64,000 nucleotides of DNA from the NCBI RefSeq assembly GCF_036195045.1, contig NZ_CP108100.1, forward strand, positions 8,246,001-8,310,000, in the 5' to 3' direction. The translations under genes and the position numbers were made by a program. This DNA comes from Streptomyces sp. NBC_00236 (GTDB lineage Bacteria; Actinomycetota; Actinomycetes; Streptomycetales; Streptomycetaceae). Below are positions 1 to 64,000 of the stretch, in pieces. Position 1 is the first letter of the stretch. Each line of letters starts with the position of its first letter. The notes beneath the pieces were generated by a model that had not been told where the DNA came from, made no database searches, and was given only the letters and a program-made list of their open reading frames with translations.

Positions 1-232
1 AGGTCACGAGAATCGCGGTGCGATCGGCCCAGGCCGACGACCGATTCGCGGCCGCCCTACGGTCAACGTCCCCGACCCGCAACAACCGGGTGGTGACCCG
101 CGCGCATCGTTTGTAGCTGCGGAGGGCGGAGGGCGGAGGGCGGAAGGCGGAGGCGAGCAGAGGCAGTGAGCCCTTCCTGCGGACAGGCGTCACTCACTCC
201 GATCGAGTACGGCCGGACCCGCAGGGGAAGGC

Positions 233-445
233 GTGCACTCGGTTGCTTCAGCCACGCGGTGCTCGTCCCTGCCCTGGTTGATCGGTGGCACCCGGCCTTC
301 TCGGCTCGCCTGCGACAACGACCTCTCGGTTTCCACCGCCTACCACTACCTCCACGAGGGGCTGACCTTCGGGCGGCCGGAGCACCGGGCCCTGCTCAGA
401 ACCACCTTCAAGGCAGTGCGCAGGAAGGTCAGCCTCACCATCTAG
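233..445 (+). pseudogene. Transposase fragment (HTH piece fused to C-terminal piece)
   Basis: The predicted peptide contains DNDLSVSTAYHYLHEGL, which resembles the helix-turn-helix of Streptomyces DDE transposases. It is followed directly by LLRTTFKAVRRKVSL, which resembles the C-terminal tail of the same kind of protein. The whole catalytic middle is missing, so this looks like an internally deleted remnant. Its 3' end overlaps the acetyltransferase stop region on the other strand. The IS family is not certain. Confidence 0.4.
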
Positions 446-1053
446 ACGACGTCGCGTCCGGCGGAGCGTGCGGTGAGGTCTTCGTCCGTGATGTCGCGGA
501 CCACTCGACACGGTGTTCCGAGTGCCACGGTCATCGGCGGAATGCTCCGGCTGACGACGCTGCCCGCGCCGATGACCGATCCATATCCGATGCGAACACC
601 GGGCAGGACCACAACGTTGCTGCCGATCCAGACCTTGTCCTCGATCACGATCGGCTCCGAGAAGCGACCGAAGTCAGCTCGGCGCGCGGGATGGACCGGA
701 TGTCCCGTCGTGGTCAGCGTCACGCTGGGAGCGATCATGACGCCGTCACCTATGCGGATCTCCACGTCATCGACGAACGTCAGGTTCACGTTTCCGAAGA
801 AGTCGTCGCCGATGTGAACGTTGCTGCCGAACCCGGCATGGAACGGAGGCAACAGCACGGTGCGTTCACCGACGGAGCCGAGGATCTCGACGAGCAGCTG
901 CCGGCGCCTCTCCGGCTTGCTCGGGGGCGTCAGGTTGTACTCGAAGACTTGCTCCGTGCGGCGCAGAGGGGCCTGAAAGGCTGCCTCCGACTCGGTGTAG
1001 ACGAACCCTTTGGCGATCCGGGCGAGCACTTCCTCGTTGTGCATGTCCGTCAC
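442..1053 (-). CDS. Sugar O-acetyltransferase (maltose/galactoside acetyltransferase type, left-handed beta helix)
   Basis: 203 residues, the usual size of LacA/Maa/NodL-type acetyltransferases, which move acetyl from acetyl-CoA to a sugar hydroxyl in the cytoplasm. Residues about 8-60 form the Mac-type N-terminal domain (YTESEAAFQAPLRRTEQVF). Residues about 75-185 carry hexapeptide repeats of the left-handed beta helix (IGDGVMIAPSV, IGSNVVVLPGV, IGYGSVIGAGSVV). The expected catalytic histidine is H118 in TTGHPVHP. The start is GTG with GGAG about 11 bases upstream. It stands alone on this strand, so the real acceptor sugar cannot be inferred. Family assignment is firm and the substrate is unknown. 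Confidence 0.92.
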   Translation of the reverse strand: MTDMHNEEVLARIAKGFVYTESEAAFQAPLRRTEQVFEYNLTPPSKPERRRQLLVEILGSVGERTVLLPPFHAGFGSNVHIGDDFFGNVNLTFVDDVEIRIGDGVMIAPSVTLTTTGHPVHPARRADFGRFSEPIVIEDKVWIGSNVVVLPGVRIGYGSVIGAGSVVSRSIPPMTVALGTPCRVVRDITDEDLTARSAGRDVV

Positions 1054-1378
1054 GGCGGAAAGCTCCGTTCATCCGATTCCCTGGGCACGCTTGACGTGCC
1101 CCTGACTGACCGTGTGCCAGATCCTATGTGCGGTACGCAGCCACCGTGCGGGTCTGCGGGACACGAGACGCGCCCGGTACCATCCACCGACCATCTTGGG
1201 CGCCGGGCCACCTCGCGCGAGAACGAATGCTCTTCCACCCCTCTGCCCCGGAATCCGTGCACAGCGCCGAACGCCTTGGCGAGCGTGCGCCGGGCTCCTC
1301 GTACAAGACTGAACCCAGCAACACCGCCTGGCTACTTGACCTGATCAGGACCGAGCCGCTGGTGCTGCGAGAGACCGC

Positions 1379-1519
1379 GTGCCCAGGACCGGTTGCGCGT
1401 TCATTGAGTTGTTCAGCTCGCCGGAGGTGGGCAGGCGCCCCATCTGGGTGGACCTCGACCGCGTGATGAGCGCGGAGCACGTTGCCTGCGACGTGCGCGA
1501 GGAGTCCCAGTCCCTGTAG
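1379..1519 (+). CDS. Possible 46-residue hypothetical peptide or gene remnant
   Basis: A GTG-initiated frame reads FIELFSSPEVGRRPIWVDLD and ends at TAG. Its amino-acid composition and codon bias look like real coding sequence, unlike the surrounding frames. I do not recognise it. It could be the 3' end of a decayed gene rather than a free-standing small gene, because the sequence just upstream gives no clear ribosome-binding site. Confidence 0.25.
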   Translation: MPRTGCAFIELFSSPEVGRRPIWVDLDRVMSAEHVACDVREESQSL

Positions 1520-1829
1520 TGATCGACCTCGGGCCAGCGATGAATCGAAACCACCGAGCTCAACCGTCGCGATGTGACGCGGAGCGGCGCAGCCCATTCC
1601 GTTCCGTCCGGCTGCGGGAGAGGCCGAACTCGGCCACCTGCTCCTGCCGTGGCAGGGACACGGCTGTGCCGCCGCGGCATGGGCAGCGGCGTTCGGCGGA
1701 ACGACGAAGTGCTCCCGGCGAGTCGGTGGTCCCACCCTCGACTCCGGAGCCGGTTCACCAGGCCGGCCACGTGATCCCCCGGGCGCCGTAGGGCGAGCGC
1801 GTGGACGGGGTCTTGGGGGAGCAGGATGC

Positions 1830-2405
1830 GTGCGAGCTGAAGCGGAGGGCGTATACCGGGAACTCCGGCTGGACAAGCTGCTGGCCGATGTCGGCACTCC
1901 GAGCATCGTAGGGACCGCGGCCCTGGGCCTGATGGTCCGTCGGGACCTGGATCTGGATCTGGATGGGGTGTGCGAGCGTCTGGATGATGCTGCCGTGGTG
2001 GCCGTCGCCGCGGTCGGTGCCCGGCTCGCGACCCAACCGCACGTCCGCCTTGTGACCTTCCGCAATGACTCCGGAGCGTGGAACCGGGAGCCGGACGTCT
2101 ACCCCGACCGCCCGTACCTCGGTGTGGAGTGCATATCGTCCGGGGCCACCTGGAACCTCGACATTTGGTTCCTCGACGAGCCCGAACGCCAGCCCTCGAC
2201 CGCCCGCCTGACCACCCTGCTCCCACGTCTGACGGACGAGAGCCGCGCGGCCATCATCGAAATCAAGCCCGCTTGGGCCGATCGTTCCGGGTACGGCACC
2301 ACTGTGAAGAGCTTCGACGTCTACCGCGCGGTTCTCGATGACGGCGTCCGAGATCCCGCACGGTTTGAGACCTGGGTCGGTCAACAGAAGAAGCTGCAGC
2401 CCTGA
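1830..2405 (+). CDS. Conserved hypothetical protein, nucleotidyltransferase-like N-terminus
   Basis: 191 residues beginning at GTG, with a GGGGGAGCAGG purine stretch just upstream. The segment GTAALGLMVRRDLDLDL (about residues 27-43) has the G-S/T-x-A-L-G...D-x-D layout of the nucleotidyltransferase fold, where acidic residues would bind metal. The rest has no motif I can name, although the codon bias is strongly coding throughout. No partner gene lies beside it, so an antitoxin-like or nucleotide-transfer role is only a possibility. It is followed by about 360 bases without a convincing gene. Confidence 0.7.
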   Translation: MRAEAEGVYRELRLDKLLADVGTPSIVGTAALGLMVRRDLDLDLDGVCERLDDAAVVAVAAVGARLATQPHVRLVTFRNDSGAWNREPDVYPDRPYLGVECISSGATWNLDIWFLDEPERQPSTARLTTLLPRLTDESRAAIIEIKPAWADRSGYGTTVKSFDVYRAVLDDGVRDPARFETWVGQQKKLQP

Positions 2406-2771
2406 GCAGGAACGCCATGTGATCGGCATGGTCAAGGACCGTCGCGCGCATGTGGTCAGGGTTGCCGGCCAGGAACGCTCAGAAGAGGCCGGGGGCGTAT
2501 GGGGTCCGCCCCTCGTGATTCTCAAGAGCCGTCGACTGTCGCTCCGTCCACAACTGCGACCCTTCCGTAGGGGTGCGGCAGTCTGCCCCGGAACTACTGC
2601 GGCAGCAGTCTGCCGCAGACCTCCTGCCTGTTCCGGCGACACCTTGCGTTCGTGGCGCGCTTCACCTCGTAGGAGATCCAGGCACTTCATGTGCCGCTTA
2701 CGACCCGTCGCATAACCTCGTGCGGGAAGACCGCACATGATGGTGCGTGATGCTGCTTCGAGGAGGCGAGG
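2406..2771. other. Intergenic stretch without a supported gene
   Basis: No frame here has convincing codon bias on either strand. The last bases (about 2758-2770, GAGGAGGCGAGG) are the ribosome-binding region of the downstream secreted EEP-family gene. I see no terminator or repeat of note. Confidence 0.5.
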
Positions 2772-3614
2772 GTGACCGGATCCGGCGCGCGGTGGCTCGC
2801 GGGCTTGCTGATCATGGCCTGCGTGCTGCTTGCCGGCCCCAGCGCGTCGAGCGATGCCTACAGCGCCAAGCCGTTGCCGGCCGACGCCCCCAAGAAGGCT
2901 GTGCCGAACCGCGTTATGACGTGGAACATCTGCAATCCCTGCAAGGGGAGCGACCAGAACATCGGCCGGGCGGCGGAGATCGCCACATACGCGCCTCAGG
3001 TCATCGGCCTGCAGGAAGCGTGCGTGGGCGATGTCGAGAGGATCAGGGACCATCTGCGGTATCAGTACGGGCTGGTCTACCACGTCGAGTACGGATCGGT
3101 TCTGCAGAGTTGGAGCCGCTGCGGGGGAGTGCCGTGGAGCCCGGGGGGCTTTGGCCAGGCAATCCTCTCTGCCGCTCCGATGACCGACCACGTGAACGTG
3201 GAGTACCCCGATGGCGGTTCCGAGGACCGCGGGTACATGGCCGTCACGACCCTCGTGGACGGCCGGCCCGCCCGGGTCTTCAACACGCACCTGGCCCAGC
3301 GGCGTCAGGAATCAGTCCGCGCGAAGCAGACCGGCGTACTGGCGAAGGCGATCGCCCGTCATGACCGCACGATCGTTCTGGGTGACTTCAACGCGGTGCC
3401 GGATGCCGCAGAACTCAGCGGAATGTGGAGCCTGGCCGAGGACGCGGACTCCGATTGCGGTCCGTCGGCAACCGGAGTGTGCGAGCCGACCACGGATTGG
3501 CGCAGCAAGTTCGACTACGTCTTTCTGCGCGGTTTCGTTCCGCTCAAGCAAGGTGTGCATCTCACTCCGTACTCCGACCATGATCTGGTGCAGGCCGATC
3601 TGAGGCGGACCTAA
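2772..3614 (+). CDS. Secreted endonuclease/exonuclease/phosphatase-family hydrolase
   Basis: 280 residues from a GTG start preceded by GAGGAGGCGAGG. Residues 1-26 form a signal peptide (short basic start, hydrophobic WLAGLLIMACVLLAGPSA), so the enzyme is probably exported. The EEP fold is clear: N52 in MTWNICN, E82 in LQEACV, H173 in FNTHLA, D205 and N207 in LGDFNAVPD, and D269-H270 in SDHD, all in the order of metal-dependent phosphoesterases of the DNase I/sphingomyelinase superfamily. Whether it cuts nucleic acid, a phospholipid or another phosphoester cannot be told from sequence. Its TAA stop is formed at the edge of a MITE-like palindrome. Confidence 0.9.
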   Translation: MTGSGARWLAGLLIMACVLLAGPSASSDAYSAKPLPADAPKKAVPNRVMTWNICNPCKGSDQNIGRAAEIATYAPQVIGLQEACVGDVERIRDHLRYQYGLVYHVEYGSVLQSWSRCGGVPWSPGGFGQAILSAAPMTDHVNVEYPDGGSEDRGYMAVTTLVDGRPARVFNTHLAQRRQESVRAKQTGVLAKAIARHDRTIVLGDFNAVPDAAELSGMWSLAEDADSDCGPSATGVCEPTTDWRSKFDYVFLRGFVPLKQGVHLTPYSDHDLVQADLRRT

Positions 3615-3776
3615 GGGCTGTCCCGCAATTCCTGGTGGATCAGCGCGCGGCGTCAGATGCGGTGCATCGCAAGGCGGAGAGGCGCCCGCATACTGGATGT
3701 ATTCGGGCGTTTCGACAACGCGGCGAGGTGGCGTAGCTGGCGTCGCGCGCCCGCCAGGAATTGCGGGACAGCCCTT
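3613..3776. mobile_element. MITE-like palindromic element with TA flanks
   Basis: Perfect 22-24 bp terminal inverted repeats begin AGGGCTGTCCCGCAATTCC near 3614 and end with the complement near 3776. Both ends are flanked by TA, as in a TA target duplication. The interior (about 115 bases) has no coding frame and is partly self-complementary. GGGCTGTCCCG-type ends are common in Streptomyces IS5-like elements, so a transposase supplied in trans is likely (inference). The RNA could also act as a bidirectional terminator after the EEP gene. Confidence 0.65.
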
Positions 3777-4261
3777 AGCGAGGTTCGGCGCTGTCGCCGC
3801 GTCCCGTGGGCGCTCCACGGGGAGAGAGAGCGAGCACCCATCTCATCGGACGGGCCAGTATGGGCGCGCAGTCACATGTGGTGTGACTGACGCTCCACCT
3901 GGGCTGCCCTGGGGGGGAAGGGGAGATCGGAGTGCAGGCGGAGTCGGTCCGGGAGAGGGGACGTGCTGCCGCCCCAAGTCCAACGGCTGATCGACCGAGG
4001 AATCCGGGCCGAACCCGAGCAGGGACGCTGCAGACACCCTCGGTCCGAACCGCCCGAGGCACGGCCTGACCTTGCCTCGTTCTTTGAGGGGGCATCCCTG
4101 CGCAAGGTCAGGCGCACGGTTCGAAATCCGCGGCCCGGCCGCCCTGCAAGGCGTGGGCAGGCTGACGGCCACCGCCGAGGCGTTGAGCGGGCCCACATCA
4201 GGTGGGTACCGTCCCCCAGGACCGGCTGACACGCGGCATCGAGCATCAGCAAACTGGGCGT
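3777..4261. other. Intergenic stretch without a supported gene
   Basis: Several open frames cross this GC-rich stretch, but none has a recognisable product or steady codon bias. A tRNA-like T-loop word near 4120 does not extend into a cloverleaf. Nothing else can be supported. Confidence 0.45.
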
Positions 4262-4522
4262 ATGCGATACGAGGAGAGGGCGAAGCTCACCGCGGCGAGA
4301 GTTCTGGTCCCCGTGACCCTCCTTGCTGCCTCACCGGTGCTGCTGTTGGCCGGAGCGCCGGTCCGCCGCCAATATCTCCGCTACGTCTACCGGGATGGCG
4401 CCCCATTGATCCTCGAGAAGGAACAGGGCCGAGTCAGTGTCCACTGGTTCGTGGTCACCAACCCTCTTCTTGGATGGTTCTGCCGGCCCACAGAGTCACT
4501 CGCTCGCCTCATCTCGCGCTGA
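4262..4522 (+). CDS. Small membrane-associated hypothetical protein
   Basis: 86 residues if translation starts at the ATG of MRYEERAKLT. An in-frame upstream GTG would add 20 residues but has poorer composition. One hydrophobic segment (VLVPVTLLAASPVLLLAGA, about residues 14-32) suggests a single membrane anchor, with a basic, aromatic C-terminal part that would face the cytoplasm. No family is recognised. No neighbour on the same strand suggests a function. Confidence 0.45.
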   Translation: MRYEERAKLTAARVLVPVTLLAASPVLLLAGAPVRRQYLRYVYRDGAPLILEKEQGRVSVHWFVVTNPLLGWFCRPTESLARLISR

Positions 4523-4868
4523 GTGGCTGTTGTCGTTCCGAACTTGAGGAGTGCTGGTCGAACGGGAGTCACCTGAACTCCCGACCCGACCGGTCTTCCC
4601 CCGCCGTCGTGACCTCCGCGTCCATCACATCGAGCGGCAGCATGACCGCGCACACTGGGGGGCGTCACGTCGCCGAGGTGCCTGGCCACACGGCGAGACC
4701 AGAGAACCCACAGGCACGACGCCTGGCGTACCGTCACCACCGTCGTCCTCGCAGCAGTGCGCAGCTTGTCACCCGAGCGGTGGGAGGCGAGGACGTCCGC
4801 AATGGCCAACCGGCGGCGACTGTGAAAAACGCTGTCCGGTCACCGGAGCACGGTGATAGACATCCGGC
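4523..4868. other. Intergenic stretch without a supported gene
   Basis: No frame in this stretch has convincing coding character. It contains the promoter region of the MDMPI-type gene but no clear -35/-10 pair or hairpin that I can point to. Confidence 0.4.
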
Positions 4869-5669
4869 GTGGAAAAGAATCTTGAGTTCCCCGACCTGTT
4901 GCGACTGATCGATGAACGGTCGACCGCCTTCCGCGCCGTGGTCGCTGCCGCGCCCGGTCTCGACGCACAGGTGCCGACCTGCCCTGGGTGGACGCTGTTC
5001 GATCTGGTGAAGCATCTGGGTGGGGGAGACCGTTTCTGGGCCGCCATCGTCGGCGCGGGGCCCGCCGACGCGCCCCCGGCAGAGGCCGTCGCCGCGCGCG
5101 CCGCTCTGGAAGTGCCGCAGGAGCGTGAGGCCCTGCTGGCCTGGCTGGACTCGTCGACGCAGCTTCTGCTGGACGCCCTGCGCGCGGCGGGACCGGAGAG
5201 CGGTTGCTGGACGTGGTGGCCCGCGTCGCAGTCACCGCAGACCGCCGGCGGGACCGCCCGGCACCGGGTCCAGGAGACCGCGGTGCATACCTACGACGCC
5301 CAGCTCGCCGGGGGCACCCCGCAGCCGCTGCCGGTCGAACCGGCACTCGACGGTGTGGAGGAGTTCCTGTTCACCGTCTGCGCAACGCCGAGTGCCTGGC
5401 CGCACACGCCCACGGCCTTCGACTTCCACGCCGCCGAGGGCCGCTCCTGGCGCCTCACCGTCGACGGCGACGGCGCACGCACCACCCGCATCCCCGAGCC
5501 CACCGCCGCGACCGGCGAGGACTCGGACGCAGCCGGCGCCTGCGTCCACGGAACGGCCAGTGAGCTGGTCCTCTACCTGTACGACCGGATCCAGGCCGAC
5601 TCCTTGCACGTTGACGGAGACGCAGGGTTGCTCGACCTGCTCCGCGCCTGGGAGCCGGAGGAGAAGTAG
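4869..5669 (+). CDS. Maleylpyruvate isomerase family mycothiol-dependent enzyme
   Basis: 266 residues from GTG. It has the two-part layout of actinobacterial MDMPI proteins: a DinB-like four-helix metal-binding domain (residues about 10-150) and a C-terminal MDMPI_C domain (about 165-258). The metal triad of the family is present as H49 in DLVKHLGG plus E136 and H140 in RVQETAVHTYDAQ. Enzymes of this family use the thiol mycothiol in isomerisation or conjugation reactions in the cytoplasm. The true substrate is not predictable, because the family is large and the gene is not in an aromatic-degradation cluster. Length and motifs suggest a functional protein. Confidence 0.9.
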   Translation: MEKNLEFPDLLRLIDERSTAFRAVVAAAPGLDAQVPTCPGWTLFDLVKHLGGGDRFWAAIVGAGPADAPPAEAVAARAALEVPQEREALLAWLDSSTQLLLDALRAAGPESGCWTWWPASQSPQTAGGTARHRVQETAVHTYDAQLAGGTPQPLPVEPALDGVEEFLFTVCATPSAWPHTPTAFDFHAAEGRSWRLTVDGDGARTTRIPEPTAATGEDSDAAGACVHGTASELVLYLYDRIQADSLHVDGDAGLLDLLRAWEPEEK

Positions 5670-5769
5670 TACGTAGCGGGGGCGGTTGTGCCGCGCCTCG
5701 AGCCGGTAAGCAGCTGTTGTCGTTCCCGGCACTGCCCGGTCGTCCGGCGGCCGCCGCGTCGGCTGAATC

Positions 5770-5946
5770 GCCCCCCGGTGCGGACAGCACCGCACCCACA
5801 CACGCACGGGCAATTGTCCACTCCAGCCACCCCTGCTCGGCCGCCGTGAGCTCGGCCTGGATACGGTCGGCTTCCTCGCGCAGCCCGTCCACACGACGAC
5901 GGGCGGCAAGCTCCTGCTCTTCCAGCAGTCCGACAACCGACGGCAT
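5770..5946 (-). pseudogene. N-terminal fragment of a coiled-coil/HTH accessory protein
   Basis: The first ~60 codons read MPSVVGLLEEQELAARRRV... and continue as a basic/acidic coiled-coil. This is a start seen in small Streptomyces proteins of unknown role, often next to insertion sequences. After about ERACVGAVLSAPGG the frame loses coding character and runs antisense to the MDMPI-type gene, so only the 5' part survives. Assignment is by resemblance only. Confidence 0.35.
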
Positions 5947-6103
5947 CCGCGACCTCTACGAGAGCGACGAAACGACGATCCATCACTCCCACACAAGCAC
6001 CACCCCTACCCCTGACCAGCGGAAACGCAGTCACCAGACTCGGAAAGACAACAGCCTCCGAGGCTGGATGACAGTCTGGCTGTCGCGTCACAGGCCAGGC
6101 CGG

Positions 6104-7153
6104 TCATCCGCCACAGTGTGGGGACGGGACGATGTCCGAACAGGGTGCCGATGCCAGGCCTCGGCCATCGGGGGGACGACCCTGCTGCGGGATCTCGCAA
6201 AAGGGAGGCGCGGTGAACCGCTGATGGTGGGGTCGCGCCGGACGATGCGTCCGTCCACGCTTACAGCCCGGCCTCGGCGAGCAAGGATTCCGCCTCCGTG
6301 AGCGATTCGGCGGGGCTGGTGCTGGTGGGGGACAAGTGTGGGTGCCGAGACCGAACGACAGACTCCACTCCGTAAGAGGACCGCTGGGCTCCATGGCGGC
6401 CACAAGGCGTTCACGCAATGCCGGAGGGGTGTCCCCCCGGGCCGCGATTGAGTTCCTGACGAAGGTGTCCCCGTCTTCCGCCAGCAGATCGCGCAGACCG
6501 GGTGGAAGGTCCGGATGTACGGCGACGGCTGTACGGACATCTGAGTCAGGGTCGGCCGCCAGCTCAGGGGTCGGCACGGCGTACGCGACCGCGGCAGCAC
6601 GGGTGGCTGGATCTGCCAGCAGTCCGGGCAGGAGGTCTGCCGGAGGAGCGCCTGCCTGAACACTGCTGATGCGGATCCCCGCGTCGGCATCCGTCAGCAA
6701 CATCCTGCGGACGTCGTCCGGGGCATCGCGCCAGCGCTGGATCACCGACGACCGCACACTGGTCTCCGAGTCCGAGGCCAGGCAGGCGAGCAGCTCCGTC
6801 GGCAGGTGCTCGTTCATCGCAAGGAACGACCGCACGGAAGGGTCCGGGTCAGCCGCCAGGCGGGCCAGCAGTCCCAGCGGCTCGTCCCTGACGCTTGCCG
6901 CGACCGCGCACCGAACGGCCGGCTCCGGATGTTCCGCAAAGCGAGCTCTGATCGGGGCGGGCACGGAAGAATTCGCGGCGAGAGTCCGCACGGAGCCGAG
7001 CTCGATGATCTCCGCGATCAGCTCATCAGTCAGATCCCGACGCAGTAGTGCTGCCGAGTGCCGAGCGCTCGGGTGTTGGAGTAGGCGCCGCACCAGGTCA
7101 TGGGGCAGGTCATCTTGGGTTGCTAGAGCACTGAGTTCAGCATCCAAGTCCAT
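6104..7153 (-). CDS. HEAT/variant leucine-rich (LRV-like) repeat protein, frameshifted C-terminus
   Basis: The start is placed at ATG of MDLDAELSALATQ; the open frame extends 25 poorer codons upstream. Residues about 15-270 consist of tandem ~24-residue helical repeats built on patterns such as ARFAEHPEPAVRCAVA, LAADPDPSVRSFLA and DPDSDVRTAVA, typical of alpha-solenoid scaffolds. The natural end appears to lie in another frame: after THTCPPPAPAP a one-base shift reads AESLTEAESLLAEAGL and stops at 6261. As written, the protein therefore carries about 50 extra basic, non-homologous residues. A single-base indel near 6300-6340 is the likely cause. The binding partner is unknown. Confidence 0.65.
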   Translation of the reverse strand: MDLDAELSALATQDDLPHDLVRRLLQHPSARHSAALLRRDLTDELIAEIIELGSVRTLAANSSVPAPIRARFAEHPEPAVRCAVAASVRDEPLGLLARLAADPDPSVRSFLAMNEHLPTELLACLASDSETSVRSSVIQRWRDAPDDVRRMLLTDADAGIRISSVQAGAPPADLLPGLLADPATRAAAVAYAVPTPELAADPDSDVRTAVAVHPDLPPGLRDLLAEDGDTFVRNSIAARGDTPPALRERLVAAMEPSGPLTEWSLSFGLGTHTCPPPAPAPPNRSRRRNPCSPRPGCKRGRTHRPARPHHQRFTAPPFCEIPQQGRPPDGRGLASAPCSDIVPSPHCGG

Positions 7154-7220
7154 GGAACGCAGGGTATGCCGTGAGCCCGGAGGCCTGCGCCGTGTATCGA
7201 AAGTGGATCTTGAGTCGTGA

Positions 7221-7800
7221 ATGATCAAGGTTCATGGGGCGGGGAGATCGTGTGGCACCCGAGCGTCGACTCCACCGTCTGCCGCGCCCATCAGTTTGCT
7301 CTCGACAGAGTCCCGACCGGTGCGAACCGCCACGACTCGCGACTGCTGTTCCCGTTCCGATTTCCTGAAGGATCTCGGCCGGCGGCCGGACGAGCTCACG
7401 GTGGCCCTCGACGCCGGCTACGGCTCCGCACCGTCCCAATCCCTCGTTCTGGATCGCAACGGGGTGCGACAACCGGTCCGCACCGGCTCGAACGGGTGCC
7501 TCATCCGGAGGAGATTGAGCGCGGAGCCGTCTCCAACCTCCGATCCGGTGGCCGTAAGAGGGGACTGCCGCGTTCATCTCGCGGAGCTGCCGCCGGGTGC
7601 CGAGGACCGGATGGGTCTCATCGTGACCACCACGACAAGGCCGGGCTCTGTGGGCGGTATCCCTGCCGGACGAGGCATTTGCGGTGGGGCGGCCATGGAA
7701 CGCCGTCCGTCTCACGGCTGCTCGCCAACTGGACAACCAGGGTGCACAGGGAGACCGACCTCGAGAAGAGGGTCTTAACCAACCCGCCGTCGCGGAAACA
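7221..7800 (+). pseudogene. Scrambled transposase remnants
   Basis: Two frames carry transposase-like words: VDSTVCRAHQ and GANRHDSRLL, which resemble the catalytic core of IS5-type proteins, followed by LKDLGRRPDELTVALDAGYG. They are out of register and separated by non-coding sequence. No ends or target duplication can be found. This is best read as an old, rearranged IS remnant. Confidence 0.3.
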
Positions 7801-7861
7801 CGTATCGTCATGCGCGGCCTACAGGTCTCTGCGGTGATTCCAGAGCGTGGCAACGTCGCGA

Positions 7862-8914
7862 TCACGGTTCCTGGGCTTGCCGCGCGGCGTCAGTCCCCGG
7901 GCCGGGGAGCTGCCAGTCGAAGGGCATCAGATCCCGCTCCCAGCCGGGTGAACCGAACAGGGCGCCGGCGGCCACGGGCGCGCGCAGGAGACAGCGGTGG
8001 CGCAACAGCTCGCGCCGCTCACCGGGCGTCAGAAGTCTTTCCTCGCGGCTGAGATTGTTCGGGTGGTCGGGGTGCAGGTCCGCGTCGCCGTCGATCGGGC
8101 GATACCCCGCGACGTTGAGCCGATCGCCGGCCGGGGTTCGGTAGTCGAGACGGAAGTCGGTGCGCCACTGGGAATTGCTGCCCCAACCCTGGGACAGGTC
8201 GACCGTGGGCCGGTGGCGGCGCAGGAAGGCCCAGTACAGCGGAGAGCGGTCCGCGACACCGCGTTGGGCGTGTTCGACGCCGGCACGGATGCGTACGCTG
8301 GCCCGATTGAACAGCAGCCCGCCCAGCGTCAGGCCGGTCCGGACGACCTCGATGATCTCGATCGGCGCGTACGGGTCATCGGCCTGCTCGACGTCGACGA
8401 TCTCGTGAAGGAACGGGTCAAATGCGTCGCCGTCCTCGAACCATGTCATGCCGAGAGAGGCGAACACGCTGAGATACTGGCGCTCCGAGAGCAAGGGCTG
8501 CGAATCCGGGGAGCCGGGCTCCTCGAAGGCAGACTGGATGGTGAGCAGCAGTCGGTCGCTGACCCGGTGCAGAGCGTAGAGCTCCCACATGAGCTCCCGG
8601 CCGTCCGGCTCTGATTCCTTCTCGGCCCACCACGAGCTGTCTTCGGCCGCCGTGGCCAGCCAGGAGCGGTAGCCGTCCTGGGCCCGATCAAGCCACGGTG
8701 TGACGATCGTTCTGTAGGACTCTTCTCTGTCGTACCGTGTCAGAGCTTCGTACAGTTCGCGCGCACCCCCCCGTATGGCATGCCAGGAGCCTACGGAAGG
8801 CGCCGGGGGCGCCTGGCAGCACGTCCCGCTGGGAATGCGGGCTGTCCAGGATCTGAGGGAGAGAGGGAAGGGGAGGCGAGTCGAATGCCTCAGCTGCGGG
8901 GGGAAGGTAGCCAT
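7862..8914 (-). CDS. Hypothetical protein with uncertain start (poly-G tract at 5' end)
   Basis: The frame from GARELYEALTRYDREESY onward (about 300 residues) has good coding character but no domain I recognise. It is rich in aromatic and acidic residues, with no signal peptide or membrane segment. The only in-frame ATG (8914) is preceded and followed by about 45 codons of non-coding-like sequence. A better-placed ATG (8781, reading MPY) sits just before a run of seven G (C on the plus strand, 8766-8772) and is one base out of frame. An eighth G would put it in frame, so the run may be an indel or a slippage site. Some 950 bases of flanking DNA upstream are IS or regulator remnants. Confidence 0.55.
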   Translation of the reverse strand: MATFPPQLRHSTRLPFPLSLRSWTARIPSGTCCQAPPAPSVGSWHAIRGGARELYEALTRYDREESYRTIVTPWLDRAQDGYRSWLATAAEDSSWWAEKESEPDGRELMWELYALHRVSDRLLLTIQSAFEEPGSPDSQPLLSERQYLSVFASLGMTWFEDGDAFDPFLHEIVDVEQADDPYAPIEIIEVVRTGLTLGGLLFNRASVRIRAGVEHAQRGVADRSPLYWAFLRRHRPTVDLSQGWGSNSQWRTDFRLDYRTPAGDRLNVAGYRPIDGDADLHPDHPNNLSREERLLTPGERRELLRHRCLLRAPVAAGALFGSPGWERDLMPFDWQLPGPGTDAARQAQEP

Positions 8915-9241
8915 CGTGAGCTCTTCGGAGGCTCGTTGGGCGCGTAGGCCCCTCCTCGGCGCTGTTGCGGAGGCAGGGGCAGAGCCTCTGCCGGTCGGAA
9001 GGGCCGCCCGTATGTCCCAGCCCGCGCGGTCCGTAGAACCCGCCACGCTTGGCTGCGGAGAGGTGACGGCGTACAGGTCGGGTGGTGGCTCGGTCTGGGC
9101 CGTCCCGATGAGGATGTCACGGGTGGACAAGGTCCGGATTATGCGGCAAAAGGGGTGCGCAACCGAAGTAGACGCCGCTTGGTGATCGACCGGACCGGAC
9201 CGGCGGAATTCCCCCGCCGCTGGGAGCCGCTGCAACCCGAA
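8915..9241. other. Stretch without a supported gene
   Basis: Open frames on both strands here lack coding character. It separates the hypothetical minus-strand gene from the broken HTH regulator. Confidence 0.35.
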
Positions 9242-9480
9242 GGCGTCGGCCTCCCTCGCGAAGGGCGCCGCAGAACAGGCGGGCGACGGCGGGAAGAAGT
9301 GGCCTCGCTCTCTCACCTGTCGACCGACTGCTACGCCCGTCTTGAGCGGGAGCGAGGACCCCGGGCCTCGGAGCAGACGATCTTCTCCAGCAAGGTCTTC
9401 ATCTCTCCTTCGATGAGCGCGACCGACTGTTCCGGCCGGCCGGACGCGCTACCTTCCCCTGTCGGGAGATCAGCAAGTGT
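9242..9480 (+). pseudogene. Frameshifted fragment of an XRE/MmyB-type HTH regulator
   Basis: One frame reads RRREEVASLSHLSTDCYARLERERGPRASEQ, close to the well-known actinobacterial motif LRREEVAALAGIS..YARLEQGRGPRPSEQ of helix-turn-helix regulators with a MmyB-like ligand domain. The continuation (LLQQGLHLSFDERDRLFRPAG, compare DDERDHLFRLAG) is in the next frame. The start and the MmyB domain are absent. It is a remnant with at least one frameshift. Confidence 0.55.
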
Positions 9481-9656
9481 CGCATCAGGCGACGTTCGCC
9501 CCCGGCGAGGCGGTCGGCATTGACCACGTGATCATGAACCTGAGCTTCTCCTCGCGGAGTGACGCGGCGCTCAAGGCGATCGAGGAGCTCGCTGGGGAAT
9601 TCCGGCTGGTCATCTGGGATCCACAGTCCCAGGACGCCTGTCTGTCTGGGACGTGA
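9458..9656 (+). pseudogene. C-terminal fragment of an unidentified protein
   Basis: A frame reading PGEAVGIDHVIMNLSFSSRS... and ending LVIWDPQSQDACLSGT has coding composition and a natural stop, but no start. It overlaps the end of the HTH remnant in another frame. It appears to be the 3' part of a truncated gene; I do not recognise the family. Confidence 0.35.
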
Positions 9657-9664
9657 ATGACCGT

Positions 9665-9835
9665 CGCTCGACCCGGCTCAGGCGGTGTTCGCTTGTTGAC
9701 GACCTCACGGAGGCGTTCGTCGGCGGCATGATTGTTCCGTCAGATGGTGTAGCGACGGATCGTGCTGCCCTGCTCTTTGTTGCTGGCGTGGTCGGTGACC
9801 TCCGGGCGCACTGTAAGACACCGGAAAACCGCTAC
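9665..9835 (-). pseudogene. IS630-type transposase C-terminal remnant with a nonsense codon
   Basis: Read on the minus strand the peptide is EVTDHASNKEQGSTIRRY, then TI-stop-RNNHAADERLREVVNK. This matches the C-terminal signature (IRRYTIWRNNHA.D.RL..VV..AN) of Streptomyces IS630-like transposases, with the tryptophan codon changed to TGA. The upstream DDE core is missing. Confidence 0.5.
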
Positions 9836-9900
9836 CCGGGCCCCTGTGTGACTGGCTACGCTCACCCCCCCCCGCCGACCAACACAGATGTGGGGACCGC

Positions 9901-10374
9901 ATGACGCAGCAGTTCATCGACCTCCAGGGCCGGGCCGTGGTGCTCGAGGAGATCACGGAGGACAACTGGCGCGATGTCGCCGACGTGGCGCCCGCCGACG
10001 AGCAGCGCCGGTACGTGGCCGCGCTCGCGGCGCGCTATCTCCTGCTTTCCCAGCACAGCGAGGTGTGGACGTCCCTCGGCGTCCGCGCTGGTGACGACGT
10101 CGTGGGCCACGTCATGTGGGCGTACGGGGACGAGGACGGCAGCCACTGGATCGGCGGCATGTTGGTGAGCAAGGCCGAACAGGGCAAGGGCGTGCGCCGC
10201 GCAACCCTGGGCGCCGTGATCGAGCGCCTGTCTGCGCTGCCGGAGTGCCGGGAGATCCGCCTCTCCTACCACCCGGACAATACGTCCGCCGGCCGCCTCT
10301 ACACCTCGTTCGGCTTCCAGCCGACCGGGGACTTCGAGGACGAGGAGATCGTGGTGGCGCTTCCCGTGAGCTAG
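9901..10374 (+). CDS. GNAT family N-acetyltransferase
   Basis: 157 residues from ATG. It has the GNAT layout: N-terminal strand and helix (VVLEEITEDNWRDVADV), strand with VVGHVMWAYGDED, the acetyl-CoA pyrophosphate-binding loop E93-QGKGVRR (Q-x-x-G-x-G/R form), and the C-terminal beta bulge SAGRLYTSFGFQPTGDFED. This places it near the SpeG/diamine and aminoglycoside-type small acetyltransferases; the acceptor amine is unknown. It probably forms its own transcription unit, since IS remnants lie upstream and a convergent membrane-protein gene lies downstream. Confidence 0.9.
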   Translation: MTQQFIDLQGRAVVLEEITEDNWRDVADVAPADEQRRYVAALAARYLLLSQHSEVWTSLGVRAGDDVVGHVMWAYGDEDGSHWIGGMLVSKAEQGKGVRRATLGAVIERLSALPECREIRLSYHPDNTSAGRLYTSFGFQPTGDFEDEEIVVALPVS

Positions 10375-10484
10375 GCCCTGTCTGACAAGTACTGCGTGAG
10401 TGAGAGGGCTCTGATGTATCGGATGTGCGCTGGCCCCGTTGTGTGAGGGCGGGCCTGGACCGCTTTCGACGCGTAGCAGCCGAT

Positions 10485-10871
10485 CTAGAGGACGTGCACC
10501 ATCAGCACGATACTGAGAGCAACTCCCACCAGGCCCGCCATGTCGTAGTGCTTCCAGAATGGTTTGCGGGAAGCGAGTGCCGTCTCCGCGCGCCCAGGGG
10601 ACACAGGGTCATAGAGGACTGCAACGCTGTCCCCTTCGCGGGTGCCGGCGGGGACGTGGTTTTCACCTGCACTGTGTGTCCGCTTGACACCGTCTGGCGT
10701 CGTGTAGCTCAGAAGGAACTGCGGGCCGCCCTTCCCACGCCAATCACGATCGAAGCACCGAGCGGTGACCTCGACGCCCCGGGAACGAAGCGTCAGCCGT
10801 CGCCGCATCTGCCAGACCACGACCAGCATCAGAAAAATTGCGACGCCGTCGTAAGCGATCGTGTCCTGCAC
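10485..10871 (-). CDS. DUF3592-like small membrane protein
   Basis: 128 residues if started at the GTG of VQDTIAYDG, which has GGGGGAG eight bases upstream. The longer frame reads back into IS5 remnant DNA and is rejected. It has a transmembrane segment near the N-terminus (GVAIFLMLVVVWQM), a soluble middle with the DUF3592 pattern (FLLSYTTPDGVKRTHSA ... GDSVAVLYDPVSPGRAE), and a second membrane segment at the C-terminus (GLVGVALSIVLMVHVL). The role of the family is unknown. A larger relative lies at 12502-13362. Confidence 0.75.
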   Translation of the reverse strand: MQDTIAYDGVAIFLMLVVVWQMRRRLTLRSRGVEVTARCFDRDWRGKGGPQFLLSYTTPDGVKRTHSAGENHVPAGTREGDSVAVLYDPVSPGRAETALASRKPFWKHYDMAGLVGVALSIVLMVHVL

Positions 10872-10924
10872 CCTCAAAGCTCCCCCAGTTTCGCAGTGCC
10901 ACTGGTGAGCATTCAACCAGCCGT

Positions 10925-11110
10925 CGAGACCCTCCATGGCTGCGTTACCGGCTCGCGAAGCCAGCGGATGAGTGAGGCGAGGTGAAGCCCGGCGTGGTGG
11001 CGAGCGGCGAGCTTGTCGAAGCGGGTCGCGATCGCCCGGAACTGCTTGAGACGGGCGAAGCAGCGTTCGACCACATTGCGGGTGTATACAGCTCACGGTC
11101 GAAGGTCGGC
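10925..11110 (-). pseudogene. IS5-type transposase C-terminal remnant
   Basis: The minus-strand peptide NVVERCFARLKQFRAIATRF, then DKLAARHHAGLHLASLIRWL, is the canonical C-terminal block of Streptomyces IS5-family transposases (VERCF.RLK..RAIATRFDK). The N-terminal and catalytic parts are absent. The plus strand next to it (11236 on) carries the N-terminal half of a related transposase in the opposite orientation. Confidence 0.6.
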
Positions 11111-11235
11111 GGTCTGCCGCCCCTCGCCGCAGGCGTTGGCCTTCGGTCAACTCATGACGACGCACCACGACTTGCCAACGGACAAACCACTTTGCGGACT
11201 CGGCCCAGGACCCGCTCCACCTTGTTGGGTTGGGC

Positions 11236-11640
11236 ATGGGGCGGGGTGATCTGACGGATGCAGAGTGGGAGCGGTTGCGGAATCGTTCTTGCCGGTGAGC
11301 AATGGGCGGTGCGGGCGGTGGCGTGATCACCGGCAAGTGATCGACGGGATCCTGTACAGGGTGCGGGCCGGGGTTCAGTGGCGAGATCCACCGGAGCGGT
11401 TCGGTCCTTGGCGGATGGTGCACGAGTGCCGTCGGCTGTGGTCGGCGGACGGCGCCTGGGAGCGCCTCCTGGCGGAGGCTCAGACCGCAGCCGACGTGGT
11501 GGGCGAGATTTGACTGGGGCATCTCGGTCGACCGGACCTCACCGTCGTACGCGCCCACCAAAACGCGGCTGGCGCCCGCGCTGCCCTACCACCGGCGCCA
11601 GAGGGGAAAGGCGGCAGAACACCAGACTGACTTCGGCGAC
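11236..11640 (+). pseudogene. IS5-type transposase N-terminal fragment, frameshifted
   Basis: MGRGDLTDAEWERLR begins at 11236, shifts frame, and continues as FLPVSNGRCGRWRDHRQVID ... WRDPPERFGPWRMVHECRRLWSADGAWERLL, the DUF4096-type N-terminal domain of IS5 transposases. It then passes an in-frame TGA at 11511 before TVVRAHQNAAGAR. It is closely similar to the transposase at 57174-58112. The 3' half is missing. Confidence 0.7.
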
Positions 11641-11711
11641 ACCGTCGTCGAAATCGAAGCTGCGCAGCTCGTTCCCTGTTCCCCCTGCTGCTCGTCCACA
11701 GCCTGGCCTGC

Positions 11712-12227
11712 CTACGACGTAGGTTCGGTCAGGTCGATGGTGAGTACGTCTTCGTCGCTCGCGGGATGCTCGATCGTGATCGAGCCTGCGGCGCCGACGT
11801 AAGCTCCGGTACCTCCCGTGATCGCGAAGACGTGGGACCACTGCCGGGCGTCGACCGGCGGTTCGGTCACCGCGGGAAGCGGCCGCTGGAAGGCGGTGGC
11901 AGCCGTGATCATGCCGTCGTCCAGGCTCAGGACCAGAGTTGCGATGACGAACGATCCGTCCAGCCCCACGGCGACGGGCAGGCAGTGAGCGTTCTCGGTG
12001 CCCACGCTGCGACCCTGCGCGTCCGACAGGTCGTACCGTACGAAGTAGGGGACGCCAACTGTGAGTACGTCCGGGATGTTCGAACCCGTGCGCCTGCCAC
12101 GCAGAACGATCTGGCCGGCGGCCTTGCGCGCCGCGTGGGCGGCCCCGCCCGCTCCCACGACCAGCCCTCCAGCGATCGCCGCCGCCGATGTCAGCTGCAG
12201 AATGCTCCTGCGATCCATGTCGGTCAT
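11712..12227 (-). CDS. Tat-exported small protein, allene oxide cyclase-barrel/dirigent-like
   Basis: 171 residues. The N-terminus has a twin-arginine motif (DRRSILQL, residues 4-11), a hydrophobic stretch (TSAAAIAGGLVVGAGGAA) and an AHA cleavage site, so it is probably exported by the Tat system. The mature part is all-beta and contains LPVAVGLDGSFVIATLVLSL and HVFAITGGTGAYVGAAGSI. This G-x-G-x-Y-x-G-A-x-G pattern is typical of the dirigent/allene-oxide-cyclase-like barrel used by several secreted actinobacterial proteins. Ligand and function are unknown. Flanked by an IS5 remnant and a membrane-protein gene. Confidence 0.7.
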   Translation of the reverse strand: MTDMDRRSILQLTSAAAIAGGLVVGAGGAAHAARKAAGQIVLRGRRTGSNIPDVLTVGVPYFVRYDLSDAQGRSVGTENAHCLPVAVGLDGSFVIATLVLSLDDGMITAATAFQRPLPAVTEPPVDARQWSHVFAITGGTGAYVGAAGSITIEHPASDEDVLTIDLTEPTS

Positions 12228-12501
12228 TTGTCTGCCTCACGTCCTCGTCCGTCGTGTGCCTGGGCGCGCTTGCGCCTCACAGCTAAACGGCCTTCAGAAC
12301 GGAACGGATCGCCCCGCACTCATAATTCGCCGGAACGGCGGAGCGCACGACGCAGGACGGGGAGCGCAACCTGGAGGGGGCCGCGGATCCGGGAGTGCCG
12401 CTGTGATCAGGGTTGCCCACCAGTAACGATTCTGCTGACCGCATGCGGAGGACCAGTTCGCCATTCCGATGACCGTCATCACGCACACAGCTCACCCGGG
12501 C

Positions 12502-13362
12502 TCACAGCATGACCGCTCCCACGGCAATGGCTGACACTGCAACGGCAATGACCACGGCGCTGCAGATCATGTCGAATTTCCGGGAACTGTGTTCGGACGC
12601 GAGATCCGGGGTGAAGACGGCTGGATCCTCGGGCGAGTAGTGGATCGTGACGGTCCGACCGTACGAGTTCACGGGGTCTGGCAGCCCATGAGCGCAGTAG
12701 GCGGTGACGGACGTGCCCTCATGGGTGGTGAAGGCGATGACTGGTGTGTGGCTGGTGGAGGTGTGGCCGTCTTCGTCGGCGCTGGTGTCCGTGAGGACGG
12801 CGACCACTCGGCCCTGAACGACGGGCTGGGAGGTGAGCGCATCGATGCGGCGCCTCGTCGCGCGTGCATTCCGGGGGAGGTAGCGGGCGGCGGCGACGCT
12901 CCAGGGTCCGGCGAAGCCGAGCAGGGCCCACGGCCAGCCCCAGTCGATCGCGACGAGGACCACCAGACCGGCATAGAGCAGGAAGACCGCGGAGTTCGGC
13001 CATGCGCGACCGTGCCTGTTGGCCCAGAGGTCATGGGTGAACCGATAGGTGTGCGGTCTCCCCTGCTGGTAGCGGACACCGATCTCCCGGCCGGTCCAGG
13101 CCGTGGAGATCCGGTCACCGTGCTCATCGTCGTTCGTCACGGTGAACTCCTGCCCGGTGGATGGGTCACAGAAGGAGACGACCACGGGTATGCCATCGTG
13201 CTGAGAGCTTCCGTGCCGGGGTTCACGCACCCGCTCGATCCGGCCCATGACCCGGACCGTGCGCTGGGCCCGGGTCACCCCGGCCAGCGACATGCCGTAC
13301 CCGATCAGCGCCATCGCACCCAAGACCGCGCACAACAGCGTCAGGTATCCGTGTATGTCCAT
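12502..13362 (-). CDS. DUF3592-like membrane protein, duplicated domain
   Basis: 286 residues, starting at ATG of MDIHGYL with GGAGAGAGGC upstream. It has an N-terminal membrane helix (LLCAVLGAMALIGYGMSLAG), a soluble DUF3592-type unit (VMGRIERVRE ... VVVSFCDPSTGQEFTVT ... IGVRYQQGRPHTYR), a hydrophobic pair near the middle (VFLLYAGLVVLVAIDWGWPW), a second soluble unit of the same plan (VVQGRVVAVLTDTSAD ... VIAFTTHEGTSVTAYCAHG), and a C-terminal helix. This suggests an internal duplication. It lies next to two other membrane proteins of unknown role on the same strand. Confidence 0.75.
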   Translation of the reverse strand: MDIHGYLTLLCAVLGAMALIGYGMSLAGVTRAQRTVRVMGRIERVREPRHGSSQHDGIPVVVSFCDPSTGQEFTVTNDDEHGDRISTAWTGREIGVRYQQGRPHTYRFTHDLWANRHGRAWPNSAVFLLYAGLVVLVAIDWGWPWALLGFAGPWSVAAARYLPRNARATRRRIDALTSQPVVQGRVVAVLTDTSADEDGHTSTSHTPVIAFTTHEGTSVTAYCAHGLPDPVNSYGRTVTIHYSPEDPAVFTPDLASEHSSRKFDMICSAVVIAVAVSAIAVGAVML

Positions 13363-13553
13363 ATGCCTCTCTCCTGCCAACTCTTGGACCCTCGCCCGCA
13401 CCCGTCTCCGGCCCGAAGCAGGGTGCGGGAGATCGGCTGACGATGAGGCATGACATGCGGACTGACAACACCGCAAGGCTTTGCCCGGCCATCAGGCCCA
13501 TTGCGTGGATGATCCATTCGACACGGCCCGTGGTTGCCGGCCGGGGCCTGTAT

Positions 13554-14645
13554 TCAGCGGCCCAGGGCGTTCCGCACCGGCTCGCCCCGCTCATTCGCCT
13601 CCAGCGAAGCCGAACCGTGGGAGCCGGTCACACCTACCCGGATGATGAGGGAGCCGCTGAGGCGGTCGACAGTGATCTGCCACGTCTGCGGAGATCGGCC
13701 GACGAGGGTGGAGCCGGCCTCCTCGACCAGGGCAGGGAGCCGTTCGTAGGGCACTGAACCCGGGTCGAATCGTGGTGCATGAGAGCCCGTGGGGGCGAAC
13801 ACGACGGAGAGCAGGCGTTCCTGCACCACCACGGTGAGCGCCTGGCCGGCGTCCTTGGTCAGCAGGTCAACGGCCCGGCGCAGTTCGCCCTTGTCGAGAA
13901 ACGACTGGCCGGGGCCAAGGGTGACCGTTCCGGTCGCCGACGACACAACCATGGTCGAGGACGTGGAGGATCCCGACGGCCGCACAGAGGCAGACGGCTT
14001 CGTGGGGGTGTCCGAGCCGAACAGGTCGGCGCGAAACAGCAGGACCACACCTGCTGCGGCCAGTAGCAGGGCGAACAGCCTGACGAAGCCGACGGCACTG
14101 CCCTCGGAGGGCTCACTCACCATGGCCGGACCCGGCACCGAGTCGAGGCAGGCCCCGGCCGCCCGCTCTTCCCAGGCAGGTGTCGGCCGCTTCACGATTC
14201 TCACCTGCCACAGCCGGTCGGGCGGGTACTGAACCACCGCGATGCTGCCCGCCCGGTAGTCGGACAGGGCGACGAGGTTGATGCTCTGCGTGACCTCCAC
14301 GCGGAACGCCGGTGCGTCGTCCGGAACGATGGAGAGATCGAATCGAACCGCTACATCGCTCGTCGCCTCGCCCCCAACAGCCTCCGAACTCTCCACCAGC
14401 GCGAGCGCTGTGCAGGGCGCGACAGCTGCCCTCCGGGCGCGCCCCGGCACTCCGGCAAGGAGGACGAGCAGACCGTAGGCTGCAGGCAGGCCCACACTCA
14501 TGACGCACAGCAGCACGTTCTGGATGATGCAGCCGACGACGAAACCGGCCAACGCCCCCCCGATCGCACCCCCGGCCAAGACCCCGAGGACAAACGTGGC
14601 GGGAGTGTTGGTCGTGGGTGGCAATGCACCCTTGGTGGTCGTCAC
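13554..14645 (-). CDS. Hypothetical multi-helix membrane protein
   Basis: 363 residues if started at the GTG reading VTTTKGALPP; the frame continues upstream without coding character. There are two or three membrane helices near the N-terminus (TFVLGVLAGGAIGGALAGFV, CVMSVGLPAAYGLLVLLAGV), a soluble section of about 120 residues, one further helix (FVRLFALLLAAAGVVLLF) and a long extracytoplasmic-looking C-terminal domain after a Ser/Thr-rich linker (SASVRPSGSSTSSTMVVSS). No domain is recognised. Gene order with two DUF3592-like genes suggests a shared surface or envelope role, but this is inference only. Confidence 0.65.
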   Translation of the reverse strand: MTTTKGALPPTTNTPATFVLGVLAGGAIGGALAGFVVGCIIQNVLLCVMSVGLPAAYGLLVLLAGVPGRARRAAVAPCTALALVESSEAVGGEATSDVAVRFDLSIVPDDAPAFRVEVTQSINLVALSDYRAGSIAVVQYPPDRLWQVRIVKRPTPAWEERAAGACLDSVPGPAMVSEPSEGSAVGFVRLFALLLAAAGVVLLFRADLFGSDTPTKPSASVRPSGSSTSSTMVVSSATGTVTLGPGQSFLDKGELRRAVDLLTKDAGQALTVVVQERLLSVVFAPTGSHAPRFDPGSVPYERLPALVEEAGSTLVGRSPQTWQITVDRLSGSLIIRVGVTGSHGSASLEANERGEPVRNALGR

Positions 14646-15672
14646 ACAGGCGATTGTGCCTGTCTCGGGTAACGGCCGGTAGGCTCCTGGAGCCCATTCG
14701 CCAGACCGTGAGTTTCTTCCCGACCCGGGTGCTTGGGCGTGCAGTTGGGACGGTGTACGAACTGACACAGTTCCTGGCAGACGCAGTCACGACCGAGAGC
14801 TCCCGCGTCGGCCAAGACCTTCGTGTGCTTGTTCACCCATCGATGGTCGATCTGTGACGCCTCGTCTGCCGCTCGGCTGCTCGACACCTCGCGAGATCGG
14901 GGCCCGGTGGCGGCGCATGGCGCCGGACCGCCAGGCACTGCTAGGAACGGGCCCAGGCCCGCCGCAGGGCCTCGGCGTCGGGGTCGCGGCCGTCTGCCGC
15001 TACCGGGACTCATCGCAGTGCATCGGGCTTCAGCCCGGATCCAGAGGGGCCGACGCCCCACCACTACGCGTGCACGAGCAACTACGGAACCTGAATCGAG
15101 TTGCCGACATCGGTGATCGGAACGGGAGGGCCTCACCGCAGGCTTCGCTGTCAATCCGGCTCCGCGCTCCCGCCCGAGGTGCGGAAACTGATTGACGGGT
15201 CCTGAGCTGAAACGAGGGGTTCGGTGTGGGGCCAATGCTGGTGCCACAGCGAACCCCTCGGACCGGACGGACCGTCACGTAAGGACCGGTTCACAACGTC
15301 GGGTAGTCCGTCATGCGTGGAGCGGGAGCGGCTGACGTACTTGGAGTGGGAGCGCCGCGAGCCGCACCTGCCGAACGGCGAGTACGGTCCGCATCCCTCA
15401 CGCGGGTCCTTCACACGCGTCCTGCGGATCCCGTCGGGCAGCGCAGGGACCGGGTGGCGGCTTTATGGGAGTTCTCTGTGAGTCCGCCGGCCACGCAGCG
15501 CTTGGAATTCGGGGCCTGACCGGCTGACCTGCACGGTTGTGGCATCGCGCGGCGCCCGGCTCACATAAGGCTCCTATGTTTGCTCAATGGGCCCGAGAAG
15601 CCTTGCGCAGTGTGGATCTCGGACGCGCCGGTCACGGTGGCGGTCTCATCGAAACGCATGCTGGAGGATCTG
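14646..15672. other. One-kilobase stretch without a supported gene
   Basis: Both strands carry open frames of 60-110 codons, but none shows a family motif or steady codon bias. The segment 14690-14857 (LLEPIRQTVSFFPTRV... to TGA) has the most protein-like composition and might be the tail of a lost gene. The last ~60 bases include the ribosome-binding site (GGAGG near 15661) of the ABC ATPase gene. Confidence 0.4.
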
Positions 15673-16587
15673 ATGATCGAGGTGAACGGGCTCACCAAGC
15701 GCTACGGCGACGTGCTGGCCGTCGACGACCTGAGCTTCACCATCCGGCCCGGAGAGGTTACGGGCTTCTTGGGTCCGAACGGTGCGGGCAAGTCGACGAC
15801 GATGCGGATGATCCTGGGGCTGGACGTACCAACCTCCGGCACCGCCGGCGTCAACGGGCTGCCCGTGGCTGCGCAGCCCGCGCCGCTGAAGGTCCTCGGA
15901 GCGCTGTTGGACGCCGGCGCCGTGCTGCCCAGCCGCAGCGCCTACCACCATCTGCTGGCCCTGGCCGCCAGCAACGGGCTGGGTCGCGATCGTGTCTCGG
16001 TCGTCCTGGACGAAGTCGGGCTGTCAGACGTTGCACGCCGCCCGGCCGGCACCTACTCGCTCGGCATGAAACAACGGCTCGGCATTGCCGCGGCACTGTT
16101 GGGCGACCCACCCGTGCTCGTGCTGGACGAGCCGCTCAACGGGCTGGATCCCGAGGGGATCGTATGGATGCGCAAGCTGATGCGGCGGATGGCTGCCGAA
16201 GGCCGGGCCGTGATGATGTCCAGCCATCTGATGAGCGAGACCGAACTCACCGTTGACCACCTCGTAGTGATCGGCCGGGGCCGCCTGATCGCCGACACCA
16301 GCATGGCCGCGTTCATTGCCGGGCACACCGACCGGGAAGTCGTGGTGCGCACTCCGCAGGCCGCCGAGCTCGGCCGGCGGCTCGTCGAAGCAGGGGCCGA
16401 CGCCCGTCCTGACGGCGAGAACGGGCTGATCGTCACCGGCACCGGCGCCGTCGAGGTCGGTGCCCTCGCCGCGGCCGGAGGCATCGAACTCCATGAGCTG
16501 ACGCTGCGCCAGACGTCCCTCGAGCAGGTCTTCATGAAGCTCACGCAGGACAGCATCGAGTACTCCTCCGAGAAGGAAGCAGCCTGA
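15673..16587 (+). CDS. ABC transporter ATP-binding protein (antibiotic/lantibiotic-type exporter)
   Basis: 304 residues from ATG (MIEVNGLTKRYG); GGAGG lies eight bases upstream, favouring this start over the ATG 15 bases earlier. All ABC motifs are intact: Walker A GPNGAGKST (34-42), signature SLGMKQ (129-134), Walker B LVLDEP (149-154) and the H-loop in MMSSHLMSE. The C-terminal ~80 residues form the extra domain seen in ATPases that pair with ABC-2 permeases (DrrA/BcrA type). It energises the permease encoded immediately downstream, with which it overlaps by one base. The following two-component genes probably control the unit. Confidence 0.93.
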   Translation: MIEVNGLTKRYGDVLAVDDLSFTIRPGEVTGFLGPNGAGKSTTMRMILGLDVPTSGTAGVNGLPVAAQPAPLKVLGALLDAGAVLPSRSAYHHLLALAASNGLGRDRVSVVLDEVGLSDVARRPAGTYSLGMKQRLGIAAALLGDPPVLVLDEPLNGLDPEGIVWMRKLMRRMAAEGRAVMMSSHLMSETELTVDHLVVIGRGRLIADTSMAAFIAGHTDREVVVRTPQAAELGRRLVEAGADARPDGENGLIVTGTGAVEVGALAAAGGIELHELTLRQTSLEQVFMKLTQDSIEYSSEKEAA

Positions 16588-17459
16588 TGAGCAAGGCTCT
16601 CACCTCCATCCGCCCCCGCTTCACGCCGGCACAGACACGCCGACAGCAGCGCCCCGCGCCCACCGAGGGGGAGACCGGCCGGGCCAGGTTTCGGCACGCC
16701 CTCCACGCCGAGTGGATCAAGATTCGGACGATGCGCTCCACGTCCTACGTCATCCTCGGCACTCTCCTCATGGCGGGCGCCCTCGCCGCGCTCAACGGCT
16801 CCTCCTCGGGCGACGAGTTCGCGGTCATGACGGCGGCGGACAAGGCGACTTTCGACCCACTGGCCACCAGCTTGAAGGGCTACGTCCTGGCGCAGGTCAC
16901 CATCGCGCTCCTGGGGGGCATGGTGATCACGGCCGAGTACGGCAGCCGGACCATCGTCAGCACACTCAGCGCCGTCCCTCACCGCAACCGGGTCCTGGCA
17001 GCCAAGGCGATCGTGCTCTCCTCGATCGCGCTGGTCGCCGGATGGGCGACCACGTTCAGCGGATTCCTCGTCGGACAGGCGGCACTCAAGGGCGCCGGCG
17101 CGCCGCACCTGGCGCTGTCCGACTCGCAATCCGTGCGCGCCATCCTGGGCGGCGGCCTGTTCCTGGCTCTGGCCGGGCTCATGGGCCTGGCCGTGGGCAC
17201 GCTGATCCGCTCCACCACGGCTACGGTGACCACTCTGTTTGCCGTCCTGCTGATCGTGCCCGCCTTCGGTCCGGCACTGCCGGGGCCGGCGTCGGACTGG
17301 ACCGCGAAGTACTGGCCGCCGTCCGCCGGCGGCCAGATCATGACGAGCTATCAGGATCCATCGCTACTGGCACCGTGGGCCGGGCTCGCGGTAATGGCCG
17401 GGTGTGTGGCCGCGCTGCTGGCCGCCGCGTTTCTCACCTTCCGCAAGCGGGACGCGTAG
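16587..17459 (+). CDS. ABC-2 type permease
   Basis: 290 residues. Its ATG overlaps the TGA of the ATPase gene (TGATG), indicating translational coupling. After a basic cytoplasmic N-terminus of about 48 residues there are six predicted membrane helices, including VILGTLLMAGALAAL, GYVLAQVTIALLGGMVITAEY, ALVAGWATTFSGFLVGQAAL, LFLALAGLMGLAVGTLI, VTTLFAVLLIVPAFGPALPG and LAVMAGCVAALLAAAFLTF. The EYGSRTIVSTLSAVP loop is characteristic of the ABC-2 family that forms antibiotic-export or resistance transporters. Substrate is unknown, but the arrangement with a sensor kinase and regulator resembles drug-responsive export units. Confidence 0.9.
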   Translation: MSKALTSIRPRFTPAQTRRQQRPAPTEGETGRARFRHALHAEWIKIRTMRSTSYVILGTLLMAGALAALNGSSSGDEFAVMTAADKATFDPLATSLKGYVLAQVTIALLGGMVITAEYGSRTIVSTLSAVPHRNRVLAAKAIVLSSIALVAGWATTFSGFLVGQAALKGAGAPHLALSDSQSVRAILGGGLFLALAGLMGLAVGTLIRSTTATVTTLFAVLLIVPAFGPALPGPASDWTAKYWPPSAGGQIMTSYQDPSLLAPWAGLAVMAGCVAALLAAAFLTFRKRDA

Positions 17460-17479
17460 GAAGATGGGACGGGGCGATC

Positions 17480-18190
17480 ATGAACGGGACGGCCATGACA
17501 GAGCAACTGCTGGTGGTGGAGGACGACGCCACGCTGCGAGAGCTGCTGGCCGCGAGCCTGCAGCTGGCCGGCTTCGCCGTGACGTCGGTGGCCACCGGAG
17601 CGGACGCGCTGACCGCGGTGCAGCACGCGCGCCCCGACCTGATCGTCCTTGATGTCATGCTGCCGGACTTCGACGGCTTCGAAGTCGTGCGGCGGCTGCG
17701 GGACAGCTCACTCGGCCCGAGCGGTCCGCCACCGGTGCTGTTCCTGACCGCGCTGGATGCGGCCAAGGACCGGATCAGCGGGCTGAGCGCCGGCGGCGAC
17801 GACTACGTCACCAAGCCGTTCAGCCTGGAAGAGCTGATCCTGCGCATTCGCGCCATTTTGCGCCGCACCAGCGGCCGGTCTCCGGACGGCCGGCTGACGG
17901 TCGGCGACCTGATGCTGGACCCGGACAGTCACCAGGTGACCCGCGCAGGCGAGACCGTTGCGCTGTCGCCCACCGAGTTCAGCCTGCTGCGAGTACTGAT
18001 GGAACACGTCGGCCAGGTGTTGTCCAAGGAACAGATCCTGGACCTGGTGTGGCACTACGACTTCGGAGGCGACGACACCATCGTCGCCTCCTACATCAGC
18101 TATCTGCGCCGCAAACTGGACGATGCTGAGCCCAAGCTCATCCACACGGTGCGCGGCACCGGGTACGTGCTGCGCAGGCCGCCGCAGTGA
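17480..18190 (+). CDS. OmpR/PhoB-family response regulator
   Basis: 236 residues from ATG at 17480 (an ATG 15 bases later is an alternative), 20 bases after the permease stop. The receiver domain has the acidic pocket E14-D15-D16, phospho-acceptor D58 (VLDVMLPD), T90 and K112 (DDYVTKPFS). The C-terminal winged helix (about 135-232) reads LSPTEFSLLRVLMEHVGQVL ... VASYISYLRRKLDD ... VRGTGYVLR. It should bind DNA when phosphorylated by the kinase encoded next, and most simply would regulate the ABC operon it belongs to. Its stop overlaps the kinase start (GTGA). Confidence 0.95.
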   Translation: MNGTAMTEQLLVVEDDATLRELLAASLQLAGFAVTSVATGADALTAVQHARPDLIVLDVMLPDFDGFEVVRRLRDSSLGPSGPPPVLFLTALDAAKDRISGLSAGGDDYVTKPFSLEELILRIRAILRRTSGRSPDGRLTVGDLMLDPDSHQVTRAGETVALSPTEFSLLRVLMEHVGQVLSKEQILDLVWHYDFGGDDTIVASYISYLRRKLDDAEPKLIHTVRGTGYVLRRPPQ

Positions 18191-19680
18191 AGGGTGCCGA
18201 CGCTCGCCCCAGCCGTGGCCTCTCGCTGCGCAGCCGGCTCCTGGCGATCACCCTCGCGCTGTTGGTCGCCGCGCTGCTCGCCAGTACCGGCCTGGTGATC
18301 GACCAGCTCCAGCGCGAACTCGTCCGCCAACTGGACGAGCGGGTCGAAGGCGTCGCCGCCGTCACCGCACGACTTCCCGGGCTGCCGGACGTCATCGGCA
18401 AGGACGCCTCCCAGGTCCGCGAGAGCGTCGAACAACTGTGGCTCCCCGACGTCTACGTCGCCGTCCTCGGCCCTGACGGCCGGGTCACCCGGGTCATCCG
18501 GCCCGCCACGGGTCCCGCGCCCGAGCTGCCCCGTCTCGATACCGTGGCGGTGGCCGGGCGCGGCGGCAGGCCTTTCACCGCGGACGCGGCGAGCGGGGGC
18601 GGTACCTGGAGAGCCGTCGCCGTACCGACGACGGCCGGCGAGAGCGGCGGTTCGGAAGGAAGCGTGGTTGTGGCGGGCTCCCATCGCGACGTCGATGACG
18701 CCATGAGCCGGCTCACCAGGAAGGTCCTCCTGATCGACGCCGCGGTCCTGGTCCTGCTGGGCCTGGCCGGATGGTTCGCGGTGCGCGGCGGGCTGCGGCC
18801 ACTGCGCCGGATCGAGGCCACAGCCGGCGCCATCGCCTCCGGCGACCTCTCCCGTCGGGTCCCGCAGCTGGCTGCTCCTCGCACCGAGCTCGGCCGGCTG
18901 TCCACCTCGCTCAACGGCATGCTCGACCGGATCGAGGAGGGCAACGCCGCCCGCGCCGAGACCGAGCACCGCATGCGCCGCTTCATCGCCGACGTCAGCC
19001 ACGAACTGCGCACCCCGATGGCCGGCATCAAGGGCTTCACCGAGCTGTACCGGATGGGCGGCATGCCCGCGCGCGCCGACGTCGACGCCTCGATGAGCCG
19101 CATCGAACGGGAAGCCGGACGGCTGGTCGGGCTGGTGGAGGAACTGTTGCTTCTGGCCCGCCTCGACGAGGACGCGGCAACTGCCGCTGCCGCGCGCACC
19201 CTGCAGGTCACCCCCATGGACCTACGCACGCTGGCCGCCGACGCCCTGCACGATCTGCGCGCCCTCGACCCGCAGCGCCCCGTGACCCTCACCGGCCCCG
19301 GCGGCGGACCACCCGCCGCCGCCCCTGTCGTCGGCGATGAGGCCAGGCTTCATCAGGTCACCTCCAACCTGGTCGGCAACGCCGTCGCGCACACTCCGAC
19401 CGGCACTCCGGTGCGTATCGGCGTCGGCACGAAAGACGGATGCGCCATCCTGGAATTCCACGACGAGGGGCCCGGCATGACTGCCGACCAGGCAGAGCGG
19501 GCCTTCGACCGGTTCTACCGGGCGGACAGGGCCCGCGCCCGTGGCCGGCCCGGCGGCGGCGCCGGCTTGGGGCTGGCCATCGTCGACTCCCTCGTACGCG
19601 CTCATGGTGGCCGCGTCGAGATCGAGACGACCCTCGGTAAGGGTGCGAACTTCCGCATCGTGCTGCCTCTGCACCCATGA
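18187..19680 (+). CDS. Membrane sensor histidine kinase
   Basis: 497 residues from GTG overlapping the regulator stop codon. Two membrane helices (about 17-37 and 180-199) enclose an extracytoplasmic sensor region of about 140 residues rich in glycine and alanine. HAMP follows (about 200-253). The dimerisation domain has H272 in FIADVSHELRTPM. The ATPase domain has the N box (NLVGNAVAH, N398), G1 box DEGPG (426-430) and G2 box GGAGLGLAI (457-465). All catalytic residues are present, so it should phosphorylate the upstream regulator. No signal can be inferred. Last gene of a four-gene operon that starts at 15673. Confidence 0.95.
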   Translation: MKGADARPSRGLSLRSRLLAITLALLVAALLASTGLVIDQLQRELVRQLDERVEGVAAVTARLPGLPDVIGKDASQVRESVEQLWLPDVYVAVLGPDGRVTRVIRPATGPAPELPRLDTVAVAGRGGRPFTADAASGGGTWRAVAVPTTAGESGGSEGSVVVAGSHRDVDDAMSRLTRKVLLIDAAVLVLLGLAGWFAVRGGLRPLRRIEATAGAIASGDLSRRVPQLAAPRTELGRLSTSLNGMLDRIEEGNAARAETEHRMRRFIADVSHELRTPMAGIKGFTELYRMGGMPARADVDASMSRIEREAGRLVGLVEELLLLARLDEDAATAAAARTLQVTPMDLRTLAADALHDLRALDPQRPVTLTGPGGGPPAAAPVVGDEARLHQVTSNLVGNAVAHTPTGTPVRIGVGTKDGCAILEFHDEGPGMTADQAERAFDRFYRADRARARGRPGGGAGLGLAIVDSLVRAHGGRVEIETTLGKGANFRIVLPLHP

Positions 19681-20452
19681 GAGGGCGGTTCGAGAGGTGG
19701 TGTACGGGTGTACGGGCCGACCGGCCGGCCGTGGAGTTCTGGGCAGGGAGCCGGTCAGTGAGAGCGGTGACGGTCTTCCGGGGGAATCGCGCGGTGTTCG
19801 AGGTGGATCGCGGCCTTCCGTAGCCGGGCCTGCAGGTTTTCGATACGCGTGCGGAGGCCGTCGGTCGGCGTCCTCCCAGATGCAGAGCACTTCGAGCACG
19901 GGCTGGATGCACTGCGGGCTTCACCGTCGCCGAGCCGTTGGCCAAGTGGCTCAGGCCTGGCGGCAGGTGCTGTCGTCGAGCTGAGATTCGAGTTGAGACA
20001 GCCGGATTGGGCCGACGTGTTCTGCGCAAGCGGGCGGGTGCGGAGGGTCAAGGTCCGGCTGCAAGAGCTGCTCTTGCCGTTGCGCTTCGCAGTGGCGGTG
20101 TGGTTGCTTCCCGAAGGCGTTCTGGCAGCGGGAGGCGCCTTCCTCAGCAGCCTGTCCGGCTTCATAGTCAGGAGGGGCGTCCTGACCGCACGGCACGCCA
20201 AGATGGTTTCCCTGCTTGGGCCTTGGACCGTCAACGTCGACGAGTCCCATGACCATGTGTGCCTCATGGGTACGCACATGGAGATGCGCCGTACCTGCTC
20301 GTCGCGCACTATCTGCCCAAGCGCGAATCGGGCAGGGACGACACCAACCAGCTGTGCAGCCTATTCGACCACCACCTACCCCGCCACGGCGGACGTCCGC
20401 CCCAGCGCTGAGGTCCGGTAAGGTCCACAGTCCTTCTAGCGGGGGAGAAACG
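19681..20452. other. Stretch without a supported gene
   Basis: About 770 bases with scattered open frames on both strands. A plus-strand segment around 20060-20200 (LLLPLRFAVAVWLLPEGVLA...) is hydrophobic and might descend from a transposase or membrane gene, but nothing can be named. The end (GGGGGAG at 20441) is the ribosome-binding site for the frameshifted YcxB-like gene. Confidence 0.35.
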
Positions 20453-21015
20453 ATGGTTGAGGGCCACAGCGCCGAAGCCGTGCACAGCGCGCAGTCGTCT
20501 GACGATGTCGTGGACGAGCAGACCGCCGTCCAAGTGGTGTACCGGCCCCGGTCTGCCGACACACTGGTCGGCCTGCGGGTCCGTGGCGGATCAAGCGGAC
20601 CGGGTGGCTGCTGCGAGGTGTGTTTCTCACTCTGTGGGTAGGGCAATGGTTGCTCCCCACCGTGGGTCGCGGAAGAGTCGACTTGGTCTCGACCGCTTTG
20701 TTCTTGTTCGTCGTTCTGATTGTGTGCGGGTACCCCCGCCTGCAGGCCGCCAGTGTGCAGCGACTCGTCGGTTGGCAGGGCGAATACCGCGCCACTGTGT
20801 CCCCGGCGGGGATCACCTGCCGGACTGACCACAGCACGCAGGTCCTGGAGTGGACCGTCTTCCAGGGCTACCGTGAGACCGTCGGCCACTTCGTCCTGCT
20901 GAGTCGGGACCCCAACATCATGTACCTCGCTGTCCTGCCCAAACAGGGCGTGCGTGAGGCCGAGGACCTCGACCGGCTGCGGGCCATCCTGGACCAGCAC
21001 ACCCCTCAAGTGTGA
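20453..21015 (+). pseudogene. YcxB-like membrane protein, broken by one frameshift
   Basis: Translation would start at ATG 20453 after GGGGGAGAAACG and read MVEGHSAEAVHSAQSSDD ... ADTLVGLRVRG. It then needs a one-base insertion near 20585 to continue as IKRTGWLLRG, membrane segments FLTLWVGQWLLP and VDLVSTALFLFVVLIVCGYP, and the typical YcxB C-terminal core (GITCRTDHSTQVLEWTVFQG ... FVLLSRDPNIMYLAVLPKQ). The reconstructed protein of about 187 residues has normal length for the family. A single-base deletion or a sequencing error would explain it. Confidence 0.65.
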
Positions 21016-21111
21016 AGAACGTGAAGGGAACCCCCGCATCGGCCGGTCGAGTCGGCTGAATCCGCTGCCGCAAGGCTTTAAGGCTTTGTGCTGCGCTGCC
21101 GCTGGTAGTCG

Positions 21112-21717
21112 TCAGTAGCAGTGGCCGGGCCAGTGCGGATCCGTCCACCGGTCTTCACCAGTGAGCCCGAGCAGCCGTATCCGGTGCTGCAGATCTACCC
21201 CTGCGCCCGACTCATGAAGCCGTACCGCAGCGTGGCCGAGGAGCCAGGCGACCAGTTCGGCGCGCATCTTCTCCTCGTCGTGCTCGTACCATCCGATGTG
21301 CCACGGCACGTTGTCTCCCAGGAGCTCGTACTCCCATGCTGCGGCGGTCTCGGCCAGGCGGAGGTCGCTGAGGTCGCCGGTCCGCTTCTCCCAATCGGCG
21401 AGCCAGGGGCCGACCGTTCCAGATGCCTCGGCACACAGGACGAAGACCTGGTGCGCCGGGACGACCGCATTCGGATCGGTGAGACTGTGCTCCCACCAGG
21501 CGTGCAGAAACTCGCGTACGCAAGCGGCGTGGTCGTCGGGCCACTGCTGCCAGCGGCCTCGGGCGAAGGAATACCCGGCCTCCTCCAGTCCGAACAGAGG
21601 ATCCGCGCGACCGGCGACCAGTGCCGGGGCGAACTGCGGCAGGACGCGTTTCAGCACGGCGGCGTGATCGGTCCAGTCAAAAGGCTGGCGGAGTCGAGGA
21701 ACCAGCACTGCTCCCAC
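21112..21717 (-). CDS. Conserved hypothetical protein
   Basis: 201 residues from GTG. It is rich in tryptophan and acidic residues (RGRWQQWPDDHAACVREFLH, WEYELLGDNVPWHIGWYEHD) with coding composition throughout, no membrane segment and no recognised motif. Its first ~15 codons overlap, in a different frame, the tail of a SMI1/KNR4-like fragment, so the true N-terminus may have been replaced at a junction near 21690. It could belong to the same polymorphic-toxin immunity neighbourhood, but this is inference. Confidence 0.6.
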   Translation of the reverse strand: MGAVLVPRLRQPFDWTDHAAVLKRVLPQFAPALVAGRADPLFGLEEAGYSFARGRWQQWPDDHAACVREFLHAWWEHSLTDPNAVVPAHQVFVLCAEASGTVGPWLADWEKRTGDLSDLRLAETAAAWEYELLGDNVPWHIGWYEHDEEKMRAELVAWLLGHAAVRLHESGAGVDLQHRIRLLGLTGEDRWTDPHWPGHCY

Positions 21718-21845
21718 GTTCCGCCGCTGTACGGGTTCGGCTCGAAGAGCAGGACTTGACCGTCCTCACTGAGACAGTCAACGCCTGCGTACATGGCGCA
21801 GCCCCAGGTGAGGATCGGCACGATGCCTTCGGGTCACTGCGGGTG
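21670..21845 (-). pseudogene. SMI1/KNR4-type immunity protein fragment
   Basis: The minus-strand frame PEGIVPILTWGCAMYAGVDC, then LSEDGQVLLFEPNPYSGGTW and EQCWFLDSASLL, matches the core of SMI1/KNR4 (SUKH) proteins, which often neutralise toxins of contact-dependent systems. A TGA precedes the segment and the C-terminal part is replaced by unrelated sequence. Only the central portion survives. Confidence 0.5.
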
Positions 21846-21904
21846 CTCCACTCCGAGAGACGCCACACGCCGCGTCAGGTACTCGTCGGCGATGCTGGAG
21901 CCCG

Positions 21905-22365
21905 GGCCGGTGAAACCCCTGACGACGTGGACCGCTTCTGGCAGGCATTCCTCCGCCGCTCGACTTGGAGCACACCTTTCGCTTCGCGAAGCAGACCCTC
22001 GGCTGGACCGCCCCGAAACTCCGCACTCCCGAAGCGGCGGACCGCTGGACCTGGATCATGATCGTCGCCCACACCCAGCTCCGGCTCGCCCGCCCCCTGC
22101 CATCGACCTCCGCCGCCCCGGGAGAAACCCACCGTCTCCGACCGGCTCACCCCGGCCCGGGTCCGCCGGGGGTTCAGGAACATTCGCGCTCACCTCGCCT
22201 GCCCGGCGCGTGTTCCCAAACCCCGAGGCACCGGACCCGGACGACCACCCGGCGCCAAGAACAAACACCGGGCACCCCGCTACGACGTCGGCGAGACCGT
22301 CGAAGGCCCCGAGACCCTCAAGGCCATCGGCAGGCCTGGAAGCTCCTGCCGGAAGCCCCTGGTAG
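21905..22365 (+). pseudogene. Transposase C-terminal remnant (large DDE transposase type)
   Basis: The words VDRFWQAFLRR, LEHTFRFAKQTLGWTAPKL, RTPEAADRWTWIMIVAHTQL, RLARPL, then in shifted frames VRRGFRNIRAHLACPARVPK and LKAIGRPGSCRKAPG, are the conserved C-terminal block of a common Streptomyces putative transposase family (EHTFRFAKQ signature). At least two frameshifts are present. It ends just before a perfect 21-bp hairpin. Confidence 0.6.
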
Positions 22366-22403
22366 ATAAGGATCAAGCTCAGATCGTGTTGAGATCTCGC
22401 GTT

Positions 22404-22449
22404 GTGATCGGGTGCCGGAGATCAGCAATGATCTCCGGCACCCGATCAC
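22404..22449. terminator. Perfect 21-bp inverted repeat (hairpin)
   Basis: GTGATCGGGTGCCGGAGATC(A) and its exact complement are separated by GCAA. There is no T-run. It could be a factor-independent-like terminator after the transposase remnant, an IS end, or a protective stem at the 5' end of the CdiI-like mRNA, because it ends 24 bases before the preferred GTG start. Confidence 0.6.
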
Positions 22450-22473
22450 ATGGCTTCACGGGAGAATCGTTTG

Positions 22474-22881
22474 GTGACTGTATCTATCGACCGTCGTCGG
22501 TCCCTTGAAGAGCTGGAACGTGATCGCTGGCCGGCGCCCCCGCCTGGCGCCACCTATCTCATTGCGACGGCGCATGCCTTGCGGGGTCGGCCTGTCGGGA
22601 CTCTGACCGTTGAGGAACTCCGGCTGCTGATCGGCCAGGACATTGGGCTGCCAGTGCTTCTTCCGCTCGCGATGGAGGTGCTTCATGACAACCCGCTGGC
22701 CGAAGGCGACATGTACGAGGGCGATCTGTTGCGGGCGGTCCTGACGATGAACTCAGCTGTCTGGAGCGCTCATCCGGAACTTGCGAAGCGATTGACCTTC
22801 ATCGTCGGCGGCCTCTCCGGGCTCTCGCCAGACCTGCAGAGCAAGGTCGAGCGGTTCGTAGGCGACGCCCAGAACCCCTGA
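22474..22881 (+). CDS. Contact-dependent growth inhibition immunity-type protein (CdiI-like)
   Basis: 135 residues from the GTG of VTVSIDRRRSLEELE, which has GGGAGA nine bases upstream; the ATG eight codons earlier sits against the hairpin without a ribosome-binding site. The pattern SLEELERDRWPAPP ... VGTLTVEELRLLIGQDIGLP ... EGDMYEGDLLRAVL is that of the actinobacterial family annotated as CDI immunity proteins. These are helical proteins that block the toxin tip of CDI/RHS-type systems. No cognate toxin gene lies next to it. An RHS pseudogene is present 31 kb away. The family is a resemblance call, and activity is inferred. Confidence 0.7.
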   Translation: MTVSIDRRRSLEELERDRWPAPPPGATYLIATAHALRGRPVGTLTVEELRLLIGQDIGLPVLLPLAMEVLHDNPLAEGDMYEGDLLRAVLTMNSAVWSAHPELAKRLTFIVGGLSGLSPDLQSKVERFVGDAQNP

Positions 22882-22924
22882 CGCGTTGCAGGTGTCTATC
22901 GCCTACGCCGGGCCTGTACACCGA

Positions 22925-23120
22925 AGACTCCGTGGACCAAGCCGTTGACCGGGCAATTTCGGCTGAGCCAGCGGACCATGATGCCGATCATCGCCCACCG
23001 GATCATGGTCTCAGACCCGGGCAGGCTCGGCCTCGTAGTCACGGGTAGGGCGTCGGTGTGTGGTCATCCAGTCAAACGTCCGCTCAACGGCCCAGCTGAG
23101 CAGGTCGGTTCGGAGTCCAC
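22925..23120 (-). pseudogene. IS5-type transposase C-terminal remnant
   Basis: The minus-strand peptide WAVERTFDWMTTHRRPTRDY followed by EAEPARSETMIRWAMIGIMV is the C-terminal signature (WVVERTF.W...RRL.RDYE) of another IS5 subgroup. Catalytic residues upstream are missing. It directly abuts the 3' end of the SDR gene. Confidence 0.5.
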
Positions 23121-23183
23121 CCCGGTTCCTGGCGAGTGCGTGACGCGCCCACCGCCACCTCGACGCTCTCCGCGCGCACGGAG

Positions 23184-23900
23184 TTACCAGGCAACGGCTC
23201 CCTCGTCGTCGAAGAAGCCGCCTCGGGGGCCTTCGTCGGGCAGTGTCGCGAGGCGAAGGGCGATCGCGGCTCCCTGGTCGGGTGTTCGGTCACCGGCGAA
23301 TCCGGTGAAGTCGGTTGCGACGTACCCGGGGCATGCCGCGTTCACGATGATGTTCGTGTCGGCGAACCGGCGGGCGTACTGTGCCGTGACGCTGTTGAGC
23401 ATCGACTTGGAGGGTGCGTAGGCGGCCATGACAGGGCCGGCCTGCAGCGTCAGCGAGCCCATGTTGCTGGACATGTTGACGATCCGGGGCGAGGCGGCGC
23501 GGCTGAGCAGCGGGAGCATCGCATTCGTCACCCGTACAACCCCGAAGACGTTCGTTTCCAGGACCGTGCGCAGGACGTCGAGGTCGAGGGTCGTGGGGTC
23601 CTGCGCCCCGTCCTCGAACCGGCCGGAGATTCCTGCGTTGTTGACGAGGACGTCGAGTCGCCCAGCCTCCTTCTCGATGCTCGCCGCTGCTGCGGCGGCA
23701 CTGTCCTCGGAGGTGACATCGAGGGCGACTCCGAAGGCGTTTGTGCCCGTGGCACACAGCCGCGCCACGGCCTCAGCGCGTCGGGCATCGTCACGAGCCC
23801 CCACAGCGACGGTGAAGCCAAGGGTTCCGAGCCCCTGAGCGATGGCGAAGCCGATTCCCTTGTTCGCGCCGGTGACCAGCGCTGTCTTGGTGTTGTTCAT
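23184..23900 (-). CDS. Short-chain dehydrogenase/reductase (SDR)
   Basis: 238 residues from ATG of MNNTKTALVTG (an ATG three codons earlier is also possible). This is a classical SDR: cofactor motif TGANKGIG (10-17), NNAG (87-90), and catalytic triad S145 (NMSSNMGS), Y161 and K165 (YAPSK). It is an NAD(P)-dependent cytoplasmic oxidoreductase acting on an unknown alcohol or carbonyl. The gene is divergent from a LysR regulator, and the 96-base gap carries a LysR-type palindrome, so the SDR is very likely the regulator's target. The C-terminal ...FFDDEGAVAW is normal for this subgroup. Confidence 0.92.
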   Translation of the reverse strand: MNNTKTALVTGANKGIGFAIAQGLGTLGFTVAVGARDDARRAEAVARLCATGTNAFGVALDVTSEDSAAAAAASIEKEAGRLDVLVNNAGISGRFEDGAQDPTTLDLDVLRTVLETNVFGVVRVTNAMLPLLSRAASPRIVNMSSNMGSLTLQAGPVMAAYAPSKSMLNSVTAQYARRFADTNIIVNAACPGYVATDFTGFAGDRTPDQGAAIALRLATLPDEGPRGGFFDDEGAVAW

Positions 23901-23955
23901 GCTGCCCATGCTCAGCGCGTGGCGTCCGTTTCGTCCAATACCGATCAAGTACGTC

Positions 23956-23976
23956 GTGATACCCGGTAGGTATCAC
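23956..23976. promoter_or_regulatory. LysR-type palindromic operator between SDR and LysR genes
   Basis: GTGATACC-CGGTA-GGTATCAC is a perfect 8-bp inverted repeat with 5-base centre. It contains the T-N11-A core (ATACC-N5-GGTAT) expected for LysR-type regulators and lies 20 bases before the LysR start. Confidence 0.75.
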
Positions 23977-23996
23977 AAGGTGGATAGGGTACGGGC

Positions 23997-24875
23997 ATGG
24001 ACGACCTGGAAACCCGTGAGCTGCGGTACTTCGTTGCAGTCGCCGAGGAGCTGCACTTCGGGCGCGCGGCGCAGCGACTGGGGATCGCGCAGCCACCGCT
24101 GTCACGGGCCATTCGGCAGCTGGAACGCCGGCTCGGCGTCCAGCTCCTGGACCGGGACCGACGAGGGGTGGCCCTCACCGGCGCCGGCGGTGTGCTGCTG
24201 CGCGACGCCCGGGTAGCCCTTGATGCGGTCGCAGCTGCCGCGCGCCGGACCCGGCGGGCCGCGGATCTCCAGCCGCCACTCGTACTGGTGACGAAAGCCG
24301 GCGCATCCCACGAGCTGCTGCAACGACTCGTCGCCGCGTCGGCAGCCGACACCGACACGGCACCGGTCGAAGTCGTCCTGTGCGAGGTCGGCGAGCAGGC
24401 ACGGTTCCTGCGTAGCGGGCGCGCGGATGCGGCCCTCATGCACCGGCCGGTCGACGACCTGGCCGGGTTCGATACCGAGGACCTCTACACCGAAGGCCAA
24501 GTCGCCCTCCTGCCGTCGGGACACCCGCTTGCCGCACGTCCCCGGCTCACCCTCGCGGACGTCAGCAACGTGCCGGATCTTCCCATCGCCCGATGGCCCC
24601 GACTCGACGGCTCCTACCCTGACGGCCCCGGCCCCGAGGTGCACACCCAGTCACAGCTCGCTCAGCTGGTCGCGCTCGGCAAGACCTTGCTCGTCATCCC
24701 TGGCTCCAGCCGCGCCTGGCAGTGGCCCGACCATGTCGCGGTGCCCGTCGTCGACGCCCCGGACATCACGACCGTGCTCGCATGGCCAGCCGGCCACCAC
24801 TCATCGGCTCTCGCCGCACTGGTCCGAGCCGCAGCGGGGCTGCGGAACACGCCACCAGCTTCGCCCACGCCCTGA
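23997..24875 (+). CDS. LysR family transcriptional regulator
   Basis: 292 residues from ATG. The N-terminal winged HTH (1-62) is clear: LRYFVAVAEELHFGRAAQRL ... AQPPLSRAIRQLERRLGVQL. An effector-binding domain follows (about 90-285). Total length is normal. It faces away from the SDR gene with a palindromic operator between them, so it should control its own expression and the SDR. The effector is unknown. Confidence 0.93.
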   Translation: MDDLETRELRYFVAVAEELHFGRAAQRLGIAQPPLSRAIRQLERRLGVQLLDRDRRGVALTGAGGVLLRDARVALDAVAAAARRTRRAADLQPPLVLVTKAGASHELLQRLVAASAADTDTAPVEVVLCEVGEQARFLRSGRADAALMHRPVDDLAGFDTEDLYTEGQVALLPSGHPLAARPRLTLADVSNVPDLPIARWPRLDGSYPDGPGPEVHTQSQLAQLVALGKTLLVIPGSSRAWQWPDHVAVPVVDAPDITTVLAWPAGHHSSALAALVRAAAGLRNTPPASPTP

Positions 24876-25059
24876 ACTCCTCGCCACCAGCATCCCGGGA
24901 TGTCGACGGGGGACCGAACAGAGCTCTACGTCACCAACCTCTGTGAAGAGAACGCCCAGGTGTATTGATCACGAGCGTTGCTGACACACGGGTCCTGATC
25001 AAAGGCGAAGGCCTCCCGCATGGTGGAGCAGTCTACGAACGCACCACACGGAGGACTTC

Positions 25060-25540
25060 GTGTCCCACCGTGATGCCCGGCTGACTGTTCATGGCGGGCG
25101 TTGATCCAGCGTGTCTGTTCCGGCCGCCCGGTCGCGCATGTGGCCGGGGAGAGGGGGATCCCGCGGGCGACCGCTCACAAGTGGGTCCGCCGGTGGCAGG
25201 CCGATGTCGATTCAGGACTCATCGACCGTTCGAGCCGGCCGCACTGCACCCCCACCGGACGGCTACCGAAACGGAGGCTGCTGTCTGGGATCTGCGGCAG
25301 TCCCGCAAGCTCGGTCCTGCCTGAATCGGCCCGATCCTCGGACTGCCCGCCTCGACGGTGCACCGGATTCTGACCCGTCACGGCCCGAACCGTCTGGCCC
25401 GTCACGGCCCGAACCGTCTGGCCTGGGTGGACCGGCCGACCGGCGAGCCGATACGCCGCTACGAACGCAGCCGGCCCGGCGAGCCGGGCCGTCGACATCA
25501 GGAAGCTCGGCAGCATCCCTGACGGCGGCGGCTGGCACAC
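25060..25540 (+). pseudogene. IS481-type transposase fragment, frameshifted
   Basis: From GTG the sequence reads SHRDARLTVHGG, shifts, and continues as IQRVCSGRPVAHVAGERGIP, RATAHKWVRRWQADVDSGLI, DRSSRPH (IS481 helix-turn-helix). The pieces ICG(S)PASS, HRILTRHG and GEPIRRYERSRPGE follow in other frames. The sequence upstream (TGACACACGGGTCCTGATCAAAG near 24981) looks like the IS481-type end. The catalytic DDE part is missing after about 25540. Confidence 0.65.
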
Positions 25541-25873
25541 GGTCGGCAGAACAGGTCCTGGCGGTCTTCAGGGATCTGCGCGATGGGGCAGACCGCGACT
25601 TGGTCGGGATACTCGACGAGAGGTCTCACCGCCCGGGCACGCCTGCATGCGGGACGCGCGCTGCTCGGCGACCCGGCGCTCGCCCCGCCCGAGCCGCCGC
25701 TCCTCGGCGATCCGAGAAGTCCGGCAGCTGACGCGGAGCGGCGGCGCGCATGCCGGTCCCGGGCCGCCAATACGGCGGCGACCCGGGACCATCAGCGATG
25801 TTTTCCTGGAGGGGCGAATCAAGCCGTACCGCAGGCCGTCATTGCTTCGCTCCTTCGTCCGTGACAGGTCCCC
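25541..25873. other. Stretch without a supported gene
   Basis: GC-rich frames on both strands are arginine/alanine-rich and look non-coding. This stretch holds the 3' flank of xlnA and possible decayed IS481 sequence. No clear terminator hairpin could be picked out. Confidence 0.35.
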
Positions 25874-27433
<1,560 letters not shown>

Positions 27434-27783
27434 TCATGGGACGGGACGATCTTCGTGAGAGGCACGGTTACTCCATTGCGGCTCAGCCGGGGGACCGCCA
27501 GGCGGCCTCCTGCGCCTCTCCAACTGCGAGAAGGAGCAGGATGCGCTGGTGCGAACCTCACCGGAACGGAATGGAACGGACGGAACTGAACGGGGCGGGG
27601 AAGTGCGGGTGCAGAGATGTGGGGATCTGTGGCAGTCGTGCGTGGAATTGCCGTGGGCACGGACTGCCCAAGGCTGGTGCCGTTCGACGTATCGAGCCGT
27701 GGTCGGTTTCTCAGACAGGAATGATTGAGGTAATGACGATGCAGCGTCAATACTCCCGACACACAAAAGTTTCTGTCGAGAGG

Positions 27784-27796
27784 TCGAAACTTTCGA
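27784..27796. promoter_or_regulatory. Xylanase-type operator palindrome
   Basis: TCGAAACTTTCGA is a perfect inverted repeat (6-bp arms, central C). It matches the CGAA..TTCG / CGAAA-x-TTTCG elements reported upstream of Streptomyces xylanolytic genes and bound by xylan-responsive repressors (established knowledge). It is placed between xlnA and abfB and could serve both. Confidence 0.65.
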
Positions 27797-27999
27797 ACCT
27801 CGGTAGGTCGGGAGGGGAACTTACTCCTCGCGCGAACTGTTGGGCTGCTGGGCTGTATCGCGCACCTCTTGAGTGTCTCCCGCCACCGTTTCACCTTGAC
27901 GAGGTGAGGTGAGGCCGCTTCCCGGCAGGTCGGGAGGGAGGTTTGGCGGTGGCGTTCATGAAAATGTTTCGGCATCGATGGCGATACGTGCGAAAGGTG

Positions 28000-28027
28000 T
28001 TGACGCCGTTCGTGGGCTCCCTATCAT
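28000..28027 (+). promoter_or_regulatory. Probable abfB promoter
   Basis: TTGACG - 16 bases - TATCAT resembles the major vegetative sigma-factor consensus. It reads toward abfB, 279 bases before the start codon. CGAAAG lies immediately upstream (27991) and TTTCGAA just downstream (about 28062), so repression by the same factor is plausible. Confidence 0.45.
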
Positions 28028-28296
28028 TCAGGTTGACCGACACTTCGGCCCTTGATCGGTATTTCGAACACGCCGAGTCCGCCCCTCGCGCGGCCGGATG
28101 GCTCGGGGTCGTACCGCCCGAATGCTGAGATGCAAGGAGTCGCGCCTGCGCAATGTCATGAGCGTGTCATTTGCGGGTGGCCTGCTTCGGAAGGCCGGTA
28201 TGCCGTCGTGCTCACCGGCCGGCGAACATCCCGCAGGGCCCGACAGCCCGGGCGGCCTCGCCTCGACGAGGTCAGCCGGAACCGTCTCGAGCTTAG

Positions 28297-29730
<1,434 letters not shown>

Positions 29731-29862
29731 CCCTTCCGGGCAACGGCTGCGGCCTGGATGCGGTACGGTCCGCGAGCTTGTGGCAGGCGTGGCACGCCAC
29801 GACCAGAGCGCCCCGCTGATGACGCTCACCGTTTCCGGGAACGCCGGTCGATCGGCCGGCCT

Positions 29863-29909
29863 GCTGTGTCCGTCTGCCCTCGGCGAAGGCGAGGGCAGAC
29901 GGACACAGC
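29863..29909. terminator. Strong hairpin downstream of abfB
   Basis: GCTGTGTCCGTCTGCCCTCG and its exact complement around a GCGAAGG loop give a 20-bp stem. There is no T tract, as is common in Streptomyces. It lies 132 bases after the abfB stop and is a probable terminator. Confidence 0.6.
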
Positions 29910-30099
29910 GTCAGGCGCCGGTCAGTGGGCGGGCAGCCCGAACCTCCTGGCTGATGGATGAGGCAGACCGGTACAAGGAAGCCCTCGCCCACGCGCGACG
30001 CTGCCGACGGATCTGCACGGACTGACATCCAGCACTGTGTGGATCTGGAGCAGTCGGGGACAGGTCGAAGAGCTCTTGGCCGGGTCCGGGCAGGTACCG

Positions 30100-30134
30100 A
30101 CGTGGAGGCGTGGGAGGCGGCCACGCCTCCACGT
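30100..30134. terminator. Hairpin between convergent abfB and DUF6193 genes
   Basis: ACGTGGAGGCGTGG - GAGGCGG - CCACGCCTCCACGT forms a perfect 14-bp stem. It lies 130 bases beyond the 3' end of the DUF6193 gene and could terminate transcription from either side. Confidence 0.5.
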
Positions 30135-30264
30135 CAGGCACGGACGGGCCGAGGAAGCGATGGACAGCATGCCCTCCATCGCCGATCTCCGCGCAGCCGG
30201 CCGGTGGGGATAGCGGCGGTCAGGGTGACGGCCAGGCTGCGCACTTGGAGCCCTCCCACGGCCT

Positions 30265-30996
30265 TCAAGATCGTGGGGCAGCGTCGTCGGGAAGACCCTC
30301 GATAATGACCACCACGGCTTCTGCCGCACTGTCCAGCTCGTGCAGCCGTCCATCGGCCAACCGCACCCGGTACCGGCCGTTCCCGAGCGGCATGGCTCGC
30401 GGCAAATCATGACAGATGGGCGGCGCGGCCCGGCGGCTGAAGGTGAGCCAGTGCATGCTCCGTCCCGGCGACAGCGCCCGAAGCCGCTCGTGTTCGAAGG
30501 CGGCTTCGACGAGGTCGAGCAACCCGGTGTCCGGCGTGCGCGCGGCGGCCTTGCGCAGCTGGCGCCACCGCACCGGCACAGCCTCGCCGCGCTCGTGGGC
30601 CCTGGCCAGATCCCAGGTCTGCAGGAAGGGCCACTGGGCGATGAGTTCGCCCACTCGCGGTCGCTGCAGCCAGGAGTGCAGTGCCCCGACGACCTTGGTC
30701 AGATTCGGGGTACTCCCGGAAGCCATGTGGACGCCGTCGGTCCAGCAGTCGACGATGAAGCAACGTTCATCGAGCGCCATCAGGACGTACGCCGAGTGGC
30801 TGTCGGATGCCACACACGCGGCCACGTGGCGCCAGCCCGGTGAGGACGTGAGCTCGACCAGGAGCCGGTGGCCCGCACCATCGGCCACCTCCTGCAGAGC
30901 GTTCTGCAGGGAACCCGCCTGGACGACCTCGGGATAGAGCGTCACGTAGTTCTGCATGGGGTCGTGCGGCGCCGCGCCGCCGGGAAGCTCGTACAT
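30265..30996 (-). CDS. DUF6193 family protein
   Basis: 243 residues from the ATG reading MYELPGGAAPHDPMQNYVTL. The pattern LVELTSSPGWRHVAACVASD, RCFIVDCWTDGVHMASGSTP and WPFLQTWDLARAHERGEAV is that of the actinobacterial family named DUF6193 (natural-product-biosynthesis label in databases, function unproven). It is soluble and rich in tryptophan. The upstream extension belongs to a different, truncated gene and is not included. Its link to any biosynthetic pathway is not supported by neighbours; related proteins often sit in toxin/immunity-like neighbourhoods. Confidence 0.7.
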   Translation of the reverse strand: MYELPGGAAPHDPMQNYVTLYPEVVQAGSLQNALQEVADGAGHRLLVELTSSPGWRHVAACVASDSHSAYVLMALDERCFIVDCWTDGVHMASGSTPNLTKVVGALHSWLQRPRVGELIAQWPFLQTWDLARAHERGEAVPVRWRQLRKAAARTPDTGLLDLVEAAFEHERLRALSPGRSMHWLTFSRRAAPPICHDLPRAMPLGNGRYRVRLADGRLHELDSAAEAVVVIIEGLPDDAAPRS

Positions 30997-31049
30997 ACCA
31001 TCGAGATTGCCAGGACGGCGGACGGCCAGCACCGCTGCTCGCCAACTTC

Positions 31050-31200
31050 CGTAGACGCAGGCCGCGGTCCTCCGCCAGCGGACGGAAGCCGAAGTAGTTG
31101 CGGATTCCGAAGAGCGACGCCAGAGCGTCATAGTCATTGCCGGAGTTGAGGAGCCAGACATCGATGGCGGACTGCCAGCGGAGTCCTCGTCATCAAGACC
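31050..31200 (-). pseudogene. Fragment of an unidentified protein upstream of the DUF6193 gene
   Basis: One minus-strand frame reads IDVWLLNSGNDYDALASLFG, then IRNYFGFRPLAEDRGL, with strong coding composition, and then dissolves. It resembles the N-terminal part of a small phage- or immunity-type protein (xxNYxFRPLAEDRGLP). No start or continuation is visible. Confidence 0.4.
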
Positions 31201-31756
31201 CCGAGATGTGCTCCCGGATTGCACTCAACCATCCCGCTGAAATCGGTAGACATGCACGAAGTCTGCTGCCGGGGACGGGATCCGTTTTCCGATTCGCCTC
31301 GCAGCAGTGGTTGGTCATGACCTCGGTCTCTCGTTCATCGACAGTGTGCCCAGAAGTGGATCACGGTCTGTGATGATCGCCCAGTGGTGCGTGGAGATCT
31401 GACAGACGGCACCTGCCCGCATTTACGTGCAGTTTGTCTGTCAAGGCCAACGGCCGGGCTCCGCCGCACGAGGTGCTACATGGACCCTGAGCGCACTACC
31501 TCACCTCGGTGGAGCGTGCTTGCTTGGCGCCCGACTGTGCAGGTCAGCCTCGATGAACGCTTCGGCCGCGGCGGATGCCGACCGGAAGGTTGCGCGGGCG
31601 GAGAAGGCAATTCCGTAACTGTCTGACGCACTCTTGATCACGCCACCTCCCCCTGAGCCCCGACTGATCTCCGAGGCCGGACAGGATGAGTCCACCATCC
31701 ACCTGAGGCCCGGAGCGGTGTTTCCTGCTCGGGCTCGGCACTCAGAGGATCCACCT
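31201..31756. other. Stretch without a supported gene
   Basis: Several short frames are present on both strands; none is convincing. This is the upstream region of the broken lipoprotein gene. Confidence 0.35.
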
Positions 31757-32418
31757 GTGTTTCATCGCCGGACTGCACCCCTGACTCTGGTGCTTTTGGG
31801 GCTGGTGCTCTCCGCATGCTCCTCGAGCCAGCCCGCACCACGGGAGAGTGGCCCGCAGGTGGTCCGCGATCGGCTGGCCGCAGCCGGCGACGCCGTGTAC
31901 TCAGCCGAGCTCAGGGCCATCACGCAGTCGGGGACCAGACGACTGCAGCTCATGGAGGGGCGGGTCAACCTCAACGCGCCCCTCACAGGACGCATGACGG
32001 ACACAACCGAGCAGCACACCGAAGACGTCGTGATCACCCGCCAGAAGGTGTACCGGCGTGCCACCGGAACTCACGGGCCATGGCAACAGTTCCCTGCGTC
32101 GGCGGCAAAGGGGGGCATCCTCGCGGACCGGCTCCCGCAGTACGTGCGGCTCATGCTCGCGCACAGCGCCTTCGTGCACCAGGACAGCGAACCTCTACGC
32201 GTATCGGCCCGCCTCATCCCGAAAGACGTCGAATCAGTCGACAGGACAGTCGGGCGTAACCTGCGACCCTCGACGCAGATGCATGGATCGACAACGAGGG
32301 CCGAGTCGTGCGCGTACGCCAGAAAATCCACTTCGTCTCCGACTCCGACATTGAAGCGACGATCACGTTCACCGACTTCAAGAACCCCACACGGGTCAAC
32401 GCACCCGCTGCACCCTGA
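31757..32418 (+). pseudogene. Lipoprotein (LppX/LprG-like), frameshifted
   Basis: From GTG the protein begins FHRRTAPLTLVLLGLVLSAC with a lipobox LSAC at the end of a type II signal, so it would be a lipid-anchored envelope protein. The body (VVRDRLAAAGDAVYSAELRA ... MTDTTEQHTEDVVITRQKVY) continues to LIPKDVESVD near 32230. It must then shift frame to give DAWIDNEGRVVRVRQKIHFV, SDSDIEATITFTDFKNPTRV, NAPAAP-stop, the typical end of LppX-like proteins. One indel between about 32230 and 32270 breaks it. The product would otherwise be about 220 residues. Confidence 0.65.
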
Positions 32419-32654
32419 GTACCAGCCGGCCACCGCGCGGCCTGCTGCGCCGCGCAGCTGGTGATGGACCCGACGATACTGAGCGCCTGTCTGCCCAGGA
32501 GCTCCCTGACTTTGCGAACACGATGTAGGGAAGTCGCGGCAGCCGTATCCGGCGCCTGGTGACAATTGCTGACGCCTGCTTTTGAGAAAGACCTCTTCGC
32601 TTTGTGCGCGACATCTGCAGTGTGCACACTCTGTGCGCTGCCCACGCGTCCGCG

Positions 32655-33968
32655 TCAGCCGCTGCGTCGGCGAGTGCGGAGTGCGGCCCAGTGCCGTAGC
32701 CGTTCGCTGATCTGGGCTTCGTAACCGTTGCGGGTGGGCTGGTAGTAGGTCTCGTGGTCCATGTCGTCGGGGAAGTAGTCGGCTCCGGAGAAGCCGTCCT
32801 TGGTGTCGGGGTCGTACTGGTAGTCCTTGCCGTAGCCGAGGTTCTTCATCAGCCGGGTCGGGGCGTTGAGGATGTGTGCGGGCGGCATGAGTGAGCCGGT
32901 GCGGCGGGCGGCGCGGTGGGCCGCGTTGAAGCCGCGGTGGACGGCGATGGACTTGGGGGCGGTGGCGAGGTACACGACGGCCTGGGCGATCGCCAACTCG
33001 CCCTCGGGGGAGCCGAGTCGCTCGTACACGTCCCAGGCGGCGAGGGCCTGCTGGATGGCGTGCGGGTCGGCGATGCCGATGTCTTCGTTGGCGAAGCGGA
33101 CCAGGCGGCGGGCGACGAACAGGGGGTCCTCGCCGCCGTCGAGCATGCGGGCGAGCCAGTACAGGGCCGCGTCCGGGTCGGAGCCGCGCATCGACTTGTG
33201 GAGCGCGGAGATCAGGTTGTAGTGGCCTTCCTGCGCCTTGTCGTACAGCGGGACACGCTGCTGGATGTGGTGGGCGAGGGCGGCGGTGTCCAGGGGGGTG
33301 CCGGGGTCCGGGAGGGCCTGGAGCTGTTCGGCGATGTTGAGGAGGTAGCGGCCGTCGCCGTCGGCCATGGCGATCAGGGCGCGGCGGGCGTCGTCGGCCA
33401 GGGGCAGCCGGTGGCCGGTGAGGCCCTCGGCACGGTCGAGGAGGGTGGACAGGGCGGCTTCGTCGAGGCGTTTGAGGACGAGGACCTGGGTGCGGGAGAG
33501 GAGGGCGCCGTTGAGTTCGAAGCTGGGGTTCTCGGTGGTGGCGCCGATCAGGGTGATCGTGCCGTCCTCGACGTAGGGCAGGAAGCTGTCCTGCTGGGCG
33601 CGGTTGAAGCGGTGGATCTCGTCGACGAACAGCAGGGTGCCCTGGCCGATGGTGCGCCGGCTGCGGGCGGCGCCGAAGACCTTGCGCAGGTCGGCCACGC
33701 CGGAGAAGGTGGCCGACACCGGTTCGAAGGCCAGGTTGCTGCCGTCCGCGAGGAGGCGGGCGATGGTCGTCTTCCCCACGCCCGGCGGGCCCCACAGGAT
33801 GGCGGAGCCGAGGCGCTGCTGGGCGACCATGCGGCCCAGCGGGGCGTCCGGGGCCAGGAGGTGGTCCTGCCCGACGACCTCATCCAGCTGGGTGGGGCGC
33901 AGGCGGTCGGCGAGTGGCCGGGCGGGCTCCTCGTCGAAGAGTGGCAGGGGCGATTCGGTCGGTTCCAT
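32655..33968 (-). CDS. rarA: Replication-associated recombination protein A (RarA/MgsA AAA+ ATPase)
   Basis: 437 residues from ATG of MEPTESPLPLFDEE; the frame extends upstream without coding character. Walker A GPPGVGKTT (60-68), Walker B LLFVDEIHRF (112-121), sensor 1 (LIGATTENPSFELN) and the C-terminal tetramerisation domain (YHRGFNAAHR-like HRGFNAAHRAARRTGSLMPP ... LGYGKDYQYDPD) are all present. RarA acts at stalled replication forks as a clamp-loader-like ATPase. A core-genome type gene, it is among the few clearly housekeeping genes here. Two MmcQ-family genes precede it on the same strand, about 100 bases away. Confidence 0.97.
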   Translation of the reverse strand: MEPTESPLPLFDEEPARPLADRLRPTQLDEVVGQDHLLAPDAPLGRMVAQQRLGSAILWGPPGVGKTTIARLLADGSNLAFEPVSATFSGVADLRKVFGAARSRRTIGQGTLLFVDEIHRFNRAQQDSFLPYVEDGTITLIGATTENPSFELNGALLSRTQVLVLKRLDEAALSTLLDRAEGLTGHRLPLADDARRALIAMADGDGRYLLNIAEQLQALPDPGTPLDTAALAHHIQQRVPLYDKAQEGHYNLISALHKSMRGSDPDAALYWLARMLDGGEDPLFVARRLVRFANEDIGIADPHAIQQALAAWDVYERLGSPEGELAIAQAVVYLATAPKSIAVHRGFNAAHRAARRTGSLMPPAHILNAPTRLMKNLGYGKDYQYDPDTKDGFSGADYFPDDMDHETYYQPTRNGYEAQISERLRHWAALRTRRRSG

Positions 33969-34068
33969 CGGTCTCTTCGATCGCAGGCAAAGATGTGCGG
34001 GCGTGGCGAGCCTTGCACGGGGCACTGACAGACGTGGGCTCAGCGGCTCGTGGGCGCGCTTGTGGTTC

Positions 34069-34437
34069 TCATCGGGGACGGGGGCGGTCGCGCCTGGGCA
34101 GCCGCTCGACGGCCAGGTCGTAGGAATCCTCGACTGCGCTGGTGACCAGCCGCTTGGTGATGCCGGGGCCCGGTCCGAGCGAGATCCAGTGCCGTTTGTC
34201 GAGGTAGCGGCCTGGTGTGATCGAGGCATAGCCGTGCACCTGCGCCCGGGCGTGTTCGGGTTCGCACTTGACCGTGACGATCTGCTCGTCCGGGTCGTCG
34301 GTGACGATCAGGAACACCTTGCCCGCGACCTTGTACACGTCCAGGTGCTGGGTGAACGGGTAGCCGTGGTCCGTCCCGGGCAGCGCGAGGGCCGCCTCGC
34401 GGGCGGTGTCCTGGAGGCGGTCGCCGGCCGCGCTCAC
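34069..34437 (-). CDS. MmcQ/YjbR family protein (DNA-binding fold)
   Basis: 122 residues. MmcQ/YjbR hallmarks are HGYPF (residues ~24-28), VAGKVFLIVTDD, VKCEPEHARAQ, SITPGRYLDKRHWISLGPGP and the C-terminal LVTSAVEDSYDLAVERLP. This family adopts the CyaY-like fold and is thought to bind DNA; its job is unknown. It overlaps the upstream paralogue by four bases (ATGA), so the pair is translationally coupled. Confidence 0.88.
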   Translation of the reverse strand: MSAAGDRLQDTAREAALALPGTDHGYPFTQHLDVYKVAGKVFLIVTDDPDEQIVTVKCEPEHARAQVHGYASITPGRYLDKRHWISLGPGPGITKRLVTSAVEDSYDLAVERLPRRDRPRPR

Positions 34438-34829
34438 CGGGCCGCCCGCGTGCTGGTGCCGTAGGTGTGCGGGTCGACGGGCTGCTCGGTCTTGGGCAGC
34501 CGGGCGACGACGAGTCGGTAGGAGTCGGTGACGAGCTCTTTGACGAGTTCCTTGTCGACGCCGTCCCCGCCCTCCAGGGTGATCCAGTGCTTCTTGTTCA
34601 TGTGGTAACCGGGGGTGATGTGGCTGTACTGCTCCCGCAGGGCGTGGGCCTCGCCGGGGTCCGCCTTGAGGATCACGACGGGTCTCCCCGGGACCTCGGT
34701 CATCAGCATGAACACCTTGCCGCGCACCTTGAAGACCTCCCAGTCGTCGCCGAAGGGATGGTCCAGCTGCGATCCGGGGAGCTCTTCAGCGCGGTCGGCG
34801 GCGGTCTTGTGCAGGATCGTTCCGTTCAC
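34434..34829 (-). CDS. MmcQ/YjbR family protein, first of a coupled pair
   Basis: 131 residues from GTG. It has the same fold and motifs as the protein encoded downstream (LDHPFGDDWEVFKVRGKVFM, VVILKADPGEAHALR, SHITPGYHMNKKHWITLEGG, LVTDSYRLVVARLP). The two are tandem duplicates that have diverged. The ATGA overlap shows co-translation, and both may form a heterodimer (inference). Upstream lies the divergent AraC-type gene. Confidence 0.88.
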   Translation of the reverse strand: MNGTILHKTAADRAEELPGSQLDHPFGDDWEVFKVRGKVFMLMTEVPGRPVVILKADPGEAHALREQYSHITPGYHMNKKHWITLEGGDGVDKELVKELVTDSYRLVVARLPKTEQPVDPHTYGTSTRAAR

Positions 34830-34866
34830 GGGGCGTTGCCTTCCTCACGGGTGGTCGCGGCAGCTC

Positions 34867-34935
34867 ACCCCATTCTTCCTTTGAAGCTGACAAATAGGGC
34901 GGTAGGCTGCGGACACGTGATGGTCGACAGGCGAT
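34867..34935 (+). promoter_or_regulatory. Upstream region of the AraC gene with a conserved CTGACAAAT block
   Basis: CCCATTCTTCC..TG.A.CTGACAAAT.G..CGG ...ATGGTCG aligns position by position with 40335-40393, next to the carboxylesterase gene. CTGACAAAT followed about 23 bases later by the start codon may be a promoter/operator for autoregulation. Confidence 0.4.
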
Positions 34936-35945
34936 ACCCCAGCCCGAGCGGACCGGCCACGTCGACCGCGGTTTCGCTGTACGGCTTCCAGCCCCCGGTC
35001 GGCACTCCGTACGGCCTTGAGGTGAGTACCGTCGAGGACTTCTTCGCCCAGCACGACGACTGGCCGTGGAACCCGCCCCGTCCCGGCCGCGCCACGTTCC
35101 ACTACCTCATCGCCGTCACCGAGGGCGAATTGCGGCACGACGTCGACCACATCACGCGGACCGTCACCCCCGGCCAGTGGCTGTGGGTGCGCCAGGGGCA
35201 CGCGCAGTGCTGGCACCCGCCAGGCGCGGCCCGCGGCCCGTTCATCCTGTTCGAACCGGACGTGCTGCGGTCCGACATCGCCCGCCTGCTGGCCCCGCTC
35301 ACCGCACACGACGCTCCTGCCGTGCTGAGCCCGCACCCCGATGACGCCGCCTGGCTCCAGCGGACGGCACTCCAGCTTCTGGACGAACACCGCGCACTCG
35401 GGCGCCGCCCCCTCGGCATCCACCACGCCCTGCGGCGCAGCCTGCTCGAATCGCTGCTGCTGCGCCTCGCCAACGCCCCCGGGATCACCCCCGCCGACAC
35501 GAGTGCCGGCAGGAGCCGTGGGGACGCCTACGGACGGTTCACGGACGCCCTGGAGCTGCACTTCCGCGAACTGCACCGGGCCGCGGACTACGCCGAGTTG
35601 CTCGGCTGCTCGGTCCGCACCCTCAGCCGCGCCGCCCGGGAAACCACCGGCAAGGGAGTGCGTGAGCTCATCGACCAGCGGCGCCTGCTCGAAGCCCGGC
35701 GCCTGCTGGGCAGCGCCCGATGGGATGCCCGGTCCGTGGCCGACCACCTCGGCTTCACCGACCCCGCGAACTTCGGCCGCTTCTTCCGCGACCGCACCGG
35801 CCTCACCCCGGCCGCCTTCGCGGCCCGCGCGGTGAGGACCGAAACGCGTGACGGAAACGCAGCGCAGGCCCCTTGCCCGTCAGGCGGCGATGACTCCGGG
35901 CGCGGTCAGTCCGTGGTGAAACTGGACAGCAGCGCAGCGGGATAG
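34920..35945 (+). CDS. AraC family transcriptional regulator
   Basis: 341 residues from ATG of MVDRRYPSPS (a GTG lies three bases earlier). The N-terminal cupin-like ligand domain (about 20-180) includes YLIAVTEGELRHDVDHITRT and PGQWLWVRQGHAQCWHPPG. The C-terminal AraC double HTH (about 215-315) includes DYAELLGCSVRTLSRAARET and WDARSVADHLGFTDPANFGR FF. The last ~30 residues run past the usual end and overlap the convergent aldo/keto reductase gene by 40 bases. It probably regulates adjacent oxidoreductase or esterase genes. Effector unknown. Confidence 0.9.
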   Translation: MVDRRYPSPSGPATSTAVSLYGFQPPVGTPYGLEVSTVEDFFAQHDDWPWNPPRPGRATFHYLIAVTEGELRHDVDHITRTVTPGQWLWVRQGHAQCWHPPGAARGPFILFEPDVLRSDIARLLAPLTAHDAPAVLSPHPDDAAWLQRTALQLLDEHRALGRRPLGIHHALRRSLLESLLLRLANAPGITPADTSAGRSRGDAYGRFTDALELHFRELHRAADYAELLGCSVRTLSRAARETTGKGVRELIDQRRLLEARRLLGSARWDARSVADHLGFTDPANFGRFFRDRTGLTPAAFAARAVRTETRDGNAAQAPCPSGGDDSGRGQSVVKLDSSAAG

Positions 35946-36898
35946 CGGCTGCCTGCCGAGCCGTGGGGAAGAATCTCAGCGATGCGGGCCAGATCGGCGG
36001 CGGAGAGCTGGAGGTCGGCGGCGCCGGCGTTCTCCTCAAGGCGCTTGGTGCTGCGGGTGCCGGGGATGGGCGCGATGTCCTCGCCCTGGGCGAGCAGCCA
36101 GGCCAGCGCGAGCTGGGCGGTAGTAATGCCCTTGGTGGCGGCCAGAGTCTTGAGCTGTTCGATGGCGCGCACGTTGTACGTGTAGTTCTCGCCCTGCCAG
36201 CGCTCGTCCCAGCTGCGCATGTCGTCTGCGGGGTATTCGCTCGCGGGCTTGGCCTGGCCGGCGAGGAAGCCGCGGCCGAGCGGGGAGTAGGGCACCAGAC
36301 CGATGCCGAGTTCCCGCAGCACGGGAAGGGTCTTCTCCTCGATCTCCCGCTCGAAGAGCGAGTACTCGTACTGGAGCACGGAGACCGGGGTGACAGCGTG
36401 GGCGCGGCGGATGTACTGGGGGCCGACGTTGCTCAGGCCGAAGTACTTCACCTTGCCTTCGGTGATCAGTTCGCCGACCACGCCGGCGACCTCTTCGACC
36501 GGAACGGCGGGGTCGGAGATGTGCTGGTAGAAGAGGTCGATGTGGTCGCTCCGCAGGTAGCGCAGGCTGTTCTCGGCGACCTTGCGGATGTTCTCCGGGC
36601 GGCTGTCGAAGGCGGGGCTGATCGCCGGGGCGGTCATGTCGAAGCCGAACTTGGTGGCGAGGACCACCTCGTCGCGAAAGTCCTTGACTGCCTCGCCCAG
36701 GAGGATCTCGTTGCTGCCGGTACCGGCGCCGTACAGCTCGGCGGTGTCGAAGAAGTCGATCCCGACTTCATGGGCGCGGCGGATGGTCGCGATGCCCTCG
36801 TCGTCGTTCGAGGCGCCGTAGCCCATGGACATGCCCATGGTCCCCAGGCCGAGCGCCGAGACGCGCAGGCCCTGAGAGCCCAGATTGCGGTGCTGCAT
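35906..36898 (-). CDS. Aldo/keto reductase
   Basis: 330 residues from ATG of MQHRNLGSQGL, which has GAGGGA eight bases upstream; a GTG three codons earlier is less well placed. The TIM-barrel AKR tetrad is intact: D51, Y56, K83 and H126 (FDTAELYG, ATKFGF, DLFYQH), with the NADPH-binding C-terminal segment IPGTRSTKRLEENAGA. It reduces carbonyl compounds with NADPH; substrate unknown. It is divergent from a TetR gene, with two related palindromes between them, so it should be the TetR target. Confidence 0.95.
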   Translation of the reverse strand: MQHRNLGSQGLRVSALGLGTMGMSMGYGASNDDEGIATIRRAHEVGIDFFDTAELYGAGTGSNEILLGEAVKDFRDEVVLATKFGFDMTAPAISPAFDSRPENIRKVAENSLRYLRSDHIDLFYQHISDPAVPVEEVAGVVGELITEGKVKYFGLSNVGPQYIRRAHAVTPVSVLQYEYSLFEREIEEKTLPVLRELGIGLVPYSPLGRGFLAGQAKPASEYPADDMRSWDERWQGENYTYNVRAIEQLKTLAATKGITTAQLALAWLLAQGEDIAPIPGTRSTKRLEENAGAADLQLSAADLARIAEILPHGSAGSRYPAALLSSFTTD

Positions 36899-36949
36899 TG
36901 AGTTCACTCCCTCAGTGTTTCGACGGCTTAACCCACGGAGGCCAAACCG

Positions 36950-37006
36950 AACTGTTCTGTTTGACTCTACGTGTCGGTCGCCCGGATGCCAAACCGAACG
37001 GTTTGG
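36950..37006. promoter_or_regulatory. Twin operator-like palindromes between AKR and TetR genes
   Basis: CCAAACCG-AA-CGGTTTGG (36989-37006) is a perfect 8-bp inverted repeat. A second, imperfect copy, CCAAACCGAACTGTTCTGTTTG, starts near 36952. Both share CCAAACCGAAC-x-GTT. Their position 18 bases before the TetR start and upstream of the AKR fits autorepression plus control of the AKR. Confidence 0.75.
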
Positions 37007-37023
37007 TGCCTTATCCTCGGGTT

Positions 37024-37644
37024 ATGTCCCAGTCCCGCGACTCCGGCCAGACCGCAGCTCCCGCCTCCGGCGGCGACACCACGCGCGAGCGCATCCTTAC
37101 CGCTGCCATGGAGGAGTTCGCCCGCCACGGCATCGCCGGCGCCCGCGTGGACCGCATCGCCAAGCTCGCCAGGACCAGCAAAGAGCGCGTCTACGCCTAC
37201 TTCCGCGGCAAGGGCGCGCTCTATGCCGACGTCGCCGCACGGGAGCACGTCGTCATCGCCGAGGCCACCCAACTGGACCCGTCCGACCTCCCTGGCTACG
37301 CGGGCCGGCTGTTCGACTACTTCGTCGCCCGGCCGGACCACCACCGCCTGATCACCTGGGGCCGCCTCGAACTGCCGGACACCACCGCCACGGCCGACGA
37401 TCACGCCCAGGCATTGATCGCCCGCAAAGTCGGTCAGCTCCGCAAGGCGCAGCAGGCCGGACAGCTCGACCCCGCCTGGGACCCGGCCGACGTCCTCGCC
37501 CTGGTCAACCAGATCGCCACGACCTGGGCGGCACAACCCGAACTCAGCAAGGCCGCCGCCGCGCACGCCGTGGACCCCACCACCACCGCCCGCCGCGCCG
37601 CGGTGGTGACGGCTGTCGAGCAGCTTTTCCCCCGAGCGCACTGA
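37024..37644 (+). CDS. TetR family transcriptional regulator
   Basis: 206 residues from ATG of MSQSRDSGQ. The N-terminal HTH (about 20-66) is TRERILTAAMEEFARHGIAG, ARVDRIAKLARTSKERVYAY, FRGKGALYADV. The C-terminal ligand/dimer domain resembles the TetR_C class with RPDHHRLITWGRLELPD. It should repress itself and the divergent aldo/keto reductase through the CCAAACCG palindromes. The ligand is unknown, possibly a reactive carbonyl, since its likely target is a reductase. Confidence 0.93.
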   Translation: MSQSRDSGQTAAPASGGDTTRERILTAAMEEFARHGIAGARVDRIAKLARTSKERVYAYFRGKGALYADVAAREHVVIAEATQLDPSDLPGYAGRLFDYFVARPDHHRLITWGRLELPDTTATADDHAQALIARKVGQLRKAQQAGQLDPAWDPADVLALVNQIATTWAAQPELSKAAAAHAVDPTTTARRAAVVTAVEQLFPRAH

Positions 37645-37727
37645 GGCCGCCGGGCTGGCGGCCGCCCTGCGCGAACGATCCGGGACGGCGCCGACCGCTC
37701 TTGCCGCTCAGGTCCAGGGATCCGGGC

Positions 37728-38750
37728 TCAGTCGTCCAGGACGACGACGTGCTTGCCCGGCGTGGTACCGGACTCGAGGTGGGCCTGGGCGGCACGGACC
37801 TGTTCCAGGCCGTGGTAGACCTTCGCGACCGGAACCTTGAGGCGCCCTTCGGCGATGGCCTGGAGCTGGTGGCCGAAGACGTCGGCCGGCAGGTCGGTGG
37901 CCTCGCCCGCGTAGCTGGTCAGCCGCACCCCGCTGGGGATCATGAACGGAGTGAAGTCGGGGATCGTCCACTGCCCCGCCAGGGCTCCGGTGAAGCAGAC
38001 CGTGCCGTGGCTGCGGACGGTGCTGAGGGTGTCGGCGAGGACCGAGCAGCCCACCAGTTCCAGTGCGGCGTCCACACCGTCCGGCAGCAACGCGCGCACC
38101 TGGGCGGCGAGGGTGCCGTCGTCGACAAGGGGATGGTCAACGCCCACCGCCGTGAGTTCCCCGGTCCGGCCGGGGCTGCGGGTGGTGGACAGCACGGTGG
38201 CTCCGAAGTCCTTCGCGATCGTGGCCGCGCTCAGCCCGACCGTGGAAGTGCCGCCGCGGATCAACAGAGTCTGCCCCGCCCGTAGGCCCAGGCCGGTGGT
38301 CAGCGATCCGTAGGCGGTCTGAAACATCTCCGGCAGCGCACCGACGACCTCCCACGGCAGACTGGTCTCGAACGGGATGACCTGCGCCGCCGGGACGGTC
38401 ACGTACTGGGCGTACGCGCCGTCGAACGAGCGGCCCATGTTGCCCATCATGGTCGCCACCTGCTGTCCCGGCCGCAGTCCGCCGGCCCCGTCGGCCTCCT
38501 CGACCACACCGACGCCCTCGATGCCGGGAACGCGCGGGTAGGTGACCTCCGCATCCGACTCGCCCTTGCGGGTGGTGACCTCGGACTCGTTCACGCCGAA
38601 CGCCTTCACCCTGATCCGCACCCAGCCGGGCTTACGGACGGGCACCGGAACATCCTTGATCTCCAGCGCGTCCAGGCCGCCCGGCCGGGTGACGACAACG
38701 GCCCGCATCGTCGCAGGTACGGAATCGCCCGCTGCTGTCCCTTCGCTCAT
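37728..38750 (-). CDS. Zinc-less alcohol dehydrogenase/quinone oxidoreductase (MDR family)
   Basis: 340 residues. MDR fold: GroES-like N-terminal domain (about 15-125; VRIRVKAFGVNESEVTTRKG, VPGIEGVGVVEEADG) and Rossmann domain with GGTSTVG (166-172) and STTRSPGRTGEL for NADPH. The zinc ligands of true alcohol dehydrogenases are absent, pointing to a quinone-oxidoreductase-like enzyme. It is convergent with TetR and lies 70 bases downstream of the carboxylesterase gene on the same strand, so the two may be co-transcribed. Confidence 0.93.
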   Translation of the reverse strand: MSEGTAAGDSVPATMRAVVVTRPGGLDALEIKDVPVPVRKPGWVRIRVKAFGVNESEVTTRKGESDAEVTYPRVPGIEGVGVVEEADGAGGLRPGQQVATMMGNMGRSFDGAYAQYVTVPAAQVIPFETSLPWEVVGALPEMFQTAYGSLTTGLGLRAGQTLLIRGGTSTVGLSAATIAKDFGATVLSTTRSPGRTGELTAVGVDHPLVDDGTLAAQVRALLPDGVDAALELVGCSVLADTLSTVRSHGTVCFTGALAGQWTIPDFTPFMIPSGVRLTSYAGEATDLPADVFGHQLQAIAEGRLKVPVAKVYHGLEQVRAAQAHLESGTTPGKHVVVLDD

Positions 38751-38823
38751 ACCCAGCTCCTTTACCGTGTTCGTCCCCTGGTAGCTCTGTGCTGTTCCGC
38801 ATGCCCTTCATCCCCGATGGCCG

Positions 38824-40260
38824 TCAGGGACGGTCGATGCCCTCCCACAGATCGAGGGCCGCCTGATAGTGGGCGCTCGCCTCGAAGGGAGGGCTGCCGA
38901 CCCTTTCCGAGGTCGGACGGTCCGTGACGGCGGGCCACAGCCGGGACGGCTCGCCGGTGACGAAGTCGAGCAGGATGTCGCGGATACGCGTGTCACGCTC
39001 GGCCTGCTCGGCACTGCGGCCCGGCCGTTCCTGGCCGACCAGGGCGTACATCTCGGTGCCGTGCACGGCGGGCGCGCCCTCGGCGGGTCCGATCACCAGG
39101 AGATGGGCGTTGCCGCCCGCGGCGGCGTGGGCCAGGGCACCGCGGGCGGCGGGAAGCGCGAAGAGGTAGTCCGCCATGAGCGCGGCGCGCACCTCGGCCG
39201 GGGTACGGCCGCCCTGGTCATAGGCATGGACGATCTTCCTGGCGCGGGAGCGGGCAATGCGCCACCCCGCGACCTCGTCGGTGACGCGGTCGAGCGTGTT
39301 CGGGTCGAACCGGTCGAGGTCGTTCGCCACCCACCAGCCCATGTCGTCGCTGGCCATGCTCAGCAGCACGTCGACACCGCGGTGCGTGCCCGAGGCCAGG
39401 ACGTCCATGGGGGTGGCGCGCACCACTGCCCCAGGCTGTCCGATGTCCAGGACGACGCCGGTGGCCTGGTTGTCCACCCCGCCGCGGACTCCGAGATCCG
39501 TTGGGGCGACCTTCTGCAGGGCGGCCACCAGGGAGGCCGTGTCGAGGTCGATCAGCTTGTCGGGGTTGTGGGCGACACCGAGTTCCGTGACGAACCAGTG
39601 CGCGAGCTCCTCGGCCCACCAGGCCGGGATGGAGCGGGCCGGCCCGCCGGAGAACCCGGCCAGGCGCCGGTACAGGCCGTTGGCGGAGGAGGCACTGAGC
39701 AGCCCGAAGGCGGTATAGGCGCCGCCGCTGTGGCCGTAGACCGTGACCTGGTCGGGATCGCCACCGAAGTGGACGATGTTCCGCTGGACCCAGGTGAGCG
39801 CGGCGATGGCGTCCTGCAGGAAGAGGTTGCTGGCCTCGGCGAGCCGCCCACCGTACTGCGAAAGTGAGAGAGCGCCCAGGGCGCCGAGCCGGTAGTTGAT
39901 CGACACGCCCACCACGCGCCCCGTCGCGGCGAGGCCAGCGGCGTTCGAGGTGATCTGCGTGTTCGCGCCGTACTCGAATCCGCCGCCGTGGATGTACACG
40001 GCCACCGGCAGCGCCTCCCTGGCCGGCTCCTCGGGAGCCCACACGTTCAGGTTCAGGCAGTCCTCGCCCATCCCGCTGTCCGCTTCGAGCCAGTCACCGC
40101 TGTCGGGCTGGACGGAGACGATGCCCTTGCGGTCATAGGGGAGGTCCGGATCGAAATCCGCGACCACGGGGCGGCGGTACCGCTCGGCGGTGGCATACGG
40201 GATCCCCCACCAGGACCGTACCCCTGGTGCAGTCGGAGCCTTGGGTGTGGTGGCGGCCAT
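38824..40260 (-). CDS. Carboxylesterase/lipase family protein (type B)
   Basis: 478 residues from ATG of MAATTPKAPTAPG with GGAAGGACATGTC upstream. It is an alpha/beta hydrolase of the para-nitrobenzyl-esterase type: oxyanion loop HGGGF (91-95), MGEDCLNLNVW (64-74), and nucleophile S178 in VYGHSGGA (the usual form is G-E-S-A-G, so this is a variant elbow). No signal peptide, so it is cytoplasmic. It hydrolyses carboxylic esters of unknown nature. An AraC-like promoter remnant lies just upstream. Confidence 0.9.
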   Translation of the reverse strand: MAATTPKAPTAPGVRSWWGIPYATAERYRRPVVADFDPDLPYDRKGIVSVQPDSGDWLEADSGMGEDCLNLNVWAPEEPAREALPVAVYIHGGGFEYGANTQITSNAAGLAATGRVVGVSINYRLGALGALSLSQYGGRLAEASNLFLQDAIAALTWVQRNIVHFGGDPDQVTVYGHSGGAYTAFGLLSASSANGLYRRLAGFSGGPARSIPAWWAEELAHWFVTELGVAHNPDKLIDLDTASLVAALQKVAPTDLGVRGGVDNQATGVVLDIGQPGAVVRATPMDVLASGTHRGVDVLLSMASDDMGWWVANDLDRFDPNTLDRVTDEVAGWRIARSRARKIVHAYDQGGRTPAEVRAALMADYLFALPAARGALAHAAAGGNAHLLVIGPAEGAPAVHGTEMYALVGQERPGRSAEQAERDTRIRDILLDFVTGEPSRLWPAVTDRPTSERVGSPPFEASAHYQAALDLWEGIDRP

Positions 40261-40329
40261 GACATGTCCTTCCGGCGCGGTTCGGGTGATGTGGGAGCGT
40301 GCGTCGGCGGCATACTGCTCGCCGCAGCG

Positions 40330-40400
40330 CCCTCCCATCCTTCCCCTGGATCTGACAAATCGCCCGGCGGGGAGCGGTCACACGATGGTCGGCAAGTGAC
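40330..40400 (+). promoter_or_regulatory. Decayed copy of an AraC-gene promoter and start
   Basis: CCCATCCTTCCCCTGGATCTGACAAAT...GCGGTCACACGATGGTCGGCAAG aligns with the upstream region and first codons of the AraC gene at 34867-34935. The reading frame dies after MVGK. This implies that a regulator gene once stood divergent to the esterase. Confidence 0.5.
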
Positions 40401-40737
40401 ATTTGGCGCTGCTTCTCTTCGTCAGCCATGGCCCCTGCGTCCCTGCGTGCCTGCCGCCCCGGACGCCACTCCGCTGCCCTTCCGCCAGTGGCCCTGCAGA
40501 GTCGCCGGACCACACCTGCGCGCTTGCCTTCCCGGAGCGTCGACGCCCCGTGCAGGCTCGGTGGCGTTGCTGTCTACGGCGGCCGTGACCTGTGCATGCG
40601 GCTCTGGCATGGTGCCTCGTACATCACCACACGCTTCGGACGGGCTCAGGCGTACTAGTACGGCGCCCAGGGCGACGGCTCTGCTTGGCTCGTCGCCGAA
40701 CACGACACGGTGATCCGACGCTACTGCGAGACAGGGT
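40401..40737. other. Stretch without a supported gene
   Basis: No frame is convincing. It lies between the esterase promoter region and the first IS21-type end and may include decayed AraC sequence too far gone to recognise. Confidence 0.35.
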
Positions 40738-40839
40738 GTCAAGGGACAGTTCAATCTCCCCGCTGGCGGACAGCTGGCCTCCCCGCTGGTGGACATCAGA
40801 GGCCCCCAGGTGGACAGCGTTTCTCCCCAGTGGGTGGGG

Positions 40840-41685
40840 TTAGTTCAGGGGAACGACGCCGCGTCCGGTGGTGGCCTCGTTGAGGCGGTGGCTGTCGCCT
40901 CGGGTGACGACGACGTGGGCGTGGTGAAGGAGGCGGTCGACGGCCGCGGTCGCGAGGGTCTTGGGCATGATCGCGTCGAAGCCGGCCGGGTGAAGGTTGC
41001 TGCTGACGGCCAGACTGCGGCGTTCGTAGGCGGCATCGACCAGGCGGTAGAAGCCTTCCGCGGCGTCTGGAGAGATCGGCAGGAGGCCGATATCGTCCAC
41101 GATGATCAGGTCGGTGCGGGTGATGCGGGCGACGGCTTTCGTCACGGAGTCGTCGACGCGGTGACATCGGACCAGAGCTCCGAGGTCTTCGATGGTGAAC
41201 CAGGTGACGGTCATCTCGGCGTCGTCGGCGGCTTGCCAGAGGGCTTCGCAGAAGTGTGATTTCCCGGTCCGGGACGGGCCGACGACACAGAGGTTCTCCC
41301 GGCGGCCGACCCACTCCAGGGTCCGTAGCGCCGACTGGGTGGGGACCGGGATGGAGGAGGCGTCCTCGTTCCAGATGTGGAAGGTCTTGCCGGTGGGGAA
41401 TGCCGCGCGTTGGCGGCGGGTGCGCCGGTTGGAGGCATCGCGCCCGGCGGCCTCTTCTGCGAGCAGGGCCCGGACGACTTCGGCGGGATCCCATCGCTGG
41501 GCTTTTGCGACCGGGATGATCTCGGCCAGGGCCCGGCGGATGTGCGGGAGCTTCAGCTTGCGGGTCAGCGTGACCGCCTCGTCGAACGCGGCGCCGGAAG
41601 TCGCTGCGACGGCTGTGGCGGGAGCCTGCATCCGCGGTCTGGACGCGGTCAGGGTGCTGGGCGTTTCAGTCATGTCAGGCGGCAC
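40840..41685 (-). CDS. istB: IS21-type transposition helper ATPase IstB (element A)
   Basis: 281 residues from GTG (an ATG four codons later, MTETPSTL, is also possible). It is an AAA+ ATPase with Walker A GPSRTGKSHF and Walker B LIIVDDIGLLP. The N-terminal region KLPHIRRALAEIIPVAKAQR is the usual IstB lead-in. IstB helps IstA choose the target and assemble the synaptic complex. Here it is separated from its istA by about 490 bases that hold a gene on the other strand, whereas the two normally touch or overlap. Confidence 0.85.
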   Translation of the reverse strand: MPPDMTETPSTLTASRPRMQAPATAVAATSGAAFDEAVTLTRKLKLPHIRRALAEIIPVAKAQRWDPAEVVRALLAEEAAGRDASNRRTRRQRAAFPTGKTFHIWNEDASSIPVPTQSALRTLEWVGRRENLCVVGPSRTGKSHFCEALWQAADDAEMTVTWFTIEDLGALVRCHRVDDSVTKAVARITRTDLIIVDDIGLLPISPDAAEGFYRLVDAAYERRSLAVSSNLHPAGFDAIMPKTLATAAVDRLLHHAHVVVTRGDSHRLNEATTGRGVVPLN

Positions 41686-41722
41686 TTTCTGTGGAGCGGG
41701 AAGATCCGGCTAGGGTGCCGGG

Positions 41723-42163
41723 ATGGTGTTGGAGAAGGTGAATGCCGCGGTGTTGGCCGAGTGGGAACGGATCGCGACCAGGGCCAGGAGCGAGTTGGCC
41801 GCTGCGGGATTGCCGGTCGTCGTTCCCGGACTGGACAAGATCGTCTCCTCCGGGGTGGAGGTGAGCGTCTGCGAGTACGACGACTGCTCCGGTGTGAAAG
41901 TGACTTGGTGGTGCAGCCCCAGGCTGTGGTTGAGCGCCAAGCGGGCCCTCGACTGCGAGCCGCGCGACATGCCCCTGATTGAGCACCAGCGGACGGTGGT
42001 CGAGGCGATGACACCGGCGATCAGAACCATCCTGGTCTCGGCCGGGTTCAAGGTCTTCGACCCGCAGGGCAACCGTGCGCCGCTATCCATCGACGTGCTG
42101 TCCGCCCCGCAGGCCGAGGTCCCGCCCGTGTGGTGGGTTCGCGACGACGAGTTGGACGGCTGA
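41723..42163 (+). CDS. Passenger hypothetical protein inside IS21 element A
   Basis: 146 residues from GTG/ATG near 41723. It is acidic and soluble, with MVLEKVNAAVLAEWERIATR, VVPGLDKIVSSGVEVSVCEY, VKVTWWCSPRLWLSAKRALD and a C-terminal VLSAPQAEVPPVWWVRDDEL. No family is recognised. Coding bias is good and it is uninterrupted. It lies between istB and istA in antisense orientation to both, filling the gap exactly, so it is most likely carried by the element. Small acidic proteins of this kind are often immunity proteins, but that is only a guess. Confidence 0.7.
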   Translation: MVLEKVNAAVLAEWERIATRARSELAAAGLPVVVPGLDKIVSSGVEVSVCEYDDCSGVKVTWWCSPRLWLSAKRALDCEPRDMPLIEHQRTVVEAMTPAIRTILVSAGFKVFDPQGNRAPLSIDVLSAPQAEVPPVWWVRDDELDG

Positions 42164-42173
42164 GGCCCGCCCG

Positions 42174-43146
42174 TCACGGGGACCCAAAGCCTGACCAGGC
42201 GTAGGTGCCCGGTTGCAGGCTGTGTGCCTCGCCCGCCCGGGTCGGCTCGGTGTCGTCATACTCAACCTGGTGGGCCAGGATCGCCATCAGGTCACCGTCG
42301 GCGAACCGCTCGACGGTAGCCGCGGTGCCCAACGCCCGGTCGACCGCGTCGATGCCGTGCAGCTTGGCAAGTGCGACCGCATCGGTCATCTTCGCCAAGA
42401 CCCGACGCACTCCTGTGTCGCCGGCTTCCTGCAGCCACAGTGCCGCACCGGGCCCCAGCGCCAGGAACTCCGCCTCGGCAGGGGTGGTCGGTGTCGGCAC
42501 CTGCTTGCCGCGGGAGCCCTCGGGGTAGTGGGCGTCGTCGATCCGCGGGTTGCCCGGGGTGGAGCGGGCATGTCGGGCCGCCTCCACGGGCAGGCCCCCG
42601 GTCATCGCGGTGACGATCAGGTCATCGCACTGGAAGCGAACCCAGACGCTCTGCTCGATCAAGGCGTGCGGCACCGAATAGCGGACCGCGTCGACCTGGA
42701 TCGTGGCGTCCTTGCCGACCAGCCGGCTCTGCCCGAACGCTGCGGTGAACGCGTGCTGAGGCACGGGATGCAGCCGCTGACGTTCCTCGGCGAGCATCTG
42801 GGCGGGGACCCGCCGGGTCTCCCGGTCGATCTGCCCGTTGACCTCGGCCATGAAGCTGTCGCAGGCCGCCAGCAATGCCTGGAAATCGCGGTACTCCTCG
42901 CGCAAGTTCACCGCAGTCGGCACCAGGTCCCGCTTGGCGATGCGGACCGTGGCCTCCGAGCCACCCTTGGACTCGGGGTCGGCGGGCAGGCACATGCGCA
43001 CGACCGTGCCGTAGTACCGGCCGATCGGCACGATCTCAGGGTTGCGAATCGCGATCCGGGCGACGTGCTTGACCGTGACGGTCTTCTCGTTGTCGGTCAG
43101 GCAGTACGTCGGCACCCCGCCGACCAGCCGGAAGCGCGCCCCCATC
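42174..43146 (-). pseudogene. istA: IS21-type transposase IstA, 5'-truncated (element A)
   Basis: About 320 residues of the C-terminal two thirds remain: FRLVGGVPTYCLTDNEKTVT (second catalytic Asp), DPESKGGSEATVRIAKRDLV (catalytic Glu), then the Mu-transposase-like C-terminal barrel (VRYSVPHALIEQSVWVRFQC). The helix-turn-helix and the first catalytic Asp are gone. The open frame continues upstream into a DUF4262 gene in the same direction, giving a chimeric reading frame. Confidence 0.75.
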
Positions 43147-43599
43147 CCAGTGGAAACGGCCTTCGGCATCAGGCCACGCGACTTGCACTACAGGGAGAGG
43201 CGGCCGCCGGTAGAAGCCGATGGCCTGCCCGAAGAAGGTCCGGTGCCAGCCACGATCAACGTGCCTGAGTGCGACTCGATGGCCGGCGACAACATCAGGA
43301 TGGCTCTGGCCGTCTGCCAGTGTTTCGCCTGCGGCAGACCTCTCTCCGAGAGGGTTGAGCATGCGATGCATCGCGTGGACATCGAGCCCGCACATGGCGA
43401 GTTCAGGTCCGCCGTGTGTGTGCGCGAGGCCGATCGTGTAAGCGAATCCAGGACCGATCTCGTCTTCGGGAACCAGCACGACGTGCCATCCGTGCTGCTG
43501 CACATGCTCGATGACCGTCAGATCCATGCGATCCGCTTCGTCCCGGTCGCCGTAGTCATGGCAGAGGACACAACGGCACTGGAACGGATCATCAGTCAT
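43147..43599 (-). pseudogene. DUF4262 protein, 3'-truncated by IS21 element A
   Basis: It starts at ATG 43599 and reads MTDDPFQCRCVLCHDYGDRD, IEHVQQHGWHVVLVPEDEIG, PGFAYTIGLAHTHGGPELAM, the standard DUF4262 domain, to VVQVAWPDAEGRFHWD. The normal last ~15 residues are replaced by IstA-derived sequence read in another frame (to 43036). The function of the family is unknown. Most of the domain is still present, so some activity is conceivable. Confidence 0.75.
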
Positions 43600-43883
43600 G
43601 TGCGGAGGGTACGAGGTGAGCCCCTATGTCGAGCCACCGGGCTTGGACCTTTCTCAATCAAATAGCCCCCTCACCCTCTGCGATGGCTCCCCAAGATCTG
43701 TGTCAGAACCCAGTAGTGCCGTCAGTTGTTCACGGGTTTGAGAGGCACCCAGATCCACGGTCGGGTGATGTTCACGAGTTTCGGTTCTGGTCCAACTTCT
43801 GTGGAGCCCTCACACTCTGCAACCTGCCGGGACTGGATGCCCCTTCGTCACTCGCGGTCAGACCTGTTTGGGAACATGCCCGC
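43600..43883. other. Intergenic stretch with an IS-terminus-like sequence
   Basis: No gene is seen. CTCCCCAAGATCTGTGTCAGAACCC at 43687-43711 is the reverse complement (with two differences) of a sequence at the end of the window (63933-63958), suggesting a solo terminal repeat of an insertion sequence. Confidence 0.5.
43687..43711 (-). repeat. Solo IS terminal-repeat-like sequence
   Basis: Reads GGGTTCTGACACAGATCTTG on the minus strand. It matches GGGATTCTGGCACAGATCTT at 63933 with similarity continuing about 10 bases further inward. ISL3-type ends come to mind, but the family is not proven. Confidence 0.45.
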
Positions 43884-44034
43884 ATGGACGTCGACCTCGC
43901 CCCACCAAACGGCGTTGGCCCTTTACGGATCGGTATGACTCGACACGCGGCCAACACCGCGTTGGACTCGCTCCGCGATCCTTCTGTGATATCGGAGTCC
44001 GACCGGTCGGGCCAGCACGTGTTCCGGCCAGCGG
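43884..44034 (+). pseudogene. 5' half of a conserved gene split by IS21 element B
   Basis: ATG-initiated MDVDLAPPNGVGPLRIGMTR, HAANTALDSLRDPSVISESD, RSGQHVFRPA. The related protein family continues ...SGLMVSIHC(A)RDLLEAIELGRP, which is exactly what resumes at 46886 after the insertion. The join is out of phase by one base, so the gene was or became frameshifted. A similar C-terminal half is found at 52898-53232. Confidence 0.7.
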
Positions 44035-44160
44035 TGTCGGCGTACGGACTTTTCTCCCCAGATGCGTACGGACGAACGTCCCCGGCTCTGGCCGCAGGCA
44101 GCGGCAATGGGATAGAGGATTTCGGTTGAGATCGATGGCCCGAGCAGGGACACTCACGCG

Positions 44161-44535
44161 ATGAGCTTCAGCACATCGTCTGAGCCGATCGAGCGAGGGT
44201 GGGACGAGCCCTGGTATCGGGTCAGCATGGAGAACTTCCAGGCGTCGTTCGTGCCCAGCGACGACGAGGACTTGGACGAGGTCTGCAACGTCGATGTCTT
44301 CGTGACTCTGGAGGACGGATCTTGTTGGACCGCGACCGTGTTCACCGTCGTGGAAGTCGAGCGCCTGATGAAGCTCTGGGCAGGGACCGACGAGGCCCTC
44401 GGGGGCCGGTATTTCTGGGTCTCGGATGGTCTGATCGTCAGAGATCCCGGCATCGACAGTATGACCGGCGTGATCGCCGGCCTGATCGAGAACGGCGAGT
44501 TCTCCGAGATCTTTCAACGGGTGATCGACGACTGA
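44161..44535 (+). CDS. Passenger hypothetical protein inside IS21 element B
   Basis: 124 residues from ATG, acidic, with MENFQASFVPSDDEDLDEVC, NVDVFVTLEDGSCWTATVFT, VVEVERLMKLWAGTDEALGG, RYFWVSDGLIVRDPG. Small alpha/beta acidic proteins with this kind of composition are common as immunity proteins or orphan genes in Streptomyces; no firm family is recognised. It lies 126 bases inside the left end of the element and is convergent with istB, so it moves with the IS. Good codon bias suggests it is maintained. Confidence 0.75.
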   Translation: MSFSTSSEPIERGWDEPWYRVSMENFQASFVPSDDEDLDEVCNVDVFVTLEDGSCWTATVFTVVEVERLMKLWAGTDEALGGRYFWVSDGLIVRDPGIDSMTGVIAGLIENGEFSEIFQRVIDD

Positions 44536-44569
44536 TCAAGTGCTCGGCTGCCGGAGGCGTCGTGGATGG

Positions 44570-45340
44570 TTAGGCCACGTCGTTCTCTCGCTCGATGGCC
44601 TTGAGACGGTTTTTGAGCCGGTAGCTGGGGCCGTTGATGGAGACTACTTCGCAGTGGTGGAGGAGCCGGTCGAGGATGGCGGTGGCGAGGACCTCGTCGC
44701 CGAACAGTTGGCCCCATTCGCTGAAGGTCTTGTTCGAGGTCAGGATGATCGAGCCCTTCTCGTAACGCTTGGAGATGACCTGGAAGACCAGGTTCGCCTC
44801 CGCGCGTTCGAGGGGCTGGTAGCCGACGTCGTCGACCACGAGGACGCTCGGTCGCAGGTAGGTGCCGAGCTTGTTCGTCAGCCGTCCCGCGGCCTCGGCG
44901 GCCTTGAGGTTGCGGACCATGTCGTCGAGGCTGGTGAAGTAGATCGAGTAGCCGGCCCGGCAGGCCGCGACCGCCAGGGCGACGGCGATGTGCGTCTTGC
45001 CGACCCCGGGCGGACCCAGCAGGGCGGCCTTCGCTTTGCCGTCGACGAACGAGAGGGTGGCAAGGTCCTTGACCTTCCGCGGGTCGAGGTCGGGCTGGAA
45101 GGAGAAGTCGTATTCGTCGAGCGTCTTGTGGTGCGGCAGCCGGGAGAGCCGCAGGCCCTGGCGGAAGCGGCGGTCGTCGCGGACGGCGAGTTCCTCGGAC
45201 AGCACCAGGTCGAGGAAGTCGAGGTAGCCCATCTTCCCCTCGTCGGCCCGACGGGTGTACTCGTTGATCGTTTCGGCCAGGTGGGGCAGGCCGAGCTTGC
45301 CGGCCGTGTTGCGGATGCGGGTGGAGACCAGCTCGCTCAA
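44570..45340 (-). CDS. istB: IS21-type transposition helper ATPase IstB (element B)
   Basis: 256 residues. Walker A GPPGVGKTHIA, Walker B VLVVDDVGYQPL, sensor region ILTSNKTFSEWGQLF, and RLKNRLKAIERE near the C-terminus. Normal length for IstB. Its ATG overlaps the istA stop by four bases, as in functional IS21 elements, so the pair is translationally coupled. Confidence 0.93.
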   Translation of the reverse strand: MSELVSTRIRNTAGKLGLPHLAETINEYTRRADEGKMGYLDFLDLVLSEELAVRDDRRFRQGLRLSRLPHHKTLDEYDFSFQPDLDPRKVKDLATLSFVDGKAKAALLGPPGVGKTHIAVALAVAACRAGYSIYFTSLDDMVRNLKAAEAAGRLTNKLGTYLRPSVLVVDDVGYQPLERAEANLVFQVISKRYEKGSIILTSNKTFSEWGQLFGDEVLATAILDRLLHHCEVVSINGPSYRLKNRLKAIERENDVA

Positions 45341-46755
45341 GACGTTTCCCTCGTGCTCGGACGGGTGGTGAAGGGACGGGTTCCGGTCAGCTCGTCATAG
45401 ACCGACAGAGGTCGGCGACCGACCTCGACGCGGGTGGCCGCAGCCTGGTTCAGCAGGGCCTGCAGAGGTCCGGCCTCCTCGCCCCGAGGACGCTCTTGGC
45501 GGGGCTGGGGCAGGACGTCGCTGGTTGTGGTGCGACGTCCTCTGCCGGTGGGCAGGCCGTCCCAGTGGGCCTCTTCGACGACGCGGACCCCGCGGCCGAT
45601 CGCCCGAGGATGGGTCGCCAGCAATGTCTCGCCGCTGCTGGCCGCGACGGTGGAGTGCAGCATGATCTGCGACTTTGTGGCCCGGATCTCCACCAGCTGA
45701 CGCGGTCGGACCCTGCGGGCCGGGACCGAGTAGAGGTTGCCGCCGAAGGCGACCAGGCAGTCCTTGCCGACCGGCCGCAGGTGCCGTTCGGCCACCAGAT
45801 ACGGGGTTGGCGGCAGCGGCTTGAGAGCCATGTGATCACGGGCCGCCCGCTCGCCGATGATCTGCTGGTGGGTCCTGTGGGCCTGTGCCCGCCGTTGCGG
45901 GACCCAGGTGATGAAGGCGGCGTCCAGCTCCTCGACGGAGGAGAAGGATCGGCCGGACAGGACGTGGTCGCGGACGATGAGGACTTGCCGCTCGACGCGT
46001 CCCTTGCCGGTGGGCCGGTAGGCGGCCAGGACGTCGATGTCGAAGTCGTAGTGGCCGGCGAAGCCGACCGCCTCCGGATGCAGCGGGACCGCCTCGCCCG
46101 GGGCGACATGGCGGCGGACGACGGTCTTGGTCCGGTCGTAGACGATCGTCATCGGGACGCCGCCGAAGTGGGCGAAGGCCCGGCGGTGGCAGTCGAAGAA
46201 CGTCTGGAGGTCCTGGCTGGTGGTGAAGCAGCAGAATGGGTCGCGTGAGTACGACAGTGTCATGTGGAACGAGTAGACCTTCGGGACACCCATGTGGGCG
46301 AGGATTTTGCCCTCGTCGCCCCAGTCGACCTGGGCCTGGGCGCCGGGGATGACCTCGAAGCGTCGGTGCATGCCCGCCAGTTCCTTCGGCGTGATGCCGA
46401 GTTCCTCGGCGATCCGGGGCCGGGCTTCCTGGACGTAGAGCTTGGTCCGCTGGTAATTGCCGGTGAACCCGTACTCCGCCACCAGCCGCTCGTGGATCAC
46501 TGCGGCCTTCATCAGGATCTCCGCCCGCAGCATCGAATCGACCAGCGGCGCGAACTCGTCGATCACCCTCGCCTTCGACCGCCCGTTCGGCGACCGGCGC
46601 GGCGGGGTCGCCGGCCCCGGCGCCGACAGATACTTGCGGACCGTCTTCCTGTCCAGCCCAGCCTCCCGAGCCACCTCCGACAGGCTGACCGCCCCGGATT
46701 CCAACAGACTCCGAAAGCGTCGCAGTTCCAACCAACGTTGCGGATCCAGGACCAC
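45337..46755 (-). CDS. istA: IS21-type transposase IstA (element B)
   Basis: 472 residues from the GTG reading VVLDPQRWLELRRF, which has GGGAGG nine bases upstream; a longer frame reaches 46818 without a ribosome-binding site. HTH near the N-terminus (VSLSEVAREAGLDRKTVRKYL). The catalytic core is VDWGDEG (first Asp), IVYDRTKTVV (second Asp) and GKGRVERQVLIVRDHVLSGR (Glu). The C-terminal barrel follows (CLVAFGGNLYSVPARRVRPR). All DDE residues and matching IS ends are present, so the element may be active. Confidence 0.92.
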   Translation of the reverse strand: MVLDPQRWLELRRFRSLLESGAVSLSEVAREAGLDRKTVRKYLSAPGPATPPRRSPNGRSKARVIDEFAPLVDSMLRAEILMKAAVIHERLVAEYGFTGNYQRTKLYVQEARPRIAEELGITPKELAGMHRRFEVIPGAQAQVDWGDEGKILAHMGVPKVYSFHMTLSYSRDPFCCFTTSQDLQTFFDCHRRAFAHFGGVPMTIVYDRTKTVVRRHVAPGEAVPLHPEAVGFAGHYDFDIDVLAAYRPTGKGRVERQVLIVRDHVLSGRSFSSVEELDAAFITWVPQRRAQAHRTHQQIIGERAARDHMALKPLPPTPYLVAERHLRPVGKDCLVAFGGNLYSVPARRVRPRQLVEIRATKSQIMLHSTVAASSGETLLATHPRAIGRGVRVVEEAHWDGLPTGRGRRTTTSDVLPQPRQERPRGEEAGPLQALLNQAAATRVEVGRRPLSVYDELTGTRPFTTRPSTRETS

Positions 46756-46880
46756 CGCCGACCGCCTCCCGTCGCCTCTCACCGACCAAGCAGCAGAGTG
46801 CCGAGCAGCAGGTCTCACCGCATCAACAACTGGCCCTTTTCATCCGTACGCGGGTGGGGACGTTCACGTGTACGCCGACA

Positions 46881-46988
46881 AGCGGGCTGATGGTCAGCAT
46901 CCACTGCGCGCGACATGCTCGAAGCCATCGAGCTGGGAAGACCGTCGTCCCAGGCGGACCGAGCGTTGTTCCAGGGTGTGGACGTGTT
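46881..46988 (+). pseudogene. Continuation of the gene split by element B, cut again by element C
   Basis: Starts with the AGCGG duplication and reads the DNA for GLMVSIHCA.DLLEAIELGR and VLFQGVDVF up to GACGTGTT, where the next IS21-type end starts. Compared with 52898-53006 it is nearly identical apart from a few substitutions and a 2-base deletion. The rest of the gene is missing here. Confidence 0.75.
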
Positions 46989-47151
46989 GATGGCGCTCTT
47001 TGAATCTCCCCAGGTGCCGCTCTTCAGGTGGCCAAACCTGCTCGGGTGATCTCCCCACCCATTGAGTGATCTTCCCGGCGTGTCGCACTGGTGTCGGCAT
47101 GTCGCGGAGAGCCTGCGTGAGCACGGAGTTCGGGCTGTTGAAGGGCCCTGG

Positions 47152-48498
47152 ATGCTCACCTGGGAGGAAGACGTGGATGCTCACGCATTGCGTCGCCAGG
47201 GCTGGTCGATTTCGGCGATCGCCCGGCACCTGGGGCATGACCGCAAGACGATCCGCGCGTATCTGAATGGCGAGCGAGTCTCCGGATATAGACGTCAGTC
47301 GCCGGACGCGTTCATGCCCTTCTTGGAGTACTGCCGTCAACGACTCAGCGATGACCCCCACTTGTGGGCCTCGACGCCTTTCGATGAAGTGGTGGAACTC
47401 GGCTATTCGGGCGGCTACTCAACGTTCACCCGGGCCCTGCGGCGATACAAAGCGCGACCCCACTGCGAACCATGCCGGGCTTCGAGCGGCCGCGACGTGG
47501 CGATCATCGCGCATCCTCCGGGCGAGGAGATCCAGTTCGACTGGGTCGAGCTCCCGGACCCGCCCGCAGAGTGGGGCGTCGGCGCCAACGCACATCTCCT
47601 AGTCGGCGCCCTGGCCCACTCGGGACGATGGCGGGCCGTGCTCGCGGAGGCGGAGACCTTCCCTCACCTGGTCCAAGCCATGGGCGCTGTGCTGCGGCGC
47701 CTGGGCGGAACTGCCCGAAGGTGGCGGTTCGACCGGATGGCCACCGTCTGCCATCCGCCGACCGGACGGATCCTTCCGGCGTTCGCCGCCGTCGCAAAGT
47801 ACTACTGAGCCGGCATCGACATCTGCCCGCCCCGGCGGGGCAACCGCAAGGGCGTCGTTGAGAAGGCCAACCACTCAGCGGCCCAACGCTGGTGGCGAAC
47901 CGTCCCGGACGGCATCAGGATCGAGGCAGGCCAGAACGGCGTGGACAAGCTGTCCGTCCAGATGGACAGCCGCAAACGCAAGCTCGACGGAGCGTCGACC
48001 ACGGTCGCCGCGCTTGCCGAAGCCGAGCCTCTGCTGGAACTGCCGACCCGCCCGTTCCCCGCCGAGCTTGAGCAGACCCGCGTCGTCAGCCCGCAAGGAC
48101 TCGTCTCCTTCGCCGGCAACCACTACTCCGCCCCGCCCGGGCTGACCGGCGCCCACGTCACAGTCCGGATCCGCTTCGGCGAGGACGACCTGCACGTGGT
48201 CACCGCCGGCCGCGCGCCCACCACAGCCGGGCACCGGACGGAGCCGGGCAGACCATCCGGGACGCCGGGCACGTCATTGCCCTCGAACGAGCCGTTCTCG
48301 CTTCGTTCTCCGACAAGGCTCCCTGCCGCCGCACCGAGGTCCGCCGGCCCCCGTCGGCTGCAGCTCAGGCGGAAGCCGAAAAGCTTCGCGGCCGACCTGA
48401 AACAGACGTCGCGAACCGGGTCGTCATCGACCTATCTCACTACGCCGCCGTCGCCGACCGGCTGCGGCAGGCCCCACCCACCAGGAGCGCGAGAGTGA
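47152..48498 (+). pseudogene. istA: IS21-type transposase IstA, nonsense and frameshift mutations (element C)
   Basis: MLTWEEDVDAHALRRQGWSI, then the HTH SAIARHLGHDRKTIRAYLNG. The catalytic region GEEIQFDWVELPDPP follows. At 47806 a TGA interrupts KYY(G)AGIDICPPRRGNRKGV at a position normally glycine. Near 48225 the frame shifts (TAGRAPTTAGHRTEPGR versus the expected GAGQTIRDAGHVIALERA). The tail overlaps istB by four bases. This copy cannot make a full transposase without suppression. Confidence 0.8.
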
Positions 48499-49301
48499 GT
48501 GACACCATGCCGATGAGCGAGGCCCGCCGCTACCAGCAGCTGCGAGGCTACCTGTCCTACCTGAAACTCAACGACGACGCCGAAGCCCTTCCCCGCGTCC
48601 TGGACCAGGCTCGAGCCGAGCGGATGACTCTCACCACCGCTCTGGAGAAACTCCTCGAGATCCAAGTGGAGGCGACCGAAGCCCGCAAACTCTCCTCCCG
48701 ACTCAGGTTCGCCTGCCTGCCAGAACCATGGACCTTGAACGACTTCGACTTCGCCGCCCAGCCCGGCGTCGACGAGAAGCTCATCCGCGACCTGGCCACC
48801 CTGCGGTCCCTAGACAACGCCTCCAACGTCCTGCTGGTCGGCCTGCCCGGCGTCGGCAAGACGATGCTGGCCGTCGCACTCGCCCGCTCCGCGGTCGATG
48901 CCGGCCACCGCGTCTACTTCACCACCGCCGCCGAACTCGCCGCCAAATGCCACAAGGCCGCGCTCGAAGGTCGGTGGTCGAGCATCATGCGGTTCTTCGC
49001 CGGACCTCGCCTGCTCGTGATCGACGAACTCGGATACCTCCCGCTGCCAGGCGACGGCGCTTCGGCCCTCTTCCAGGTGATCAACCAGAGGTATCTGAAG
49101 CCGAGCACGATCCTCACGACCAATGTCGGTATTGCAGATTGGGCAGGCGCCTTCGGCGACGCGACCGTCGACGCCGCGATGCTCGACCGGCTCCTTCACC
49201 GCGCTGCCGTCGTCGGTTTCGACGGACCGTCCTACCGTCTCCGCTCGCACCAGTCCCACGCCGACAACCGCCGCAAAGGGGTGACCGGACGTGCTGGTTG
49301 A
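48495..49301 (+). CDS. istB: IS21-type transposition helper ATPase IstB (element C)
   Basis: 268 residues from GTG. Walker A LPGVGKTMLAVALA, Walker B RLLVIDELGYLPL, and FLTTNVGIADWAGAFGD-like sensor (ILTTNVGIADWAGAFGDATV). It starts within the end of the broken istA frame. It is intact and of normal length even though its partner transposase is not. Confidence 0.9.
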   Translation: MSDTMPMSEARRYQQLRGYLSYLKLNDDAEALPRVLDQARAERMTLTTALEKLLEIQVEATEARKLSSRLRFACLPEPWTLNDFDFAAQPGVDEKLIRDLATLRSLDNASNVLLVGLPGVGKTMLAVALARSAVDAGHRVYFTTAAELAAKCHKAALEGRWSSIMRFFAGPRLLVIDELGYLPLPGDGASALFQVINQRYLKPSTILTTNVGIADWAGAFGDATVDAAMLDRLLHRAAVVGFDGPSYRLRSHQSHADNRRKGVTGRAG

Positions 49302-49621
49302 ACTCCGGGCCTGTCCCATCTGCTGGACCCTGTTCCAGGTCAACCCTCAGGCAACCCGCCACACCTACTGCACCCCCCGCTGCAAAGCTGAAGCGGCCAG
49401 GCGACGCCGCCGTGAACGCGACGAAGCCATCAATGCAGCGGAGGCCGACGTGGTCACGCGGCAGTCACCGGCACCCACGCCCCCTGACGCCCACAGCTAT
49501 CCGTAACTGCCCGCACTGCGACAAACCCGTCACCATCGTGGTGCTTCCCGCTTCCCCCGAGGCCGCGCAGCCCACCATCCCCGCATCAAGTCCCGACGTC
49601 ACCCCCATGCGTCGCAGCTGA
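49291..49621 (+). pseudogene. Third IS21-C ORF: small zinc-ribbon protein, frameshifted
   Basis: GTG 49291 overlaps the istB stop by 11 bases. It reads LVELRACPICWTLFQVNPQA, TRHTYCTPRCKAEAARRRRR, a C-x2-C ... C-x3-C zinc-binding pattern. After HSYP-stop the other frame gives RNCPHCDKPVTIVVLPASPE and a natural end at 49621, adding a second C-x2-C. One indel near 49500 breaks it. A basic Zn-ribbon partner encoded after istB is not part of the textbook IS21 plan. Confidence 0.6.
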
Positions 49622-49666
49622 GCGACCGCACGTCACTGACCTTGTCGGCCCCAGGCGGCGACAGGG

Positions 49667-50008
49667 TCAGGCGGCGTTCTTAAACGAGGCACCGATGTTG
49701 TTCCACATGAACGCGTCCTTCCAATCCGGGCGCCCCTTGGTCCAGCGGCTCAGGGCAACGATCACCCTTTCCTGGGAGATCGTCCGGGTCTGGTAGTGCT
49801 CTGCCGCCGTCCCGTCACGGAACTCCAGCTGATAGGTGTTGTCATCCCTCAGCCACGCCTGCACATACCAATCGCCGACCGTCTCGTCGTCGACTCGCTC
49901 GACGATGACGAAGGCGTTGCCCCGGCCGAGGTTCGCCACCATCCGGCTCAAGGCAGTGGGCCCCGGATTCCTTACCTGACGACCGTGCTCGTCCCTCGCT
50001 TGCAGCAT
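49667..50008 (-). CDS. Conserved small hypothetical protein (immunity-like size)
   Basis: 113 residues from an ATG reading MLQARDEHGRQVRNPGPTAL. It continues as LGRGNAFVIVERVDDETVGD, WYVQAWLRDDNTYQLEFRDG, HYQTRTISQERVIVALSRWT, and an all-beta core looks likely from the alternating pattern. Similar small proteins occur singly in Streptomyces; I cannot name a family with certainty. No signal peptide or membrane segment. It is in the same direction as the next fragment and the LanC-like gene upstream, but with spacing that suggests separate units. Confidence 0.6.
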   Translation of the reverse strand: MLQARDEHGRQVRNPGPTALSRMVANLGRGNAFVIVERVDDETVGDWYVQAWLRDDNTYQLEFRDGTAAEHYQTRTISQERVIVALSRWTKGRPDWKDAFMWNNIGASFKNAA

Positions 50009-50015
50009 GGCCCGA

Positions 50016-50255
50016 TCATCTCCTACGGCTCTGACACTCGTCGAAGAGCAACCACGTCACGCCCGCGCTCCCCAGTTGATTCGCTCCGTGAACTAACTGG
50101 GGCGAAGAGCCGCAGTGGGGAAAATTCGAGATCGGCATCAGACAGCGGTCGCCCCTGAACTCGACCTCGTCCTGCACTGTTCCGCTCTTGGCCCGGGCGG
50201 CCCAGGCATCGCACAAGGCCTGGGCCGAGATCGTTGTGGATTGCTTGTCTCGAAT
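50016..50255 (-). pseudogene. C-terminal fragment of an unidentified protein
   Basis: In frame with, and just after, the LanC-like stop codon, the reading frame GLIRDKQSTTISAQALCDAW, AARAKSGTVQDEVEFRGDRC, LMPISNFPHC has coding character up to TGA at 50016. No start fits, so it is probably a 3' remnant. Alternative starts inside it would give a ~66-residue protein. Confidence 0.35.
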
Positions 50256-50270
50256 GAGGCCACCACTCGC

Positions 50271-51602
50271 TCATGAGTCCGTGCGAGTACTCCGCAGGTG
50301 CGCCGGCACGGCCCACCACTGGTCCGGGCGGTCCACGACCGGGGCGTCGGGGCCGCTCTCGCCGTACCGGGCTAGGCGCAGAAGGTAGGCCGCGATGCCC
50401 GCTGCGCCCTGCATCCACGTCGTCTGGGGCGGCAGCAGCGGCGGGTCCTCGCGGTGTTCCAGAAAGCGCCAACGGGCGCCCGTATCATCTCTGATGGCCC
50501 GGTCGACCAGCGCATCGCCCATCCGGTGAGCGGCCCGCAGCAGGGTCTGCCTCCGCTGCGGCGCCCGGCAGTCCTGGGCGGCGTCCAGCAGGACGTCTCC
50601 GACGCCTGCCGTTCCGCAGCAGCGGCCGTCGTTGTCCCAGAAGCCGGGACGGAGGCGTTGCGGCAGGCCCGAGGTGAGGATCGAGGTCATACAGCGGTGC
50701 CGCAGCTCGTCGACGTCATGGCCCGCCACCTCGGCGACCCCTGCGTGTGCCAGTGCGGTGAACAGGTGCGAGGTGCCCGCCGGGCCGTGGCACCACGTGT
50801 ACGTCACCGGTTCCACCTCCCGTTTCGACGGGGGGATCGTGTGCGGGACGACGAAACCGGCGTCCTCCAAGGACCCCACCGAGAGGACGTGCCGGGCGCC
50901 TTCCACCGCGGCCTCGATGAAGTCCTGACGGTCCAGGGCGGTGCCCGCGACCGCCAGTGCGGCCGCGATGCCGGCGGTTCCGTGCGAGTAGTTCGGTGCC
51001 CTCGACGGCCTCCCCGGCGTCATGCCCCAGTCGAGGCCCGCTTCCGTACGGTCCGCCGCCCGCAGCAGCGCCTCGCCTCCCGTCGTCGCGATCGCCTCTG
51101 CGTACTCGCTCTTCGCCCAGACCGCCGTCATCACGACGCCCGCGGTCCCCATGATGACGTCGGTGAGGGGTGCGTCGGAGCCCGGTTCGAAATCGAGGGT
51201 GGTCTTCCACCCGTCGCCGGTCGCCAGGGCGGCCAGCTGCCGCAGTGCCACGGCTTCCTCGCCCGGGGCGAGCAGCCTGAGCGCCGTCGCGTCACCGGCG
51301 AGGCCGTCGTACAGCGAGGGTTCCGTTCGCTGCCCGGCCTGTGCCGACAGCCTGGTCACGATGCCGGTCGCCAGTGCCGCTTCCCGCGCGCTCAGCTCCC
51401 GGTACTGCGCGATCTCGACCAGCACCGGGGCCAAGCCGGCGATCCCTGCGTACAGCGAGTCGCGGTCCTGTGGCGGCGACACGGCTTCCGGACCGCCCTC
51501 CACCACCGCCTGCACGAGCCATGGGCCCTCGGCCTCGCGCACGTGGTCCAGCACCCACGACCAGGCGGCCTCGCCCACGTCCCGATATACGTCGCTCCTC
51601 AT
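50271..51602 (-). CDS. LanC-like (lanthionine synthetase C family) protein, stand-alone
   Basis: 443 residues. The alpha/alpha toroid repeats end in the G-x-x-G motifs of LanC cyclases: LYAGIAGLAP, LYDGLAGDAT, IMGTAGVV, NYSHGTAGIAAAL (204-216), TWCHGPAGTSHL (C271), GRCCGTAGVGD (C328-C329) and WMQGAAGIAAYLL. C271 and C328-C329 correspond to the zinc ligands, with the CCG form found in LanM-type cyclases instead of the C-H-G of NisC. LanC enzymes catalyse cysteine addition to dehydro-residues in lantibiotics. No lanB, lanM dehydratase or precursor gene is visible nearby. Confidence 0.92.
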   Translation of the reverse strand: MRSDVYRDVGEAAWSWVLDHVREAEGPWLVQAVVEGGPEAVSPPQDRDSLYAGIAGLAPVLVEIAQYRELSAREAALATGIVTRLSAQAGQRTEPSLYDGLAGDATALRLLAPGEEAVALRQLAALATGDGWKTTLDFEPGSDAPLTDVIMGTAGVVMTAVWAKSEYAEAIATTGGEALLRAADRTEAGLDWGMTPGRPSRAPNYSHGTAGIAAALAVAGTALDRQDFIEAAVEGARHVLSVGSLEDAGFVVPHTIPPSKREVEPVTYTWCHGPAGTSHLFTALAHAGVAEVAGHDVDELRHRCMTSILTSGLPQRLRPGFWDNDGRCCGTAGVGDVLLDAAQDCRAPQRRQTLLRAAHRMGDALVDRAIRDDTGARWRFLEHREDPPLLPPQTTWMQGAAGIAAYLLRLARYGESGPDAPVVDRPDQWWAVPAHLRSTRTDS

Positions 51603-51789
51603 CCGGTCAGGCTACAACCCCCCGGATGAGCAGCCCGTTCGGCGGGGTGCCGCCGGGCTGTCGGTTCCGGTGGTCCTGGGAACCGGCTTCCGCGGCCGCC
51701 TTGAGGTCACGCAGCCCTGCTTCGAGGCCGTCGCGCGACGGGTGCCGATCACAGCCACTCGTTGATAGCAGCAATCAGGACGGTCGCAT
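51603..51789. other. Short intergenic region upstream of the LanC-like gene
   Basis: It contains the promoter side of the LanC-like gene and the beginning of a frameshifted plus-strand gene. No recognisable precursor-peptide reading frame with Ser/Thr/Cys-rich core was found on either strand. Confidence 0.3.
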
Positions 51790-52251
51790 CCGCACCCCGG
51801 AAGGCCGTCCCTCTGGCGAGCACGTTATCGAGCTTCAGGTCTTCGAGGACGGCGGGCTGCCGCTGCTCATGACCCGCCTCTCCGATGCCAACTCCAGGTC
51901 GTACGAGTCACCAGGCGAGGCCGAGCAGGTCATCTTCGACCCGCCGCCGTCGTCTTCACCCTGCACATGCCGGAACTGATCCGCCTGATCTCCGATGACG
52001 TGGGCTACCACGGCAACCGGGCCGTGGCGGTCGGCGCCAACCGGCTCCGTGGCCGACGCCGCTGGAGCCAGCCGGCCATCCTCTCCAGCGACCACCGGTA
52101 CAGCGCCGACACGTACGAGGAGAGCACCGGCGCCTCGCTTGCCGAGCTGCGCGATGCGCCGGGCATGGTGACTCGAAGGTTGCTTGGTCCCCTACTCCGC
52201 TCACTGGACTCCGGAGAGGCGTTCGCGAAGGCGCGGACCGACGAGGAGTGA
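51790..52251 (+). pseudogene. Frameshifted hypothetical gene
   Basis: EHVIELQVFEDGGLPLLMTR, LSDANSRSYESPGEAEQVIF runs to about 51945. It then shifts one base to VVFTLHMPELIRLISDDVGY, HGNRAVAVGANRLRGRRRWS ... SSDHRYSADTYEESTGASLA and ends at TGA 52251. The joined product would be about 150 residues. Family not recognised. Confidence 0.45.
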
Positions 52252-52364
52252 TCCTCGCCGCTCCGTGAGACGGCACGATCCCCGGACGATCAGCCCGCCC
52301 TGTGCCAGTGGGCCTAAGACCATAGAGGAGGACCGAAACAGCTCATACGAGACAGCAGTTGACG

Positions 52365-52900
52365 ATGGAGGCAAAGCGCACCATGACATTGGCACTGAAC
52401 AAGGAATGGGCCGTCGGCGCTTGTATCGGGGGTGGCGGCTTCGGCGCCGTGTTCGAGGCGGTGAGCACCGAGGACGAGGAGGCGGCGGTGAAGCTCGTGC
52501 CCAAGAACCCGGGTACCGAGCGCGAGATGCTGTTCACCGACCCGGACGGCGTCCGCAACGTGGTGCCGGTCATCGACAGCGGCGAAACGAAGACCAGTGG
52601 GCACTCGTGATGCCCCGCGCCGAGAAGTCCCTGCGCGGCCACCTCCAGGACCACGGCCGGCTGCCGCTCAGCGAGGCGGTCGCCGTCCTGTCCGACGTCG
52701 CCGAAGCACTCACCGACCTCAAGGATCGAGAGGTCGTCCACCGCGACCTCAAGCCTGAGAACATCCTGCTGCTAGGCGGGCCGCTGGTGCCTCGCCGACT
52801 TCGGGATCACTCGCTACGCCGAAGTCAGTACCGCCAACCGCACCTGCAAGTTCCACAGCAACCTCGCCTACATGGCCCCCGAACGCTGGAACGGCCAGCG
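52365..52900 (+). pseudogene. Serine/threonine protein kinase fragment, frameshifted and truncated
   Basis: Reads LNKEWAVGACIGGGGFGAVF (glycine loop), EAAVKLVPK (ATP lysine), then with a shift near 52600 QWALVMPRAEKSLRGHLQDH, VVHRDLKPENILLL (catalytic loop). Another shift near 52785 leads to GRWCLADFGITRYAEV (DFG) and NLAYMAPERWNGQRA (APE). The C-lobe is missing: at 52898 the sequence switches to a different gene. The remaining order of motifs is that of bacterial Hanks-type kinases. Confidence 0.75.
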
Positions 52901-53232
52901 GGCTGATGGTCAGCATCCACTGCGCGCGTGACCTGCTCGAAGCCATCGAGCTGGGAAGGCCGTCGTCCCAGGCGGACCGCGTGTTGTTCCAGGGTGTGGA
53001 CGTGTTCGCGCCTCCGGCCCGCGAGGTTGTCCGGCGTGTCGGTGAGGTCACCGCGATCGAGGAAGATCCTGACGACGATGCTTCATTCATCGCCCCGGAC
53101 TTGCTGCTGAGCTTCTGGCGTCCGTTCGCAGCCGACGATGAGCCGGAAGAAGAACAGGAAGAAGAACAGGGCTACTACTTCGGCTCGGCCCTGCTGGCAC
53201 GGCCTGGCTACTACGACACGCCCGCGCAGGCT
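52898..53232 (+). pseudogene. 3' half of the gene family that is split at 43884/46881
   Basis: Continuous coding from GLMVSIHCARDLLEAIELGR, PSSQADRVLFQGVDVFAPPA, REVVRRVGEVTAIEEDPDDD, ASFIAPDLLLSFWRPFAADD to GYYFGSALLARPGYYDTPAQ. The N-terminal half (as at 43884) is replaced by a kinase fragment through the shared word CGGCCAGCGGG. An acidic (EPEEEQ) repeat is expanded by six codons compared with what its spacing suggests. The function of the family is unknown. Confidence 0.7.
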
Positions 53233-53235
53233 GCG

Positions 53236-54215
53236 GACGCCGCACCTCAGAAGCAGCCAACGGCACCACCATCAACTACGGCTACGACCCCGCCGGGAAC
53301 CTCACCACCGCCAGCCTTCCCCTGGCGAACGGCCACACCGAAAGCCGCAGCTACGACAAGGCCGGACTGTTCACAGCCGTCAACAGCGCCAAGGCAGGAA
53401 CATCCCTCACCACGTGGCAGCAAATCCTGGACCCATCCGGACAGCCCTCCAGAATCGACTCCACCACTCAAGGTCAGGCCGCCTCGTCCCGGTACTTCAC
53501 CTACGACGACACCGGCCAGCTCCTGACCGAATGCGTCTCCGCTACCAAGGCCGACACCTGTCCGAAGGCCACGCCCGACACCGGCTGCACCTATGACAAG
53601 GCCAGCAACCGGGTCACCTCCACCACCACCGGTGTCACCAACGCCTACACCTACGACGACCTGCTGCCGCAGCACCACCACCGGCACCACCATCCGGTCC
53701 TTCAGCTACGAGGCCGACGGCGACCAGACCTGCAATGGCACCGACACCCTCGCCTACGACGCCAGCAACCAGCTCACCTCAGCCAAGACCGGCACCGGCA
53801 CCGGCACCTACGACGCCGGCACCGACGCCGGCACCGGCACCGGCACCGGCACCGGCACCGGCACCTACGACGCCGGCACCGGCACCGGCACCGGCACCGG
53901 CACCGGCACCGGCACCGGCACCTACGACGCCGGCGGCAACAGAACCGCCACCGCCAAGAACGGCGTCCGCCAGCGCACCTCCTACTGGGACATCAACAAC
54001 CCGCTCGTCACCATCGCAGCCGAGACGAACGGCATAGGCCAGCTCCAGAGCAGCTACACCTGGGATCCGCAAGGCCAAGTCGAATCCCTCAAGACCAGCG
54101 CTGGCCCCTTCTACTGTCACCACGACGGCCTCGGCTCCGTCACCGCCCCTCACCAACACCTCCGGCACAAACCAGTACAGCTACAGCTACAACGCCAGAT
54201 CACCACGGACGTCTC
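53236..54215 (+). pseudogene. RHS/YD-repeat protein fragment, frameshifted
   Basis: YD repeats are clear: INYGYDPAGNLTTASLPLAN, GHTESRSYDKAGLFTAVNSA, SRYFTYDDTGQLLTECVSAT, GCTYDKASNRVTSTTTG. After a shift near 53660 come RSFSYEADGDQTCNGTDTLA, YDASNQLTSAKT..., SSYTWDPQGQVESLKT and YCHHDGLGSVTA (normally YHHDGLGSVTALT). No secretion signal or start remains. RHS proteins are large shells that deliver C-terminal toxins; only part of the repeat region is left, with a one-base insertion after GLGSVTA. Confidence 0.8.
53791..53935 (+). repeat. GGCACC hexanucleotide repeat expansion within the RHS remnant
   Basis: Three tracts of GGCACC (about 3, 5-6 and 8 units) are separated by CTACGACGCC. In the RHS frame they encode Gly-Thr runs broken by YDAG. 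YDA-G is the ordinary RHS start (YDAGGNR), so the tracts look like slippage expansions of one YD repeat boundary. Confidence 0.85.
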
Positions 54216-54372
54216 TCCCACCTATGTGAAGCAGAGCCTGGAGCTCCAGGAGGCCGGTGCGACAGAGGAAGATCTGCATCCGATTATTGCGGAGGCCATC
54301 ACGGAGTCATATTTCACGGAATGGGGCACACGGGCCGATGGCCTCCGTGCGGATTTCGCGTTTGTGTCTTGA
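54216..54372 (+). pseudogene. C-terminal coding tail joined to the RHS remnant
   Basis: After the RHS sequence ends at about 54200, a coding-like tail VSPTYVKQSLELQEAGATEE, DLHPIIAEAITESYFTEWGT, RADGLRADFAFVS ends with TGA. It has lower GC than the rest (GAATTTCTTTCC follows it). It could be the end of another gene fused by deletion, or the remains of an RHS toxin tip. I do not recognise it. Confidence 0.4.
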
Positions 54373-54501
54373 ATTTCTTTCCGGTTCTGACCGGCCGAAT
54401 TCCGCGCCTGCTATAAAATAGTCCGTGATCCGAAGCGCGGCAGTTGTCGCATATGCAGACTTGTATTCACCTACGCGGTTGCCGTTGGGTGCATGCTGTG
54501 A

Positions 54502-54545
54502 CGGAAACGCCCTGGTGGGCCCTCGCGCCCACCAGGGCGTTTCCG
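54502..54545. terminator. Strong bidirectional hairpin terminator
   Basis: GGAAACGCCCTGGTGGGC - CCTCGC - GCCCACCAGGGCGTTTCC is a perfect 18-bp stem (19 with the outer C-G pair). It lies 31 bases after the stop of the SCO6745-type gene and beyond the RHS remnant, so it can serve both strands. Confidence 0.75.
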
Positions 54546-54575
54546 ATCACGGAGAACTGTGGCAATGTCCATGTG

Positions 54576-55427
54576 TCACTGCGAGCCTGTGGCCACCAGG
54601 GTCGCGGTGATGGGTTCGAGGCTGGTGATCAGTTCGTCGAGTTCGGCGGGGGACAGGGCGTCGTAGGGCGGGATGGCGAGTTCGTCAGTGAGGGTTTCGA
54701 TGCGTTGTTTGATCGCGTGGCCCGCGTCGGTGAAGTGGCCGTCGATGTCGACGAGTCCGCGTTCGCGCATGCCGCCCATGACCGCGGCCAGGCGCTCCTT
54801 GGGCAGGTGATGGATGCGTCCGAACGACTCCGGGGGGTGGATGCCCTGCTCCAGAGCGGAGAGCACGTGGGCCTCCGTACCGCCGATGCGCGCGCCGACG
54901 AGAGCGGCGATGTGCCCGTCGCCGCGGTGCTCGCGCAGCATGGTCGCGGAATGCCACAGCCGGGCGACGGGGTCGCTGGGTACCTCAATTGTGCGCATGC
55001 CGGCGTACATCACCCGGCCTTCGATGGGGGCGCTCGTTGCGGCCTTGGTGGTCAAGTCCGCGGCGCGCACCAAACCCGGGGACCCGGCCAGCTCGTCGCC
55101 GAGGATGCGGCGTAGGGAGGCCGCGCTGCCCCGCTCCCGCGCGGCAACGGAGGCCTCGGGCGAGATCGTCTCCCAGGCGCTGGGGATGTGCCGTGCGGCT
55201 TCCCCGTCGGCGAAGTTGTAGAAGGCCGCGTGCACGACGTGGGCCGGCACCCGCCCCAGGGGTGCGGCACGGCTGGCGAAGTAGCCGTCCCAATAGGTGC
55301 GGTGGCCGAGTGCGGCCAGTTCTTCGTTGCACTCGTCCGCGAGGAACGTGACCAGGCAGATCGGCTCCAGGAGCTCGAACATGCGACGTGCGAGGTGAGT
55401 CATCGGATGCAATCCCGTCTCGCCCAT
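54576..55427 (-). CDS. SCO6745 family protein (HTH-containing, unknown role)
   Basis: 283 residues from ATG of MGETGLHPMTHLARR with GGGAGAACCCA upstream. The second ATG (MTHLARRMFELLEPI) is where most relatives begin. The family pattern is complete: LEPICLVTFLADECNEELAA, LGHRTYWDGYFASRAAPLGR, VVHAAFYNFADGEAARHIPS, LWHSATMLREHRGDGHIAAL, and a C-terminal winged-helix-like section (GRIHHLPKERLAAVMGGMRE, RGLVDIDGHFTDAGHAIKQR). Soluble; function unproven. A strong hairpin follows its stop. Confidence 0.9.
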   Translation of the reverse strand: MGETGLHPMTHLARRMFELLEPICLVTFLADECNEELAALGHRTYWDGYFASRAAPLGRVPAHVVHAAFYNFADGEAARHIPSAWETISPEASVAARERGSAASLRRILGDELAGSPGLVRAADLTTKAATSAPIEGRVMYAGMRTIEVPSDPVARLWHSATMLREHRGDGHIAALVGARIGGTEAHVLSALEQGIHPPESFGRIHHLPKERLAAVMGGMRERGLVDIDGHFTDAGHAIKQRIETLTDELAIPPYDALSPAELDELITSLEPITATLVATGSQ

Positions 55428-55876
55428 TGGGTTCTCCCTTCGTCAGGTGTGCCAGTTTGGACCGTCCGGGAGACCAGAACTCATCGGCGACCGAAGGGCG
55501 CAGTGTGGGAGGTTTGGCGTCTGCGCCGCTTGGTAGCGAGAGCGGGCTCAGGTCCAGCCTGGTGACGGAAAGACTGCCGAACGAGCGCCTGTGACAAGTC
55601 TGATGCTTCACGTGTGGCAACCGGGCTGACTCGGCCGTCCGCATTCACCAGCTCAGCCGGTCCCGCTGGTGACAACTCCCGAGCTTCGGCTCAGTCCAGC
55701 GGGCCGTCTTACAGCGCTCTGGTGGCGGCCCGCTCCGAATCCGTCCCATGAAATACGTGGCCGAAGATGACCAAGATGTGGCGCCAGGCGACGGCACTCG
55801 TCGACCGCTCGACCGCTCGCCCGCGCGTTGCCGCGCCCCGTGAGCCGGTCGACCCGGCCGCATTGGGCGGCGCGTC
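55428..55876. other. Stretch without a supported gene
   Basis: It holds the promoter region of the SCO6745-type gene. The open frames on both strands look non-coding. No repeats or hairpins stand out. Confidence 0.35.
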
Positions 55877-56578
55877 GTGCGGGGCCGAGCGAGGGGCACG
55901 GACGCCGGTGCCGTCGCGGCGGCCCTCGATGACGCCCGGCAGGCTTCCCGGCACGAGGACCTGGCCGACTACGCCCGCGGCCCGGCCGAACTCGCGGAGT
56001 GGGAACGCATCGACCAGCTGCTTGCCGCCGCGCCTGCGGGCAGCGTCTACGCCCCGGACGCCGATGACGTCGTCCAGGCCGAGCTCGCCGACGCCGCCGA
56101 CGCCCGGGAAGCCGAGCTGCGCGAAGCGATGCGGATCGCGGCCCGCGCCGACGAGCTCCAGGCGCTGCGCGAGCTCGGCACCCTGGCACAGACCGAGCCC
56201 CGTACCGGCGACGAAGCCGTCCGGGACTGACTCACCCGGCGAACCGACGGCTACGTCCAGGTCGAAGTCGACGCCTGGCTCGCCCACGCCCTGGCCGCGC
56301 ACCTCGGCCACTACCGCGACCCGGCAGCCCGCGAGGAAGCCGCCGTCCTTCTGACGCCTCCGGTCCTCGCGCACGCCACGCTGCTCTCCGAACTCGCCCG
56401 CCTGGTCCCCGGCGCCGATGTCGACGAACTGGCGTTCGCGGCCCTGATCGCCACCACCGAGCCGGAAGCAGCCGGCGCGCTCGTCGGTTCCTCACCCGAG
56501 CGAGTTGAAGAACGCCACCGGGCGGCCGACTGCCTGCGGGCCCAGACCCGGTGTCACGCTGACGGAGAGTGGCTGTGA
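55877..56578 (+). pseudogene. Hypothetical alanine-rich helical protein with an in-frame stop
   Basis: From about 55890 the frame GAVAAALDDARQASRHEDLA, DYARGPAELAEWERIDQLLA, AAPAGSVYAPDADDVVQAEL is strongly coding and predicted helical. A TGA at 56228 interrupts it after EAVRD, but the same frame continues as LTRRTDGYVQVEVDAWLAHA, LAAHLGHYRDPAAREEAAVL and ends at TGA 56578. Either two proteins or a nonsense mutation is possible. Family unknown. Confidence 0.5.
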
Positions 56579-56855
56579 TGCTCCCTCGCGATGTCAGATC
56601 TTATGCACCCCGCCCGGAATTTGTCCCTGTTTGTCCGTTTCTCGGGTTTGTAGGTGTCCTCTGCCATCCAGCCTTGACTGATTGCCACTGAGGTTCGGCC
56701 ACCAGGTGGTTCGTGCCATCGAAACTTGACCGCCCAGGACGGCTAGGAGCTGTCCGGCCGATCGTTGACGGCGTGCGTATGGCTGCTGTGTGGGCGCGTG
56801 TAGCGACGGTCTGAAGTCGATTGCTGGATGCCTGATGCTGCGCGACCATCGCCGG

Positions 56856-57158
56856 ATGAGTGCGGATGAGGGTCGGAAGCTGACGCGGGTTGTGCAGACG
56901 TGCTCCGCATACCCGTCGCAGTGGGACGCCTGGACGGCGGGCGGCCAGTATCTGTATCTCCGGTACCGGCATGGTGAGGGGTGCGTCGAGTTGCATCCCG
57001 GCCCCGAGGACGACGCCGACACGTCGGAGTCTTGGAACGAGGGCCTCTCCGGATTCCTGATCGAATGGGACGACGGCAGCGGCAACGGTGTCATCAGCCT
57101 TGAGGACTTCCTCGCGGGAGCGGGTCTGGTGTTGGCGCCAGGTGCCTTGGTGAGTTGA
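56856..57158 (+). CDS. Conserved small hypothetical protein
   Basis: 100 residues from ATG of MSADEGRKLTRVVQTCSAYP; the frame extends 22 poorer codons upstream. The core SQWDAWTAGGQYLYLRYRHG, EGCVELHPGPEDDAD and FLIEWDDGSGNGVISLEDFL has beta-rich character, and similar ~100-residue proteins are frequent orphans in Streptomyces. Acidic overall, with no signal or membrane segment. Nearby remnants of toxin/immunity genes make an immunity role conceivable but unproven. Confidence 0.6.
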   Translation: MSADEGRKLTRVVQTCSAYPSQWDAWTAGGQYLYLRYRHGEGCVELHPGPEDDADTSESWNEGLSGFLIEWDDGSGNGVISLEDFLAGAGLVLAPGALVS

Positions 57159-57173
57159 GCTCCTGGCACGCAA

Positions 57174-58112
57174 TCAGGTGCGGAGCCAGATGACGAGTGC
57201 GGCTGCGGTCACAGTGCCGAGGCAGACGTAGCCGCGCCGTAACGGGTCGCTACGGCGCGGGGGTTCTTCAGCCTGTTGATGGCACTCTCGACGGTGTTGC
57301 GCTTCTTGCCGCGCTCCTCGTCGAACCCCGGTGGCTGGCCACCTCGCGATTCTTTGCGCAGGCGGGTGGTCTGGCTCTCGGCCTTCTCCGAGACCGTGTG
57401 GTGGATGGTGCGCCGCAGCAGATATTGGCGGCAAAGACCGTTGCTGTATGCCTTGTCGGCTGCGATGCTGTGGGGCTTCTTGCAGGGCCTGCCGAGTCCG
57501 AACCGGAGGACCCGGATCTTCTCCAGCACCGGTATGAACTGGGTGCAGTCGGCTCGCTGCACCGGCGTGACGATCAGGACAGCGGGTGGCAGCGGCCGTC
57601 GGCGCTCAGGTGGATCTTGCTGGTGTAGCCACCGCGTGAACGGTTCGGGCTTTCGCCTCCCGCACCACCTCCACCAGCCGGGCGACGAGGCTCTGCCACG
57701 GAGTTTCGTCCTGGTGTTCCAACGACTCGTCCCCCTTTGAGTCGGCAAGAGCCGGTGGTGGCTCGTTGCGGGCGCCGGCCGCGTGCTGGTGTGCGCGCAC
57801 GATGGTGGAGTCCGCCGAGATGTCGCAGTCGATCTCCCCTGCCGCGTCGGCCGTGGCCTGGACCTGCTGCGGCAGCCGTTCCCAGGTTCCGTCGGCAGAC
57901 CAAAGCCGATGGTGCTCGTAGACCGTCTTCCACGGCCCGAACCGCTGCGGCAGATCACGCCAGTGAACCCCGGTCCGAACCCGGTGAAGAGTCCCGTCGA
58001 TCACTTGTCGATGATCACGCCACCGCCCACACCGCCCGTTGCTCACCGGCAGGAACGGGCGCGGCTGCTCCCACTCGGCGTCCGGCAGATTGCCACGTTC
58101 TCTCCGCCCCAT
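57174..58112 (-). pseudogene. IS5-type transposase, near full length but frameshifted
   Basis: The N-terminal part reads LPDAEWEQPRPFLPVSNGRC, GRWRDHRQVIDGTLHRVRTG, DISADSTIVRAHQHAAGAR. After a shift near 57650 it gives VLIVTPVQRADCTQFIPVLE, SIAADKAYSNGLCRQYLLRR, and the C-terminal NTVESAINRLKNPRAVATRY. A last shift ends at 57174. Some IS5 elements use one programmed frameshift, but two shifts and the altered C-terminus favour decay. It resembles the fragment at 11236-11640. Confidence 0.75.
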
Positions 58113-58306
58113 AACGGCCTACGAATCAGGCCTGGTCCCCCCGAGGGGGCAGGATCGTACGCATCGAGCGACGCCAAGGGCGTTCTGCCCCCGCCACCCC
58201 CTACCGGGGTAGCACCTCCAGTTTGGCTCCCGGGTATGACGCCCGGCGCGCAGCCGTCCCCGCACCGTGTAGCCCATCGGAACGAAAAGATCACGAAAGG
58301 GCGAGC

Positions 58307-59149
58307 ATGAGGCTTCGCAAGGGAGAGTGGCAGAAAGTGAACGATCGGCCGGCGGCCCGGGGCACCGCCCCGGCCACCGCTCCCGGTCTCGCCGTCGAAC
58401 TGCGCGGTGTGCAGCGGCAGTACGACCGCGGCACGGGGACGGCGCGCGCCCTGGCGGGTGTCGACTTAGGCCTCTCCCAAGGTACGTTCACCGCGATCAT
58501 GGGCCCGTCCGGGTCCGGCACGTCCACCTTCCCGCAATGTGCCGCCGGGCTCGACCGGCCCACCTCCGGGGCGGTGCGCCTCGGCGGCACGGAGATCACC
58601 GGCATGAGCGAGAACAAGCTCACCGAGCTGCGCCGCAGCCGCAGCCGCTTCGGCTTCGGCTTTGGCTTCCAGGCCTTCAATCTGCCGCCCTCACTGACCG
58701 TCGAGCAGAACGTGCTGCTCCCGATACGCCTGGCCGGACAGCGCCAGGACCACTGCCGGGCGGAAGCGGTACTCGCCCTGGTCGGCCTCGCCGACAAGGC
58801 GAAGCGCCGGCCCGGTGAACTCGCCGGCGGCCAGCAGCAACGCGTGACCGTCACCCGCACCCTGGTCACCGCCCCCGACGTGATCTTCGCCGACGAGCCC
58901 ACCGGCACCCTTGACACCGGCACCGCCGCCGAGGCCCTCGGCCTGCTCCGGCACACGGTGAACACCCTCGGCGCCACCGTCGCCCTGGCCATCCACGCCC
59001 CGACCGCCGCAGCCTGGGCCGACCGCGTACTCTTCCTCGCCGACGGCACCTTCGCCGACCACCTCGAACAGGGGCCGGCGGAACAGACTGCGGTACGAGT
59101 GCCGGTACTCACCTCCCGTACGGGCGCGATGGCAGGTGCGGTGGCATGA
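58307..59149 (+). CDS. ABC transporter ATP-binding protein (MacB/LolD type), Walker A lysine lost
   Basis: 280 residues from ATG of MRLRKGEWQKVNDRP with GAAAGGGCG upstream. It has the plan of FtsX-coupled ATPases: Walker A GPSGSGTST (66-74) where residue 72 is Thr instead of the invariant Lys, Q-loop in GFQAFNLPPSLTVEQNV, signature LAGGQQQRV (usually LSGGQQQRV), Walker B VIFADEPTGTLDT, and an H-loop LAIHAP (usually VTHDP). The loss of the lysine and other drifts suggest it no longer hydrolyses ATP. Its partner FtsX gene, which starts at 59146, is collapsed. Confidence 0.85.
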   Translation: MRLRKGEWQKVNDRPAARGTAPATAPGLAVELRGVQRQYDRGTGTARALAGVDLGLSQGTFTAIMGPSGSGTSTFPQCAAGLDRPTSGAVRLGGTEITGMSENKLTELRRSRSRFGFGFGFQAFNLPPSLTVEQNVLLPIRLAGQRQDHCRAEAVLALVGLADKAKRRPGELAGGQQQRVTVTRTLVTAPDVIFADEPTGTLDTGTAAEALGLLRHTVNTLGATVALAIHAPTAAAWADRVLFLADGTFADHLEQGPAEQTAVRVPVLTSRTGAMAGAVA

Positions 59150-59690
59150 GGCGTCCCAACGGACTCGCCCGTGAGGCCGTCCACGCCGCGGACGCGGCCT
59201 GGCCACAGTGACCATGGACCGGGAGCCCCTTGCCGGCCAGGTCACCTCGAGCTCCGGCAGCACTCTGCTGGAACGCGGTGGCTCGGAGAAGCTACACACC
59301 GCCCTGGGCAACGTTACCGACGCCCCCGGGCACGCCACGGAGAAGAGCTTCGACGCGAAGCCGGGCGCCTGGATGAACAACACCATGCCCGCAGGCCTCG
59401 AGGGATGCGCCGTCAACACGCTGGTGATCACGGCCCTGGACCGCCGTCGCGAACGGGGCACCCCGCGCCTGGCGGGCTCCACCCACCTCCAGGTCCTGAC
59501 AATGCCTCAGCTGCGAGAGCCTGCTCGGCTCCGCGGCTGCCGTGGTCACCGGCCCCGCGATCGCGGCGGAAACGCTGACCCCGATGCCGCGCGGCGTGAG
59601 CGGCGAGCCACCCCATGCGCCGCCGCTGCGGTACGGCTCCTTCGCATCCGCCGGTGTGGGCCCGGCCCTCCTCACGGTGACGCCGTCGGT
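59146..59690 (+). pseudogene. FtsX-like permease, large internal deletions
   Basis: It overlaps the ATPase stop (ATGA) with MRRPNGLAREAVHA, the standard FtsX N-terminus, then jumps to the C-terminal region: GAWMNNTMPAGLEGCAVNTL, VITALDRRRERGTPRLAGST and, in another frame, VVTGPAIAAETLTPMPRGVS, PPLRYGSFASAGVGPALL. More than 600 codons of the usual protein are missing. Together with the mutated ATPase it marks a dead exporter. Confidence 0.65.
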
Positions 59691-59819
59691 ATTACGCTGG
59701 CTGCTGCCCCGGTTGGGGCCGTTGGCGTGCGCGGAGCTGTTGGGCGATGTCGTACTCGTCCTGGCCGCGACGGCGCTCCGTCTGGCCGGTGTCGGGGCGG
59801 ACAGCCCGGCGTCCGCGCG

Positions 59820-60100
59820 CTGATGGTGTCGTTGCTCGCCCTGGCCATGGGTGCGCAGGCGGCGACGGCCCGCCACTTGGCGGTGATGGACGTCACCGCC
59901 GCGGTGGTCACCCCCGCACTGACCGGGCCCGCAGCGGGTTTTCCGGTGGGGAGCCGCCCGCGGTCAAGGGGCACGGCGGCGAACTGGGGCTGCCGCGCTC
60001 ATCATCGTCTGATCAGTCACCGGCGCTGCGCTGTGCCGGACGCACGAAGCTCGCGTGGTACTCGCGGCAGGGCTCGCCACACCGGCCGTGAACGTCGTGG
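59820..60100 (+). pseudogene. YoaK/DUF1275 membrane protein remnant
   Basis: LLALAMGAQAATARHLAVMD, VTAAVVTPALTGPAAGF matches the core of DUF1275 (YoaK) proteins (LLALAMGLQNATARRL..PDLTTTVLT.TLTGLAAD). A tail in another frame (AALIIV...GAAL, VVLAAGLATPAV) may be its last helix. Start and first half are absent. Confidence 0.5.
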
Positions 60101-60120
60101 CCACGCGCCCGCCCACGTGG

Positions 60121-60202
60121 CCGGCCGCGCGCCCGGCCGCGCGACCTCAGTCCCGACCGGACCGGCCGCGCGCCCGGCCGCGCGACCTCAGCCCCGACCG
60201 GA
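60121..60202. repeat. 41-bp tandem duplication
   Basis: Two 41-bp copies (CCGGCCGCGCGCCCGGCCGC..., GACCTCAG(T/C)CCCGACCGGA) differ at a single base. They lie between the DUF1275 remnant and the MFS promoter region. Non-coding. Confidence 0.8.
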
Positions 60203-60276
60203 CCGGCCGCGCCCTCGACGAGCGGTTCCCTATCGGCGCCATCGCCCACCGCCGCCGGCAGGGCCACACGTGTGGC

Positions 60277-60388
60277 TGGCTCCTACCTGCCCGGCGACAA
60301 CGTCTGGCCCTTACCTGCCCGGCGACAACGGCTGGCTCCTACCTGCCCGGCGACAACGTCTGGCCCTTACCTGCCCGGCAACAATGAA
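60277..60388 (+). repeat. Four tandem 28-bp repeats upstream of the MFS gene
   Basis: Units of the form TGGC(TCC/CCT)TACCTGCCCGGC(G/A)ACAA(C/T)G.. follow head to tail. Units 1 and 3 are identical, and 2 and 4 nearly so, so a 56-bp duplication is likely. The last unit ends ten bases before the MFS start, with the word TTACCTGCCCGGCAACAATG. They could be repeated operator or promoter sites for the MFS-monooxygenase operon. Confidence 0.75.
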
Positions 60389-60397
60389 AGGACGCTT

Positions 60398-61795
60398 ATG
60401 ACCACAGCCCTGGCTCCTCCGGTCCGCATGAGGAAGGCCGCCGTCGCGGCCCTCGGCCTGCTGGCGATCTCCACCGGCGCCCTGGAGTCGGTCGTGGCGC
60501 CGACGCTCCCGCTCCTGCAACGTGAGCTGGACATGAGCCCGGCCGAAGGAGCGCTCCTCAACATCGTGCTCGCCATCACCGGCACGCTCGTCACACCGTT
60601 CGCCGGCAAGCTCGGGGACCGCTACGGCGGAAAGCGAGTCCTGATCCGGCTGATGGCGGTGGTCTCGGTCGGCGGCCTGGTGTCCGCCTCGGCGCCCAGC
60701 CTGCCGGTGCTGCTGCTCGGGCAGATTCTGCAAGGGGCGATGGTGGGCGCACTGCCGCTGTCGTTCATCGTGGTGCGCAAACACCTCCCTGCAGGAGACT
60801 CCAAGGCGGCCATCGGGCTGGTCAGCGGGATGTTCGTAGGCGGCTCGATGGTGGGACTGCTGTCGGCCGGACCCGTGGCAGAGGCGTTCTCCCGGCACTG
60901 GATGTTCGCGGTACCGACCTTCGCGGTCATCGGGTTCACCCTGCTGGTGAACCGGCTGATGCCGTCCGATCCGCCGGGACGGTCGGACGACGCCGGCATC
61001 GACTGGCCCGGCCTGCTTCTCCTGAGCGGGATCCTGGTCACCCTCATGCTCGTGTTCGCGCTGGCGCCCGAGGCGGGCTCGCAGCCACTCGTGTTCGTGG
61101 CCCTCCTCGTGGTGCTGGCCGCCCTCGTGGCCGGATGGACGGCCGTGGAACGCCGCGCATCCGCACCGATGGTCGATCTGCGCATGCTGACACGGCCTCT
61201 GATCTGGAAGTCGTGTGTGGTGACGTTCGTGATCTGCCTCGGCACCGCGATGGGGGTCTATCTCGTTCCGCAGCTGCTCGACATGTCCGGCGACGGATAC
61301 GGTTTCGGGTTCGACGCCACCGAGATCGGCCTCGTCCTCCTGCCCGGCGCCGTGGCCGCGATGCTGGCCGGCCCGCTCGGCGGGATCGGGGAGCGGCGCT
61401 TCGGCTCGCGTGCCGTGGTCACCACCGCGGCCGTCCTCATGGCCGCCGCCCTGCTCACCCTGTCGGTCGCACACTCCGAGGTCTGGCAGATCACCGTCGG
61501 CAAGGCGCTGATCGCACTGGCCAGCGGCCTGTGCGTCACCGCCATGGTGACCAGCATCGCCTCTTCCGTCGACGAAGGCGACACCGGCATCGCCACCAGC
61601 CTGGTCCTGGTGACCCGCGTACTGGGCTCCGCCGTGGGCGGGATGCTCGGCGGCGCACTCCTCACCGCGAAAACGTCCTCCGGATCGGAAATCCCGGCCG
61701 AATCGGCCTTCACCACCGGCTTCCTCATCGCCGGAGCCGTCGCGGTGCTGTCCCTGCTTGTCGTCCGAACCATGAGCAAAGGAACCAAGGAATGA
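60398..61795 (+). CDS. MFS transporter (drug:proton antiporter type, 14 helices)
   Basis: 465 residues from ATG of MTTALAPPVRMRKAAV with AAAGGA upstream. The helical pattern is that of the DHA2 type: first helix AAVAALGLLAISTGALESVV, motif A-like loop GKLGDRYGGKRVLI, motif C region with GMFVGGSMVGLLSAGPVAE, and about 14 membrane segments in total. It probably exports a small toxic compound with proton exchange. Its stop overlaps the start of the FAD monooxygenase gene (ATGA), so the two are co-translated, and repeated 28-bp sequences just upstream may be operator sites. Substrate is unknown. Confidence 0.93.
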   Translation: MTTALAPPVRMRKAAVAALGLLAISTGALESVVAPTLPLLQRELDMSPAEGALLNIVLAITGTLVTPFAGKLGDRYGGKRVLIRLMAVVSVGGLVSASAPSLPVLLLGQILQGAMVGALPLSFIVVRKHLPAGDSKAAIGLVSGMFVGGSMVGLLSAGPVAEAFSRHWMFAVPTFAVIGFTLLVNRLMPSDPPGRSDDAGIDWPGLLLLSGILVTLMLVFALAPEAGSQPLVFVALLVVLAALVAGWTAVERRASAPMVDLRMLTRPLIWKSCVVTFVICLGTAMGVYLVPQLLDMSGDGYGFGFDATEIGLVLLPGAVAAMLAGPLGGIGERRFGSRAVVTTAAVLMAAALLTLSVAHSEVWQITVGKALIALASGLCVTAMVTSIASSVDEGDTGIATSLVLVTRVLGSAVGGMLGGALLTAKTSSGSEIPAESAFTTGFLIAGAVAVLSLLVVRTMSKGTKE

Positions 61796-63012
61796 CCCCG
61801 ACCGACCAGCTGACAGCTACCCGAACCACGCCGAGGCGGCGCAAGGTCCTGATCTCCGGAGCCAGCATCGCCGGCCCCGCCCTCGCGTACTGGCTGAACC
61901 GCTACGGATACGCGGTCACGGTGGTGGAGAAAGCGAGCACGCTGCGCAGCGGTGGGTACCCCATCGACGTGCGCGGCACCGCACTGGAAGTCGTCCGGAG
62001 GATGGGGATCCTGCCCCGACTGCGAGAAGCCCACATCGACTTGCGCCGGCTGACCTTCCTCGAAGGAGACGGCAACGAAGTGGCCCTGCTCCACCCGCAC
62101 ACCATCACCGGCGGTGTCGCCCGACGAGACCTGGAGGTACGGCGCGGGGATCTCACCGACGCCCTCCACACTGCGGTCCGCGACGACGTGGAGTTCCTCT
62201 TCAACGACTCCATCGACACCCTCGACCAGTCGGGCCATGGAATCGACGTCACCTTCCACGGCGGCAGCAGACGCACCTTCGACATGGTCTTCGGCGCAGA
62301 CGGCACGCACTCACATACCCGGGAGATGCTGTTCGGTCCCGAGGAGCAATTCCACCACTACCTCGGCTACTGCTTCGCCGTGTTCACCATGCGCAACACC
62401 TTCGGCCTCTCCCACGAGACCGTGATGTGGAACGCGCCGGGCAGGGCCGCAGCCCTCTACGCCGTGGGCGACGACGAAGTGCACGCCTTCCTGAACTTCG
62501 CCCAGCCGGAACTGCCGTTCGACGCGTTCCGGGACCTGCAAGCCCAACGCGACCTGGTCACCAGGGCCTTCGCCGATGCCGGATGGGAGGTCCCGGGCAT
62601 GCTGGCCGCCCTGCGCGACGCGGACGACGTATTCTTCGACGCGGTCAGCCAGATCCGCATGCCCCGCTGGTCCAGCGGCAGAATCGCGCTGGTGGGCGAC
62701 GCCGCATGGGCGCCCTCGTTCCTCACCGGACAGGGCACCAGCCTCGCCCTCGTCGGCGCCTACATGCTCGCCGGTTCCCTGGCCAACCGGGACCACGCCA
62801 CAAGCTTCACCGCCTACGAACACTCCACCCGTGACTTCGTGACCACGAACCAGGCGCTGGTCGGCAAGGGCGGTGCCACCCTTTTCCCGACCACGCCCCA
62901 GGCCCTGAAGGAACGCAACGACAGACTGCGCAACCTCAGCGCCATGCCCCCCGGTGAAGGACGCCCAGCCTATTCGGCCCTCACCCTGCCCGAATTCACC
63001 CCCATATCGTGA
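61792..63012 (+). CDS. FAD-dependent monooxygenase (TetX/PHBH-like)
   Basis: 406 residues, starting at the ATG that overlaps the MFS stop. It has a FAD-binding N-terminus ISGASIAGPALAYWLNRYGY (G-x-S-I-A-G variant of GxGxxG) with E46 at the end of strand 2, the FGADGTHSHTRE segment (DG motif), and VALVGDAAWAPSFLTGQGTS-like GD motif (LVGDAAWAPSFLTGQGTSLA). This class hydroxylates aromatic or tetracycline-like molecules using NADPH and oxygen. Coupling with an MFS exporter suggests a detoxification or tailoring pair. No ribosome-binding site separate from the MFS coding sequence is needed. Confidence 0.93.
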   Translation: MTPTDQLTATRTTPRRRKVLISGASIAGPALAYWLNRYGYAVTVVEKASTLRSGGYPIDVRGTALEVVRRMGILPRLREAHIDLRRLTFLEGDGNEVALLHPHTITGGVARRDLEVRRGDLTDALHTAVRDDVEFLFNDSIDTLDQSGHGIDVTFHGGSRRTFDMVFGADGTHSHTREMLFGPEEQFHHYLGYCFAVFTMRNTFGLSHETVMWNAPGRAAALYAVGDDEVHAFLNFAQPELPFDAFRDLQAQRDLVTRAFADAGWEVPGMLAALRDADDVFFDAVSQIRMPRWSSGRIALVGDAAWAPSFLTGQGTSLALVGAYMLAGSLANRDHATSFTAYEHSTRDFVTTNQALVGKGGATLFPTTPQALKERNDRLRNLSAMPPGEGRPAYSALTLPEFTPIS

Positions 63013-63243
63013 ACCCTGCCCCTCACGGTCAGTCCCTTCCCGATCCGACCCGCGGACCACCGACGGCATGAACTCCTCTCAGTTTCAACAGCGCCGATGC
63101 CCGAGCGAAAGCATCCCGGTCACCTCACGAGGGTGGCCGGGACCATCCCCCGTGCGGGCTGAGAACCCCTCTGCCCAGCCGGCGCAGGCCCCGACAACCT
63201 CACATGCGAGCGGGGCGGCACCCGCATGCGCCCCCGCGGAGCG

Positions 63244-63602
63244 TCAGTCGCTGGTCGTGTCGTTCGCCCGGCACGTGGCGACCTTGCCGTCTCCGGCCCA
63301 CCCGAAGGCGCCCCATGCGTCCCCGGTGGTCGGCCCGTCGGCAATGACGGCCGCGTCGTACAGCTCCGGAGTGAGGGATGCCTGCCGTCCTCGGGCCCCG
63401 CGTCCACCACCTCCAGGAGGTGAGCTGCGCCAGCGACGACGGTGGCGCCCTCGCCCGACTCGACGGTGTACCGCGACGTCCAACCGACTGAGCGCTTGGT
63501 GCCCACCTCGTGACGGGCAGGCTGGAATCGCAGGTAGGCGCCGGGGGAGAGACAATAGGCGGCCGAGCCGTCCTCGCACCCGCGCCACAGGTCACCGTTC
63601 AT
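63244..63602 (-). pseudogene. Frameshifted hypothetical gene
   Basis: From ATG of MNGDLWRGCEDGSAAYCLSP the frame reads LRFQPARHEVGTKRSVGWTS, RYTVESGEGATVVAGAAHLL, EVVDAGPEDGRHPS. It then needs a one-base shift near 63385 to continue LTPELYDAAVIADGPTTGDA, WGAFGWAGDGKVATCRANDT and stop at 63244. The joined product is ~119 residues. Not recognised. Confidence 0.5.
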
Positions 63603-63758
63603 GACGTGCTGCTCGTCCGCGGACAATGTGGCCTCGCTGCACGCCTTGTTCCACCTGCGCGGGAATCAACCTTGTCCGTATCGCAGAATCCCCGCTCACG
63701 CGAATCTGCTCCCACCGGCGCTCGCAGGCGCCAGCAACACGTGGAGGCAGAACCCGTC

Positions 63759-64000
63759 ATGGCACCCGAGCCGCATGGAACGCTCTCTGCCTGGGAAGGC
63801 GTGGCCTTCGCTGACGACCATCACGAGCGCGTTGCCGCCGTCTACGGCCAGAGCTCCATCGTGCTTGGTACCGAAGATGGACTTTCCTGCTGGGTCCGGG
63901 TGGTGACCGGTCCTGGCTTCGCTGATGAAAACGGGATTCTGGCACAGATCTTGGGGAGTCGTCGCGGAGCGTTACTTCGATGTTCGATTGCGAGGAGACT
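63759..64000 (+). CDS. Small hypothetical protein, running into an IS-like end and the window edge
   Basis: From ATG (or GTG six codons earlier) it reads MAPEPHGTLSAWEGVAFADD, HHERVAAVYGQSSIVLGTED, GLSCWVRVVTGPGFADE. At about 63933 the DNA switches to GGGATTCTGGCACAGATCTT, which matches the IS-terminus-like sequence at 43687-43711. The reading frame stays open to 64000 only by chance, so the natural C-terminus is probably lost. Family not recognised. Confidence 0.5.
   Translation, partial: MAPEPHGTLSAWEGVAFADDHHERVAAVYGQSSIVLGTEDGLSCWVRVVTGPGFADENGILAQILGSRRGALLRCSIARR
63933..63958 (+). repeat. IS terminal-repeat-like sequence at the window end
   Basis: GGGATTCTGGCACAGATCTT GGGGAG matches the reverse complement of 43687-43711 with two differences, with weaker similarity continuing inward. 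The element itself would extend beyond the window. Confidence 0.45.

Follow-up and report, generated by a model that had tools for sequence, protein, structure and literature searches.

A probable transporter insertion sequence of the IS21 family in Streptomyces with a cargo slot that holds a predicted immunity gene

Introduction

Insertion sequences (IS) are mostly viewed as selfish DNA that carries transposition genes only. The element described here shares with the IS21 family (IS21, IS5376) a DDE transposase and an AAA+ helper encoded by overlapping genes, TG...CA termini, a short target duplication and ends with more than one repeat, and differs from it by an additional gene, the third, whose defined slot separates istB from the terminal end. 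According to the part of PMC10122671 consulted, IS21 ends carry two repeats each; the words passenger and cargo are absent from the excerpts of the IS21 mechanism literature considered, that paper included. Insertion sequences with passenger genes are described as transporter IS (tIS) in excerpts of PMC3129680 and PMC9330008. As in the tIS of these excerpts, a gene unrelated to transposition lies between the IS ends of our element; here, in contrast, closely related elements of one family occur in empty and loaded forms, and at least nine cargoes replace one another at a single position.

The second group of related systems comprises immunity genes. Polymorphic toxin systems have a paired toxin-immunity layout and also include polyimmunity loci (PMC3482391, in part). 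Like the immunity proteins of these systems, as that part presents them, the passenger of our element is a small acidic protein with remote homologs directly downstream of HINT/RHS toxins; unlike them, the IS-borne genes stand alone without a toxin and match no curated family. From the excerpts considered, AID gene clusters of Bacteroidales contain orphan immunity genes on mobile DNA that were shown to protect (PMC10470768), and orphan immunity genes are also carried on E. coli plasmids (PMC12546727). The genes predicted here would likewise be orphan immunity genes on mobile DNA, but whereas the AIDs of those excerpts are gene arrays, the present elements bear one gene per IS, in Streptomyces. 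Among the open-licence papers listed by the literature searches, no title or abstract opening described an IS21 cargo slot or IS-borne toxin-immunity genes. Passenger-bearing insertion sequences are already known, as are mobile orphan immunity genes; what appears to be new is a transporter IS of the IS21 family whose slot content is interchangeable.

Results

The element and its ends

The window, a 64,000-nucleotide stretch of the genome of Streptomyces sp. NBC_00236, contains a complete IS21-family element of 2846 bp (window positions 44035-46880). The target duplication AGCGG was read directly on both flanks, at 44030-44034 on the istB side and at 46881-46885 on the istA side, next to the terminal sequences TGTCGGCGTAC (44035-44045) and GTACGCCGACA (46870-46880). 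The 53-bp left end beside istB (44035-44087, forward strand) has its counterpart in empty relatives directly against the stop codon of istB, and the 53-bp right end beside istA (46828-46880, reverse strand) was read directly and compared across copies. Imperfect repeats were also found inside each end (82% over 22 nt and 80% over 20 nt). The helper ATPase gene istB (44570-45340, reverse strand, TTG start) matched IstB_IS21 (PF01695, E = 1.3e-104) and NF038214 (E = 1.2e-82), and the DDE transposase gene istA (45337-46818, reverse strand, GTG start) matched the IS21 transposase model NF033546 (E = 4.1e-70, score 236.6 versus a cut-off of 160). Both genes are intact and share 4 bp (45337-45340).

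Between the left end and the istB stop codon, comparison across copies placed a cargo slot of 482 bp (44088-44569). It holds the passenger gene (44161-44535, forward strand), which has 124 codons, encodes an acidic protein (pI 4.05) and is convergent with istB; the protein matched no family in Pfam, NCBIfam or PADLOC. A preliminary description of this DNA, made from its letters, had recorded both ends with their AGCGG flanks, intact istA and istB overlapping by four bases, and an acidic 124-codon gene inside the element and convergent with istB, and all of these observations were confirmed. In the host genome (8.33 Mb, one contig), the element is present as a single full copy located approximately 40 kb from the contig end, with four other matches of 37-223 bp.

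Recurrence of the element with its passenger

Homologs of the passenger (E up to 1e-3) were found in 94 of the 392 Streptomyces genomes searched, and 60 stretches around such homologs were fetched for reading. Besides the window, five of these carried the whole element end to end (L037, L048, L049, L052 and L079), four of them with 5-bp duplications of their own, AATGT, CCGGG, GCCCG and CTTCT, and L037 without one. L049 and L052 had a frameshift in istA or istB, the passenger of L079 (the CTTCT copy) was broken by an insert of approximately 1 kb, and the element in L036 was cut by its contig. A scan of named genome contigs (30 loci, with contigs already met not counted twice) added the duplications CCCGG in S. 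mangrovisoli, ACTGC in Streptomyces sp. E2N166 and GCTGG in Streptomyces sp. NBC_00154. In total, seven sites besides that of the window were found to carry the passenger-bearing element, each with a 5-bp duplication of its own and one with the gene interrupted. Over 2839 bases, the three copies in NBC_00154 showed 0-1 differences; a duplication flanks one of them, a second lacks it, and the third runs to the contig end. Because of the new sites and duplications and the near-identity of the NBC_00154 copies, we conclude that the element moves with its passenger, and has done so recently. A transposition-unrelated gene moving inside IS ends, the mark of a transporter IS, is thus what the passenger represents, and the segment is a complete, probably active IS21-family element of this kind, judging by the copies compared. 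The random chance of a 5-bp duplication is about 1/1024; the reappearance of the whole element elsewhere, with different duplications, is stronger evidence than AGCGG alone.

The reading of the segment as a passenger-bearing IS21 variant, put forward in the preliminary description, is supported by this recurrence, since the same istA-istB-passenger order was present at seven other loci with different duplications. Copies without a passenger and with an end near istB, which that description had named as evidence against its reading, do exist, and in them 1-2 bp separate the 53-bp end from the stop codon of istB, but they do not place the passenger outside the element; they are empty versions, because the same end sits at 44035, outside the passenger and beside AGCGG. 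Its other adverse case, a passenger confined to loci free of the IS, was not found: 16 of the 60 stretches had IS sequence beyond the passenger, although 44 had none. In 42 of those 44 the homologs were at most 68% identical to the passenger, and in two (L044 and L045) 84%.

That the passenger is chromosomal DNA which by chance adjoins a single IS copy or is caught among IS fragments is scarcely credible. Decayed copies are numerous, and some keep an end and the passenger without istB (L039 and L040), as such an explanation would have it, but the same layout at nearly the same length was seen in copies with eight duplications, counting the window. It is also at odds with the three near-identical copies in one genome, and the recurring complete copies contradict it.

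Empty and loaded copies

A DNA search with istA-istB gave matches in 346 of the 392 genomes (E up to 1e-3), many of them short. Forty places were taken from among the matches listed, mostly those reaching the istB stop codon. An end could be located in 36 of them; the others were left out of the slot table (L129, at a contig edge; L131, with its end disrupted by another IS; L160, in which no end was found; and L162, with a broken istB and another IS inside). Together with seven copies carrying the window's passenger type (type 1), including the window, the table comprised 43 copies, 20 empty and 23 loaded, a loaded share that is no census because the seven were chosen for their passenger. The usual IS21 content, with istA and istB alone between the ends, was found in the 20 empty copies, and neither in the window nor in the 22 other loaded copies.

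Empty copies had a slot of -1 to 2 bp, with the 53-bp end against the istB stop codon (31 bp in L159, the one exception), and duplications flanked 16 of them. The slot measured 418-623 bp in 22 of the 23 loaded copies and 1463 bp, insert included, in L079. Among the 19 loaded copies with both ends, 12 had a duplication, six had none and one was at a contig end; the 12 correspond to 10 sites, because L137/L138 and L148/L149 are same-genome pairs that share duplications. Across the tabulated copies, the region that follows the stop codon of istB, up to the istB-side end, is a fixed slot with interchangeable cargo. The preliminary description was right about a passenger-bearing element, and missed both the slot with its nine or more cargoes and the likely function of the passenger.

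The passenger might instead belong to the IS as an accessory gene that regulates or assists transposition, and its conservation and its occurrence in the same place in many copies fit such a role. We regard this as very unlikely: other unrelated genes take the passenger's place, its homologs occur without IS sequence and beside toxins, and the IS does not need the passenger, because 20 of the 43 copies lack any cargo and duplications flank 16 of the 20.

Cargo types

At least nine unrelated cargo types were found in the one slot among the 43 copies. Type 1, the window passenger (124 aa, pI 4.05), was present in seven copies, type 2 (140 aa, acidic, pI 4.49) in five, and type 5 (174 aa) and type 9 (128 aa, glyoxalase-like, PF18029, E = 2.6e-24) in three each. 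Single copies carried type 3 (181 aa), type 4 (164 aa, basic, with hydrophobic stretches), type 6 (181 aa, on the opposite strand), type 7 (139 aa) and type 8 (104 aa), the last of which appears lipoprotein-like from a motif. Types 1-8 gave no Pfam or NCBIfam family above its cut-off. Six of the nine (types 1, 2, 3, 5, 6 and 7) are acidic, soluble-looking proteins with pI 4.05-4.95. Types 1, 2, 5, 6 and 9 were found inside confirmed duplications, and types 3, 4, 7 and 8 were seen without a confirmed duplication. The loaded copies that were read had one gene per slot rather than the tandem array of an AID cluster or polyimmunity locus.

A two-gene cargo in NZ_CP109170, where type 2 and a type-1-like gene lie beside istB, was rejected because the end profile shows an empty 2362-bp IS adjoining the pair, which is outside it. 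The idea that the passenger is the antitoxin of a neighboring type-2 protein was not supported, type 2 being itself acidic (pI 4.49) and carried alone as cargo. In L181 (NZ_CP108532), an end and type 2 are joined to a different istB, and a second end was looked for there and not found.

Gain, loss and exchange of cargo

On an istA-istB tree of the 39 copies with both ends, the empty or loaded state required nine changes, at least seven of them on well-supported branches. Type 1 required four changes, types 2 and 5 two each and type 9 one. Cargo labels were more clustered on the tree than shuffled labels, as related copies would give, and the type-2 copy L126 grouped as sister to the three-member type-1 clade to which the window copy belongs. 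The tree shows, for the sequences compared, that cargo was gained, lost or swapped repeatedly relative to istA-istB.

The spacers in the ends track the cargo, GCAGAG-like with type 2 and CCCCAG-like with type 1, even where istA-istB are close, as in L126. Exchange of half-elements through a single crossover in istB was considered and does not explain L126, because both ends there follow the cargo. A transposase-free element of 1039-1040 bp was found in L041/L206 and L320, with types 1 and 2 facing each other between two istB-side ends and CGCGG on both sides. It represents one event, because the two genomes match in the DNA on either side of it, and L319 almost does so too. According to the part of PMC10122671 consulted, IstA can join two left or two right ends in vitro, so transposase-free cassettes of this sort could move in trans. 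Of the routes by which cargo may enter the slot, recombination between copies would be the likeliest.

Passenger function and expression

The dN/dS ratio of the passenger was 0.13-0.43 (21 pairs from seven IS-borne copies), which indicates that the protein is kept by selection; that of istB was 0.06-0.19 (six pairs from four copies). Remote homologs were sampled at 22 loci with 29-42% identity, namely 20 chosen weaker matches and two plasmids. One conserved toxin-like domain of approximately 95 residues was present in 15 of the 22, where the homologs were 31-38% identical to the passenger. The domain gene lay directly upstream in 12 loci, ending -76 to +62 bp from the homology; for L170 and L188, the in-frame part was limited to a C-terminal piece of 116 residues. 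The seven loci without the domain had homologs of 29-31% (two) or 41-42% identity (five). The proteins carrying the domain included PT-HINT in L185 (E = 1.4e-17) and L165 (E = 1.7e-18), and RHS, DUF6531 and WXG100-like domains in L191; the Pfam search gave no family for the carriers in L184, L197 and L198. The domain is basic (pI 9.7) with conserved K, Y, R and F positions, and may, as a guess, be a RelE/BECR-like RNase. A PDB sequence search with the domain profile gave two matches at E 0.8-0.9, which were taken as chance, and the passenger profile gave no match.

The toxin-like domain was found neither in the 60 stretches fetched for closer homologs nor in any of 19 genomes that carry the passenger itself or a homolog at least 63% identical to it; two of two control genomes had it. 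The IS-borne genes are therefore orphans. Local gene calls around the closer non-IS homologs, few of which neighbors were compared to Pfam, revealed no common toxin partner. The immunity layout, directly downstream of a polymorphic toxin gene, was thus seen for the remote homologs of 31-38% identity only, and neither for the passenger itself nor for any closer homolog; because the paired homologs are this distant and none closer lies beside a toxin, the target may have changed. From these comparisons, the passenger of the window is probably an orphan immunity protein.

Other cargo types were traced in the same way. Non-IS relatives of type 3 adjoined another C-terminal domain in four of six loci (L176, L254, L255 and L257; not L253 or L256), carried in L257 on a PT-HINT protein (E = 4.3e-19); from its motifs, this domain may be deaminase-like. 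Types 2, 5 and 6 gave no toxin partner in the selected upstream stretches of their homologs, and type 7 gave no match in the plasmid collection searched. On one stretch of a Streptomyces changanensis plasmid, a relative of type 5 (44%) and a type-1 gene (82%) occur together with an RHS protein, two barstar-family genes and a DUF4253 gene.

A slot that is an unselective cargo bay, catching small host genes of any kind beside istB so that the passenger has no toxin-immunity role today, is a possibility that we consider rather unlikely. The cargo types are unrelated and include glyoxalase-like, membrane-like and lipoprotein-like proteins, the glyoxalase-like type 9 is not an immunity family, and toxin partners were found for relatives of only two of the nine types, all of which suits such a bay. 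It accounts less readily for the purifying selection on the passenger, for the pairing of both types with traceable partners to polymorphic-toxin C-terminal domains, or for the six of nine types that are acidic and soluble-looking, with pI within 4.05-4.95.

The passenger ATG is preceded by a promoter-like block, TTGAGA and GACACT separated by 17 bp (44126-44154, forward strand), at a distance of 6 bp. The pattern, which was written after seeing the sequences, occurred before 17 of the 46 homologs listed, all with at least 63% identity, and of these 15 had IS sequence and two (L044 and L045) did not. Such a block would give a leaderless passenger mRNA. Leaderless mRNA is common in Streptomyces.

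Discussion

The explanation that we favor, and hold to be probable, is an active transporter IS of the IS21 family whose slot cargo is a predicted immunity gene. IstA and IstB would mobilize all the DNA from one terminal end to the other and generate the 5-bp target duplication. An element with its istB-side end against the istB stop codon is empty, and one in which the two are parted by a small gene is loaded. In the window, the cargo would be expressed from its own promoter-like block, with a probable leaderless start. The acidic passenger protein may bind and block the basic C-terminal domain of HINT/RHS-type polymorphic toxins of rivals, so that a host without that toxin domain would be protected and the IS would profit by being kept.

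A broader proposal is that this Streptomyces IS21 subgroup acts as a shuttle, in which the slot takes up, swaps and spreads orphan antidotes to polymorphic toxins, at least the cargo of the window would have a promoter of its own, and protection of the host would aid persistence of the IS. Types 1 and 3, which were traced through their relatives to two different toxin domains, are in line with it, and we rate its chances as even.

The slot is a small, countable system in which IS cargo gain and loss may be followed, and the analysis brings forward two immunity families for which curated models are lacking, together with a testable, likely toxin domain. If the proposal is true, a common IS whose interchangeable slot disseminates orphan antidotes would connect bacterial warfare with the smallest mobile elements, and would explain by a simple route how immunity genes can spread without their toxins.

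Transposase-less, possibly chimeric and interrupted forms of the element

A form of the IS21-family element lacking a transposase was found among the fetched genome stretches (L-numbers, each with its own local coordinates). The element at L206 958-1996, present also in L041 and L320, is 1039-1040 bp long and consists of two istB-side ends placed face to face, between which cargo genes of types 1 (the family of the window passenger) and 2 (140 aa) lie in convergent orientation. CGCGG flanks it on either side, and a near-copy occurs in L319. At L181 4922-7858, an IS end and a type-2 gene are fused to an istB whose 3' end resembles that of the window IS family, the whole protein being 43% identical; this is possibly a chimeric element.

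In four genomes (L038, L043, L051 and L132/L209), istB was interrupted at one common spot, at element position ~680-685. The insert in L038 (3047-6707) is 3.7 kb long and carries integrase-type genes (Phage_integrase, E = 4e-23), and that in L132 also holds an integrase-like frame. These insertions possibly represent a site-specific element with istB as its target.

Surroundings of the element in the window

Remnants of two further IS21-type elements flank the window IS, at 42174-43169 and 47062-49301 (istA-like 24-28% identity, istB-like 39%). A DUF4262 gene (43036-43599, E = 4.8e-38) overlaps the former remnant. An ORF on the minus strand, at 50271-51602, may encode a lanthionine-synthetase C-like protein, judging by its motifs.

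Relatives of the cargo genes at other loci

Homologs of the type-1 gene (44-52%) were located at one conserved chromosomal site, with identical sets of neighbours, in five genomes (L083, L087, L088, L091 and L093). At L080 3280-5238, a type-1-like domain forms the C-terminus of a 652-residue protein with S1 RNA-binding domains (PF00575, E = 3.7e-29). Type-2 and type-1-like genes adjoin on the same strand outside the IS in L213 and L214, as well as in L211, L215, L169 and G028:C902 (genome:contig), and L308 contains a tandem of two genes resembling type 6 (181 aa), an arrangement reminiscent of a small immunity array.
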